DNA from: Sulfurimonas sp.
GTDB taxonomy: Bacteria > Campylobacterota > Campylobacteria > Campylobacterales > Sulfurimonadaceae
DNA: 52,234 nt
NCBI GenBank assembly: GCA_021648405.1
Contig: JAKISX010000004.1
Coordinates: 1 to 52,234 of the forward strand
Direction of reading: 5' to 3'
The notes below the pieces were generated by a model. It made no database searches. It was not told where the DNA came from and worked only from the letters and a program-made list of their open reading frames with translations. Numbering within the stretch: the first letter of the stretch is position 1; each line of letters starts with the position of its first letter. Of the stretch, positions 1-52,234 are shown piece after piece. A program made the position numbers and the translations under genes.

Positions 1-2
1 AT

Positions 3-104
3 GCCGCATTTATGCCAACTGGCGGGAGTGTTCCATATACATGGACAATTTACGCAAATTCTTTTAGAATAGCAGACGAAATTTTAAAAGTATTTAAACT
101 TTAA
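3..104 (+). CDS. C-terminal end of an unidentified protein (partial)
   Basis: The frame is open from the window edge and stops at TAA 102-104, giving about 33 residues ending ILKVFKL. It contains a PTGGS stretch followed by an aromatic segment (YTWTIYAN). I do not recognise the family. The gene starts outside the window. Reading-frame continuity and a plausible helical tail are the only support. Confidence 0.45.
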   Translation, partial: AAFMPTGGSVPYTWTIYANSFRIADEILKVFKL

Positions 105-162
105 CGCATTATTCATAGTTCGTTTAAATATATTATGTATACTCTATTTAAAGGTTTTTAAA

Positions 163-579
163 ATGACTAAAAATAATATTATTAGCTCAACTTTATTGGC
201 TTCGGCTTTGACAATCAGTTCATTAGGGACTATAGACCTAAGCGCAAATCAACAAATAAAAAAAGGTAATGTTTCTTCAAATATTGCATCAATACTATAC
301 AGTCGAGGACTAGATAAAGAGGTTGCACAAGATATTTCAAAAAATTTTATTGATGATGAAGAGCTATTTGCTTCAAGAGTAAATAATCTTGAAAAAGGAT
401 GCGGTATCTTGAGTCGCAATGAGATACTAGATTATCTTAGTAAAGCTGCGCTTTGTAAAAAAAGTGTACAGCTTGATTCATATAGCTATTTAGTTGGTAT
501 GGTTTATGATATAAAAGAAAAGCCATTAAGCAGAGAAATTTTAGATCAGCTAAAGAATATAGCAATAATTAATGCCTAA
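163..579 (+). CDS. Hypothetical secreted protein, 138 aa
   Basis: The N-terminus looks like a Sec signal peptide: MTKNN, then a hydrophobic stretch to about residue 22 and a likely cleavage near LSA-NQ (about residue 28). The mature part is charged and mostly helical, with two cysteines (in KGCGI and LCKKS). No known domain is recognised. An AAAGG ribosome-binding site lies about 10 bases before the ATG. It is followed directly by a decayed GGDEF gene, so it may be a remnant neighbour of a former signalling locus. Function unknown. Confidence 0.7.
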   Translation: MTKNNIISSTLLASALTISSLGTIDLSANQQIKKGNVSSNIASILYSRGLDKEVAQDISKNFIDDEELFASRVNNLEKGCGILSRNEILDYLSKAALCKKSVQLDSYSYLVGMVYDIKEKPLSREILDQLKNIAIINA

Positions 580-591
580 AGAAACTATTGA

Positions 592-948
592 ATCAAAATA
601 AATGATGATTTTAGACACCAAATTGGAGATAATATTTTAAAAGAATTTTCATTAATATTAAAACAAAATATTAGAAAAACAGATATATATGCAAGATGGG
701 GCGGTGAAGAATTTATGGTAGCTTTTGTGAATACATCTATAGATGAAGCGGTAAATATCTCCAATAAGCTTAAAGAGGCTATACAAAAAAATAAAGAGAT
801 AAATTTTTATGTATCTACACCAGTAACTATAAGCTGTGGTATAACACAATGTTTAGATAGTGATACAGCTGATAGTATCATAGCAAGAGCGGACAAAGCT
901 ATGTATAATGCTAAAAATAGTGGCAAAAATAAAGTTTGTTTGCTTTAA
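592..948 (+). pseudogene. 5'-truncated diguanylate cyclase (GGDEF) remnant
   Basis: The frame from 592 (just after a TGA at 589-591) encodes the second half of a GGDEF domain: IND-FRHQIGD, the ARWGGEEF signature (GGEEF at 700-714), and the typical C-terminal block ISCGIT...ADKAMYNAKNSGKN. No start codon, ribosome-binding site or N-terminal half of the domain (the DIDHFK segment) exists upstream. The ATG at 715 falls after the GGEEF motif, so any product from it would be inactive. I infer a dead diguanylate cyclase that lost its sensor region and half its catalytic domain by deletion next to the preceding gene. Confidence 0.8.
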
Positions 949-960
949 AATTTAGATAAA

Positions 961-1740
961 ATGAAACTTATTAATGTACAAAATTCTCACGCCCCAGAAT
1001 TAGAAATTTATTACACTATGAGGGATAATGCTTTTAATAAATTAAATAGTTTTGTAGCAGATAGCCCAAAGGTTGTGAATATTTTACTAGGTACTGATTT
1101 AAAGATAAAAAGTATATTGGCTACAAAAGAGTACTATGATGAATTTCAAGAGCTAATAAAAGTTAAAAATATTTCTAAGCTTTATCTAGCTACGAAAGAG
1201 CAGATGCAGTGTATTGTTGGACATAAAATTCATCACAACTGTATGGCTCATGGTATTCGTCCAAAAGAGTTCTCGCTTAATGAATTAGATGACAACATCT
1301 TAATGTTAGATACAATAACATCAACTGAAAATATTGGCTCAATCGCGAGGAGTGCAGCAGCTCTTGGTGTGAACTCATACCTAGTTCCATCAAATGCACC
1401 ACATCCTTTTTCAAGACGAGCTTTGAGAGTATCTATGGGGCATGTGAGTAAATTAAAAATAAGTATTTATGAAGATATTTACCAAACAATAAGCAAGTTA
1501 AAACTTCGCGGATATAAAATATTTGCTGCAGAGATAACAGATGATTCGTCACAGCTTAAAGATGTTAATATATCAACTAAGTGGGTACTACTTATGGGAC
1601 ATGAGGGCAAAGGCTTATCTAAAGAAATTTTAGATATTTGTGATGAAGTGGTAACTATTGAGATGGCACAAGATGTCAGAAGCCTCAATGTAGCAGTAGC
1701 TTCTTCTATCATGATGTATCAATTTAAAATAGGCAACTAA
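961..1740 (+). CDS. SpoU/TrmH-family RNA 2'-O-methyltransferase
   Basis: This SPOUT-class enzyme transfers methyl from SAM to a ribose 2'-OH in tRNA or rRNA. All three SpoU motifs are visible in the 259 residues: STENIGSIAR (about 121-130), LLMGHEGKGLS (210-220) and SLNVAVASSI (241-250). The N-terminal 100 residues resemble the substrate-binding extension of TrmH/RlmB-type proteins. The start lies 12 bases after the GGDEF remnant, with no strong ribosome-binding site. The exact RNA target cannot be read from the sequence. Confidence 0.88.
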   Translation: MKLINVQNSHAPELEIYYTMRDNAFNKLNSFVADSPKVVNILLGTDLKIKSILATKEYYDEFQELIKVKNISKLYLATKEQMQCIVGHKIHHNCMAHGIRPKEFSLNELDDNILMLDTITSTENIGSIARSAAALGVNSYLVPSNAPHPFSRRALRVSMGHVSKLKISIYEDIYQTISKLKLRGYKIFAAEITDDSSQLKDVNISTKWVLLMGHEGKGLSKEILDICDEVVTIEMAQDVRSLNVAVASSIMMYQFKIGN

Positions 1741-1781
1741 CCGCCCTGTTGTGTTCTAAAAATCAATACAATTTACATTAC

Positions 1782-1814
1782 TTAAAGTAAAGTCTATAAA
1801 AGACTCTACTTTAA
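1782..1814. terminator. Bidirectional hairpin terminator between convergent genes
   Basis: The arms TTAAAGTAAAGTCT and AGACTCTACTTTAA pair with one A-C mismatch around an ATAAA loop. The hairpin sits between the SpoU gene (+) and the Cys-rich gene (-), which converge here. A/T runs flank both sides. Confidence 0.5.
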
Positions 1815-1820
1815 AAATAA

Positions 1821-2072
1821 CTATTTAGATCCACACTTACCAGCACTACATTTCATAGCACTATCAGATTTTTCGCCTTTGTTGCTACATTTTTCATCTT
1901 TACACTCAACTCCTTTTTCACAACACTTTTTTTCACAACACTTCTTTTCACAATCTTTATCACATACTTTTTCAGACGTTGCAGAAGCAGATACCGCAGA
2001 AAGAGATGTTGTTCCTAAACTCAAAAATAATGCAGCTCCAAGAAGAAGTGCAGACAATTTTAATTTACTCAT
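1821..2072 (-). CDS. Small Cys-rich exported protein, probably metal-binding
   Basis: The 83-residue protein has a clear signal peptide (about residues 1-30, ending near SAVSASA). Its tail is crowded with cysteine, lysine and glutamate: CDKDCEKKCCEKKCCEK, then further single cysteines to the C-terminus (about ten in all). The repeated C-C pairs suggest periplasmic chelation of a soft metal such as Cu, Zn or Ni, or a redox role. It is divergent from a two-component system 100 bases away, with direct repeats between them, so it is a likely target of that system. The metal is not knowable from sequence. Confidence 0.7.
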   Translation of the reverse strand: MSKLKLSALLLGAALFLSLGTTSLSAVSASATSEKVCDKDCEKKCCEKKCCEKGVECKDEKCSNKGEKSDSAMKCSAGKCGSK

Positions 2073-2118
2073 ATTTAATCCTTTATATTAAATTAGACGT
2101 AAGCATATCAAAACAATG

Positions 2119-2151
2119 TGTAGTGTTTGTGTAGTGTTTGTGTAGTTATGA
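2119..2151. promoter_or_regulatory. Three 11-bp direct repeats, likely OmpR/PhoB-type operator
   Basis: TGTAGTGTTTG occurs at 2119-2129 and 2130-2140, followed by the related TGTAGTTATGA at 2141-2151. A head-to-tail 11-bp spacing is the usual architecture for OmpR/PhoB-family regulators. The repeats lie in the divergent promoter region between the Cys-rich gene and the response regulator gene. Confidence 0.6.
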
Positions 2152-2173
2152 TAGTATTTATACCAAAGGGGTT

Positions 2174-2830
2174 ATGGTGAAAATACTACTCATGGAAGAT
2201 GATGCTGTTTTATCCAGTATATTGTTAGATTATTTACGCGAATCGTGGCAAGTTGACTATGCTTATAATACACAAGAGGTTTATGTTAAACTTGAAAATA
2301 TAAGATATGACTTATTTATTTTTGACATAAATGTAGTTGGTCAGAGCGGATTAGAACTCCTAAAAGAGTTAAGAGAGTTTAACAACACTACTCCAACCAT
2401 TATTATTACAGCTTATACAGATACAGACTATCTAAAACAGGCCTTTGAATTTGGAGCTTGCGATTATGTAAAAAAACCTTTTGATTTAGAAGAATTAAAT
2501 GCTCGCATCTTAAACACAAAAACTATCTTTAATATTCAAAACGATACACAAATAGAAATTAGCCATAATATATATTTTAATATTTCAAAAAAACAAATAA
2601 TTAATAATGATGAAATTTTTACAATTAGCGCAAAAGATAGTAAAATTTTAGAATATTTTCTCAAAAATCAAAAGCGTGTTATAACTGCTGAAGAATTAAC
2701 CCAAAATATTTGGGATTTTGACAATATGCCAAGTGACGCAACTGTTCGCTCACATATTAGAACTCTAAGAGAGCTGATTGGTAAAAATAAAATTAATACA
2801 ATAAGAGGAAGCGGTTATACCTATGAATGA
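2174..2830 (+). CDS. OmpR-family response regulator
   Basis: The protein has a receiver domain with acidic pocket MEDD, phospho-acceptor Asp near residue 51 (FIFDINVVG), the IITAYTD switch region and the conserved Lys in DYVKKPFD. A winged-helix DNA-binding domain follows (SDATVRSHIRTLRELIG...IRGSGYTYE). I chose the ATG at 2174 because AAAGGGG lies just before it and because residue 1 then falls where receiver domains begin. A longer reading from TTG 2138 would run through the operator repeats. The gene overlaps the kinase gene by 8 bases. Likely inputs are metal or envelope stress, judging by the divergent Cys-rich gene. Confidence 0.88.
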   Translation: MVKILLMEDDAVLSSILLDYLRESWQVDYAYNTQEVYVKLENIRYDLFIFDINVVGQSGLELLKELREFNNTTPTIIITAYTDTDYLKQAFEFGACDYVKKPFDLEELNARILNTKTIFNIQNDTQIEISHNIYFNISKKQIINNDEIFTISAKDSKILEYFLKNQKRVITAEELTQNIWDFDNMPSDATVRSHIRTLRELIGKNKINTIRGSGYTYE

Positions 2831-3962
2831 AGTTACTTCTAAATCTTTTTGGCTCTTTTTAACTCTTTATTTAGGAAGCTCGTTTATATTTTTATTTAGC
2901 TCTAGCTATTGGTTTTATACTGCTCAAACCTCTTCACAAAAAAGCTCTGATTATTATAAATTAAAAAATATCAGCGATCAAATTAGTACAGAGGTCATAA
3001 AAGCTCATATGATGGAGCACCCATTTAAGCTTAAGTCATACGATAACACTAAAGTAGGTCTATATGATGAAAATAGACAACTAAAATATGGTACAAAAAC
3101 TCAAGAAATTGATTTTGATAAAGATTATTATATGAAAGATGACATATTTACCATTATTTCTCAAGGGACAGCTGATCATCTTGAAATCTCCTATGTAGTC
3201 GTTCAAAGCACAGAATGTGCATCTTCACTTAAAAAAATTAGAGAAAAAATAATTTTGTCAGCTACTGTAATTGCTATGTTTATTATAGTGATTTCTGTTG
3301 CTCTTGCTAAAATGTTCTTAAGACCAATAAAAAATAAAATTCGAGAGGTGGAAGAGTTTGTAAAAGATACTACCCATGAATTAAATACTCCAATTACTGC
3401 TTTAATGATGAGCACTTCAAGAGCAAAAAATAAAAAATCTTATGATGAAAAAATAATACAAAATATATCAATAAGTACAAAACAGCTGTATGAGATATAT
3501 TCATCTTTGAGTTATCTAAGTTTTGAATCTAAAGAAGAAGATGAAGATATTATGTTTGATAATGTAGTGCAGGGATCTATAAAATATTTTGATGAACTAT
3601 TAGAGAGAAAAAATATCTCCTTATTGTTTAATAAAAATCAATGCAAGCTACATATAGCGCCAACAAAAGCCAAGATGCTTATAAATAATTTACTTAGCAA
3701 TTCAATAAAATATTCTCACCCAAACAGTAGCATATCTATAGATATATCACAAGAAAAATTTATTATAAAAGATGAGGGTATAGGGATAAAAAAAGAAAAA
3801 TTAAATACTATTTTTAAAAGATTTTCACGCGCAAACTCTTATGCAGGTGGATTTGGTGTTGGATTAAATATAGTAGATTCAATTGTAAAAAAATATGGTT
3901 TTAAAATAGAGATAGACTCGCAGGTTGATGCTGGGACAAGTATTACTATTTATTTTAATTAA
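2823..3962 (+). CDS. Membrane sensor histidine kinase
   Basis: This is the partner of the preceding response regulator. Two membrane segments (about residues 10-33 and 143-166) enclose a roughly 110-residue periplasmic sensor region. The phosphorylated His is about residue 185 in THELNTPITAL. The ATPase domain shows the N box (NNLLSNSIKYS), G1 (DEGIGI), F box (FKRFSRA) and G2 (GGFGVGLNIV). There is no HAMP domain, only a short linker. Length (379 aa) is normal for a compact kinase. The sensor part matches nothing I recognise. Confidence 0.88.
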   Translation: MNEVTSKSFWLFLTLYLGSSFIFLFSSSYWFYTAQTSSQKSSDYYKLKNISDQISTEVIKAHMMEHPFKLKSYDNTKVGLYDENRQLKYGTKTQEIDFDKDYYMKDDIFTIISQGTADHLEISYVVVQSTECASSLKKIREKIILSATVIAMFIIVISVALAKMFLRPIKNKIREVEEFVKDTTHELNTPITALMMSTSRAKNKKSYDEKIIQNISISTKQLYEIYSSLSYLSFESKEEDEDIMFDNVVQGSIKYFDELLERKNISLLFNKNQCKLHIAPTKAKMLINNLLSNSIKYSHPNSSISIDISQEKFIIKDEGIGIKKEKLNTIFKRFSRANSYAGGFGVGLNIVDSIVKKYGFKIEIDSQVDAGTSITIYFN

Positions 3963-3966
3963 ATAC

Positions 3967-4404
3967 TTATAGTCTAGAATTAAGACCTTTTGTTATTGCA
4001 TCGTTTATTTCTGATTTATACTCAGGGTTTAAATTAACTAACTCTTTATCAAACTTTAATATAATTTCTTTAGTAGCGTTTGGATGCCTACATAATGTTA
4101 CAAGAACCTCCATATATCCATCAAATTGTGGATTTACTCTAATTCCTAATTTCTTTGCAATTTTACCGTGGTGTTTAATAATTAAATCAAGAGCTTCTTC
4201 TAGTTGTTTGTTTGATGAGATTCTATTTCTGATTATATATCTTAATGAGTCTAAATCTATTTTTATTTTAGGTTTATTTGTCTCTTTTGTAACTGATGCT
4301 TTTTTAGCATTTTTTATCTTTTTTGGTAACAATAATAAAAAAACAAGTAGTCCAAGAATTACTATCAATCCTGCTATTGCTTTTAAAAGTAAGGACAGTT
4401 CCAT
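3967..4404 (-). CDS. Hypothetical membrane-anchored protein, 145 aa
   Basis: A single N-terminal membrane helix (about residues 5-27, rich in Leu/Ile/Val) is followed by a basic linker. A soluble helical domain follows (SLRYIIRNRISSNKQLEEALDL, then PNATKEIILKFDKEL). The orientation suggests a cytoplasmic C-terminus. No family is recognised. It ends 4 bases from the convergent histidine kinase gene and is probably co-transcribed with the small membrane gene upstream. Confidence 0.65.
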   Translation of the reverse strand: MELSLLLKAIAGLIVILGLLVFLLLLPKKIKNAKKASVTKETNKPKIKIDLDSLRYIIRNRISSNKQLEEALDLIIKHHGKIAKKLGIRVNPQFDGYMEVLVTLCRHPNATKEIILKFDKELVNLNPEYKSEINDAITKGLNSRL

Positions 4405-4427
4405 CTATATAAATTCCTTATTTAGTC

Positions 4428-4556
4428 TTATTCACTTACTTCAACGCTTTGAGTATTATTGTTTTTTGTATCTGTATCAGTTGTCATTAAAGAGATTAAT
4501 GTTATTCCTAACATTACTACTAGTGTAAAAATTGTCATTTTTAAATTGCTACTCAT
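4428..4556 (-). CDS. Small single-pass membrane protein, 42 aa
   Basis: ATG at 4554-4556 (minus strand) is preceded by AAGG at suitable spacing and opens a 42-codon frame. It encodes MSSNLK, a hydrophobic helix (about residues 7-24), then a Thr/Asn-rich polar tail ending VSE. It lies between tRNA-Ser and the 145-aa membrane protein, all on one strand. Support is the ribosome-binding site and the clean membrane-segment pattern. Confidence 0.5.
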   Translation of the reverse strand: MSSNLKMTIFTLVVMLGITLISLMTTDTDTKNNNTQSVEVSE

Positions 4557-4571
4557 TTTATTTGCCTTTTT

Positions 4572-4659
4572 TGGTGGACAGCTAGGGATTCGAACCCTAG
4601 ATAGGTTGCCCTATACCCGCGTTCCAGGCGAGCGCCTTCGACCACTCGGCCAGCTGTCC
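4572..4659 (-). tRNA. tRNA-Ser (anticodon GGA)
   Basis: Read on the minus strand: acceptor arm GGACAGC pairs with GCTGTCC and is followed by an encoded CCA. The anticodon arm is CTCGC-CTGGAAC-GCGGG with anticodon GGA. A long variable arm (TAGGGCAACCTA) and GGTTCGAATCC T-arm are present. The long variable arm marks a class II tRNA. About 88 nt including CCA. Confidence 0.95.
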
Positions 4660-4793
4660 TATTTTGTGAATTCTACTATAATATAACTAACAAAATATTT
4701 AAAGCTTGTCATAAAAGAGTTGCTAAGATGTTTTTTAGTATAATTTATGAAATTGTACTCTTAATTATTATAAAATTTTGCAAAGGTATATAT

Positions 4794-6719
4794 TTGTTAA
4801 ACTTCAAATCCTTTCTTAAACTACTACAAGAATCATTTAGAGATTTACTGCCTATTATTTTAGTAATCCTATTTTTTCAACTAGCTATCATTCAAACAAT
4901 ACCTGAAAACTGGGTGGCTACTACTATAGGACTAGCAATAGTTGGTGTTGGTCTTGCTGTATTTCTTCTTGGGCTTGAGGTTGGAATTTTTCCAGTTGGA
5001 GAAGGGCTAGCAAGTGATTTTGCAAAAAAAGGTTCAACTATATGGATACTAATTTTTGCCTTCATGATAGGTTTTGGAACTACTGTTGCCGAACCTGCTC
5101 TTTTAGTTATTGCCGATAAAGCAGCTGGAATAAGTTCTGGTAGGATTGATGCATTTGTTCTTAGAATGGTAGTTGCATTTTCTGTTGGACTTGCAATTGT
5201 TATTGGTGTATGGAGAATTATAAAAGGTCACCCTATTCACTATTACATTATTGCTGGTTATATTTTAGTTGTCGCTGCTACTTTTTTCTCGCCAAAAGAG
5301 ATAGTTGGTCTTGCTTTTGACCTCGGTGGCGTTACAACTTCAACTGTAACAGTTCCATTAGTAGCTGCTCTTGGAATTGGTTTAGCTTCAGCAATCAAAG
5401 GACGCAACCCTGTTTTAGATGGCTTTGGATTAATTGCTTTTGCTTCATTAACACCTATGATATTTGTACAGTTTTATGGTATTTATGTATATCAGTTTAT
5501 AGAAGTTTCTGATATTGTTATTCCTATTGTGCAACATACAGCTGAAACAGCTGCTACTTTTGATTTTAGCTTTATAGCTCTCTTAAAAGGTTTATTGAGT
5601 GTCTCTTTGGATGTTGCCCCTATATTAGCAATTATCTTATTTTTTCAGTATGCTATATTAAAAGAATCTGTTGATAATTTAAAAGAGGTTATTATTGGAT
5701 TTATCCTTGTTATTATTGGACTTGGTGCTTTTATTATTGGTTTAGAGATGGGTCTATTCTCGCTTGGTGAGACAATGGCATATCAATTAACTAAAAACAC
5801 AAATAATTTTATAATTTATGCATTTTCTTTTGCGATAGGCTTTTCTACAACTATGGCTGAACCAGCCTTAACTGCAATTGCAAAAAAAGCAAAAGAGATT
5901 AGTGATGGTAAAATAAATGATTTTATTCTTCGTTTGTTTGTTGCTACAGGCGTTGCCATAGGTATATCTTTGGGTACATTTCGTATTATAAATGGTGGCG
6001 ATATTGTTTATTTTATCATGGCTGGTTATCTATTTGTTATAGCACTTACATTTATATCTCCTAAATATATCATACCTATCGCTTATGATAGTGGCGGCGT
6101 CACAACTTCAACTGTAACAGTTCCACTTGTTGCGGCACTTGGACTTGGGTTAGCTACAAATATACCAGGGCGTGATCCATTAATAGATGGCTTTGGACTT
6201 ATCGCTTTTGCCTCGTTATTTCCTATTTTAACAGTTATGGCATATGGCGTTATAACTGAGAGAATGGGCGTGATGGGCGAGCATGAAAAAGAAGAGATTA
6301 AACTCTTTGAACTCCAACATGCTATTGAAGATGCGCAAAACATGGAACTTGCAACAATTAGAGTTGATGGGACAGATAAAAGGCATTCATATAAAATGGA
6401 ATTTTCAGCTGTTCATATTCTTGTCCCTATAAAACTTCAAGATAAAGCTATATCACTTGCAAAAGAAGCTGGAGCTACCGGTGTTACTATTATGCATGCT
6501 AATGGTTTTGGGCTTTTTCAAATGGATAATTTTTATAATCATCTACAAAACAATTCTACCCATTCAAACCTAATGTTTATTGTACCAAGCAAAAAAGTTG
6601 ATAAAATTGTTAGTAAAGTTATGATGGGACTTGATATTGTTGGAAAAGGGGATGGTCTTTCATTTTCATATCCAGTAACCCACTTAAAAGGATTAAGATT
6701 AAAAAGTGAAGATTTGTAG
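4794..6719 (+). CDS. Double-DUF1538 membrane protein with PII-like C-terminal domain
   Basis: Two homologous halves each carry about six membrane helices and the repeated blocks [11 protein letters not shown] / [11 protein letters not shown] and [17 protein letters not shown] (twice, near-identical), typical of DUF1538 proteins. After the second half a soluble region of about 120 residues ([20 protein letters not shown]...[12 protein letters not shown]...[12 protein letters not shown]) resembles a PII-type nucleotide or metabolite sensor. I chose TTG 4794 because AAAGG precedes it by 7 bases; an ATG at 4728 would add 22 residues. DUF1538 is of unknown function, but the duplicated architecture with a regulatory tail suggests a transporter gated by a small molecule. 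Confidence 0.85.
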
Positions 6720-6746
6720 TTTAAATGTTAGTTCAATTCAGATACA

Positions 6747-7409
6747 ATGCGCAGCATGAAAAAAAATAAAGAATTAAATTTCATTTCCTTATTTGCAGGA
6801 CTTAGCAAAGATGAAATAGAAAAAATTGTAAATATCTCAACCATTAAAAAGATAAACAAATACTCTATACTTTTTTATCAGGGTGACGATAGTAACTACT
6901 TACACATAGTATTAAGAGGGAAAATAGAGGTTTATAAAGTAAATGCCAAGGGTAAAAATATTCCATTAAATCTCTTTAAGCCTTATGAATCTATAGCTGA
7001 ACTCTCTAACTATAAAGGTATTGCTTTTCCTGCAACTGCACATGCTTTAGAAGATAGTGAAATTTTATCAATTGATTTTAAAAAATTTAAAGAGGAGTTT
7101 TTTTCTCATCCTGTCATTGTAAGTAATATTTTAGAATCTATGTCCAACAAAATCATAAACCTTGAGAAGTTTATCTCTTCTAACATTACCATGAATGCAA
7201 CAAAAAGAGTTATCTATCATCTTCTTGAAAATAAAATTGACCTTAATGCTCAAAAACATTCAGAAATTGCTGACCAGCTTAACATCTCTCCTGTTACACT
7301 GTCTCGCATCCTAAAAAAATTAAAAGAAAATAAAGCTATCAGCTTGGAGAATAATATCTACAAAATTACTCAAAAATTACTCAAAATGAATTCTATTAAC
7401 CAATGTTAA
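6747..7409 (+). CDS. Crp/Fnr-family regulator, probable nitrosative-stress regulator (NssR-like)
   Basis: An N-terminal cyclic-nucleotide-type beta-barrel (about residues 20-120) is followed by a dimer helix and a C-terminal helix-turn-helix (HSEIADQLNISPVTLSRILKK). Only the last residue is cysteine, so there is no FNR iron-sulfur cluster. The recognition helix has VTLSR where FNR has ETISR. Loss of the Glu that reads G in TTGAT fits a TTAAC half-site, and exactly such a site overlaps its stop codon ahead of hcp. Campylobacter NssR, which controls nitric-oxide defence, uses that operator. Start could be ATG 6747 or ATG 6756; neither has a good ribosome-binding site. Confidence 0.85.
   Translation: MRSMKKNKELNFISLFAGLSKDEIEKIVNISTIKKINKYSILFYQGDDSNYLHIVLRGKIEVYKVNAKGKNIPLNLFKPYESIAELSNYKGIAFPATAHALEDSEILSIDFKKFKEEFFSHPVIVSNILESMSNKIINLEKFISSNITMNATKRVIYHLLENKIDLNAQKHSEIADQLNISPVTLSRILKKLKENKAISLENNIYKITQKLLKMNSINQC
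7396..7409. promoter_or_regulatory. NssR-type operator TTAAC-N4-GTTAA ahead of hcp
   Basis: TTAACCAATGTTAA is a perfect inverted repeat (ATTAAC/GTTAAT with the flanking bases) overlapping the regulator stop codon. It matches the operator described for Campylobacter NssR. Its centre lies about 41 bases before a start point predicted from the TACTAT -10 element, the class II activator position. Confidence 0.75.
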
Positions 7410-7431
7410 TGACCTATTACTCTAAAAAAAC

Positions 7432-7437
7432 TACTAT
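7432..7437 (+). promoter_or_regulatory. -10 element of the hcp promoter
   Basis: TACTAT lies 30 bases after the centre of the NssR-type operator and 32 bases before the hcp start codon. No good -35 element is visible, as expected for activator-dependent promoters in these bacteria. Confidence 0.5.
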
Positions 7438-7468
7438 TGCCTAAATTTAAAAATTAAAAGGAAATAAT

Positions 7469-8791
7469 TTGAGTATGTTTTGTTATCAATGTGAGATGAG
7501 CACCCCTAATGGCTGTGGAAGCAATGGGGCTGTAGTTGGAGTTTGTGGGAAAGATGAAAATCTATCTAGGCTACAAGATTTAATGGTCTTTGGACTCAAA
7601 GGGCTTAGTGCTTACCGTGAACACCTAAATGAATTAGCGCCTGAGCAAACCAAAAATGTAGATGATGTAATGAGTGAAACGCTCTACTTTACACTAACAA
7701 ATGTAAACTTTAACTTTGATGATCATATCAAACAACTTATGAAAATAGGAAGTGCTGGTATAGAAGTAATGGACAAGCTTTCAAATGCGCATACAGGAAG
7801 TTTTGGTATCCCAACTCCCGTTGTTGTGCCTCAAAATATGGTTGAGGGAAAAGCAATTTTAGTAAGTGGGCATAATTTAGATATGTTTGAAAAGCTTCTA
7901 AAAGCAACAGAGGGTAAAGGCATTAATGTCTATACTCACTCGGAGATGTTACCAGCTCACGGATACCCAGAGCTTAGAAAATACAAACATCTCAAAGGTA
8001 ATATTGGTAAAGCATGGTTTGACCAAGTCCAGCTTATGAAGAAGTTTAAGGGTACTTTTGTTGTTAATACAAACTGTATCATCCCTCCAAAGAAAAATGC
8101 TGATTATTTGGATAGAGTATTTACTTGTAAAATAGTAGGAATTGAAGGGGCGAGACACATAGACAATGATGATTTTACACAATTAATAGAAAAAACACTA
8201 GCCTGTGAAGATACAAATATGAATGAGAACTTAACACTCACAACAGGTCACCACTACAAAACCATCTTGACTCTTGCGCCTCAAATTTTAGATGCAATCA
8301 AAACTAAAAAAATCAGACAATTTTTTGTAATAGCTGGTTGTGATGCCCCTGGAAAAGAAGGAAACTACTACAGAGAAATGGCAGAAATGTTGCCGAGTGA
8401 TTGTGTTATTATTACATCAAGTTGTGGTAAGTTTAGATTTAACGATATAGACTTTGGAGTAATTGAGGGGACAGAGATTCCAAGATATTTAGATCTTGGA
8501 CAGTGTAATGACAGTAATGGAGCAGTAGAGATAGCAAAAGCAATAAGCGAAGCTCTCGATACACCAATTAATGATCTTCCAATCTCTATTGTGCTTTCAT
8601 GGATGGAACAAAAAGCAGTTATTATACTACTTGCTCTCTTTAGTTTAGGCATACAAAATATCTACCTAGGTCCAAAGCCACCACAGTTTGTAAATGAAGA
8701 TATTTTTAATTTTTTAGCAGAAACTTTTAACTTGCATCTTACTGGTAATGCAAAAAAGGATCTCCAAAACTTGCTTTTGACTGAGAGTTAA
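7469..8791 (+). CDS. hcp: Hybrid cluster protein (class III-like)
   Basis: Hcp handles nitric oxide and reactive nitrogen species through an Fe-S-O hybrid cluster. The N-terminal cysteines C5, C8, C16 and C26 form the first cluster. The hybrid-cluster ligands are visible in order: YTHSEMLPAHGYP, VNTNC, ITSSCGKFR, LGQCND and SWMEQKAV (Glu and Lys). At 440 residues it is about 100 shorter than class I/II Hcp, which fits class III proteins lacking one helical bundle. The start is TTG with AAAAGGAAA 6-8 bases upstream. The preceding Crp/Fnr gene and its operator imply induction by nitrosative stress. No hcr partner is next to it. Confidence 0.93.
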   Translation: MSMFCYQCEMSTPNGCGSNGAVVGVCGKDENLSRLQDLMVFGLKGLSAYREHLNELAPEQTKNVDDVMSETLYFTLTNVNFNFDDHIKQLMKIGSAGIEVMDKLSNAHTGSFGIPTPVVVPQNMVEGKAILVSGHNLDMFEKLLKATEGKGINVYTHSEMLPAHGYPELRKYKHLKGNIGKAWFDQVQLMKKFKGTFVVNTNCIIPPKKNADYLDRVFTCKIVGIEGARHIDNDDFTQLIEKTLACEDTNMNENLTLTTGHHYKTILTLAPQILDAIKTKKIRQFFVIAGCDAPGKEGNYYREMAEMLPSDCVIITSSCGKFRFNDIDFGVIEGTEIPRYLDLGQCNDSNGAVEIAKAISEALDTPINDLPISIVLSWMEQKAVIILLALFSLGIQNIYLGPKPPQFVNEDIFNFLAETFNLHLTGNAKKDLQNLLLTES

Positions 8792-8796
8792 GAGCT

Positions 8797-8828
8797 TATG
8801 ATTATAGTGAGTACTCACTATAATCATA
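8797..8828. terminator. 32-bp perfect palindrome between convergent genes
   Basis: TATGATTATAGTGAGT is followed immediately by its exact reverse complement. It lies 5 bases after the hcp stop and covers the last codons of the convergent HTH gene, encoding DYSEYSL and the stop. It probably terminates both transcripts. It is unusually perfect, with no mismatches or loop spacer. Confidence 0.6.
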
Positions 8829-9416
8829 CTTCTTTAGATCTATATAATATTTTTTATTTAACTTTATGATTCTATCATCGCCTTTATATCTTTTATCAAA
8901 TTTTGTTTTTATTTTATCTCTTTTCTTTTTAGAAAAATTTCTTGATTTTAAATACTTATTTAATGAAGTGAGGGTAGTATCTAAGCTTGGCTTTACATCT
9001 TCTATCTCTACATCAAGGTGTTCATTTGGTGTTTGAAGCATAAACTTAGCTGATATTGTATTTAAAATATTTTTTAACTGCTCATCTTTATCTTTATAAA
9101 TTTTTTCTATCTTTTGTCTCTCTTGTATCAACATTTGCTCTTTTTGATCACGCAAAGACCTAGTTTCACCTTCGAGTTTTTCAATTTTTTCTTGAAGTTT
9201 TTCATTTTGAGTTTCTAAATATTTATAATACTTTTCATCAGTTTGTAGATTGGTTTTTTTAGCTGTCTTATCGTATTGTTTGCTTTTATCTATAATTACA
9301 TTTTTTTCACTGCCAACTATTACACTTTTTAGCGAACCTCTTCTAATACGGTTATGTATAGCTTCTTTTGATACTCCAAAAAACTCTGCTGCGTCTGCAA
9401 TATTCATCTTTGGCAT
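8802..9416 (-). CDS. HTH coiled-coil DNA-binding protein of unknown role
   Basis: The N-terminal 45 residues form a helix-turn-helix of excisionase/MerR type (IADAAEFFGVSKEAIHNRIRR). A long charged coiled coil follows (about residues 65-130, rich in E/K/Q). The C-terminal region is very basic (KYLKSRNFSKKKRDKIKTKF). The design suggests a dimeric DNA-binding protein or a nucleoid-associated factor. It ends within a 32-bp palindrome. The gene starts 12 bases after the yajQ stop, so the two are likely co-transcribed. No specific function is claimed. Confidence 0.7.
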   Translation of the reverse strand: MPKMNIADAAEFFGVSKEAIHNRIRRGSLKSVIVGSEKNVIIDKSKQYDKTAKKTNLQTDEKYYKYLETQNEKLQEKIEKLEGETRSLRDQKEQMLIQERQKIEKIYKDKDEQLKNILNTISAKFMLQTPNEHLDVEIEDVKPSLDTTLTSLNKYLKSRNFSKKKRDKIKTKFDKRYKGDDRIIKLNKKYYIDLKKYDYSEYSL

Positions 9417-9428
9417 CTGAAATCTCCC

Positions 9429-9926
9429 CTATCTCATATTTTCAAAAACTAAAGGAGCTTCCCACTCCCCACTCTTAATCTCTTTCATCACTTTTTGTAA
9501 ATCATCAAGATTTTTACCTTTAACTCTTATGCTATCACCCTCTATTTGAGCTGTTACTTTTAGCTTCATTTTTTTTATATCTGCTGTTATTTTTTTTGCC
9601 TCTTTAGATTCTATGTAATCTACAACTTTGTATGTAGCTTTTCTTGTTCCACCTGAGGCATCTTCAACCCTTAATTCATCAAGAACTTTTGAACTAAGAC
9701 CCTGTTTTAAAAACTTACTTATAACAACATCTTTAAGAGCATCTAGTTTGTTATCGCTTGAAGCAACGACAACTAGCACTTTTTCTTTTTCTTTAAAAGT
9801 AACCTCGTAAGTAGTGCCTTTAAAGTCATAACGGTTGGCAACCTCACGATCAACCAAATTTATAGCATTTTTAAAATTTTGTAAATCGATTTTTGCCGTA
9901 ATATCAAATGAGTGTTCTTTTGCCAC
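9429..9926 (-). CDS. YajQ-family nucleotide/c-di-GMP-binding protein
   Basis: Full-length (165 aa) YajQ family. The start MAKEHSFDITAKIDLQNFKNAI, the REVANRYDFKGT block and the end GEWEAPLVFENMR are characteristic. Members have a double ferredoxin-like fold, and some bind cyclic di-GMP. It is followed by the HTH coiled-coil gene 12 bases on. The window also holds intact and degenerate GGDEF-type genes, so a c-di-GMP link is plausible but not shown. Confidence 0.92.
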   Translation of the reverse strand: MAKEHSFDITAKIDLQNFKNAINLVDREVANRYDFKGTTYEVTFKEKEKVLVVVASSDNKLDALKDVVISKFLKQGLSSKVLDELRVEDASGGTRKATYKVVDYIESKEAKKITADIKKMKLKVTAQIEGDSIRVKGKNLDDLQKVMKEIKSGEWEAPLVFENMR

Positions 9927-9984
9927 CTATAACCCTTTTATAACAAATATAAAATTATTATAACACAATTAAATGTTAGTTTGA

Positions 9985-10680
9985 CTAAAACTGTGGGGCA
10001 CCAAAATCTAAGCCTCCGCCAATAGAAAAGTTTGGATCACTGTATCCAAATTGTATGCTCTTCATCCTAAGTTTTTCTATATCTGCTTTGCTAGATATAC
10101 CTTGTGGACAAACCAATGTGCATTCATTACATAGTGTACAATCCCAAATCCCATTTAATTGAATTACATCTATCTTCTCTTTTGGCTTAGCTTCTCGTTT
10201 ATCACTAACATATTTAAAAACTCTCGTTAGTGAGAATGGACCTTTAAACTCCTCATTTACAGCATAAACTGGGCATGAACTATAACATGAACTACACAAG
10301 ATACAGTCACTCTGCAGAGCATTTCTTTTTTCATCATCTTGTGAAAGCTCTGGAGTATTGGCTTGTGGATTTAGCCAAGTTATTGATTTTTTATTAAATC
10401 CTAGTGCTTTATCCATATTTACAACTAAATCACGAATAATTGGCATATTATTAAGTGGTTCAATAATATCACCATCTTGAACTTTATATCCACATGCTAA
10501 AACCTCTTTAGAATTAACACGCATCGCACAACTACCACACACAGAACTTTTACAACCACTAGAGTATGTTAGTGAATTATCTTGTGTAGTTTTAATCTCA
10601 TTTAAAACCTCAAGCAAAGTAGGGTTTTTTAAATTAACTTCATACTCTGTAAGCCTCTGTCTTTGTATTTTTATCTTCAC
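9985..10680 (-). CDS. sdhB: Succinate dehydrogenase/fumarate reductase-type iron-sulfur subunit, with an extra Cys
   Basis: This subunit carries electrons from the flavoprotein. The [2Fe-2S] cysteines are C43, C48, C51 and C63. The second group is C126, C129, C132 and C136. The third group, CTLCNECTLVCP (C181, C184, C187, C191), has one cysteine more than canonical SdhB/FrdB, where the motif is C-x5-C-x3-CP. An extra cysteine here is a feature of type E (SdhE/CCG-linked) complexes and implies [4Fe-4S] in place of [3Fe-4S]. The gene overlaps sdhA by 4 bases. No membrane-anchor gene is adjacent. Confidence 0.85.
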   Translation of the reverse strand: MKIKIQRQRLTEYEVNLKNPTLLEVLNEIKTTQDNSLTYSSGCKSSVCGSCAMRVNSKEVLACGYKVQDGDIIEPLNNMPIIRDLVVNMDKALGFNKKSITWLNPQANTPELSQDDEKRNALQSDCILCSSCYSSCPVYAVNEEFKGPFSLTRVFKYVSDKREAKPKEKIDVIQLNGIWDCTLCNECTLVCPQGISSKADIEKLRMKSIQFGYSDPNFSIGGGLDFGAPQF

Positions 10681-12341
10681 GATACTACTCCATTTTTATC
10701 TTTAATAGTATGCATTTTAAATTTTTCATCCTCTTGAGGGAAATCTGAACGAAAATGAGCACCCCTACTTTCTTCTCTAACAATAGCTCCACTTAAAATC
10801 AATTCAGATAGCTCTAACATATTTTTAAACTCCAAAAATTCTATTAAATTTGTATTATATATTTTGGATCTATCGTTAACACCCATCAAAGGTATATCTG
10901 ATATAAATTTTTGTACTTTTTTCAATGCTGATTCTAAAGAGTTTTTATCTCTAATGATTCCAACATTTTTGTAGAATAGGTCTCCAAGTTCAGCTTTTAT
11001 TTTATAAAAATCAATCTCGATATTAGATTCTGAATCGAGTTCAGAATGACAATTTTGGATTATTTTATCCTGAACCTCACCTTCGTCATCCTGAACCTTA
11101 CCTTCGTCATCCTGAATTTCATGTTCGTCATCCTGAATTTCATGTTCGTCATCCTGAACTTGATTCAGGATCTCTTTAGCATACTCAGCTGCATTCTCTC
11201 CAGCTTGCGCTCCAAATACCACTAACTCTAAAAGTGAATTTCCTCCAAGACGGTTTGCACCGTGCACTCTATGGTTTGCACATTCACCAACTGCAAAAAG
11301 CCCTTTTATTATAGTTTGAGAATCTTCATCTACCTCAATTCCACCCATAGTATAATGTGCTACTGGCTTGATAGGGATTAACTCATTTACTGGGTCAATT
11401 CCCTCATAAAGTAGTGCCAATTTTCTCTCTTGAGGCAACTCTTTGTCTATAAATTCTTCTCCCAAATGACGAATATCTAAAAAAATATCTTCGCCTTTTT
11501 TAATTTGAGCATCAATAGCACGCGCTACTTTATCACGAGGCAATAACTCATCTACAAAACGCTCATTTTTTGAATTTAAAAGATATCCTCCAGCACCACG
11601 GGCTGATTCAGATATTAAAATAGAGGAGCTTTTAAGGGCTGTTGGATGAAACTGAACAAACTCCATATCACTAAGCCTAGCTCCAGCTCTAATTGCAGCA
11701 GCTTGTCCATCACCAGTTGTTCCAACAGCATTTGTTGAGTGTTTGTCATATACCCTTGCATATCCACCAGTAGCTAAAATAACAACTCTACTTTCATAAA
11801 CCTCAACCTCTCCCGTTCGTTTATTTAAAACACTAACTCCACAAACAGATTTTTTATCTTGAGAATTTATTAAATCTAGTAAATATCTATCACTTAAAAT
11901 CTCAATCTCAGATGCTAAAACTCTATCATAAAGAGTATGTAGTATTTTTAATCCTGTATAATCTTGAGCATAACAAGCACGAGGAGCAGATGCACCACCC
12001 AGGGTTCTTTGAGCTATTTTATTCTCTTTTGTTCTACTAAATTGTACACCAATACTATTTAGCCATTCAACCGCTTGTGGCGCACTTGAACATAGATAAT
12101 TAATAGCATCTTCGCTTGCAATCCCTTGAGCAGATTTTAAAGTATTTTCTATATGCGATTGGACGCTATCTTCTCCTGCATTACCAAGAGCTGCATTAAT
12201 TCCACCCTGCGCCATAGATGTTTGACTTCTTGTTGGATAATCTTTTGTAATTATTGTAACTTTCATACCTTTTTCATGCGCATTTAAAGCAGCTACCAAG
12301 CCAGCACCACCAGCGCCTATAACTAAAATATCTCTTTTCAT
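10677..12341 (-). CDS. sdhA: Succinate dehydrogenase/fumarate reductase-type flavoprotein with repeat-derived insertion
   Basis: The N-terminus has the dinucleotide fold GAGGAG. The FAD-linking region reads PTRSQTSMAQGGINAA; the histidine that binds FAD covalently in canonical SdhA/FrdA is Gln (residue 40). Substrate-side residues are present (ARGAGGYLLN, HPTAL, HGANRLGGNSLLE, REESRGAHFR). Residues about 385-440 are an insertion from a palindromic repeat and a 21-bp tandem repeat, giving QDDE heptads and HSELDSESN. No Tat signal is seen, so it should be cytoplasmic. With sdhB it may form a type E-like or soluble fumarate/succinate enzyme. NadB is unlikely because of the SdhB partner. Confidence 0.85.
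   Translation of the reverse strand: MKRDILVIGAGGAGLVAALNAHEKGMKVTIITKDYPTRSQTSMAQGGINAALGNAGEDSVQSHIENTLKSAQGIASEDAINYLCSSAPQAVEWLNSIGVQFSRTKENKIAQRTLGGASAPRACYAQDYTGLKILHTLYDRVLASEIEILSDRYLLDLINSQDKKSVCGVSVLNKRTGEVEVYESRVVILATGGYARVYDKHSTNAVGTTGDGQAAAIRAGARLSDMEFVQFHPTALKSSSILISESARGAGGYLLNSKNERFVDELLPRDKVARAIDAQIKKGEDIFLDIRHLGEEFIDKELPQERKLALLYEGIDPVNELIPIKPVAHYTMGGIEVDEDSQTIIKGLFAVGECANHRVHGANRLGGNSLLELVVFGAQAGENAAEYAKEILNQVQDDEHEIQDDEHEIQDDEGKVQDDEGEVQDKIIQNCHSELDSESNIEIDFYKIKAELGDLFYKNVGIIRDKNSLESALKKVQKFISDIPLMGVNDRSKIYNTNLIEFLEFKNMLELSELILSGAIVREESRGAHFRSDFPQEDEKFKMHTIKDKNGVVS
11027..11047. repeat. Palindromic repeat copy 1 (inside sdhA)
   Basis: ATTCTGAA-TCGAG-TTCAGAAT, read on the minus strand as HSELDSESN. 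An almost identical copy (TCAAG loop) lies inside mod at 33291-33311, with shared flanks TTAG before and GAC after. Confidence 0.8.
11068..11170. repeat. 21-bp tandem repeat ending in a palindrome (inside sdhA)
   Basis: TCCTGAA recurs at 11068, 11089, 11110, 11131 and 11152, exactly 21 bases apart, each unit ending TTCGTCA. The last copy completes a palindrome, TCCTGAACTTGATTCAGGA (11152-11170). Because 21 is a multiple of three the frame is kept, giving heptapeptides of the form QDDEHEI/QDDEGKV. Confidence 0.85.
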
Positions 12342-12376
12342 TACATTCCTGATATATATAATTTATTGAATAATAA

Positions 12377-12685
12377 TTATATCACAAAAGATAAAAAGTA
12401 ATACCTTAAAAATCTTGCGCTTGCAGCTATAAAGATAAATATAAAAAAATTGATTCTAAGCAAGCCAGCAACAAGTGTTATTGGGTCACCAATAATTGGC
12501 AACCATGATAAAAATAAGGTATATATGCCATATTTATGTCCGTATACTAAAGATTTTCTTCCTATTTTTGATGATTTTAATTTGTTTTTTGTTTTTTTAT
12601 AAAGCCAAAATCCTAAAAAATAATTTAGAATTATTGCTAAAATATTTCCACTTGAAGCGAAAATAAGTGCACTACTTACTGGCAT
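12377..12685 (-). CDS. VTT/YqaA-like small membrane protein, 5' end unclear
   Basis: The product resembles YqaA/DedA-superfamily membrane proteins: GNILAIILNYFLGFWLYKK, then GIYTLFLSWLPIIGDPITLVAGLLRI with the re-entrant loop pattern. The ATG at 12685 gives 102 residues. The same frame continues upstream for 32 more codons with good family sequence (WAFLAATIFPFSSE), back to a stop beneath the end of the dehydrogenase gene. No ATG, GTG or TTG occurs in that stretch. Either a rare start codon is used or the start has been lost. Confidence 0.65.
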   Translation of the reverse strand: MPVSSALIFASSGNILAIILNYFLGFWLYKKTKNKLKSSKIGRKSLVYGHKYGIYTLFLSWLPIIGDPITLVAGLLRINFFIFIFIAASARFLRYYFLSFVI

Positions 12686-12768
12686 ATCATTTGAAATTGC
12701 TGCAATAAATGCAACTTCTGATGAAAAAGGAAAGATTGTTGCAGCAAGAAATGCCCATGCAAAAAGCG

Positions 12769-13701
12769 TTAATTCAGAGATTTAATATTCTTAATCGTTA
12801 AGGCGATTAATTTATCTCTAGCCTCAACAGATGTCCATGCAATATGTGGAGTTATATAAAGATTTTCTTTATTTTTTACAGATAAAAAAGGATGATTTTC
12901 TACCATTGGCTCTTTGGTTAAAACATCTAAGCCAAAATAAATATTTTTCTCATCAATTATTTTTACAATTGCATCTTCATTGATGATACCGCCACGACCA
13001 AGATTTAAAATAATAGCTCCATCTTTACAAGTTAACAGTTGTTCATAATCTAAAAGATTATTGGTTTTATCATTTAAAGGTGCATGAATTGTGATAATAT
13101 CACATTCACGAAGCATCTCATCAAGATTTTGTCTTTTAAAATCTTGGGTACGATTTACTCCACTAGTTGAATAATAAAAAACTTCAGCACCAAAAGCACA
13201 AGCAATATTTGCAACGCCCCTGCCAATACTTCCAAGCCCAATTATCCCCCATTTTTTACCTTTTATTTCAAAAAATGGTTTACTTACATCTGTAAAAATT
13301 GGACTGCGTGAATATGTTCCATCTTTTACAACTTCATCATAATAACGAGAATGCCCCATCAAATAAAACAGCATTGAAAAAGTGTGTTGAATTACAGAAT
13401 CAGTTGAATATCCAGCTACATTTTTAACTTCTATATTTAACTCATTTGCTGCTTGTAAATCAACATTATTCATACCAGTAGCAGCTACACAAATCAGCTT
13501 TAAATTTAAAGCGTTTTGCATATGCTCTTTTGTTATAACAACTTTGTTAGTAACTATAACATCTGTGTTTGTTATGCGTGATAATGTTTGTTCATTTGAT
13601 GTAGTTTGAAAAACTTCAACTTTACCTAAAGTGTTAAATCCGCTTAAATCCGTATTACCAAATGTTAGTGCGTCTAAAAGAACTATTTTCATTTTATGCA
13701 T
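12769..13701 (-). CDS. D-isomer-specific 2-hydroxyacid dehydrogenase (glycerate dehydrogenase-like)
   Basis: An NAD-dependent reductase of 2-keto acids such as hydroxypyruvate. The Rossmann motif is [10 protein letters not shown] (about residues 155-164), and the [10 protein letters not shown] (Arg), DVLTKEP (Glu region) and TPHIAWTS (catalytic His) blocks are present. Length 310 is typical. ATG 13701 overlaps the purT stop; a second ATG nine bases on ([13 protein letters not shown]) is an equally good start. Probably co-transcribed with purT. Confidence 0.85.
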
Positions 13702-14857
13702 CCTTAATTTTTTTAATCAACTCACGAGATTCGAGCAGAGCTTTTTCAACTTTACCAAAAACAAGAACAACCGCTAATCTTCTGCCTTTGTGGGCCTCTG
13801 GTTTTGAAAATATTCTCACTAAAGAGTTGTCTGTAAATATACTATCATCTATATCTAAAACTGGACTATAGTTGTGAACCTCTGATTTAAATGCAGCCGA
13901 AACTCCCTCTCCATAAAAAGTAAAACCTAGAGGAAGACCAAGCACTGCACGAAGATGCAAAGCAAATTCACTCTGGGATTGAGTGATTAAAGTTACCATT
14001 CCTGTATCATGTGGGCGGGGACTTACTTCACTAAAATAAACCTCATCACCTTTTATAAAAAATTCAACTCCAAAAATACCACGACCACCAAGACCATCAG
14101 TGATGATTTTAGCCATCTCTTGTGAACGCTTTTTTGCTTTTTTGCTCATCTGCATTGGTTGCCACGAAAATAGATAATCTCCATCTAATTGCTCATGTCC
14201 TATTGGCTCACAAAAAATTGTCTCTTTACCATTCCTTGCAGTAAGCATAGTAATCTCATAATCAAAATCAACAAATGCCTCAACAATTAATTCGCTAGCA
14301 TCACCGCGAGCCTCTTTTGCAATCTTCCAAGATTTACCTACATCCACTTCACACTTTAATACACTTTGCCCGTGACCAGAGGAGCTCATAACAGGCTTAA
14401 TAACACAAGGGTAACCCATACGCTTTGAAGCATCTCTAAGCTCATCTTGTGTTTTAACAAATTCATAGGCGCCAGTTTTTAGTTTTAATTCCTCTGCTAC
14501 AAATGTACGAATATTTTTTCGGTTCATTGTTTTGTTAACAGCTTCAGCATTAGGAATTATATTTAAACCTTCTTTCTCCGCTTCAAATAAAGCTTCTATG
14601 GAGATAGCTTCTATTTCAGGTAAGATAAAATCTGGTTTTTCTCTACGCATAACCTCTAAAAGTGCATTTTTATTTTGCATATCTACAACATAAGAACGAT
14701 GTGCCATATGGTGAGCTGGCGCATTAGAATATTTATCAACAGCTATAGTCTCAAGACCAAGTCTTTGAGCTTCTATCATAAGTTCTTTTCCAAGCTCACC
14801 AGAACCAAGTATCATTATTTTTTTTGAGTTTGATTTAAGAGGGGCAGAAAATTGCAT
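13694..14857 (-). CDS. purT: Formate-dependent phosphoribosylglycinamide formyltransferase
   Basis: PurT makes formyl-GAR from GAR, formate and ATP in purine synthesis. It is an ATP-grasp protein: N-terminal GSGELGKE nucleotide fold, [14 protein letters not shown] in the P-loop region, [24 protein letters not shown] for Mg-ATP, and a C-terminal lid. Length 387 is standard. Its ribosome-binding site and part of the start codon lie in a 25-base hairpin. Confidence 0.95.
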
Positions 14858-14880
14858 ATAATTCCTTTTAGGAATTATAT
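14856..14880 (-). promoter_or_regulatory. Hairpin enclosing the purT ribosome-binding site
   Basis: On the minus strand ATATAATTCC, loop TAAAA and GGAATTATAT form a perfect 10-bp stem. The loop and 3' arm contain AAAAGGA, and the stem runs into the ATG of purT. It can mask translation initiation. It also separates the flagellar hook gene from purT and might act as a weak terminator. Confidence 0.5.
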
Positions 14881-14895
14881 CAAAATAGAGCTAAA

Positions 14896-17040
14896 CTATC
14901 GTTTTAGCCCTATAAGAGTCTCAAGAAGTTGATCTGAAGTTGTAATGGTTTTACCATTTGCTTGATAACCACGCTGAATAACTATCAGCTGAGTAAGTGC
15001 GCGTGAAAGATCAACATTTGATGCTTCAAGTGCTGCTGCTTGAATAAAACCACGCCCAGCAGTTGCGGCTGTTCCAATAATTGAATCACCTGAATTAGCA
15101 GTTTGAACAAAAATATTACCACCCTCAGTTCCTAAACCCTCATTATTTATGAATTTAGCCATACCAATTTGAGCAAGACCAAATGAGCGACCATTACTAA
15201 ACGAACCAACTAATGTACCACTTTGATCAATTCTAATACCAACTAAATCTCCGCCTGTAAAACCATCTTGAGAGATACCTGATGTAGAAGATGGACTATC
15301 AAAACTTGTCATTCCATCAAATGAATTTGCGGTTCCAAAACTAAGACTTACTTGTTGATCTGGTGCTGAACCATTATTTCCAGTAAAAGAGATATTTGGT
15401 GGGTTGTAAGTTGCTAATGAACCATCATTATTAAATCTTATAGAGCCTGTTTTTTCATTCGTAGGAGCTACCGTATCAATAGTTGCGGGTTGAGGCACTG
15501 ATACAATCATATTCCAAGTAGAACCTGTTGCAGCGTCAACCGCTACTTTTCTAAACTCCATTCTAATAGTATGCTTAGAACCTAGTGAATCAAATATATC
15601 AATTGAACTTGAATGTGTAGCTGCATTAAAACTTTGTGAAAATGCTGTACCACCACTTGCAACTGGAAGAACAGAGTTAAGTGCTGACATATTTCTTATA
15701 AAACGAGGATTTTCTGTTACACCAGGTTCAACTATAGATGTTATTTGTAAATTAACATCATAATCATCAACTGAACCACCAGGGTTTCTTATCTCAAATT
15801 TTCCTTGTTCATTTACTGCAACGGATATGTTTGCAAGGACACCAGCACCACCATCATTATCTTGAGCTTGAACCTCCATCGCATTTCTTAAATCTGCTAT
15901 AGTTGTAAAAGTTTTATCCGCGCCAGCTATAGCTGAAGCACCAGTTGGATCATATCTATATCTATATGCTGTTTCTTCTGCACCAATTGTTGAAGTTGTA
16001 GTAAGACCACTATTTGCATTTCCAAGAGCTGTTAAGCGAATGTTATGAGATGCCGATGCACTTGCGTTTGAGTTTAATAGTGTAATCCTAGAGTTTACAG
16101 CGTCATATGTTGCTGTAATTCCAGTTGTTGCTGTTTGAGCATTTATCGCCGATACATATCTAGCACCATTTTGTGCAGCGGTATTACCAGCTAATGCACC
16201 AGAGGTTGTAATTTGTTGTGTAGTACCATCATCTAGTGTAAAAGTAATATCAAGATCAGCAGCACCCGCAGCTATTGAGTTATTTGCTGCATCTGTCTTA
16301 GATGAAGATTGAAAAGCTATCCAAACACCTTGAGAGCTTTGAAGTGAAAATGCTTCTCCAATCTCGTTAAACATAACCCCTAAATCTCCAGATGCAATTG
16401 CGTTACCATTTGAATCTAACGCTGGTGGTGCTGGAAGCGCTGGTGGTGGTCCAGAAGGCACCTGATAAGCTGAAGAGTAGTTAGTAACAAGTGGCCCAGA
16501 ATTCAGGTTAGATTTTAAAACTACCTCTCCAGAAGCTTGAGCTGGAGTTGTAAGCCCTGGTGGAATATTAATATTGGTAATCGGAGCTGTTGAATCAACT
16601 TTTCCAGTTGCGGAATCTCTTAACCAACCTTGAACAATAAAACCATTATTATCAACAAAATTTCCACCTGCATCAAACTTAAAGTCACCTGCACGAGTAT
16701 ATTTGTAAGTATTTCCGCCATCTGGAGAAACAATATAAAAACCATCCCCTTGAATAGCAACATCTGTATTTTTATCAGAATTTTGAACAGAGCCTTGAGA
16801 AAAAATACGAGTCATTGAACTTACAGTGGAACCAAGTCCAACCTGAACAGGATTTTTACCACCAAGTGCACCTTGGGGAGCTGTAGCTATTGCCTTCGTT
16901 TGAGCTAAAAGATCAGAAAAGTTAGCACGAGAGTATTTAAAACCTATAGTATTGACATTTGCAATATTGTTTGCTTCTACATCCATTGCAATTTGATGTG
17001 ACTGCAATCCAGATACACCAGAGAAAAGTGATTTTAACAT
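14896..17040 (-). CDS. flgE: Flagellar hook protein, long form
   Basis: It starts with the rod/hook motif (SLFSGVSGLQSHQIAMDVEANNIANVNTIGFK) split over D0, and ends with the matching C-terminal coiled coil (LTQLIVIQRGYQANGKTITT). At 714 residues it carries extra surface domains in the middle, like the long hook proteins of Campylobacterota (FlgE2). These domains are rich in Ala/Thr/Asn repeats. It is probably the main hook subunit, polymerising outside the cell after type III export. A sigma-54 promoter lies directly upstream, as expected for hook genes. Confidence 0.93.
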   Translation of the reverse strand: MLKSLFSGVSGLQSHQIAMDVEANNIANVNTIGFKYSRANFSDLLAQTKAIATAPQGALGGKNPVQVGLGSTVSSMTRIFSQGSVQNSDKNTDVAIQGDGFYIVSPDGGNTYKYTRAGDFKFDAGGNFVDNNGFIVQGWLRDSATGKVDSTAPITNINIPPGLTTPAQASGEVVLKSNLNSGPLVTNYSSAYQVPSGPPPALPAPPALDSNGNAIASGDLGVMFNEIGEAFSLQSSQGVWIAFQSSSKTDAANNSIAAGAADLDITFTLDDGTTQQITTSGALAGNTAAQNGARYVSAINAQTATTGITATYDAVNSRITLLNSNASASASHNIRLTALGNANSGLTTTSTIGAEETAYRYRYDPTGASAIAGADKTFTTIADLRNAMEVQAQDNDGGAGVLANISVAVNEQGKFEIRNPGGSVDDYDVNLQITSIVEPGVTENPRFIRNMSALNSVLPVASGGTAFSQSFNAATHSSSIDIFDSLGSKHTIRMEFRKVAVDAATGSTWNMIVSVPQPATIDTVAPTNEKTGSIRFNNDGSLATYNPPNISFTGNNGSAPDQQVSLSFGTANSFDGMTSFDSPSSTSGISQDGFTGGDLVGIRIDQSGTLVGSFSNGRSFGLAQIGMAKFINNEGLGTEGGNIFVQTANSGDSIIGTAATAGRGFIQAAALEASNVDLSRALTQLIVIQRGYQANGKTITTSDQLLETLIGLKR

Positions 17041-17096
17041 TTTAAGTCCTTTGTAATCTACTTAATAAAAGTAAATTATACTTAGTATAGATATAG

Positions 17097-17113
17097 AGCA
17101 TTAAGCGTGCCAA
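17097..17113 (-). promoter_or_regulatory. Sigma-54 promoter for the long hook gene
   Basis: Minus strand TTGGCACGCTTAATGCT, with GG and GC separated by 10 bases as RpoN requires and an almost ideal -24 box. It begins 2 bases after the preceding gene's stop codon and 57 bases before the hook gene start. Confidence 0.85.
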
Positions 17114-17115
17114 CT

Positions 17116-18381
17116 TTATGCATCCATATTAAGAGCTTTTTGCATCATCTCATCAGCTGTTGTTATTGATTTTGAGTTTGAATCAAAAGATCTTTGAAGA
17201 ATTATCAACTCCGTTAAAGCAGTCTCCATGGTTACATTTGAAGTTTCAAGTCTATATGTCATAACATTTGCCCCTATAGTATTTTCACCATTTTCATCTT
17301 TAAATATAATAGCTTCTCCACTGTTTGAACTCTCTCTGAATCTAGCACCTGATGCACGCTCAAGTCCATCATCATTACGAAAATGAAAAACTGCAACTTG
17401 TCCAACAACACTTTGAAAACCATTTGAAAAAGTTGCTATAACTTCAGCATTTTTATTTATATCATAACCAATTAAATCACCACCAATAGTTCCATCAGAT
17501 GATGATGATGATGATGATGGTGCAATATTTGATATTACAGTAACGCCATCATATCCACTACCTAAATTAATCGCAACCTCAGATCCATTATTATTAATTG
17601 TAGTTAAAGTATTTGAGAGCAATTCGCCAGATGAACCAAAAAAAGCTTTGCCATTTTTAGTATCATATGTTATAGTCCCATCAAGGCTCTGAGTAGTTGC
17701 TACCACATCCCACTGATTACCTGGTGCTACTTGGGGGACTGACTTTGTAAATGTAAGTTTTAATTGATTTTTATTACTTTGTGAATCTACTACAGCAGCA
17801 CTTATTGTTCTTATTTCATCATCAGTACCTAAATTTCCTATAAATTTTGCATTAGTAGATGCGATAGGTGGATATGTTAGTGTATTTGGAAAACTTAATT
17901 TTGTTTGTTCTCCAACATTTTTGAGAGCTACTTCATCTAAAATTGATGTTAATGTATTTGTTTCAAAATTTATATTATTGCCCATGCTTCCTAATGCATA
18001 TAAACCATCGGGAGTTACTAAATCTGAATTTTGATCAAATGTAAACTCACCCGCACGAGTGTAAAGATTCTCATCTTTATTTATAACTCCAAACCAACCA
18101 TCTCCCTCTATTGCCATATCAGTACTGCGATCTGAAAGTGCAAATGAACCTTGAGAAAGATCTATAGATGTTGATTGCAACCTTACTCCAACACCAACTG
18201 AACTTGGATTTACAGAGCTTGACATAGTGTTTTGCATATTTTCAAAAAGAGAAGAAAATTCTGCATTATATCCGCGAAAACCTGTAGTAGATATATTAGC
18301 AATATTGTCCGCTACTACATCTATTGCAGATTGACCCGTTTTTAGTCCTGATATCCCTGTATAAAATGCTTGAGTCATCAT
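17116..18381 (-). CDS. Flagellar hook-basal body protein, FlgE family, short form
   Basis: Family signatures appear at both ends: AFYTGISGLKTGQSAIDVVADNIANIST-type N-terminus and ALTELIILQRSFDSNSKSITTADEMM at the C-terminus. At 421 residues it is much shorter than its neighbour and corresponds by position to the flgE downstream of flgD in Campylobacter. A GAT x7 microsatellite (17498-17518) encodes a Ser run near residue 290. It starts 10 bases after flgD in the fliK-flgD-flgE operon. Its division of labour with the long form is unknown. Confidence 0.9.
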   Translation of the reverse strand: MMTQAFYTGISGLKTGQSAIDVVADNIANISTTGFRGYNAEFSSLFENMQNTMSSSVNPSSVGVGVRLQSTSIDLSQGSFALSDRSTDMAIEGDGWFGVINKDENLYTRAGEFTFDQNSDLVTPDGLYALGSMGNNINFETNTLTSILDEVALKNVGEQTKLSFPNTLTYPPIASTNAKFIGNLGTDDEIRTISAAVVDSQSNKNQLKLTFTKSVPQVAPGNQWDVVATTQSLDGTITYDTKNGKAFFGSSGELLSNTLTTINNNGSEVAINLGSGYDGVTVISNIAPSSSSSSSDGTIGGDLIGYDINKNAEVIATFSNGFQSVVGQVAVFHFRNDDGLERASGARFRESSNSGEAIIFKDENGENTIGANVMTYRLETSNVTMETALTELIILQRSFDSNSKSITTADEMMQKALNMDA

Positions 18382-18391
18382 GATGAATCCT

Positions 18392-19057
18392 TTAATATAT
18401 CTCTTTAATATCTTTTATATTAACATATGTTGAACCAACTTTAACTAGAGTTTGGGCACCATCAAATCTAACTGATTCAATTGGATATGCACCCATTCTT
18501 GTAGTTTGAGTAGCCCCACTTTCATCATTATAGCTAGCAGTAACATAGTAAACCGCGCTCCCTGCTGAATCACCATTACTAAGTGTTCCATCCCAATCAA
18601 ACTGATATACACCTGAAGGATTTGGCTCAATTTCCATCGTACTTACAATATTGCCCTCACTATCTAAAATTTCTATATTTCCAGTTGCAATACTCTGTGG
18701 AAAGTAAACTTCAAATGTTGAAATACTACCTTCATCGTGTCCAATGGCATTACTTCCTAAATCAGCTGTTTTACCAATTGCAGCTATTGTAGAAAATTGT
18801 TGCGAACTACCCAATGAAGCAGCTAATCCTTCAAGAGCTTTATTAGTATTTTCAGCAGCCTCTAAAGAAGCTAATTGAGATGTTTGTGTTAAAATCTCAC
18901 CACTGTCCATTGGCTCTGTAGGATCTTGATGCTGGAGTTGAACAAGCAACAATTTCATAAAGTCATCTTTGCCAAGAGCTGTTTTATCTTTTACTTGTGT
19001 TGTTTCTGTATACTTTCCATGTGTTGCTAAGTTTTCACCTACTGAATTAATCGCCAT
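18392..19057 (-). CDS. flgD: Flagellar hook capping/scaffold protein
   Basis: FlgD caps the growing hook. The conserved N-terminal block is present: ALGKDDFMKLLLVQLQHQDP, TEPMDSGE, QTSQLASLEA. An FlgD Ig-like/tudor region follows (EILDSEGNIVSTMEIEPNPSG...YQFDWDG). Length 221 is normal. It lies between fliK and the short flgE with short gaps, in one sigma-54-driven operon. Confidence 0.93.
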   Translation of the reverse strand: MAINSVGENLATHGKYTETTQVKDKTALGKDDFMKLLLVQLQHQDPTEPMDSGEILTQTSQLASLEAAENTNKALEGLAASLGSSQQFSTIAAIGKTADLGSNAIGHDEGSISTFEVYFPQSIATGNIEILDSEGNIVSTMEIEPNPSGVYQFDWDGTLSNGDSAGSAVYYVTASYNDESGATQTTRMGAYPIESVRFDGAQTLVKVGSTYVNIKDIKEIY

Positions 19058-19111
19058 AATATACCCCTTAATCTATTTTGCTAAAGCTGCTAAAATCTCT
19101 AAAAAAGATTT

Positions 19112-20659
19112 TTATGCATAATTAGGAATGATAATCTCTAATGAACTTAAAATTTCTTCATTTTGCTCTTCATTATCAAAGTAATTATATTCTTCATTCG
19201 CTCTATTTTGCTCATTATGAGAATTTTGTTGATGTGAATTATTTGAACTAGAATTCTCTGAACTACTATTAAAATTAAATGTAGCATTATTTATTCCATT
19301 ATTTGCTAGTTGTACTTTTAAATCATTAACATTAAGCGCCAAAGCATTAATAGCTATATTATTTGATGTTATGTTCACATGTAAATTTTTACCACGCTGA
19401 ACTACTGTTAAATCAACTGTCCCAAGATTTTGTGGATTTAACTGAACTTTAATTCTAGTAAATGGAGATTTGTAATCCTCTATAGCAGTTTTTACATCTG
19501 AAGATAAATATTTTATCATCTGCCTAGCTTCATTTAGTTTAACTTCAAAACTATCAGCTTTGTGTATATTTATCTGCTCTGCTTTAACTAAATTATCTGT
19601 ACTTTGTGTACCTGATTCCCCGCGTAGTAATGATTCAAAAGAGGACCCTCTTTGTAAGTTAGCTAAAGGTATCTCATTTGCCATTTTGGGCGCTATAACC
19701 TTTGCTGTATCAACTGAAAAATCAGCTGTTAGCTTTACTGAAGATTGTGCTGGTTTTTCACCACGAAGCAGTAACTTCAAAGTATTGTCTGCCCTTTGTT
19801 TTGGAGTTTTTTCCTCCATTGGCTGGAACTGTTTAGCGAGTACTATTTGCTGTGTAGTTACAATTTCAGCTCTATTTTTAGCTATAAATATTGGTGCTTG
19901 CTTTAAACCATTTTGTAACTTTTCATCTATTCTCTGAGTAGCTTTAATTTCAATTTTTATATCTGCTTTAATGTCTTTTTTTTCATTAACTTCTACACCA
20001 TCAAAAGAATTACTTACTGTCTTTGTAGATTTCTTATCAGATTTAACATCTTGCTTAACCTCTTGTTTAACCTCTAATGTTTCATTTGTATTATTGGTTT
20101 TTAATTGCTCTTTAGTTTTTGGAATATCTACAGAAATTTCTTTAGTTTTAGAATTTGGTTTTATTTGAACTTGCTCTAATGTTATCTTACTTATATCAAT
20201 GTCAAATTTCTTAGCAAGTGTTGCAAGGCCTTTTAGTGTTTGGGGGAGTTCTTTTATTTGCGATTGCTTGTAACCATCACTTTGCAGTATTTGTTGACGA
20301 AGATAATTTTTGGCAGTATTAATTAGTTGCTTAACTTCTTTAGGTGTTAAATTTTGAGTAATTTTTGGATTTAATCCTAAAGGTTCATCTTTTAATTTAA
20401 CATTTTCATTTTGCAAAAGCGATAATAATCCATCTAATTTTTTATCTCCCTTAGATGAATTTTTTACATTTTTTATCTCATTATCTAAAGATAGTACTAA
20501 TGCTCCATCTTGGATAAGCTTTGGCTCTTTTTTTAATTCGCCTTTTATATTAACGCCTTTTAAAAGTTCCCCAAAAGATAATGTTAATTTTTCATTAGGA
20601 GTTGATAATTTTATAGGCAAAATTGTTTTTGCTTCAGCCTTAGAATCAACAAGAATCAT
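19112..20659 (-). CDS. fliK: Flagellar hook-length control protein, FliK-like
   Basis: The long N-terminal part is low-complexity, Lys/Asn/Thr-rich and probably extended, as in molecular-ruler proteins. The C-terminal Flg_hook domain (about residues 395-460) has VQLNPQNLGTVDLTVVQRG and then LHVNITSNN...LKVQLANNGI. A highly acidic Asn/Glu tail closes the protein. It opens the fliK-flgD-flgE operon behind a sigma-54 promoter. FliK proteins diverge fast, so the assignment rests on the C-terminal domain and operon context. Confidence 0.85.
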   Translation of the reverse strand: MILVDSKAEAKTILPIKLSTPNEKLTLSFGELLKGVNIKGELKKEPKLIQDGALVLSLDNEIKNVKNSSKGDKKLDGLLSLLQNENVKLKDEPLGLNPKITQNLTPKEVKQLINTAKNYLRQQILQSDGYKQSQIKELPQTLKGLATLAKKFDIDISKITLEQVQIKPNSKTKEISVDIPKTKEQLKTNNTNETLEVKQEVKQDVKSDKKSTKTVSNSFDGVEVNEKKDIKADIKIEIKATQRIDEKLQNGLKQAPIFIAKNRAEIVTTQQIVLAKQFQPMEEKTPKQRADNTLKLLLRGEKPAQSSVKLTADFSVDTAKVIAPKMANEIPLANLQRGSSFESLLRGESGTQSTDNLVKAEQINIHKADSFEVKLNEARQMIKYLSSDVKTAIEDYKSPFTRIKVQLNPQNLGTVDLTVVQRGKNLHVNITSNNIAINALALNVNDLKVQLANNGINNATFNFNSSSENSSSNNSHQQNSHNEQNRANEEYNYFDNEEQNEEILSSLEIIIPNYA

Positions 20660-20706
20660 CTTTTATCCCTTAATTATCCCTTATTTTAGGAATTTTAGAT
20701 AATAAG

Positions 20707-20723
20707 AGCATTAATAGTTCCAA
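20707..20723 (-). promoter_or_regulatory. Sigma-54 promoter for fliK-flgD-flgE
   Basis: Minus strand TTGGAACTATTAATGCT, with GG and GC 10 bases apart. It shares the -12 region TTAATGCT with the promoter at 17097-17113, and lies 48 bases before the fliK start. Confidence 0.8.
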
Positions 20724-20735
20724 ATTTTTGTCGAT

Positions 20736-21008
20736 ATGGTTCGTATGAGAAAAATTATACTTTTTTTATTTTCAATATCACTCTTTGCACAAGGTCCTTT
20801 TGAAAGTATTACTACGCCACCTCATCAAACTAGCATGTTTAATTCAACCAAAAATGAACTAAATATAAAAGCTAGTGAAAATGAAAAAATAAAATGCAGA
20901 TATGTATGTGATAAAAAGATATATAAAGAGCAGGTTATATCTGATGCTATAACCTTTTATCTTAATTCAAAAGATTATTCGTTTAATTCATATAGCTCAT
21001 CTAAATAG
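20736..21008 (+). CDS. Small secreted hypothetical protein
   Basis: A short Sec-type signal (MRKIILFLFSISLFAQ) precedes a polar 70-residue domain with one Cys pair (CRYVC). ATG 20745 is the more likely start because the signal peptide then begins with MRK; ATG 20736 adds three residues. It diverges from fliK and overlaps the convergent GGDEF-like gene by 34 bases at the tail. Family not recognised. Confidence 0.6.
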   Translation: MVRMRKIILFLFSISLFAQGPFESITTPPHQTSMFNSTKNELNIKASENEKIKCRYVCDKKIYKEQVISDAITFYLNSKDYSFNSYSSSK

Positions 21009-21397
21009 ATTAAATCTTTTTTGCAAAAACGACTTATGCTGTTTTGTAAAAACTCTATAATCTCTTCAGCAGTTTCTCCATCTACTGGATATGAGACTAA
21101 AAAACTATTAAGTTTCCTGCCAAAAAAATCATCAAATTGAGATTTAACTATGTTAGTACCATATTTATCTGTATATGGCAGTACGAAAAAATAATCACCA
21201 TCATGGTTTATGATTGAATCAGAGTTTCTTAAAACATCCCTTAAGCTTGTATCTATCTCATCTTGAGTGAAAGAACTAAAATCACAATATAAAAGAGTAA
21301 AACTCTCTGCACGATTTTCATCAAGTCTCTCAGATATTCCTATGTTTAAACGAATAAGTTGTTTAAAATTTTTATACGAAAAATGTACACCAGCCAT
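20975..21397 (-). CDS. Degenerate GGDEF-like domain protein, 140 aa
   Basis: The fold pattern of a GGDEF domain is visible: FTLLYCDFSSF, then VLRNSDSIINHDGDYFFVLPYTD where the GGDEF signature should be, then a final ILQN-type helix. The signature itself is reduced to HDGDYF, so no cyclase activity is expected. It may be a c-di-GMP or nucleotide binder, or a structural partner. It lies downstream of dnaG on the same strand. Confidence in the family is moderate. Confidence 0.6.
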   Translation of the reverse strand: MAGVHFSYKNFKQLIRLNIGISERLDENRAESFTLLYCDFSSFTQDEIDTSLRDVLRNSDSIINHDGDYFFVLPYTDKYGTNIVKSQFDDFFGRKLNSFLVSYPVDGETAEEIIEFLQNSISRFCKKDLIYLDELYELNE

Positions 21398-21465
21398 ATT
21401 AACTCCTACAAATTAACTTACATTAGTATATCTAAAAAAGTGAAAATTATAAAATAATTAATTTA

Positions 21466-23118
21466 TCAATCATTAAAGGTTACTAGCTCACCATTTTTTA
21501 ATTTAGTTATTTTCCCACGAAACTTGCGAATATAGAAAGCTTTTTCTTCAAAAGAAATATTTGTTTGCAAATTTATTTTTTTTAATTCTCTTTCATAATG
21601 TTTAGTCAAAAATACAATTAGCTCTGCTTGAAGCAATTCATCATTTTCTAAAGCTTTAATGCTCTCATCTATAGAGATTGCCATGAGTTGTGGTTCATCA
21701 AATTTTCCAGAGAGTGCTAAGTAGAGCTCATGCTGATGAAATTTTAACAATGAAGGATCAAGGACATCTAAAATTTGCCTTATCATGTCTGGTTTTTCTA
21801 TTACGGTTTTAATTAAGCTAAGTTCCCACATATCGCGATAACTATTTGATTGTACTGGATCTAAAGTTTGAGTTATGTTAGTTTTGTTTGTTAATCTTAC
21901 GAAAGATGGACTTACTCCAAGCCTTGATGCTAAGTATGACTTATATTGTTCTTGCAAAAGAGGCGATAAAGTTTTTAAATAACTAATACCCTCATTAAGA
22001 CATGCTTCTCTTGCTTTTGGATCATTAAAATCATATAAAGCGATTAACTCATCAAGAACAAATTCTATAAATGCTTTAGTTGATCGAAACATATTTGCTA
22101 ACTCTTCAACTCTTCCCTCTTTTACCATATCAGCGGGGTCTAACCCTTCATTAAAAATAACTACACCGCCACTAAAACCACCAGCACTTAAAAGTCGTGA
22201 TGCCTTAAGTGCAGCTGCGCGTCCTGCTCTATCTCCATCATAAGCCATAACAATTTTTGGTTCACCCTTTCTAAGAAGAGGAAGGTGTTGTTGCGTTAAA
22301 GCTGTCCCTAGAGTTGCTACTGCGTTTGTAAATCCAGCCTGATGCAACATAATAACATCAAGATAACCCTCAGTTATGATAATCTCTTTTGTTTTATGGA
22401 GTGTTTGTTTTGCATGATGATATGCGTATAATAATTTTGATTTATTAAAAAAAACAGTCTCTGGAGAGTTTACATATTTTGCTTGATGATTAGTTATAGT
22501 TCTTCCGCCAAAACCAACGATACTTCCATTTGCTGAATGGATAGGAAAAGTTATACGCTCAATAAAGCGAGCAAAATTTCTTCCCCCATCATATCCTACT
22601 ACACCCATCTCTACAGCTTCATTCATTGTAAACATTTGAGATTTTATATAGTTTATAGTTGAATTGGTATCTGCTGCGTAACCAATTCCAAACTTCTCAA
22701 CTGAAGATTCATATATTCCACGCTCTTTAATATACTCTAAAGCAGTTTGCTTTGATGTTAGTAAATTTTGATAATAATCATTTAATTTATCCATAAGTTG
22801 TGAGCGAGGTTTGTTATGTTTGTTATCTGTATATGTTAAAGTAAAATTATAAATATCTGCAAGCTTTTGTAATGCTTCAGGGTAGTTAAGTTTTTCATAC
22901 TCCATAGTAAATTTAATACTATCGCCACCAGCGCCACATCCAAAACAATGATATATTTGTTTTTGTGGGCTTACAACAAATGATGCTGTCTTTTCATCGT
23001 GAAATGGGCAAGGGGCTTTATAGTTAGCTCCTGCCTTTTTGAGCTCCACATAAGAACCAACAACATCAACAACATCAAGTCGTGCCTTTAGGGCTTCTAT
23101 AGAGTCTTGGCTAATCAT
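21466..23118 (-). CDS. dnaG: DNA primase
   Basis: DnaG makes RNA primers at the fork. The zinc-binding module has C37, H40, C58 and C61 (CPFHDE...YHCFGCGAGGD). The TOPRIM core shows IITEGYLDVIMLHQAG and AYDGDRAGRAAA. The C-terminal helicase-binding domain is shorter and divergent. Length 550 fits Campylobacterota primases. It lies downstream of queF on the same strand. Confidence 0.96.
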   Translation of the reverse strand: MISQDSIEALKARLDVVDVVGSYVELKKAGANYKAPCPFHDEKTASFVVSPQKQIYHCFGCGAGGDSIKFTMEYEKLNYPEALQKLADIYNFTLTYTDNKHNKPRSQLMDKLNDYYQNLLTSKQTALEYIKERGIYESSVEKFGIGYAADTNSTINYIKSQMFTMNEAVEMGVVGYDGGRNFARFIERITFPIHSANGSIVGFGGRTITNHQAKYVNSPETVFFNKSKLLYAYHHAKQTLHKTKEIIITEGYLDVIMLHQAGFTNAVATLGTALTQQHLPLLRKGEPKIVMAYDGDRAGRAAALKASRLLSAGGFSGGVVIFNEGLDPADMVKEGRVEELANMFRSTKAFIEFVLDELIALYDFNDPKAREACLNEGISYLKTLSPLLQEQYKSYLASRLGVSPSFVRLTNKTNITQTLDPVQSNSYRDMWELSLIKTVIEKPDMIRQILDVLDPSLLKFHQHELYLALSGKFDEPQLMAISIDESIKALENDELLQAELIVFLTKHYERELKKINLQTNISFEEKAFYIRKFRGKITKLKNGELVTFND

Positions 23119-23142
23119 AATATGATTATAGCAATATGGTAC

Positions 23143-23520
23143 TTAAAGCTTTGAAGAATCAATCTCTATAATGGTGTGAACATTTCCCCTAGGATTATAA
23201 TCAGCAATAACTTTCATATATTTTGGTTTTAATTTTTTATCAAGTGTCTCATATATTTCATTAGCAGAGTTTTCATGGCTTACATGTTTATCACGAAATG
23301 AGTTAATATATAGTTTGATTGCTTTTAACTCTACTACCCAATCATTGGGTGTATATTCTAAATATATACTCGCATAATCTGGGTATCCACTTCTAGGACA
23401 AAGACATGAGAACTCAGGCAAGGTCATCTTTATAAGATAATCTCTTTTGTGCTCGTTTGGCCAAATCTCTAAATCTTTGTCTATGTCAAATTCATTAACT
23501 ATTTTTTCACCATATTTCAT
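23143..23520 (-). CDS. queF: NADPH-dependent 7-cyano-7-deazaguanine reductase
   Basis: QueF reduces preQ0 to preQ1 in queuosine biosynthesis. The catalytic cysteine lies in FSCLCPRSGYPDYA, and the substrate-binding VELKAIKLYINSFRD and HE segments are present. At 125 residues it is the short unimodular type. It sits between dnaG and a GGDEF/EAL-type gene. Confidence 0.95.
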   Translation of the reverse strand: MKYGEKIVNEFDIDKDLEIWPNEHKRDYLIKMTLPEFSCLCPRSGYPDYASIYLEYTPNDWVVELKAIKLYINSFRDKHVSHENSANEIYETLDKKLKPKYMKVIADYNPRGNVHTIIEIDSSKL

Positions 23521-23553
23521 ATTTACTCCCTTTATATTATAAATATATAGCTA

Positions 23554-24963
23554 TTAATTTTCATAAATTTTTTCTAATTGAGCCAAATATTTACCTTGAA
23601 AATAATCAACCTTTAAATTTTTAATTTTATTATAACTATCTTCATCTTCAATCATTTTCATCCATACTTTAATATCATTAGTTTTAGCTATTAAAATAAA
23701 TCCATCCAATATATTTCTATATTTGGAATTTTTTATCTCTTTTGTATAAATCCCATCTATACGAATAGCATCTACTTCCAATTCACGCAAATATATAAAA
23801 CTTGAATGATTAGCTCCAACTTTATCTATAACTATCTGTACGCCAAGCAAACGAAGTGATTTTAATATCTCTTTGTATCTATCTAGATGTGAATAATATT
23901 CTTTTTCATAAAGTATAAACATCACTCTGTTTTTTACATGTTTGTTATTTGATAAAAGTTCTTTAACTTTTGTTAAAAATGTATAGTTTCTTATAGATGT
24001 TGGTGAAATATTTATAGCAAAAATATCATCATTATCCTTGCTACAGTTTTGTATGGTTTTTTCTAAAACCATATAGTCATATTCAGACATTAATCTTAAT
24101 TTATCAAGTATTTTCATATAAGATTTTTGATGAATTATTTTAGAATCTGATGTTTTTAGTTTTATAAAATACTCTTTAATAACAACATTATCATTATTAA
24201 ATATATCTTGTTTCGTAATTACAAAACTTTTTTGTTTTATCGCATTTACTATATAGCTTTCTAATTCACTTGGATCTATCTCTTCATCTTTATTTAAAAA
24301 TAGCTTTTCATTTCTGTTTAAATCTTGGAGTTCAAAAAGATTTTCTACCATATATTCTAATTCATTTGAAAAAGAAGTATCATTTATAGCGCTAGAGATT
24401 ATCACCTCTATATCATCTATTTTAAATTCATCACTCTTAAGGTTCATTAGTTCCAAAATAGTTTTATATTGGGAACTTTTTCCTTTTAATCCAATAATAA
24501 AATCACCACCTTTTATATGGCCAATAGGAAAGTTAGATATACCTTTACTTTTTAAATATTTATTTATCCAAATAACTATCTCATAAAGAACTTTATCACC
24601 ATTTTTAATACCATAGCGATTATTTATCTCATTTATATTATCACAACTAATTAAAATAAGTGTATAGTTTTTGTTAGTATCTAATTCTTTTTTTAAATAT
24701 TTATAAAGATAATCTCTTGTAAAAACTTTTGAAATATTATCTGTTATTTTGGTATCAAAACCGCTATATATAAGATAGAAAATAAAGTAAATGCTAAATG
24801 CTAAAACAATAGCACTTTCAATATAAAATGCACTAGTTAAATTTTCATATGTACTTATAAAGGTATGAATAATTAATGCCAGAACAAGTCCAAAAATAGG
24901 TAAACCCATTCTAAGTGCTAGTTTAAAGCGGTATTCTCTCTCTTTAATTTCTGGAAGTAACAT
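23554..24963 (-). CDS. Membrane GGDEF/EAL protein with degenerate catalytic motifs
   Basis: Two membrane helices (about residues 14-32 and 40-65) are followed by a GGDEF-like domain whose signature reads GHIKGGDFII (no Glu-Phe ending). An EAL-like domain follows with FAINISPTSI but FILYEKE where EAL lies, and DKVGANHSS in place of DDFGTG. Both domains should be catalytically dead. It probably works as a c-di-GMP sensor or a scaffold. The gene ends near queF and starts 10 bases after gyrB. Confidence 0.8.
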   Translation of the reverse strand: MLLPEIKEREYRFKLALRMGLPIFGLVLALIIHTFISTYENLTSAFYIESAIVLAFSIYFIFYLIYSGFDTKITDNISKVFTRDYLYKYLKKELDTNKNYTLILISCDNINEINNRYGIKNGDKVLYEIVIWINKYLKSKGISNFPIGHIKGGDFIIGLKGKSSQYKTILELMNLKSDEFKIDDIEVIISSAINDTSFSNELEYMVENLFELQDLNRNEKLFLNKDEEIDPSELESYIVNAIKQKSFVITKQDIFNNDNVVIKEYFIKLKTSDSKIIHQKSYMKILDKLRLMSEYDYMVLEKTIQNCSKDNDDIFAINISPTSIRNYTFLTKVKELLSNNKHVKNRVMFILYEKEYYSHLDRYKEILKSLRLLGVQIVIDKVGANHSSFIYLRELEVDAIRIDGIYTKEIKNSKYRNILDGFILIAKTNDIKVWMKMIEDEDSYNKIKNLKVDYFQGKYLAQLEKIYEN

Positions 24964-24972
24964 AGTTAATTT

Positions 24973-27309
<2,337 letters not shown>

Positions 27310-27361
27310 TTATTGAAGTTATTTTATCTAAATTATTCTAAAAGTAAGTTTTATTAATGAT

Positions 27362-29905
27362 TTATACTTTTTTACAATCAGTAACTTTATCTCTATATTT
27401 AACATCTAAAAGTTCAAAATGCTTCTTAGCATAAGCAATTTTCCAAGCCTCTACACCTCTTAAATCTCTATCTTTCTCACTACCCTTTGTTTCAACTATA
27501 AAACTACCTTCACTTTCATCAAATTTAATAACTGCAAAATCTGGGTTATAGTTTCCAAGTGGTGTTTTTATTTTAAATTTTGTAGGTAGTTTAGTGAAAA
27601 TTTTAAAATTATTATTATCAGTACATTTTATAAATTCTTTTTCTATCTCAGAATCATATTGTTCAAGAGTATAAAGTCCTTTTTTGCACTCTTGTAAATC
27701 ATAGCCATTTTGCTCTGTTGGAAAGATATTTTTAAATTCATAAAAATCATCATCAACTTTTTTATATTCAATTCCATCAATTAACATATTATGCTTTGCA
27801 TCATCAAAATCTAACAAAGCTTTTTTAATATATTCATCACTATTATTTACAAATGGTTTTAAATTTACTTCTTCTAATATTTCAATAATAGTCTTTCTTG
27901 AAATTCCTATGCTTTTTTCGATAATGCCAACCAAATCAGGTAAAACCTCTTCAAAATCAAGCCTTATATTTTTTTCATCTGATATATACCCATCATGAAC
28001 ATTTCCAAACTGCTTTAAAATCTTTTTTTCTCTAGTTTCTATTGTCTTTAATTTTTTTATAACTTGTTTTTTATACTCACCCGTATCTAAAGTGAGTTCA
28101 AAAATAGTTTTGGATTTTATCTTCTCCCACAACTCTAAAAACTCTCTGTTTTTTTCAAGCCAGTCAGTTTTCATTACTGAGTATTTCTTATCTTTTTTTA
28201 CATTATTTAATGTTGTGGAATTTACTCCAATAGCATCATTTTGTATTTGTAGTTCTCTTGCAAACTCTTCAAAACTTTCATTTACAATTACGGTTAATCT
28301 ATTTATATTTTTATCTTCTATTCTTTGTCCATATTTATCAACTGGTAGCCTTACCCCACGACCTAGAATTTGCCGTTTTGAAAATGATGACTTTGTATCA
28401 TTTAGAGTTGTTATAAAAAATACATTTGGATTATCCCAACCCTCTTTTAATGCACTATGTGAAAATATAAAACTTGTTTTTTCTTCAAAACTTAAAAGTT
28501 TTTCTTTACTTTTCATAATTAAATCATAAGTCTGTTTTTGCAGTTTTCTATCACTATCACTATTTTTCAACTCATCAACAAATCCAGTTTTTCGTTTGGC
28601 AAAATAGTAACTATATACTTCTTTAGAGTCTATCGTCTTAAAGCTTTCAAAATTAACTTTTAGTCTATCAAACTCTTTACAAAAATGCTCTTGCATCCAA
28701 CCATCTTCATCGCTTAAAAAGTTAGCAACCCTGTCTATAAAAAACAGGCTCAATACTTTAATGTCTTTTTTCTTTAGCTCTTCAAATTTTTCCATATGAA
28801 GTTTTATTGCATCACTAATTTGCTCTTGTTGTATCTGTTTGTTTACTTTTCCATTTATCTCATGAAGATCTAATTTCAAACCATTTTCAAATTGTATGAA
28901 CATATCTTTAAAACTAATTTCATCAACTAAAAAACCTGTATAAATAGGATTTTTAGTTTTATCTTTTAAACTATCATCACCCTTAATTTTAACAGTTTTT
29001 TTTATGAACTCATCTCTGTTTTTTACAATAAGTTCCAAAGATGCTACTGGTCTTTTAGACTTTTTATCTATCTCAATTTTTAGTACATCGATGTATACAT
29101 CATTTATAGTTTGGTTTTCACTAAGTGCCCAAACATCTATCTCTTTTACAAGTCCTTGCGCTAAAGATTCTTTAGGCGACAAGGTATATAAAAGGTTATA
29201 ATAATTTTTATGAGTAGCAGAGAACCTAAGTGTAAAAAGAGGATTTAACTCATTTAGTGAGACTTTACTTAGTTCACTTTCCATGTTTTGAGGTTCATCA
29301 AGTATAAGAATTGGTTTTGTTTTTTGTAAAGAATTTTTTGGAGAAGAAACAAAGCCCTCTTGAGTCATGTTAAGTATAGTATTTGCTCTTTTAAAGCTGT
29401 CTATAGTCATTATCATGATTTGAAGGTTATCATCTCTTATAAAGTGTTTTAAAGAGCCAAGTCTTGAAGAATCATATTCAAAATACTCATAAGGAAAATT
29501 AAAATCACTTTTAAAATGATTTTGCATACTCGCTAGTGAATTTAAAACACCTTCTCTTATGGCAATAGATGGAGTTATGATAATAAACTTATTCCATCCA
29601 TATTTTTTAAAAAGCTCTAAAATAGTTTTTATGTATACATATGTCTTACCTGTACCTGTTTCCATCTCTACAGAAAAATCTAAACTCTCTAAAGTAGTTG
29701 TAACTTCTTTGATATTATTTTGTTTTTGTATACTGACTAAATTTTCTAATATTGTGTCTGCATCTAAACTAAAGTTATTAGAACAAACTGCTTCCCCCTC
29801 AAATATATCATATTCGCTTGTTTGTTTAACCTGACCACTAAAGAGATTAACTATTGAGTTTATTGCTTTTGTTTGGTGAGGTTGTGAGATGTACTTTATT
29901 TGCAT
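27362..29905 (-). CDS. res: Type III restriction enzyme, Res subunit
   Basis: Res is the SF2 translocase and nuclease of a type III system and cuts DNA with Mod. Walker A is METGTGKT (about residues 81-88), motif II is DEPQ (about 203-206), and the motif VI region shows KRQILGRGVRLP. A PD-(D/E)xK nuclease sits near the C-terminus (NPDFAV...FIVETKGS, about 786-809). Length 847 is near the usual 850-1000. It overlaps the TOPRIM gene by 10 bases, so all four island genes form one transcription unit. Confidence 0.92.
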   Translation of the reverse strand: MQIKYISQPHQTKAINSIVNLFSGQVKQTSEYDIFEGEAVCSNNFSLDADTILENLVSIQKQNNIKEVTTTLESLDFSVEMETGTGKTYVYIKTILELFKKYGWNKFIIITPSIAIREGVLNSLASMQNHFKSDFNFPYEYFEYDSSRLGSLKHFIRDDNLQIMIMTIDSFKRANTILNMTQEGFVSSPKNSLQKTKPILILDEPQNMESELSKVSLNELNPLFTLRFSATHKNYYNLLYTLSPKESLAQGLVKEIDVWALSENQTINDVYIDVLKIEIDKKSKRPVASLELIVKNRDEFIKKTVKIKGDDSLKDKTKNPIYTGFLVDEISFKDMFIQFENGLKLDLHEINGKVNKQIQQEQISDAIKLHMEKFEELKKKDIKVLSLFFIDRVANFLSDEDGWMQEHFCKEFDRLKVNFESFKTIDSKEVYSYYFAKRKTGFVDELKNSDSDRKLQKQTYDLIMKSKEKLLSFEEKTSFIFSHSALKEGWDNPNVFFITTLNDTKSSFSKRQILGRGVRLPVDKYGQRIEDKNINRLTVIVNESFEEFARELQIQNDAIGVNSTTLNNVKKDKKYSVMKTDWLEKNREFLELWEKIKSKTIFELTLDTGEYKKQVIKKLKTIETREKKILKQFGNVHDGYISDEKNIRLDFEEVLPDLVGIIEKSIGISRKTIIEILEEVNLKPFVNNSDEYIKKALLDFDDAKHNMLIDGIEYKKVDDDFYEFKNIFPTEQNGYDLQECKKGLYTLEQYDSEIEKEFIKCTDNNNFKIFTKLPTKFKIKTPLGNYNPDFAVIKFDESEGSFIVETKGSEKDRDLRGVEAWKIAYAKKHFELLDVKYRDKVTDCKKV

Positions 29906-30453
29906 GGAGACTTAGCCAAAACTTCTAATTTACATAAAAAATGTTTTAATGATTCATTATTTTCATAATTTATATCTTTTTTTGACGCTAGAAATTTTTT
30001 AAATAGTTCTTTTTCACTCAAAGACTTTTTAATATTTGACTCAGATTCAAATTTTCTTTTTAAATCATTTTTTGATTTGCTATCACTAATTTCCCAAGCC
30101 GACATCATCCATGCTTCTATGTCTTTTGAAACAATAGAGACAATAACATCTGCATCATTTGATATTTTTATTTTAGATTTATACCATTTTTTTAACTTTT
30201 TTATACATTCATATGTAATACTATCACATTGTGTTTTTAAATCTATAAGTATAAATATTTTTGAACAATTTTGTAGTCTTAATGCTTTAACATGTGAGAT
30301 TATTGTTTTCTCATTTAAAATCTTACATGTCCCTTTAGTTCCAGAAGTTCTAACTTTTAAATTTCTTAAAAAATTAGGTTTAAAATAGCTATTAAAAAAT
30401 AATTCGTCACTATCCCCCTCTACAATTAAACCAACCTTACTCATCATACTCAC
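29896..30453 (-). CDS. Small TOPRIM-like protein (DUF4276-like) partnered with an ATPase
   Basis: A 185-residue protein with TOPRIM-type acidic motifs: GLIVEGDSDELFF (Glu near residue 12), ILIDLKTQCD (Asp near 71 and 77) and SKDIEAWMM (about 110-117). This order resembles DUF4276 proteins and, more distantly, AriB/RloB, which pair with OLD/RecF-type ATPases in phage defence. The gene overlaps the ATPase gene by 17 bases and res by 10. It is likely a nuclease effector. Family match is by pattern only; it lacks the classical DxD spacing. Confidence 0.65.
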   Translation of the reverse strand: MSMMSKVGLIVEGDSDELFFNSYFKPNFLRNLKVRTSGTKGTCKILNEKTIISHVKALRLQNCSKIFILIDLKTQCDSITYECIKKLKKWYKSKIKISNDADVIVSIVSKDIEAWMMSAWEISDSKSKNDLKRKFESESNIKKSLSEKELFKKFLASKKDINYENNESLKHFLCKLEVLAKSPCK

Positions 30454-31723
30454 CTAAAACACCCATTTTAATCATCTCAATCAAATCATTTTTAAATAAT
30501 TTCATAATCTTTTTAATATTTGGAATATCTTTAGCTCTTTGACCCTTAGTATTTCCATCGTAATCTCTAAACATAAAGACAATCTCATCAAGCTCAAGTT
30601 GTTGTAATATCTCTGTACTATGAGTAGTAAAAAACATCTGTTTATCATCATCTCTCATAGTATTTAAAATAGTAGATAAAACTTTCATATGCATGTGTCG
30701 CTCTGGTTCTTCTATCAACATTCCAATTGAGAATGGATTTCCCAAAATTGAACTCATTATAGCTATGAAATGGATTGTACCATCTGATACATTTTTCATC
30801 TCAATAGGATAAACTTTATCATTCAACTCTTCTTTGAAGATTAACTCAGTCGTAAAGCCTTTATGTAACTCTATTGAATTAATAAGTTCAACTTCTCCAA
30901 TTAATGAAGTTGAAATATCTTCAAAGGTTTCAGGTTCTAAGCTTTTTAGAAATTCAGGTAAGTTAGTTCCATTTTCTAACAGATAGTCATAACCAGACTC
31001 TTGTGTTCTCTTTATATCATGAGCATGAAAATAGTGTGAAGCGAATAGTGAACTCTTATTAAATATAAATATAAAGTTCATTGGTGTATGAAGTGTTTCA
31101 TTTTTTTTAGATATATCTAAAGCAAAAAGATTTTTAACAATATCATCTGTTGTTTCTAACCTTGTGCCTGATATTTCATAGTTCAAAGTAATATGATTAT
31201 AATTAAAATTAAAACTTCTATAATTCTTTCTACTTAATTCACTTGAGTAGTAAGACATATATCTATCTATGTACTCGCCATGTTGTCCATAAACTCTTAA
31301 ACCAAGACCCTCTAATAAGTCAGCTTTATCAATGATTATACTTTTAATTTTTCCCTCTATACGTATGTCTATATTTGGTTTTTTTGACTGAAAATCAAAG
31401 GTATACACAAATAGTAAACTAATATCATAGTTTATTAACTCATCCCCCACCAATACTCTAGTATTTACTTTAAACATTGCATTTAACTTTATCTCATTTT
31501 CATCATAATGAAAATTTTTAATATTCTTAAGACCTATTTTAGAGACAGCTCTTGCAGGATTATCATATATCAAATCATTTAAAAATTTCAGTGCATCTAT
31601 AAGATTACTTTTACCTGTGTTATTTGGAGCAATTAAACAGTTAACTTTTCCAAACTCAAATTTACTATTATAAAAGCTTTTGAAATTATGGATATAAAGT
31701 TTTTCTAACATTATATTTGACAT
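30437..31723 (-). CDS. OLD/RecF-type AAA ATPase of a defence pair
   Basis: An SMC/RecF-like ATPase of 428 residues. The Walker A motif is IAPNNTGKSN (31-40), the ABC-type signature is NVSDGT (311-316), Walker B is MLIEEPERHMH (335-345), and the H-loop is TTHSTEIL (366-373). Residues about 80-300 are an insertion with coiled or beta structure typical of AAA_15/AAA_21 members. No TOPRIM domain is fused; a separate TOPRIM gene overlaps its 3' end. This split arrangement resembles AriA in PARIS and RloA. It starts 8 bases after mod stops. Confidence 0.82.
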   Translation of the reverse strand: MSNIMLEKLYIHNFKSFYNSKFEFGKVNCLIAPNNTGKSNLIDALKFLNDLIYDNPARAVSKIGLKNIKNFHYDENEIKLNAMFKVNTRVLVGDELINYDISLLFVYTFDFQSKKPNIDIRIEGKIKSIIIDKADLLEGLGLRVYGQHGEYIDRYMSYYSSELSRKNYRSFNFNYNHITLNYEISGTRLETTDDIVKNLFALDISKKNETLHTPMNFIFIFNKSSLFASHYFHAHDIKRTQESGYDYLLENGTNLPEFLKSLEPETFEDISTSLIGEVELINSIELHKGFTTELIFKEELNDKVYPIEMKNVSDGTIHFIAIMSSILGNPFSIGMLIEEPERHMHMKVLSTILNTMRDDDKQMFFTTHSTEILQQLELDEIVFMFRDYDGNTKGQRAKDIPNIKKIMKLFKNDLIEMIKMGVLGEYDE

Positions 31724-31731
31724 GTAAACTC

Positions 31732-33546
31732 CTATAAAGTTTCTAAATCAAGATTAGTGTGAAGATTTAATTTCACGCTATCACCTAGTGCTTTTTCATA
31801 ACAGATTAGTTTTGCATCTTTTGGAACTACATGTACAATGTCATTTTCTATTATTTTATCAAAACAAAAGTAAAATTCTCTTGCATCTTCACTTAGTACA
31901 ATAAAGTTATATTTATCAGTTTTCACTTCTTTACATGTAGCACTTAAAGTAAAACCATTTTTAAGTCCCACTTCATAAACAAGGTCTAATTTTTTTGCAC
32001 CTTGAGTTAAGATATTTTCATGAAACATAGACATTTTAAGCATCTTCTCAATACTCTTTAAACTCTCGTTTGGTCGTTTTTTAACCTCTTTAAACATCTG
32101 AAAGTTAGAGTTATCTAGTTTAAATGATTTAAAACCATCTTTGTAGTTTAGTTTTTTAATAACTCTTTTTATACGCTCTTTTGTTATGTCACTTATCTTT
32201 TTATATCCAGCCTTATATGCTTCACTTTTCTCATCTGTAGCTTCTGGAAGTTGTACTAAGATGTATTTTCTATTTCCACCGTCTTCTTTATTTAAATCCA
32301 TAACTGCATGAGCTGTTGTTCCACTCCCTGCGAAGAAGTCTAAAATAATATCATCTTTAGAACTTCCTAAATGTAACATTCTTTTTAAAAGTCGTACTGG
32401 TTTTGGTGTATCAAAATAAGCATTTCCATCAAACAACTCTTTTAATTCTTGTAATGCTTCTTGATTATGTCCAACATCTTTATATTTCCAAATTGTTAAT
32501 GGTACTGTTCCATCTTGAACATCAGTAATAAATCTTTTGAGTTGTGGAATCGCATCACCATCTATTCCAAACCAAATTCTATTTTCAAGCACTAATTTAT
32601 CAAATTTTTCTTTTGAAATCGACCAACTTCTACCTTTTGGTGGTAACACTATTCGACCAGATGGAATTTCTATTCCATAAATATCTTTTTCAGTTACTCT
32701 TTTAACAGATAAATCACTGGTTTTCCAATTACCTCTAAAATCATTATCTGGATTTTTATATCTATTATTTTGTTCTTCTGTTCTAGCTAATAAATTAGGT
32801 CGCCAAATCTCTTTATTTTTTGCGTATATTAATATATGATCATGATTATCACTTAGCCATTTTGCATCATTTTGAGGACTATATTTTTTTTCCCAAATAA
32901 CATTACTAATAAAATTCTCTTCCCCATAAATTTCATCCATAACTTTTCGTAAATTTGCCACTTCATCATCATCAATACTTACAAAAATAACACCATCATC
33001 TTTAAGCAAATTTCTACTTAGCCAAAGTCTAGGGTAAATCATATTTAACCAATTTGTATGGCGTCTTCCTGTGCTTTGAGTTTTAGTAGATGTATAACCC
33101 TCATCTCTTAACTGGTCTGTTTGTATCATATAGTTTGTTATCGTGTCGCCCCAAGTGTCCTTATATACAAAATCTTTGTCTTTATTGTAAGGCGGGTCTG
33201 TGTAGATCATCTTGATTTTTTTGTGATAAGCATTTTGAAGAAGTTTTAAAACTTCGAGGTTATCACCCTCTATGAAAACATTTGAATTAGATTCTGAATC
33301 AAGTTCAGAATGACTAGTATCGACTTTTAAAGTAGTAGTAGTTTTAGCTTTTATAGTTTTATAACAATCTTTTTTACCATTCCAAGTAAAATTATAATGC
33401 TCAGTTTTTGATTCTTCTATGGAGTCATCTAAAATATCTTTTAGTTTATTATAGTTTATTGTTTTATCTTCAAAAATCTCAGGGAAAATATTTTTAAGTT
33501 CATTTAGTTTTTGTTTCTTTATATCTTTGCTTTCTAAATTAATCAA
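31732..33546 (-). CDS. mod: Type III restriction system DNA methyltransferase, Mod subunit
   Basis: Mod recognises the site and methylates adenine. Motif IV is DPPYN (117-121) and the SAM-binding motif I FAGSG follows at 405-409, the beta-class order. The target-recognition region lies between them. Length 604 is usual. Residues 79-87 (HSELDSESN) come from a palindromic repeat shared with sdhA, just before FIEGDNLEVLKLL. It starts 17 bases after dnaN stops, so it may be read from the dnaN transcript. Confidence 0.93.
   Translation of the reverse strand: MINLESKDIKKQKLNELKNIFPEIFEDKTINYNKLKDILDDSIEESKTEHYNFTWNGKKDCYKTIKAKTTTTLKVDTSHSELDSESNSNVFIEGDNLEVLKLLQNAYHKKIKMIYTDPPYNKDKDFVYKDTWGDTITNYMIQTDQLRDEGYTSTKTQSTGRRHTNWLNMIYPRLWLSRNLLKDDGVIFVSIDDDEVANLRKVMDEIYGEENFISNVIWEKKYSPQNDAKWLSDNHDHILIYAKNKEIWRPNLLARTEEQNNRYKNPDNDFRGNWKTSDLSVKRVTEKDIYGIEIPSGRIVLPPKGRSWSISKEKFDKLVLENRIWFGIDGDAIPQLKRFITDVQDGTVPLTIWKYKDVGHNQEALQELKELFDGNAYFDTPKPVRLLKRMLHLGSSKDDIILDFFAGSGTTAHAVMDLNKEDGGNRKYILVQLPEATDEKSEAYKAGYKKISDITKERIKRVIKKLNYKDGFKSFKLDNSNFQMFKEVKKRPNESLKSIEKMLKMSMFHENILTQGAKKLDLVYEVGLKNGFTLSATCKEVKTDKYNFIVLSEDAREFYFCFDKIIENDIVHVVPKDAKLICYEKALGDSVKLNLHTNLDLETL
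33291..33311. repeat. Palindromic repeat copy 2 (inside mod)
   Basis: ATTCTGAA-TCAAG-TTCAGAAT with flanks TTAG and GAC, differing from the sdhA copy (11027-11047) at one base of the loop. It encodes the same HSELDSESN in the same frame. Confidence 0.8.
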
Positions 33547-33563
33547 TTATTTTCCCTATTAAA

Positions 33564-34631
33564 TTATATAACTATAGGCATTACAATAGTTTTAAAATTA
33601 TTTTCACTTAAAATAAATGGTAAGTTACTATCATTTAATCCGATATTAAATTCAGTCCCATTAATAGCATTTAAAAAATCTAATATATATTTAGAATTTA
33701 CTGCAATACTAAAAGGCTCATCAAATCCTGTAGCATGATTTATATCTGTTTTAGCCTCAATATTATCATCACTTAAACTTTCAAAAGTGATAGTATCATA
33801 AAGAAATGTGATTTTTACATCTGTAGAGATAGTAGTAATTTGTTTAATACTTTCTATCATTAATGCTTTTGGTAGAGTTAAATTATTTGTTGTTTCTTTT
33901 GGAATAATTCTAGAATATTCTGGAAATTTTCCATTTATAAGTTTTGTAAAAAATATGTACTGTTCTGAGCGAATTATAAGATTTGTTTCGTCATAATAAA
34001 GTTCAATATTATCAAAAAATAATTTTTGTATCTCTATAATTGCTTTTTTAGGGAGTATTATAGATAGTTCTTTTTCACCATTGTTAGGTACTGTTACAAT
34101 AGCTAATCTTCTTGTGTCAGTTGAAGCAAAATTAATTTCATTTTGTTTTATATCAATTAACGCACCATTTAATTCAAATTTTGGGTTATTATTATCAATT
34201 GCTGGTGTTATTTTTTTAAGTGATTCTATTAAAGAGTGGGATTCTATAGATATACGATCTTTTCCTTCAAAAGATGGAAATTCTGGAAATTCATTATATG
34301 AAAATATTGGAAGTTTAAATTTTGAATGAGCTTGTGATATATATAAATTATCATTTTTAAGCTCTAAATTAATATTATCATCTTTTAATATACGAACAAT
34401 ATCAAGAAATTTTTTACCATTTGCAGTAATACTGCCCTCTTCATTTATAGTTAAATTATTTGTACTTACTAAAAAACCTATTTCATAATCTGTAGCTTTT
34501 AAAGTAAGTTGATTATTTGAGGCATTTAAATATACATGAGATGTTATTTGAGAAGTATCTTTTTTTTCTAAGAAAGGTAAAGAATGAATTAGTATATTTT
34601 CTAAAATAGATTTTGAAATTGTAATTTGCAT
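33564..34631 (-). CDS. dnaN: DNA polymerase III sliding clamp
   Basis: The beta clamp. Three repeated domains of about 120 residues are visible with family blocks: LKATDYEIGF, NGKKFLDIVRIL, FASTDTRRLAIV, and the C-terminal ILSENNFKTIVMPIVI. Length 355 is standard for Campylobacterota. It lies downstream of dnaA, separated by a 175-base origin-like region. Confidence 0.96.
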   Translation of the reverse strand: MQITISKSILENILIHSLPFLEKKDTSQITSHVYLNASNNQLTLKATDYEIGFLVSTNNLTINEEGSITANGKKFLDIVRILKDDNINLELKNDNLYISQAHSKFKLPIFSYNEFPEFPSFEGKDRISIESHSLIESLKKITPAIDNNNPKFELNGALIDIKQNEINFASTDTRRLAIVTVPNNGEKELSIILPKKAIIEIQKLFFDNIELYYDETNLIIRSEQYIFFTKLINGKFPEYSRIIPKETTNNLTLPKALMIESIKQITTISTDVKITFLYDTITFESLSDDNIEAKTDINHATGFDEPFSIAVNSKYILDFLNAINGTEFNIGLNDSNLPFILSENNFKTIVMPIVI

Positions 34632-34806
34632 TTAAATCCCTATATATTTATATAATCTTTAGTATTAGTAGTAGGTGGTAGTGAATATGTGAATATTATC
34701 ACTTTATACCTAATTTAAGAACACTTTAGATGTGATGAACTGAAATAGTTTCATTCACATTAGTTCACATAGTGGATTATATCTTTTTTTTACTTTTTTT
34801 ACAATT
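34632..34806. other. Origin segment between dnaA and dnaN (DnaA boxes, T-rich tract)
   Basis: Epsilon-type DnaA boxes (consensus like TATTCACA): TAGTGAATA 34679-34687, ATGTGAATA 34687-34695, TCATTCACA 34751-34759, TAGTTCACA 34761-34769 and weaker AGTGGATTA 34771-34779. They are followed by an A/T tract (34779-34806, long T runs) suited to unwinding. It pairs with the box cluster upstream of dnaA. Confidence 0.75.
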
Positions 34807-36114
34807 CTAACTATTTGATGTAATTTTATTTGTTAATTCTTCTATTTTAACTTTAAAATCTTCATCATCTTTCATAAGAGAATTTATTTTTTTAAGAGTA
34901 TGGCTTATTGCAGTATGATCTTTCATACCAAAATATTGAGCTAATTGAGGCATAGTATTTTGTGTAAGTTCGCGACATAGATATATAGATATTCTTCTAG
35001 CATATACTATATTTTTACTTCTTCCTTTTGATTTTATCTCACTTGGTTTTATATTTAGATCTTTTGCCACAAATTTTGTAATGTTATCTAATGTAAGATT
35101 TGCACGATTTTCTTGAATTTGGTCTTTTAATACATTTTTAGTAAATTCTAAATCAATATCTACATGAATTAATTGAGAATATGCATGAAGCTTAGATAAA
35201 ATACCCTCAATTTCACGAACATTACTTTCTATTACAGTAGCTATGTAATTTATAATATCTTTTGAAAGATTTACCTTATTTATTTCACATTTATTTTCAA
35301 TAATTGCTATTTTAGTTTCAAGTTCTGGAGGTTGAATATCAGCAACTAAACCATGCTCAAATCTACTTTGAAGTCTTTTTTCTAAACCACCAATTTTTTT
35401 AGGATGCTTATCAGCAGTTAAGATAATTTGTTTCCCTGTACTTTTTAAAGCTTCAAAAGTGTGAAAAAATTCCTCTTGAATAGTTTCTTTATTGCTTAAA
35501 AATTGAATATCATCAATTAAAAGAGCATCACATTTACGATATTTTTCTTTAAATTTTTCCATAGTTTGATTTCTTACATGCCTTAAAAAATCATTTAAGA
35601 ATTGTTCACTTGTTGTATATATTACATTTTTTCCTTGATTTTGTAAAGCATTACCAGCAGCTTGCATAAGGTGAGTTTTACCAAGTCCAACCCCACCATG
35701 AATAAAAAGTGGATTATATGTTTCACCTGGTTTTTCGCTAACACTTTTTACTGCTGCATAAGCAAACTGATTTGATCCACCAATCATAAAGTTATCAAAA
35801 GTATGTGAAGGATTTAAAAGGGAATGTACAGTTGTTTTTTTTATCTCTTTTTTAGCTTTTCTTTTATCAAAAAAGTGTTTTAAACCAATATTTACAGTAA
35901 CCCTATTTGATGTTTTAAGTTCAAATAAATGCTCAAGCTTTAAAGTAAATTTATTTTTAATCCAGTTACTTATAAGCGTGTTTGGAGCATAAAATACAGC
36001 TAAATCAGTTGTTGATTTTTTGGCATCATAAGTAAGTTGTTTTATATAACGATTATATTCAACTTCAGTTATCTCATCTTTTAATTTTAATAATATCTCT
36101 TGACCTATATTCAC
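34807..36114 (-). CDS. dnaA: Chromosomal replication initiator protein
   Basis: DnaA opens the origin. Domain I spans about residues 1-80. The AAA+ core has Walker A GGVGLGKTH (140-148), Walker B ALLIDDIQFLSNK and Sensor motifs. Domain IV ends with DHTAISHTLKKI, the DnaA box-reading signature. Length 435 is normal. DnaA boxes lie on both sides of the gene. Confidence 0.97.
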   Translation of the reverse strand: MNIGQEILLKLKDEITEVEYNRYIKQLTYDAKKSTTDLAVFYAPNTLISNWIKNKFTLKLEHLFELKTSNRVTVNIGLKHFFDKRKAKKEIKKTTVHSLLNPSHTFDNFMIGGSNQFAYAAVKSVSEKPGETYNPLFIHGGVGLGKTHLMQAAGNALQNQGKNVIYTTSEQFLNDFLRHVRNQTMEKFKEKYRKCDALLIDDIQFLSNKETIQEEFFHTFEALKSTGKQIILTADKHPKKIGGLEKRLQSRFEHGLVADIQPPELETKIAIIENKCEINKVNLSKDIINYIATVIESNVREIEGILSKLHAYSQLIHVDIDLEFTKNVLKDQIQENRANLTLDNITKFVAKDLNIKPSEIKSKGRSKNIVYARRISIYLCRELTQNTMPQLAQYFGMKDHTAISHTLKKINSLMKDDEDFKVKIEELTNKITSNS

Positions 36115-36257
36115 ATAAAACCCTATTTGCTTCTAGTTATGTTTTTCATGTGAATATTAACCCAAGTTTGCATAAACTACGGTTAAATATATGTGAATAT
36201 CTAAAATGTGAATAAGTGAATATAGTTATTTTTATAATATTTAAATATAATTAGCTT
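36115..36257. other. Origin segment upstream of dnaA (DnaA boxes and A/T-rich element)
   Basis: Boxes on one strand: ATGTGAATA at 36148-36156, 36191-36199 and 36206-36214, and AAGTGAATA at 36214-36222, the last two abutting. An A/T-only stretch (36221-36252) follows before ruvC. Together with the dnaA-dnaN region this forms a split origin like that of Helicobacter pylori. Confidence 0.75.
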
Positions 36258-36740
36258 ATGATAATACTTGGAATAGACCCTGGAACTAGAAATATGGGAT
36301 ATGCACTTATAAAACTTCAAAAAGGAAAGATTTCATTAGTTGAAGCTGGACTTATAAAAATAAAAGCTGCTGAATTACAATATCAAATTCCACAAATGGT
36401 TGAAGCTTTTGAGGGGATATTTAAAAATCATACTATTGATGAAGTGGCAATAGAAGATATATTTTATGCACACAATCCAAAAACGACTATAAAGTTAGCA
36501 CAATTCCGTGGGGCTATCATGTTAACAGTTTTACAACAATTTGGGCAGTTTAGTGAATACACAGCCTTACAAGTTAAACAAGCATTAACAGGGAACGGTA
36601 AAGCTACAAAAATACAAGTTGCTTTTATGGTAAAGAGACTTTTAAATATTAAAAAAGAGATAAAACCATTAGACATTACAGATGCTATGGCTGTAGCAAT
36701 TACACACTCACAGAGAGTTAAACTAAAGGGCACCTTTTAA
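36258..36740 (+). CDS. ruvC: Holliday junction endonuclease RuvC
   Basis: It resolves four-way junctions. Catalytic acidic residues are visible: D7 in [12 protein letters not shown], Glu in [12 protein letters not shown], and the Asp pair in [13 protein letters not shown]. Length 160 is typical. Divergent from dnaA across the origin, as in related genomes. Confidence 0.95.
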
Positions 36741-36798
36741 TCTTTAAAGTTCAGTTGAGCTTGTATAGTTAAGTTTTCACTGTATTTAATTCCAAGAG

Positions 36799-37185
36799 TT
36801 AGTTGTTCCTAAAAGATTTAATGCTTTCAGCCATACCAAATTCTGGGTGCCTTTTTTTATCTAAAACCGCTTGAGCTACTTTATTGTTATCATTATTAAC
36901 AACTATTGGAGCTAAAAAGTTTATTGTGGAGTTTTCTAAAGGTTCTTGAATTATAACAATGTTATATACGCTAATATTTGAATTTTCTTTAATTTCTAAA
37001 AGCACTTTGACATCAGATGGTAAGTCAAATGAGTACTCTCTTAGTAAATAAGGATTTACTAAAGTAAATGATATATTTTCATCATCAATATCTATCATTG
37101 TTGAAAACAAGTCATCAACTTTACGAATATCTATATTTAATGTTTTCTCAAAACCTAATATATTTCCTTTTATTTCATAACCCAT
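36799..37185 (-). CDS. fliW: Flagellar assembly factor FliW
   Basis: FliW binds flagellin and antagonises CsrA. The N-terminal IKGNILGFE, central FTLVNPYLL and INFLAPIVVNNDNNKVAQAVL blocks match the family. Length 128 is standard. csrA itself is not in the window. It is the last gene of the purB-nrdA-hypothetical-fliW strand. Confidence 0.92.
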   Translation of the reverse strand: MGYEIKGNILGFEKTLNIDIRKVDDLFSTMIDIDDENISFTLVNPYLLREYSFDLPSDVKVLLEIKENSNISVYNIVIIQEPLENSTINFLAPIVVNNDNNKVAQAVLDKKRHPEFGMAESIKSFRNN

Positions 37186-37197
37186 ATTTATGTCCTT

Positions 37198-37536
37198 TTA
37201 AAATTGCCCCTCTTCAAACTTTATGGTTGAAGATTTTATTTGGCATGTAGAATTTTTTATTTTAAAAGCAAAAAAAGTTCCATTATTTTTTAAACTAACT
37301 CCATCGCTCATATCTACAAACGATAACTTAGTATTCTCGACTAAAGAAGCATCACTAACACCAGAAAACTCTAGTTTTACAGTTATCCAGTTATAACCTC
37401 TATTTTTATCTTGAGTTGCAAATGTTAGCACCATTGTAGTTGGATTTATTATTTCAATATCTCTAAATTCAGCTTCTTCAAAACTAACAAACCTATCTAA
37501 AAAATCAGTTAGTTTATTCGAAAGTAAAGGTTGCAT
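37198..37536 (-). CDS. Hypothetical protein coupled to nrdA, 112 aa
   Basis: A soluble beta-rich protein (ITVKLEFSGVSD, FFAFKIKNSTCQIKSS) with no recognised domain. Its ATG begins at the base after the nrdA stop codon, and short inverted arms GGTTGC/GCAACC span the junction, so it is translationally coupled. It may have a role near FliW or NrdA, but nothing in its sequence identifies one. Confidence 0.65.
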   Translation of the reverse strand: MQPLLSNKLTDFLDRFVSFEEAEFRDIEIINPTTMVLTFATQDKNRGYNWITVKLEFSGVSDASLVENTKLSFVDMSDGVSLKNNGTFFAFKIKNSTCQIKSSTIKFEEGQF

Positions 37537-39903
37537 TTATTGGCAACCTACACATTCCATACTTCTATCTTCAACATCATTTTGTATCTCTGGAGATTGA
37601 GAACGAAGATAGTAAGTTGATTTAAGACCTAGTTTCCAAGCAAGCATATATATTTCGTTTAAATATTTACCACTTGCTTTGTCTAGCGTAATAAAAATGT
37701 TTAAAGATTGACCTTGATCTATCCATTTTTGGCGAATTGCAGCAGCTTTTACAAGCACTGTTTGATTTAAATCATATGCTGGCGTATAGTAAGCCCAAGT
37801 CTCAGCTGAAAGCTTAGGAACAACAACAGGGATAAGCCCACTAAGATTTTCTTCAAACCACTTTCTTTTAAATACTGGCTCAATAGCTTGGGTGGTTCCA
37901 GTAAGAATAGATATAGATGAAGTTGGTGCAACAGCCATTAAGTATCCATTGCGTAAGCCCTGTTTTTTAACTTTAGTTCTTAAGTCATTCCATTCATATG
38001 ATGAGGCAAACAAACCACCACGATCTACAAGATTTAACACTTCAGCAGTTGCATGATCTTGAGGCATAATCCCTTGTGACCATTTTGAACCTTCAAATTC
38101 CGCATAACTTCCTTTTTCTAATGCAATATCTGATGAAGCAGATATAGTATTAAAACAAACAGCTTCCATAATTTCATCTATTTTATCAAAATGTTCCTGA
38201 CTTCCCCAAGCTATAGCTGACTCCGCTAACATTTGAGCTTCACCCATAACGCCAAGTCCGATTGAGCGAGATTTCATGTTAGTGCGTTTTACTTTTTCAA
38301 TAGGGTAAAAGTTTAAATCAATAACATTATCCAAACATCTAACAGCAGTTGGAACTATGCGGTCGATATCTTCTTTTGTGTTTATTCGAGAAAGATTTAT
38401 AGATGCTAGGTTGCAAACAGCAGTATCGCCATCTATTTTTTCTTTTTCAACTACATATATTGGCATACCGCCAAGTGAATCAAGTGCAGTTACTTTTTTA
38501 GCAGGTTTTACTAGGCCACTATCAACTGTAACCATCTCTTCTTCTTCATAACTAATGCTCTCACCATTTTCAAAAATTAATTTAATTTTATAGTGGTTAG
38601 GGTTAGTGTTTTGAAAAATCTCTGTACAAAGATTTGAACTTCTAATAACACCAGTATGTGAGTTTGGATTTGCTCTGTTTGCATTATCTTTAAAACATAA
38701 AAAAGGAGAACCAGTTTCAAAATAAGATGTAAGAATTTTTTTCCATAGATCCTTAGCTTTTACCCTTTCTTTTATAAGACTTTCATTATTTTCATACTCT
38801 ATATATTTTTCAGTAAATTCATCACCGTAAAGTGTAGCCAAATCTCTAACATCATAAGGATCAAAAAGTGTCCAAATTGCATCTTCTTGCACGCGCTGCA
38901 TAAAAATATCATTTAGCCACATTGCAGGAAATAAATCATGAGCACGACGACGCTCTTCGCCAGAATTTTTCTTCAAATCTAAAAAATCATTTATATCTAT
39001 ATGCCATGGTTCCATATAAACAGCAATTGCACCTTTTCGTGTACCTAACTGATCAACCGCAATGGCAATATCATTTGTAATCTTTAAAAATGGTATAGTA
39101 CCACCAGCTGCATTTTTATGACCATCTATGAATGAACCCATTGATCTTATCCCAGTCCAATCCCAGCCAATTCCTCCACCAAATTTAGAAAGCATTGCCA
39201 TCTCTTGATAAGAGTCAAAAATACCTTCAATATTGTCAGGAGTAGAACCAATGTAACAAGATGAAAGTTGATGTCTTGTTGTCCTAGCATTTGAAAGGGT
39301 TGGAGTTGCAAGCATAACTTCAAACTGAGATATCATGTCATAGAACTTTATAGCCCACTCATGCTTGTTTTCTTCTCTTTGGGCTAGAAACATTGATATA
39401 GCCATAAACATATGTTGAGGAAGCTCTATCGGATTAGAATTGCTGTCTTTGATTAAATATCTGTCGTAAAGAGTTTTTACCCCTAGATAGTTAAACTCAA
39501 AGTCGCGTTCAGGTTTTATATGCTTTTGTAGTTTTTCAATATCATACATCTCTTTAAGACCTAAAAGAAGACGGCCTTCTTTAACACCACGATCAAAATA
39601 TTTTTCTAAAGAGCAATAACCTGTAAAACCATTAACTTGATGATAAAGATCAAATATAAATAGACGAGATGCAACAAATGTCCAGTTAGGAGCATCAACA
39701 TCTATCTTATCAACTGCTGTTTTGATAAGTGTCAGCTGTATCTCTTTTGATGTAATTCCATCGCGAAATAAAATTTTTGCATCTACCTCTAATTCACTTT
39801 GTGATACATTGGATAAATCTTTAACTGCTGCTGATGTATATTTTTGAATTTTTGTAATATCAAGCGGTTCTGTCCTGCCATTTCTTTTTATAACTGTAAT
39901 CAT
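37537..39903 (-). CDS. nrdA: Ribonucleoside-diphosphate reductase alpha subunit
   Basis: Class I large subunit making deoxyribonucleotides. An N-terminal ATP-cone lies at residues 1-90. Active-site cysteines appear in LSSCYIGS, SSNLCTEIF (with the Glu) and AVCNLASINLS, and the redox pair CVGC is at the extreme C-terminus. Length 788 is standard. The beta subunit gene is not in this window. Confidence 0.95.
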   Translation of the reverse strand: MITVIKRNGRTEPLDITKIQKYTSAAVKDLSNVSQSELEVDAKILFRDGITSKEIQLTLIKTAVDKIDVDAPNWTFVASRLFIFDLYHQVNGFTGYCSLEKYFDRGVKEGRLLLGLKEMYDIEKLQKHIKPERDFEFNYLGVKTLYDRYLIKDSNSNPIELPQHMFMAISMFLAQREENKHEWAIKFYDMISQFEVMLATPTLSNARTTRHQLSSCYIGSTPDNIEGIFDSYQEMAMLSKFGGGIGWDWTGIRSMGSFIDGHKNAAGGTIPFLKITNDIAIAVDQLGTRKGAIAVYMEPWHIDINDFLDLKKNSGEERRRAHDLFPAMWLNDIFMQRVQEDAIWTLFDPYDVRDLATLYGDEFTEKYIEYENNESLIKERVKAKDLWKKILTSYFETGSPFLCFKDNANRANPNSHTGVIRSSNLCTEIFQNTNPNHYKIKLIFENGESISYEEEEMVTVDSGLVKPAKKVTALDSLGGMPIYVVEKEKIDGDTAVCNLASINLSRINTKEDIDRIVPTAVRCLDNVIDLNFYPIEKVKRTNMKSRSIGLGVMGEAQMLAESAIAWGSQEHFDKIDEIMEAVCFNTISASSDIALEKGSYAEFEGSKWSQGIMPQDHATAEVLNLVDRGGLFASSYEWNDLRTKVKKQGLRNGYLMAVAPTSSISILTGTTQAIEPVFKRKWFEENLSGLIPVVVPKLSAETWAYYTPAYDLNQTVLVKAAAIRQKWIDQGQSLNIFITLDKASGKYLNEIYMLAWKLGLKSTYYLRSQSPEIQNDVEDRSMECVGCQ

Positions 39904-39918
39904 TAATTATCCTAAAAT

Positions 39919-41250
39919 TTATTTGTTAAATACTCTATCAAATATTTTATCTACATTTTTTGTGTAGTAGTCATAGTTAAAACATTCACGAATTTGCTCT
40001 TCACTTAACGACTCTCTTAGTTCATCGTCTGCTAAAAGATGCTTAAGATATAGCGACTCACCATTTTCATCTGTAGTAGGCTTACCTTGTTGAATCTCTT
40101 CCCAAACTTTCATAGCATTCCTTTGGACAATTCTATAAGCATCTTCACGGCTTACACCTTGAAGTGGAAGTTCAAGTAAAACTCTTTGAGAAAAAACAAG
40201 CCCACCAGTTAGGTTTAGATTTTTCATCATATTTTTGGGATATACAGTAAGGTTTGCTATAACATTATTCATACGATGTAGCATAAAATCTGTAGTTATG
40301 AAAGCATCTGGCAACCAAAATCTTTCAGTAGAAGAGTGGCTAATATCTCTCTCATGCCATAGGGCTACATTTTCCATAGCTGGTATTGCATAAGCTCTAA
40401 TCATTCTTGCTAATCCTGTTATATTTTCTGTTAGGATTGGATTGCGTTTGTGTGGCATTGCAGATGACCCTTTTTGTCCTTTTGCAAAATATTCTTCACA
40501 TTCATAAACTTCTGTTCTTTGCCAATGACGAACCTGAACAGCAAACTTTTCAATAGTAGAAGCCATTAATGCTAAAGCAGTTGCAAGTCTTGCATATCGA
40601 TCTCTTTGAATTACTTGATTAGAAGCTGGAGCTGGTTTTAATCCTAGCTCTTCACAAGTATATTCTTCTAGCTCTAATGGTCCATGAGCAAAGTTACCCA
40701 TAGCTCCGCTAACTTGACCTACGCATATAACAACCATAGTTTGTTCTAGATTCTCTAAGTGCCTAGCCATCTCATCATACCAGACGCACAACACAAGACC
40801 AAATGTTATAGGCTCACCATGGATACCATGACTCCTACCAACCATAAGAGTCATCTTATGCTCCTCTGCACGTTTTTTGATAGACTCCATAATCATTTTA
40901 ACATCTTTAATGATTAGCTCTAAAGAGTCTTTCATCTGAAGTGCTACAGCAGTATCGATAGTATCAGAGCTTGTCATACCATAGTGAAACCATCTTGATT
41001 CGTCACCGAGTGTTTCAGATACGCTTGTTGTGAATGCTATAAGGTCGTGACGAGTCACAGCCTCTATCTCATCTATCCGCTTAATATCAAAACCAGCATT
41101 TTTAATAATCTTATCTGCATCTTCTTGTGGTATCTTTCCAAGTTTAGCCCAAGCTTTAACAACAGCTTTTTCTACATCTAGCCAAGCTTGGTATTTTGCT
41201 TGGTAAGTCCATTTTGAAGCCATCTCTTCTCGTGAGTATCTATCTATCAT
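39919..41250 (-). CDS. purB: Adenylosuccinate lyase
   Basis: It acts in purine synthesis at two steps, releasing fumarate. The fumarase-superfamily signature is KGSSAMPHKRNP, the catalytic His lies in GRSHGIHGEP, and HDLIAF is present. Length 443 is typical. It precedes nrdA by 15 bases on the same strand. Confidence 0.95.
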   Translation of the reverse strand: MIDRYSREEMASKWTYQAKYQAWLDVEKAVVKAWAKLGKIPQEDADKIIKNAGFDIKRIDEIEAVTRHDLIAFTTSVSETLGDESRWFHYGMTSSDTIDTAVALQMKDSLELIIKDVKMIMESIKKRAEEHKMTLMVGRSHGIHGEPITFGLVLCVWYDEMARHLENLEQTMVVICVGQVSGAMGNFAHGPLELEEYTCEELGLKPAPASNQVIQRDRYARLATALALMASTIEKFAVQVRHWQRTEVYECEEYFAKGQKGSSAMPHKRNPILTENITGLARMIRAYAIPAMENVALWHERDISHSSTERFWLPDAFITTDFMLHRMNNVIANLTVYPKNMMKNLNLTGGLVFSQRVLLELPLQGVSREDAYRIVQRNAMKVWEEIQQGKPTTDENGESLYLKHLLADDELRESLSEEQIRECFNYDYYTKNVDKIFDRVFNK

Positions 41251-41360
41251 TTATCATACCTTATAATATTTATATTGTTTTTTATGCTATTATTCACATA
41301 ATTTAAGTTAATAATTTTACATAAACTTTATTAAATAATTGATTAAACAAGGAAAAAATT

Positions 41361-42272
41361 TTGCCATTTATTTTAAAAAAGTTGTATAGCCCAAAAAAGC
41401 AAAGAGCATTCAAGTTTCTTGTAAATGAGCTAGGCTATACTCAGCGTGAATCTCAAAGACTTATCGCCAATGGCAGGTTGTTTATAAATGGCGAAGCTAT
41501 GACAGTACCAACAGCTGAAGTTGAAGGTGAATTTGAATTTATACAATATAAACCAAGTACTAGAAATTTAGCTCCCCATGCTGTATATGATAAATTTGTT
41601 TTATTTGATAAGCCTAGCGGTGTTTTAATTCATCCACAAAATAGAGATACACAATATTCGCTCGTAGATGAATTAAAGTATCAATTTGGATTAGATGCAA
41701 ATATAGCTCATAGAATTGATCAAGAGACAAGTGGACTTGTGTTGTGCGCGAGAGATAAGCAAAGCGAAAAAGATATAAAAGCTATGTTTGAATTTCGTAA
41801 CATACAAAAAAAATATTTAGCTTTAGTCCATGGAGAATTGAAAAAAGAATTAATTATTGAAGAGCCACTGCTAAGAAAAGAAGATGAAAGTGCATTGGTA
41901 AGAATGATAGTAAAAGTCCATCCAGATGGAAAAGCATCTAAAACTACAGTTGCTCCAGTAAAATATTTTTCACAAACAAATATGACCTTAGTTGAATGTA
42001 AACCTTTTACTGGAAGACAACATCAAATTAGAGTACATTTGTTTCACGTGAAACATCCAATCGTTGGAGATCCAATATATGGGCAAAATGATGCTGATGT
42101 GGTTAAATTTTTAGATAAAAAAATAACCGCACTACAAAGAATAAAAAATAGCGGAGCGTCACGGTTGTTGCTTCATGCGAGCAAGCTAGAGTTTGAGTTG
42201 TATAATAAAAATTATATTTTTCAAAGTAAAGATGATTTTTTAAAAATAATTAAACAAATTGTGAATAACTAA
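41361..42272 (+). CDS. RluD-family 23S rRNA/tRNA pseudouridine synthase
   Basis: An S4-type RNA-binding domain (about residues 13-50, RESQRLIANGRLFING) is followed by the catalytic domain with IAHRIDQETSGLVLCARDK (catalytic Asp) and KPFTGRQHQIRVHL. Length 303 fits RluA/RluC/RluD. The start is TTG with AAGGAAAA upstream. The exact uridine target is not readable. Confidence 0.88.
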   Translation: MPFILKKLYSPKKQRAFKFLVNELGYTQRESQRLIANGRLFINGEAMTVPTAEVEGEFEFIQYKPSTRNLAPHAVYDKFVLFDKPSGVLIHPQNRDTQYSLVDELKYQFGLDANIAHRIDQETSGLVLCARDKQSEKDIKAMFEFRNIQKKYLALVHGELKKELIIEEPLLRKEDESALVRMIVKVHPDGKASKTTVAPVKYFSQTNMTLVECKPFTGRQHQIRVHLFHVKHPIVGDPIYGQNDADVVKFLDKKITALQRIKNSGASRLLLHASKLEFELYNKNYIFQSKDDFLKIIKQIVNN

Positions 42273-42479
42273 AAAACAAAAAAATTCTTTAATTTATACA
42301 AAAAATAATAAATTTTTATGATTCGCATGAAAGGGCTTATTGTAGGGCTTTAAGGCAAATAAAATTTTGTATATTTAAGAATAGATTTATATAAATTATT
42401 TCTTAAAACAAAGGTAAATTTTTGAATTTCTTATTTATAACATAAGGCTTATTCACAACTTATAACAATGTGTGAATAG
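42259..42479. other. DnaA box-like cluster downstream of the pseudouridine synthase
   Basis: TTGTGAATA 42259-42267 (end of the preceding gene), TTATTCACA 42449-42457 and TGTGAATAG 42471-42479; the last two face each other 13 bases apart. They match the sequences at the origin, about 6 kb away. Low sequence complexity weakens this. Confidence 0.35.
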
Positions 42480-42589
42480 GGCACATTTTAAGTAAATTTT
42501 GTAATCTTTTTATTTAAATTATATTACTTTAAAAAAGAAAATATTTTTTTAGATAATTTATTTATAAGAATAAGAGGGTATTATTAGAT
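42273..42589. other. Non-coding A/T-rich gap
   Basis: No frame here has a convincing start and ribosome-binding site. The stretch is very A/T-rich, with two facing DnaA box-like words at 42449-42479 and poly-T/A runs. No RNA gene is recognisable. Confidence 0.6.
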
Positions 42590-42655
42590 TTATAAACGAC
42601 CTTCCTGGTGTGTTGGTTGTTTTTCATTTATAAAAACACCATATTTAGACATCAT
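42590..42655 (-). CDS. Possible 21-aa overlapping small ORF
   Basis: ATGATG at 42650-42655 overlaps the end of the upstream gene (TAA 42645-42647) and opens a short frame ending QEGRL at TAA 42590-42592. The overlap would suit translational coupling. Peptide composition is polar and unremarkable, so this may be chance. Confidence 0.25.
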   Translation of the reverse strand: MMSKYGVFINEKQPTHQEGRL

Positions 42656-42884
42656 TATAGCGTCTGATTATTTTTTTAACTCGATTTTTTAAATTACGAA
42701 GAGCCTCAACACTAGTTTTGCCATCTGCAGTTAAATTTTCAAAACCTTCATCAAATTGTGCTTTTGCAATCCAGCCAATTTTTTTATGGTACTTTATCCC
42801 TACAAATCTGATATCTCCAAAATGTTCTTCACATAAATCATATATTCTTTTAATTCTTTGCGTATTTGTTTTTTTTTCAGCCAT
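42645..42884 (-). CDS. Hypothetical basic protein, 79 aa
   Basis: Small and basic (KNRVKKIIRRYNDV tail) with an aromatic beta region (GIKYHKKIGWIAKAQF). It has a strong ribosome-binding site (AAAAAGGGG about 6 bases before ATG). No domain recognised. It lies alone between the pseudouridine synthase and proB, divergent from proB. Confidence 0.65.
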   Translation of the reverse strand: MAEKKTNTQRIKRIYDLCEEHFGDIRFVGIKYHKKIGWIAKAQFDEGFENLTADGKTSVEALRNLKNRVKKIIRRYNDV

Positions 42885-43009
42885 CTGTTCCCCTTTTTTA
42901 GTTTTAATAATTTTATCATAACTTAGGTTACATTATAAATACAATTTATTAAAAGCTTATGAAAATGCTATAATTCGTTAAATTAAGTAAACTTATCCCA
43001 AGGAAGAAA

Positions 43010-43786
43010 ATGAGTCAAAAATATAAAAGGATTGTTTTTAAAGTTGGAAGTGGTGTTTTAACTGAGAATAATAAGATAGCAAAAGATAGAATGTTAGCGC
43101 TTGTATCATTGTTAGCTGGATTAAAATCTGATTATGAAATTATTTTAGTGACCTCTGGAGCAGTATCAGCTGGTTATACTGCTTTACAGCTTGACAGAAG
43201 CATCAAAATAAGTAAAAAAGTATTGGCAGCTGTTGGACAGCCTATACTGATGAGTAGTTACAAAAATAAATTTGAGATATATGGTATTGATACTGCTCAA
43301 ATACTTTTAACTGAAGATGATTTTGATTCTCGTGAGAGAACAGAGATATTTAGACAAATCATAAATACAACACTCAAGCATGGAATCTTGCCAATTGTTA
43401 ATGAAAATGATATTTCTACAACTGAAGAGCAACTGTTTGGTGATAATGATCAGCTATCAGCTCATGTAACTTATTATACAAATTCGGATTTGCTTATAAT
43501 ATTAAGCGATATAGACGGATATTACGATTCTAACCCATCTCAAAATCCAGATGCTAAGATGTTAAAAATTATGCGAGAGATAACGGATGAATTATTGACT
43601 CAAGAAGAGATGCCAACGCACGAGTTTGCAAGTGGTGGTATTGTTACAAAATTAAAAGCAGCTAGTTATTTGATGAGCAAAGATAAGGAGATGTTTTTAT
43701 GCAGTGGATATGATTTAAAATCCGCTAAGGAGTTTATAACAAAAAATATTTACAATAAAGGTACACTTTTTACTAACAAATCATAA
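43010..43786 (+). CDS. proB: Glutamate 5-kinase, PUA-less
   Basis: First step of proline synthesis, phosphorylating glutamate. It has the amino-acid-kinase fold with KVGSGVLT, VTSGAVSAGY, NENDISTTEE, FGDNDQLSAHV and SDIDGYYDSNP. At 258 residues it lacks the C-terminal PUA domain found in longer enzymes, as is usual in this group. AAGGAAG lies 4 bases before ATG. Confidence 0.94.
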   Translation: MSQKYKRIVFKVGSGVLTENNKIAKDRMLALVSLLAGLKSDYEIILVTSGAVSAGYTALQLDRSIKISKKVLAAVGQPILMSSYKNKFEIYGIDTAQILLTEDDFDSRERTEIFRQIINTTLKHGILPIVNENDISTTEEQLFGDNDQLSAHVTYYTNSDLLIILSDIDGYYDSNPSQNPDAKMLKIMREITDELLTQEEMPTHEFASGGIVTKLKAASYLMSKDKEMFLCSGYDLKSAKEFITKNIYNKGTLFTNKS

Positions 43787-43801
43787 ATAATTTAGATTTT
43801 G

Positions 43802-43909
43802 TTAGTCTTCTTTCTTGTCTTCACTTGTAGCAGCTTTTAAAAAACCTACAACTCCCACAATAAATACAATAACTAAAAACACAATTTGAAATATATCTAC
43901 ATAACTCAA
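43802..43909 (-). CDS. Small membrane protein, 35 aa
   Basis: AAAAGGAGA lies about 5 bases before a TTG start at 43909 (minus strand). The 35-codon frame encodes one hydrophobic helix (about residues 6-25) and a charged tail ending KKED. The strong ribosome-binding site and membrane pattern support a real gene. Function unknown. Confidence 0.55.
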   Translation of the reverse strand: MSYVDIFQIVFLVIVFIVGVVGFLKAATSEDKKED

Positions 43910-43944
43910 AATATCTCCTTTTTTAGAGGTGCCCCTTATAAATA

Positions 43945-45009
43945 TTAAAACTTACTTTGTTCTTTTAGTTGACCACACGCTGCACTTATATCTATACCTT
44001 TGGAATCACGAATAGTACAAAGCAGACCATGTTTTATTAAATATTCTTGGAAGTTTATCATATCTTTTAGCTCTGGTCTGTCATAATCGCTTTGTGGGTA
44101 AGGATTAAAGTATATTAAATTTACTTTTGCTTTTATTCCATGCAGTAGCTTTATAAGTTTTTTAGCAGAGGCGATATCATCATTTTTATTTTTTATAACA
44201 AGATATTCAAACATAACACGTTTTCGTGTGTCTATTGGAAAGCGTTTAACTGCTTGGATAATAGAGTTAATGTTGTGAGCTTTGTTCATGGGGATAAGTT
44301 CAGTTCTAAGTTTATCATCAACAGCATGAAGCGAAATAGCTATATGAACGCCCAAATTCATAGCTCCCAATTGGTCTATTTTATTGCTTAAGCCGCTTGT
44401 GGATACAGTTTGACGTTTTCCTCCAATAGCTAAGCCCTCTTCTTCTTTAAAAATTTCAATCGCTTTTGCTAAGTTATCTAGATTATCAAGTGGTTCGCCC
44501 ATTCCCATATACACGATATTAATTTTGCGATTGTGTTTATGGTTATTATCTCTCTTTAAACTAACTACTTGGGCTACAATCTCTGCTGCAGTCAAATCTC
44601 TTGTAAATCCACCCTTAGCCGTTAAACAAAAAGAACATCCTACCTTACATCCAATTTGAGTTGAAACGCAAATAGTATATTTTGCTTCTTGAATAACTTC
44701 TCCACTATCATCAAGCTGCGTATCTTTCATCTTTAACCACACGGCTTCTATAGTTTTTCCATCTTGAAGTTCAAGTAAATATTTAATTGTTCCGTCGATT
44801 GATTTTTCTTTTTTGATGATTTTTATTGGATTAACTATATAAGTTTGAGCTAGTTCTTCTTTTAAAGACTTAGGGATATTTTTCATATCATCGAAATTAT
44901 CCGCATAGTTATGATATAGCCATCCAAAAATTTGTTTTACTCTAAAACTAGGTTTTATAAGTGCAAATAACTCTTTTTGAGTGTAATTTAGCAACGATGG
45001 TTTTATCAT
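43945..45009 (-). CDS. rlmN: Dual-specificity RNA methyltransferase RlmN
   Basis: A radical-SAM enzyme that methylates C2 of A2503 in 23S rRNA and A37 in tRNAs. The cluster motif is CKVGCSFC, and the tail has the second cysteine (DISAACGQL). VYMGMGEPLDN and ISLHA are conserved blocks. Length 354 is typical. It overlaps the preceding gene by 4 bases. Confidence 0.95.
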   Translation of the reverse strand: MIKPSLLNYTQKELFALIKPSFRVKQIFGWLYHNYADNFDDMKNIPKSLKEELAQTYIVNPIKIIKKEKSIDGTIKYLLELQDGKTIEAVWLKMKDTQLDDSGEVIQEAKYTICVSTQIGCKVGCSFCLTAKGGFTRDLTAAEIVAQVVSLKRDNNHKHNRKINIVYMGMGEPLDNLDNLAKAIEIFKEEEGLAIGGKRQTVSTSGLSNKIDQLGAMNLGVHIAISLHAVDDKLRTELIPMNKAHNINSIIQAVKRFPIDTRKRVMFEYLVIKNKNDDIASAKKLIKLLHGIKAKVNLIYFNPYPQSDYDRPELKDMINFQEYLIKHGLLCTIRDSKGIDISAACGQLKEQSKF

Positions 45010-45545
45010 GTTGTTAGTTCTTTTATTCTTGTTTTTACATGTTGTGTTAGTAAATCTTTTGCTTTAGTGTGATTTTTTAAAAAATCTTCATGTGCATTTG
45101 AATCTGTGTAATTGGTTATGCAAAAAACCCCACCAGCAGGGATATTAAATTCTTGTGCAATTTTTAAAATAGAATAAAATTCCATATTTTCTATCTCAAT
45201 TCCAAGCTTTAAAAATTTTGATGTTAGCTCTTTGTTAGTAGATATATAGTTAGATGAGTTTACTACTATATCTTTTTTATCTTCAGTATTAGTAGATACT
45301 ACATTATCAAGAGGAGTGTAAGCATCATTAGATAAAAAAGCTAGTTCTACATTAGAAGCTGTTTTTGATTCTATTATATCAAATATTTTATGAGTACCAT
45401 AGCTACCAGCGCTACCAACAAATAGTAAAAATTCTGGTTTATCAAATAAACAAAGCCGAGTTAGGTTCATAGCAGTTTCAATAAGTCCTATCCCCATAGG
45501 TTGAGCAAAATCAAAAGTCTCATTATTTCCAGCACATATTATCAT
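45006..45545 (-). CDS. Nucleoside phosphorylase-superfamily protein, short form
   Basis: The fold resembles purine nucleoside phosphorylase/MTA-SAH nucleosidase: IICAGNNE at the start, VGSAGSYG (substrate-binding glycine loop), IENMEFYSILKIA (catalytic Glu) and ITNYTDSNA (Asp). At 179 residues it is about 50 shorter than MTA/SAH nucleosidases. It probably cleaves or salvages a purine nucleoside, but the substrate is uncertain. It lies between hisF and rlmN with a 4-base overlap on the rlmN side. Confidence 0.75.
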   Translation of the reverse strand: MIICAGNNETFDFAQPMGIGLIETAMNLTRLCLFDKPEFLLFVGSAGSYGTHKIFDIIESKTASNVELAFLSNDAYTPLDNVVSTNTEDKKDIVVNSSNYISTNKELTSKFLKLGIEIENMEFYSILKIAQEFNIPAGGVFCITNYTDSNAHEDFLKNHTKAKDLLTQHVKTRIKELTT

Positions 45546-46304
45546 TTAAAGTCTCACAGGAATGTTTTGTTCATGCAAATAGTGTTTTAAATCCATTATG
45601 TCAATCTCTTTGTAGTGAAAAATACTAGCTGCAAGTGCAGCATCAGCCCCACACACAAATGCCTCTTTTATATGTTGCATTGTTCCTGCTCCACCACTGG
45701 CAATCACGGGTACATTTACAGCGTGAGAAATTTGTTCAGTGATGTTTAACTCAAAACCAGCTTTAGTTCCATCTGCATCCATAGAGGTAAGAAGAATCTC
45801 TCCACACCCTCTATCAACAACTTCTTTTGCCCATTCTACCGCATCTAACCCTGTATCAACTCTGCCACCATTTAAAAATACATGGTACTTATCACCTGTT
45901 TTTTTAACATCTATTGCAGTTACAATACATTGAGAGCCAAAGCGTTTAGCTCCCTCATCTATTAGAGTTGGTCTTTTAATAGCTGCCGAGTTTACGCTTA
46001 CTTTATCACAACCTACATTTAAAAGTTTATAAATATCATCCAGTTTTCTTATGCCACCGCCAACAGTTAAAGGGATGAAAATTTCACGCGCAACCTCCGC
46101 AACTATATCTACAATGGTGTCACGATTATCAGATGATGCAGTAATATCTAAAAATGTAAGTTCGTCAGCGCCCTCTTCGTTATATCGACGAGCTACTTCA
46201 ACAGGGTCTCCTGCATCTTTGAGACCAACAAAGTTTATGCCTTTAACAACGCGCCCATCTTTAACATCAAGACATGGGATGATTCTTTTTGCAAAATAGT
46301 TCAA
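45546..46304 (-). CDS. hisF: Imidazole glycerol phosphate synthase subunit HisF
   Basis: Cyclase subunit in histidine synthesis. It is a TIM barrel with catalytic Asp in [14 protein letters not shown] and Asp in VTAIDVKK; phosphate-binding loops VGGGIRK and ASGGAGT are present. Length 252 is standard. It is separated by one base from the phosphorylase gene. hisH is not adjacent. Confidence 0.96.
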
Positions 46305-46457
46305 TTATTACACCTTTGTTTGTATATTGTAATTATACACTCTAGGGCTTATATTTAGATATACCCTATAGCTAATTTAGAATTAATGAATATATATAAT
46401 AAAAATTGTTTTTATATATTAGCTATCTATAAGTATAAGTAGTGTAAACTTACATTC

Positions 46458-47246
46458 ATGAATAGTAATACTGTTATGCCAAAAAAAAAATTTGGTCAAA
46501 ATTTTTTAAAAGATGAAGCAGTTTTACATAAAATCATCCAATCGATGCCCAACAATGCAAATAAAATTGTTGAAATTGGACCTGGTTTAGGTGATTTAAC
46601 TAAATATTTAGTAGATGTCAAAAGTGTAGAAGCTTTTGAGGTTGATACCGATTTGTGTAAGATATTACAAAAGAAGTTTAAAAAAGAGATTGATACCAAA
46701 CAGTTCCACTTAAATTGTGGGGACGTACTCAATGTTTGGAAGAGCAGCTTAGATGGACATCTAATAGATGAGCCTTATGATTTGGTAGCAAATTTGCCAT
46801 ATTATATAGCTACAAACATCATTTTAAAAGCACTCGCAGATCCAATGTGTAAAAACATACTTGTAATGACTCAACTAGAAGTTGCAGAAAAATTTTGTGC
46901 AGAGGTGGGGAAAAAGATATTTGGCTCTTTGGGAATAATAACTCAAAGTGTAGGAAAAGCGCGTATTGTAGCGCAAGTTCCACCAACTGCTTTTGAGCCA
47001 CCACCAAAAATTGATTCCGCGGTTTTTTTAATACAAAAAGAAAAAGATAGAAGCGATAGAGATTTCGAGAATATGCTTAGAGTTGCATTTACACAACCTC
47101 GGAAAACTCTTATGAAAAATCTATCTTCAAAGTATGAAAAAGCCAAACTTTTAGAAGTTTTTGAAGAACTTAATCTTATACTAACAATTCGACCTCATCA
47201 AGTAAACACTAAGGACTATCACCAACTCTATAATAAAATAATATAA
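46458..47246 (+). CDS. rsmA: 16S rRNA dimethyladenosine transferase
   Basis: KsgA/RsmA dimethylates two adenosines near the 3' end of 16S rRNA. KKFGQNFLKDEAVLHKI, EIGPGLGDLT (SAM site), VANLPYYIATNI (NLPY catalytic motif) and a C-terminal FTQPRKTLMKNL are seen. Length 262 is standard. Forms an operon with rnj 16 bases downstream. Confidence 0.96.
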   Translation: MNSNTVMPKKKFGQNFLKDEAVLHKIIQSMPNNANKIVEIGPGLGDLTKYLVDVKSVEAFEVDTDLCKILQKKFKKEIDTKQFHLNCGDVLNVWKSSLDGHLIDEPYDLVANLPYYIATNIILKALADPMCKNILVMTQLEVAEKFCAEVGKKIFGSLGIITQSVGKARIVAQVPPTAFEPPPKIDSAVFLIQKEKDRSDRDFENMLRVAFTQPRKTLMKNLSSKYEKAKLLEVFEELNLILTIRPHQVNTKDYHQLYNKII

Positions 47247-47262
47247 TTAACAAGGAGTTTGG

Positions 47263-49215
47263 ATGGAAAATGAAAATAATGGCAATGTGCAAGAAACAGA
47301 AGTAGATGGTAATACAAAAGATACCCCTACACCTGCTCAAGATCGCAAGCCTAATCCTAACCAAAATCGTAACAACAACCAAAGTAAGGCTAGAAATACT
47401 AATTCTAAACAAAACCCTAACCAAAACCGGAATAAAGGTGGGCGTGGACGTCGTCGTCAAAGTGCGCCAGTAGATGAAAATCTTAAAAAATTTGTAACTA
47501 TAAATCAAGAAGGGCACAAACAAAGACTTAATCCACACTTTAAGCTTGATTTGAACTCAAAAGAAAAAATCCGCATCACTCCACTTGGTGGGCTTGGTGA
47601 GATTGGTGGAAATATTACAGTTTTTGAAACTCAAAATGAAGCAATCTTAGTTGATGTTGGTATGAGTTTCCCAGATGAGGATATGCATGGTGTTGATATC
47701 TTAGTGCCTGATTTTTCATATATTCGTGAAATAAAAGACAAAATCAAAGCTGTAGTTATTACTCATGCTCACGAAGATCATATTGGTGCGATACCTTATC
47801 TTTATAAAGAGATGCAATTTCCTATATATGCATCACCGCTACCTCTTGCTATGATAGGCAATAAATTTGACGAGCATCATATTAAAGAATTTAGAAGATA
47901 TTTTAATCCTGTTGAAAAAAGAAAAATTTATGAGATAGGTGAAGATTTTAAAGTAGAGTGGATGCATATGACTCACTCAATTCTTGATAGCTCATCTTTA
48001 GCAATTACAACAGGAGCTGGTACAATTATTCATACTGGTGACTTTAAAATTGATCATACACCAATAGATGGATATACGGCAGACTTACATAGATTAGCAC
48101 ATTATGGGGACAAGGGCGTATTGTGTCTTTTAAGTGACTCTACTAATTCATACAACGAAATTGCAACGCCATCTGAGCTGAGCGTAGCACCAGCTTTAGA
48201 TAGAGTGTTTTCTAAAGCTGAAGGGCGTGTAATTCTTTCAACTTTTAGCTCAAATATTCACCGCGTATATCAGGCAATTCAGTATGGTATAAAGTATGGT
48301 CGTAAAATTTGTGTAATAGGGCGTTCAATGGAGCGTAATATTGAAATAGCAATGCAATATGATTATATCAAACTACCAAAAAATGCTTTTATTGAGCCAG
48401 ATCAAATTGCACATATGAGTGATAAAGATGTTCTAATAGTTACTACTGGTTCTCAAGGTGAGCCTAGCTCAGCTTTATTTAGAATGAGCATAGGGGAGCA
48501 TAGGCATGTAAAAATTAAACCGACTGATTTAATTGTTCTTTCATCTCGTGCTATTCCTGGTAATGAGGGAAGTATCTCTGGAATGTTAAATCATCTACAG
48601 CGTGCTGGTGCTTCAATATTTCGTGATAAAGCTATCCATGTATCTGGTCATGCTGGAATTGATGAACAAAAACTTATACTTCGTCTAGTGAATCCTAAGT
48701 TCTTTTTGCCAGTCCATGGTGAATATAATCATGTTATGAGACATAAAGAAACTGGTATTGTGTGTGGAGTGCCTGAGCGTAACATACATATCATGAATGA
48801 TGGAGATACTATTGAAATTGCTCCAAAATATATGAGAAAAGTAAAATCAGTCCGTACGGGTAAAACATATATTGATAATCAAAGCAATAACAAGATTGAA
48901 GATGATATCGTAATTGATCGCCAAAAGCTTGCATCAGAGGGTATTGTTATGATTGTTGTTCAAGTTGATGGGCAACATGGAAAAATGCTATCTAAACCAA
49001 AAGTTACTACATTTGGTATAGTAGCAGACAAGCAGGATAAATTCTTTGCTAGAGAGATAGAAGAAGTGCTAGAGCATTTCTTGGTAAACATAAAAGATGG
49101 ATTGCTTGAAAATGGTAGAGCTATGGAAAATGATTTAAGACAAGTTGTTCGTAAGCATATCTACCGTAAAATGAAAAAATATCCACTTATTGTTCCTCAT
49201 GTATTTATTCAATAA
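47263..49215 (+). CDS. rnj: Ribonuclease J with basic N-terminal extension
   Basis: A metallo-beta-lactamase/beta-CASP nuclease for mRNA and rRNA processing. Metal motif THAHEDHIGA, GDFKIDH, CASP blocks (SDSTNS, STFSSNIHR) and HVSGHAG are present. Residues 1-70 are an Asn/Gln/Pro/Arg-rich extension with GGRGRRR, typical of the long N-terminal tails in this phylum and likely RNA-binding. Length 650. AAGGAG lies before the ATG. Follows rsmA. Confidence 0.94.
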   Translation: MENENNGNVQETEVDGNTKDTPTPAQDRKPNPNQNRNNNQSKARNTNSKQNPNQNRNKGGRGRRRQSAPVDENLKKFVTINQEGHKQRLNPHFKLDLNSKEKIRITPLGGLGEIGGNITVFETQNEAILVDVGMSFPDEDMHGVDILVPDFSYIREIKDKIKAVVITHAHEDHIGAIPYLYKEMQFPIYASPLPLAMIGNKFDEHHIKEFRRYFNPVEKRKIYEIGEDFKVEWMHMTHSILDSSSLAITTGAGTIIHTGDFKIDHTPIDGYTADLHRLAHYGDKGVLCLLSDSTNSYNEIATPSELSVAPALDRVFSKAEGRVILSTFSSNIHRVYQAIQYGIKYGRKICVIGRSMERNIEIAMQYDYIKLPKNAFIEPDQIAHMSDKDVLIVTTGSQGEPSSALFRMSIGEHRHVKIKPTDLIVLSSRAIPGNEGSISGMLNHLQRAGASIFRDKAIHVSGHAGIDEQKLILRLVNPKFFLPVHGEYNHVMRHKETGIVCGVPERNIHIMNDGDTIEIAPKYMRKVKSVRTGKTYIDNQSNNKIEDDIVIDRQKLASEGIVMIVVQVDGQHGKMLSKPKVTTFGIVADKQDKFFAREIEEVLEHFLVNIKDGLLENGRAMENDLRQVVRKHIYRKMKKYPLIVPHVFIQ

Positions 49216-49233
49216 CTAAATAGACTCCTTGGC

Positions 49234-49255
49234 ATGTGAGAGCTTATTTTCACAT
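49234..49255 (+). terminator. Weak hairpin after rnj
   Basis: ATGTGA and TCACAT arms separated by 10 bases, followed by TTGTTATGTATTT. Stem is only 6 bp. It lies 19 bases after the rnj stop codon. Confidence 0.3.
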
Positions 49256-49348
49256 TGTTATGTATTTAAAACTCTTTAGGCTTAATGAAAGCCACTGTTA
49301 AGTGAGATAAGAGTAAGGTAAAGGATATCTAAATAGGGGTATTTTTTT

Positions 49349-50023
49349 ATGGTAAAAAATTTATATACAATCTCACTAAGTATAGTGATGGTGCTTTTTT
49401 CTGGTTGTTTTGAGAGTGAAAATAATAATACTACAAGCCCAAGCAGTAGCTCCTCGCCCATCGAGAGCAATTTATCAATTGCTAATCCTGACACAACTTC
49501 GCCAGCTATAACACTAATAGGTAGTACAATTGTAAATTTAATTGTTGGCGATATTTATACAGACGCAGGAGCTGTCGCAAATGATAATATAGATGGAAAT
49601 ATCACAGCAGATATAACTGTAGAAAATCCAGTAGATACATCAATAGCAGGAACCTACGCAATTACTTATAATGTAGCAGATGCTGCAGGCAATGAAGCAA
49701 TACAAGTTAGCAGAATAGTGATAGTTGCATCAGACATAATCATGCCCGTTCTTGGCGAAATCGAGATTGATTCCATTGTTGTTGGCATCACTTATAATGA
49801 AGAGTTAATCACATCAAGCAATACAACTGTAGAAATTAACGGAGGCAACTCGATTGCCAATCAAATTATTTTTTCTAACTCGCCAGACAATACAATTCAA
49901 ATCAATGCTGATCTGAGCACATATACAATTGACAATAATTTTACAGTGGATATTACCGCAAACATCGAGGATGATGCTTTAAATGCAGACTCCACAAAAA
50001 TAACAGTAATAATAAATCCATGA
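49349..50023 (+). CDS. Secreted lipoprotein with DUF5011-type Ig-like domain
   Basis: A lipobox (VLFSGC, Cys about residue 21) follows a hydrophobic signal. A Ser/Thr-rich linker (about residues 24-50) leads to a DUF5011-type domain: TTSPAITLIG...GDIYTDAGAVANDNIDG...GTYAITYNVADAAGN. A second beta-rich domain follows. It should be anchored in the outer membrane or exposed outside. It sits just ahead of the frameshifted large secreted protein, with which it may form a surface cluster. Function unknown. Confidence 0.8.
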   Translation: MVKNLYTISLSIVMVLFSGCFESENNNTTSPSSSSSPIESNLSIANPDTTSPAITLIGSTIVNLIVGDIYTDAGAVANDNIDGNITADITVENPVDTSIAGTYAITYNVADAAGNEAIQVSRIVIVASDIIMPVLGEIEIDSIVVGITYNEELITSSNTTVEINGGNSIANQIIFSNSPDNTIQINADLSTYTIDNNFTVDITANIEDDALNADSTKITVIINP

Positions 50024-50058
50024 AATAGGAATAAAGTGTTCATACGCAGGAGAAATTT

Positions 50059-50832
50059 ATGATAAACAAAGCAATTATTTTAGCAAAGGTCTGTATTTTT
50101 ATGCTGATTTACAGCAACAGTGTGTTTGCACAAAGTGTTGTTAGCATTCAAATTCAAGAACAAACTGGCAATCCTCACATAAATGAACACATCAGTTTTG
50201 GTCATGTTTTCAAGCAGGGCGATGTAGTTGCTGAAAACAGCCTGTTTGCCAGTTCAGGTGGCGATACAATAGCTTTACAGGTGAATAAAAAAAGCACGCA
50301 TGAGGATGGCTCGTTACGACACGCTGTTTTGTCTTTAAAATTAGACAGCATCAATGCTAATGAGCTGGTAGATATTAAGCTCAAAGCTGGGCAATCATCA
50401 TTGTCAGGGAGTAATCTACAGCTCGCTGATTTGATATCTTCGGGTTTTTCTTCATCTATTGATTTTGTGTTAGGAGGTGTAAATTATACCGCAAGCCTAA
50501 GCGATGGTATTGTTGAGGGGAATGTACAAAATTGGCTCGAAGGTCCGCTGGCTGCTGAATGGCTGGTTCGGGCTTCGCTCAAGAATGCGCAAGGTGTGGT
50601 TCACCCACATCTAATAGTTCGTTTTAATGTCAGAACCTATGCAGGATTTGTTAAAACAAAATTGGATGTGATTGTTGAAAATAATTGGTCGTATGTTGCC
50701 AATCCACAAGATTTCACTTACGACGTTACCGTGAATGTAGAAGGTCAATCCGTTTATAATAAAGTAGGGTTAGAGCATTTTAGCCAAGCCAGATGGAAAA
50801 AACCTTTTGGAATAACGGTGATACAGGTTTAG
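50059..50832 (+). CDS. N-terminal part of a frameshifted large secreted protein
   Basis: It begins with a Sec signal peptide (about residues 1-25, NSVFA-QS) and a strong AGGAG ribosome-binding site. The domain has GHVFKQGDV, HEDGSLRHAVLSL and AEWLVRASLKN, resembling beta-barrel domains of RIFT/YetA-like polysaccharide lyases (low-confidence match). The frame runs out at 50832, while the next frame (50793 on) carries on the same protein from EKTFWNNG. The shift point is the A6 run at 50797-50802. Base and codon use differ from the housekeeping genes, suggesting transfer. Confidence 0.7.
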   Translation: MINKAIILAKVCIFMLIYSNSVFAQSVVSIQIQEQTGNPHINEHISFGHVFKQGDVVAENSLFASSGGDTIALQVNKKSTHEDGSLRHAVLSLKLDSINANELVDIKLKAGQSSLSGSNLQLADLISSGFSSSIDFVLGGVNYTASLSDGIVEGNVQNWLEGPLAAEWLVRASLKNAQGVVHPHLIVRFNVRTYAGFVKTKLDVIVENNWSYVANPQDFTYDVTVNVEGQSVYNKVGLEHFSQARWKKPFGITVIQV

Positions 50833-52133
50833 AGGTGATTTTTGACAAAAATTATTTGATGCAAACACGCGCTTTTCCAAATTATGACCTATCTTTACAA
50901 ATACCTGAAGTAACTTTGAGTGATATTGAAAGTGAAATTAATGCCTCAAACAATGAACCAATGGGAGTTTCAGTTATTAACCCTTATATGCTTGGAGGTG
51001 GTGGTCGTCCAGAGATTGGGCCACTACACAAATGGAGTTCTACTTATCTGTTAAGTATGGATAAAAGAGCCAAAGAAGCAATGATGAAAATTGGTACTTC
51101 AGGCGGTAGTTGGTCTATTCACTATCGTGATAAAAACACAGACCTACCAATATCTGTATTAGATTACCCTTATGCATCGCTTCTTGCAGGTGGTTTTAGT
51201 ACAACCAATCCAAACACTGGACAAAACGAAGCTTTTGCTAGTTGTGATGATTGTAACTCTCCATATTCACATGATGCAGCACATCAACCTTCATTTGCTT
51301 ACACTCCTTATTTAATTACTGGAGATCATTTTTACCTCGAAGAACTTATGTTTTGGTCAAGTTTTAATATACTTTGGAATCACCCTGCTAATAGAAATCA
51401 CAAAGAAGGTTTAATAAAAGCTAATCAGGTTAGAGCTCAAGCGTGGATGTTACGAACCATAGGACAAGCAGCTTATATTACACCAGATGATCATCCTCTA
51501 AAAAGTTATTATGTGGATGTTATTAATAATAACCTTACATACTACAACAATAGATATTTAGTAGATTCCACTACCTTCAGCCCTCTTGGTTTTGTAACAC
51601 AAAGTTACGCAATAAATCATGCGGAGGGAAGAGGGAACCCATCTTGGATGGATGATTTCTTCACCTGGTCTATAGGCTACTTAAAAGCATTAGATTTTCA
51701 AGGCGCAAGCCCGTTGTTAGAGTGGAAAGTAACATCAGCTGTAGAGCGCATGACTAATGAAAATTATTGTTGGATATTAGGGTCTGCTTATTTTATGGTA
51801 GTGAGAGATGGTCCTAATAATCCGCTATATACCACTTTTACAGAGGCATATAATGAAACTGTAAATGTAAGTTTTCCTGAAGTTGCTGGTTTGGAATGTG
51901 GTAGCCAAGCAATGGCTGATGCTTTAGGTTATAATTTAGGAGAGATGTATGGATACTCAGCCAGTACAGTAGGTTATCCCGCAAACTTGCAGATTGCACT
52001 TGCCGTTGCCGCAGAAACTTCGTACCCAAACGCTGAATTAGCTTGGAAAGTATTTGAGAGTCGTTCAAATAAACCCAATTATGCTAACTCTCCTCAATTT
52101 GCAATAGTACCTGTTTTTTTTGAAAAATATTGA
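50793..52133 (+). CDS. C-terminal part of the frameshifted large secreted protein
   Basis: It continues the preceding protein after the A6 tract; the ATG at 50793 is an in-frame accident within QARWKK. A helical toroid-like domain of about 400 residues follows (MDKRAKEAMMKIG, SYDAAHQPS-like HDAAHQPSFAYTPYLITGD, WMLRTIGQAAYITPD). This fits an alpha/alpha-toroid carbohydrate-active enzyme, but specificity is unknown. Stop TGA overlaps the IS21-type repeat, so the gene may be cut short at the IS end. Confidence 0.7.
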   Translation: MEKTFWNNGDTGLEVIFDKNYLMQTRAFPNYDLSLQIPEVTLSDIESEINASNNEPMGVSVINPYMLGGGGRPEIGPLHKWSSTYLLSMDKRAKEAMMKIGTSGGSWSIHYRDKNTDLPISVLDYPYASLLAGGFSTTNPNTGQNEAFASCDDCNSPYSHDAAHQPSFAYTPYLITGDHFYLEELMFWSSFNILWNHPANRNHKEGLIKANQVRAQAWMLRTIGQAAYITPDDHPLKSYYVDVINNNLTYYNNRYLVDSTTFSPLGFVTQSYAINHAEGRGNPSWMDDFFTWSIGYLKALDFQGASPLLEWKVTSAVERMTNENYCWILGSAYFMVVRDGPNNPLYTTFTEAYNETVNVSFPEVAGLECGSQAMADALGYNLGEMYGYSASTVGYPANLQIALAVAAETSYPNAELAWKVFESRSNKPNYANSPQFAIVPVFFEKY

Positions 52134-52234
52134 CCCACTTTTTTGAAAACTTTTGACCCACCTCTGTAGCAAATAAACTACACTTCTGTTATAAAAAATA
52201 ATAGAAGGAAAGAGGAGTGATAAGAATGGAAGAT
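52131..52234 (+). mobile_element. Left end of an IS21-family insertion sequence (partial)
   Basis: TGACCCAC occurs at 52131-52138 and 52154-52161, as repeated words typical of IS21-type termini, beginning with TG. A GTG start with AGAGGAG ahead opens a frame reading MIRMED, as in IstA transposases. The element continues beyond the window. Confidence 0.7.
52217..52234 (+). CDS. istA: Start of IS21-family transposase IstA (partial)
   Basis: GTG ATA AGA ATG GAA GAT preceded by AAAGAGGA. MIRMED resembles the start of IstA proteins (M-I-x-M-E-D). Only six codons are visible, so the call leans on the IS-like repeats upstream. Confidence 0.5.

Follow-up and report, generated by a model that had tools for sequence, protein, structure and literature searches.

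Does a small cysteine-rich secreted protein, whose gene faces a two-component system across a stretch of short direct repeats, belong to a metal or redox stress circuit, and if so to which kind? The question is raised by a locus of a Sulfurimonas species (GenBank assembly GCA_021648405.1, 1.68 Mb, 82% complete), on a contig of 52,234 nucleotides (JAKISX010000004.1, here C54), the whole of which is the window analyzed here. From the letters of this DNA alone, the original prediction proposed a circuit in which the regulator binds the repeats, and matched it to no named family. We consider it likely that the locus is part of a Cu(I)/Ag(I)-type periplasmic stress regulon, similar to CrdRS, which would induce metal efflux together with a thiolate chelator that is probably unmodified.

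Organization of the locus

The divergent arrangement held up in the domain analysis, Pfam recognizing both partners of a two-component system, the genes of which overlap (Table 1). The start of the regulator was read as the ATG at 2174, the list of open reading frames giving a TTG start at 2138. Downstream of the Cys-rich gene, the inverted repeat separates it from a convergent SpoU/TrmH-type methylase gene (961-1740, + strand). The surroundings comprise a stretch resembling a 5'-truncated GGDEF domain (601-948, with GGEEF recognized by eye), which lies between an ORF at 163-579 and the methylase gene, a membrane protein with a double DUF1538 and a P-II-like domain at its end (4728-6719), and a Crp/Fnr-type regulator followed by a 440-aa ORF (6747-8791), which we take to resemble hydroxylamine reductase.

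Table 1. Features of the divergent locus, with positions counted in the window
Feature	Position	Strand	Basis or remark
Inverted repeat, possible terminator	1782..1814		arms of 14 nt, 93% complementary; putative function
Cys-rich secreted protein, 83 aa	1821..2072	-	ORF list and alignment with seven proteins
-10 box TATGCT of the Cys-rich gene, 9 nt from the operator	2102..2107	-	sequence; site predicted from the fixed offset in relatives
Operator TGTGTAGTGTT-TGTGTAGTGTT-TGTGTAGT, then TATGA; TACACAAACAC when read toward the Cys-rich gene	2117..2151	+	
Probable -10 box TATGAT of the regulator promoter, abutting the third half-site	2147..2152	+	predicted by reading the sequence
OmpR/PhoB-family response regulator, 218 aa	2174..2830	+	Pfam PF00072 (Response_reg) and PF00486 (Trans_reg_C)
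Sensor histidine kinase, 379 aa	2823..3962	+	Pfam HisKA and HATPase_c

The Cys-rich protein and the GKCG family

The pairs of adjacent cysteines noticed in the original prediction are present: the 83-aa product has ten cysteines, all within the approximately 57 residues that follow a Sec-type signal peptide (judged by eye), and these are arranged as a CxxxC, two CC pairs and one C-terminal MKCSAGKCGSK motif. The protein has no match in the Pfam or NCBIfam models, and the Pfam metallothionein model matched neither it nor ten relatives.

Using the regulator as the query, we retrieved the best 80 of 112 related loci and inspected 64 of these 80 for Cys-rich ORFs at most 900 nt upstream of the regulator. 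A secreted Cys-rich gene diverges from the regulator in seven of them (L020-L024, L037 and L043), and a GKCG-tailed, cytochrome-like protein is encoded upstream of it in L073 and L074; the remaining inspected loci have no Cys-rich ORF upstream, or chance-looking ORFs only. In L025, L031 and L032 a GKCG gene lies somewhat more distant from the regulator. The Cys-rich protein is 34-60% identical to the seven proteins encoded beside the orthologous regulators. All eight possess the signal peptide and most end with KCGAGKCG, the inner GKCG motifs being largely swapped for CC, CxxxC and similar pairs in the window protein, L020 and L021. The NCBIfam model NF050137 (KCGExKCG_twice, HvfA family) matched L023, L024 and L037 above its cut-off and L022 just below it, with no match in L020 and L021; the window protein keeps xGKCG once (the C-terminal SAGKCG), and the repeated motif is found in its relatives only. 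Because of this alignment and of the NF050137 matches of its orthologues, the Cys-rich protein is, as judged by sequence, a degenerate relative of the GKCG (HvfA/EGKCG-like) family. The view that no named family applies is thus correct for the protein itself, and for L020 and L021, but not for the orthologues L023, L024 and L037.

In this genome we found one other GKCG protein, of 137 aa and lipoprotein-like, which scores above the NF050137 cut-off. Four further GKCG-like matches (C3:7283, C13:16928, C23:18224 and window position 51996) fall in open stretches of 7-26 codons and were taken as chance. Several short GKCG proteins of relatives contain metallothionein-like CxC/CxxC stretches (L011:343-675, e.g. 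CKCTECKCDKSDSKTCTCEKCNC; L112:1242-1607; L125:1491-1913), as do GKCG proteins of L025 (4818-5150), L031 (4836-5129) and L032 (4778-5119); such short proteins (L011, L112 and others) had no match to the Pfam metallothionein model. GKCG also occurs as a C-terminal tail, seen by eye, on NosL (L127:1485-1994), MerTP (L177:4209-4940) and cytochrome c (L119:997-1575) proteins. Further tails lie in L074:1084-1719, L105:1078-1539 and L131:730-1422, with hosts named by eye only, and the hosts include a heavy-metal-domain-like protein and a membrane protein. The fused tails are below the NF050137 cut-off or have no match to this model. The MerTP fusion suggests that other soft metals may be relevant too.

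A direct-repeat operator at a fixed distance from the -10 box

The three repeats predicted between the divergent genes were found head to tail, TGTAGTGTTTG at 2119-2129 and 2130-2140, and TGTAGTTATGA at 2141-2151. The pattern GTGTA-N6-GTGTA occurs twice in the window, both times within 2119-2151, whereas 30 first-order Markov sequences contain it 0.0 times on average. In the whole genome, GTGTAN5TGTGTA gives four matches and its reversed control none; two of the four overlap in the window and the others lie at C4:24841 and C4:576, which makes three promoters. Over 27 genomes there are 70 matches versus 27 for the reversed control (61 versus 19 in the 19 genomes with the GKCG pattern, 9 versus 8 in the eight without it), so that single matches elsewhere can be chance and, given a background of about one per genome, their position matters. 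The Markov, reversed-pattern and shuffling controls rule out the explanation of the repeats as a chance occurrence.

Read toward the regulated gene, the site is TACACA-N5-TACACA-N9-TATAAT, with TACACAAACAY as the half-site. A TATAAT box with at most one mismatch lies at offset 9 in 62 of the 90 distinct sites in the loci compared, as against 0-8 with 0-8 of the 90 at the other offsets from 0 to 39; the loci of some of these sites were retrieved by the operator pattern, which influences the number of sites, not the spacing. The 11-bp direct repeat is thereby placed in the predicted -35 region, at a fixed distance from the -10 box. PhoB-type operators are likewise made of head-to-tail 11-bp half-sites that replace the -35 element at a fixed distance from the -10 box, but they use another half-site. 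The reading in which the operator points away from the Cys-rich gene was dropped, the -10 box occurring at the fixed offset on the strand of that gene.

The exact operator is present upstream of GKCG ORFs in 34 of 70 distinct regions, and in 39 of them when one mismatch is allowed, a level at which 20 single-base shuffles of each upstream region give a mean of 0.15 of 70. The 31 regions lacking it at this level include those of 12 lipoprotein-like genes, several of which lie inside operons, and also those of short secreted proteins (e.g. L109, L111, L112 and L128).

Since the closest orthologous promoters (L020 and L021) have two half-sites, the window has one additional tandem copy. This third repeat extends into TATGAT (2147-2152), probably a -10 box from which the regulator gene itself is transcribed and whose letters L020 and L021 share. 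For the Cys-rich gene the -10 box reads TATGCT and departs from TATAAT at two positions; such a weak box would fit the requirement for an activator.

The predicted regulon

Besides the window, the operator occurs at C4:24841, where offset 9 holds a perfect TATAAT and a CusCBA-like efflux operon follows, for which Pfam identified YtkA, OEP, HlyD_D23 (CusB-like) and ACR_tran (AcrB/CusA-like) domains; this operon closes with the 137-aa GKCG protein, the only one found in the genome besides the Cys-rich protein. Another perfect promoter (C4:576-591) precedes a gluconate-2-dehydrogenase-subunit-3-like gene truncated by the contig end. This Gluconate_2-dh3 gene lies at L202:2-448 (G000:C4), and in relatives an apparent GMC oxidoreductase gene, identified by eye, comes after it.

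In relatives, operator promoters precede genes for DoxX-like proteins (11 loci by eye, L113 scanned), DsbD (by scanning in L188 and L205 and by eye in L215), multicopper oxidases (L058 and L066) and MsrAB (L195); in L071 and L075 the operator, with its offset-9 box, precedes the regulator gene itself. Together with the GKCG tails, this set of genes points to copper and related soft metals. Our searches, made in open-licence papers, yielded no report of this regulon.

Co-occurrence of the regulator with the operator

Regulator matches with at least 56% identity occur in 54 of the 135 genomes of the genus, this one included. The GKCG pattern is found in 53 of these 54 genomes versus 44 of the 81 others (Fisher p 2.4e-9, kinship ignored). 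Regulator and GKCG gene lie on one contig in 31 of the 54, at most 1.6 kb apart in 15 and at most 20 kb apart in 29 of the 31, this pairing using profile matches down to E 4.4e-7 only; in the other 23 they are on different contigs or no match is listed.

We then considered 50 hand-picked loci, one per genome, of which two were dropped (L200, where no ORF passed the filter, and L149, where the upstream stretch was short). When one mismatch is tolerated, the operator stands before the short GKCG gene in 29 of the 31 genomes that have the regulator orthologue versus 7 of the 17 that do not (p 1.4e-4, kinship ignored). The two orthologue genomes lacking it are G077 (four mismatches) and G036 (two mismatches), and a further genome outside this sample, G078, has a GKCG-type ORF (L131) without the operator and no orthologue. 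Six of the seven operator genomes without the orthologue hold a 43-49%-identical paralogue, and six other genomes with that paralogue only have no operator. A second group of regulator paralogues, 43-51% identical to the window regulator, is represented by G010:C6:21800-22444, G003:C2:36164-36808 and others; it adjoins efflux genes in G010 and lies approximately 2 kb away from them in G003. In the present genome, the window regulator alone scored below 1e-45.

The sensor kinase

In 38 aligned kinases, two potential metal ligands of the periplasmic domain are conserved, Met63 (38/38) and His119 (36/38), the phospho-acceptor being His185. Only eight columns of this domain reach 36/38 and six of them are not of metal-ligand types, so that the conservation of Met63 and His119 is suggestive only; Q35, G90, Q128 and other columns are as conserved as His119. 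The membrane helices of the kinase were recognized by eye and in the model, and the sensor domain was modeled with a pLDDT of 95.3 in a PDC/Cache-like fold. Superposition of this domain on silver-bound CusS (5ku5) gave Z 8.9, rmsd 2.8 and 105 aligned residues (VIA-align), a score tied with those of other PDC/Cache domains, the model being no closer to CusS than to WalK or chemoreceptor domains. A Foldseek search with the sensor alone returned no match with E < 0.001, and among the best 50 matches listed for the full-length kinase most are kinase cores. The curated cut-offs of the NCBIfam heavy-metal regulator and kinase models (CusRS/CopRS) were far from reached (TIGR01387, 89.1 versus 279.2 bits; TIGR01386, 87.7 versus 292.55 bits).

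Distribution of the modifying enzymes

The GKCG pattern occurs in 97 of the 135 genus genomes (63 of the 79 with a completeness of 90% or more and a contamination of 5% or less), and the reversed pattern is absent from the matches listed for the 135; a profile built from the Cys-rich protein and the seven related ones matches in 96 of them. By comparison, MNIO (PF05114) was found in 5 of the 135 genomes (4 of the 79 of higher quality) and DUF2063 in 4, three of these above its cut-off. Neither was found in the present, 82% complete assembly. As all five MNIO genomes carry the GKCG pattern, 92 of the 97 pattern genomes have no MNIO match, and the same is true of 59 of the 63 pattern genomes of higher quality.

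Among 397 genomes sampled over the phylum, NF050137 scored above its cut-off in 40, and MNIO was found in 25 (27 at E 0.001). The overlap of these lists shows that MNIO accompanies NF050137 in 18 of 30 genomes outside the genus and in none of 10 inside it; 12 of the 30 lack MNIO and therefore orphan GKCG genes exist outside the genus too. GKCG genes without MNIO are thus the rule inside the genus and are also present outside. A published survey, in the part of it available, counts 67 genomes without MNIO among 2583 EGKCG genomes. Elsewhere in the phylum the motif adjoins MNIO genes, as in G499, G483 and G442. The MNIO clusters of the genus are those of L180 (G001), L181 (G114), L179 (G018), L182 (G097) and L183 (G083); four of the five contain DUF2063, and DoxX-like and beta-lactamase-fold-like neighbors were seen by eye. 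In addition to its MNIO cluster, each of G001, G018 and G114 has a separate GKCG gene behind the operator.

Discussion

We propose that the PDC-like domain of the kinase senses an excess of periplasmic metal, with Met63 and His119 as candidate ligands, and that the kinase then phosphorylates the regulator. By binding a head-to-tail pair of 11-bp half-sites, which occupy the -35 region at a distance of 9 nt from the -10 box, the regulator would activate transcription. In this genome we predict as its targets the Cys-rich protein, the RND efflux operon (in the order YtkA-like small secreted protein, outer-membrane channel, CusB-like adaptor, CusA-like pump and GKCG lipoprotein) and the gluconate-2-dehydrogenase-subunit-3-like gene. 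Because neither MNIO nor its DUF2063 partner was found, the Cys-rich protein would probably chelate the metal by plain thiolates, as a periplasmic metallothionein-like buffer which may spare other thiols and feed or protect the pump. Metallothioneins are likewise short and Lys/Cys-rich, with CC, CxC or CxxxC clusters; the Cys-rich protein differs from them by its signal peptide, its retained GKCG motif and its lack of a match to the Pfam metallothionein model.

The closest known system appears to be CrdRS of Helicobacter pylori, which in copper activates crdAB and czcAB, i.e. a secreted protein and an RND efflux system (PMC4557348, PMC9696931, as far as the available parts of these papers go). 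CrdR reportedly recognizes a 21-nt sequence at crdA; in the RNA-seq of the same study, crdA is not among the CrdRS-regulated genes, according to the accessible text (PMC9927306). The resemblance extends to the phylum, Campylobacterota, to the pairing of an OmpR-family regulator with a transmembrane HisKA kinase (gene layout and domains), and may include the control of a small secreted protein and of RND efflux genes, as the shared operator with its exact promoter spacing at C4:24841 would suggest; the gene order of the C4 operon would fit this. The 21-nt site of CrdR has about the length of two 11-bp half-sites. Two features set the present system apart from CrdRS: the GKCG lipoprotein encoded at the end of the efflux operon, and the GKCG/CC protein whose gene diverges from that of the regulator. 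What is new with respect to CrdRS is, as the genome comparisons indicate, a metallophore-type GKCG family without its modifying enzymes, lost or never possessed, across most of the genus.

The HvfA/EGKCG oxazolin precursors or 'captophorins' (NF050137, NF050188) are described, in the available parts of PMC12452194 and PMC13097082, as copper-linked proteins with a signal peptide and repeated xGKCG motifs, often accompanied by DoxX; elsewhere this HvfA-type family gives thiooxazole copper-binding peptides (same sources), and for thiooxazoles PMC13097082 gives an absorbance near 305 nm. The window protein shares with them the xGKCG motif in a secreted product (secretion judged by eye), but its gene adjoins a two-component system instead of lying in an MNIO operon, no MNIO or DUF2063 was found in the genome, and its sequence is degenerate, below the threshold of every model. 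The Cys-rich protein might nevertheless be an ordinary modified metallophore, if the MNIO gene lies in the portion of the genome that the assembly lacks or if an unrecognized enzyme converts the GKCG cysteines. The incompleteness of the assembly leaves room for this, the motif is found next to MNIO genes elsewhere in the phylum (G499, G483 and G442), and both KCGAGKCG and the operator-controlled DoxX-like genes of relatives are typical of MNIO clusters (PMC12452194, available part). We regard it as rather unlikely, however, in view of the 92 of 97 pattern genomes (59 of 63 of higher quality) without an MNIO match, of the restriction of DUF2063 to 4 of the 135 genus genomes, and of the window clade, in which CC and CxxxC pairs have taken the place of most GKCG motifs.

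Two other explanations keep the regulon but change its signal or its regulator. The signal could be thiol stress, or nitrosative or oxidative stress, in place of a metal, with the Cys-rich protein as a sacrificial thiol pool. We judge this improbable, since the RND efflux operon and the multicopper oxidases behind the operator, like the GKCG-tailed NosL and MerTP proteins, have metal functions. It is worth noting, however, that the operator also precedes DsbD genes at three loci and an MsrAB gene at one, and that CrdRS of H. pylori has also been reported to respond to nitric oxide (PMC9696931, available part). Hence, of the metal or redox circuit initially envisaged, comparative sequence evidence favors the metal part, of copper type and with the repeats as the probable operator of the regulator, a redox component being conceivable in view of these DsbD and MsrAB genes. 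As to the regulator, another OmpR-family member might read the operators, the adjacent pair controlling something else, as could be argued from the presence of the operator in 7 of the 17 genomes that lack the orthologue and from the related paralogue group beside the efflux operon of G010 (C6:21800-22444). We give this little credence, given that the window regulator is the only one below 1e-45 in this genome, that the operator precedes the regulator gene in this genome and also in L071 and L075, where it is accompanied by the offset-9 box, and that operator and orthologue co-occur (29 of 31 versus 7 of 17). The Cu(I)/Ag(I)-type regulon, driven by the adjacent two-component system, is the explanation that we prefer.

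On a wider scale, we put forward, as a proposal with about even chances, that nearly throughout the genus Sulfurimonas the members of a copper-binding RiPP family have become separated from the enzymes that modify them. The GKCG proteins and DoxX would have been retained and placed under the control of a two-component system for copper, GKCG tails would have spread onto metal-handling proteins, and in the window clade the motif would be turning into CC/CxxxC clusters. If true, this would show how a modified metallophore can naturally give rise to an unmodified periplasmic metallothionein or, alternatively, would reveal an unmodified state ancestral to the captophorins. In this genus GKCG proteins without modifying enzymes are the rule, many of their genes lying under a conserved and positioned operator, which makes it directly testable whether an unmodified GKCG protein binds copper and protects cells. 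The operator itself would be usable for predicting metal-response genes in marine Campylobacterota.
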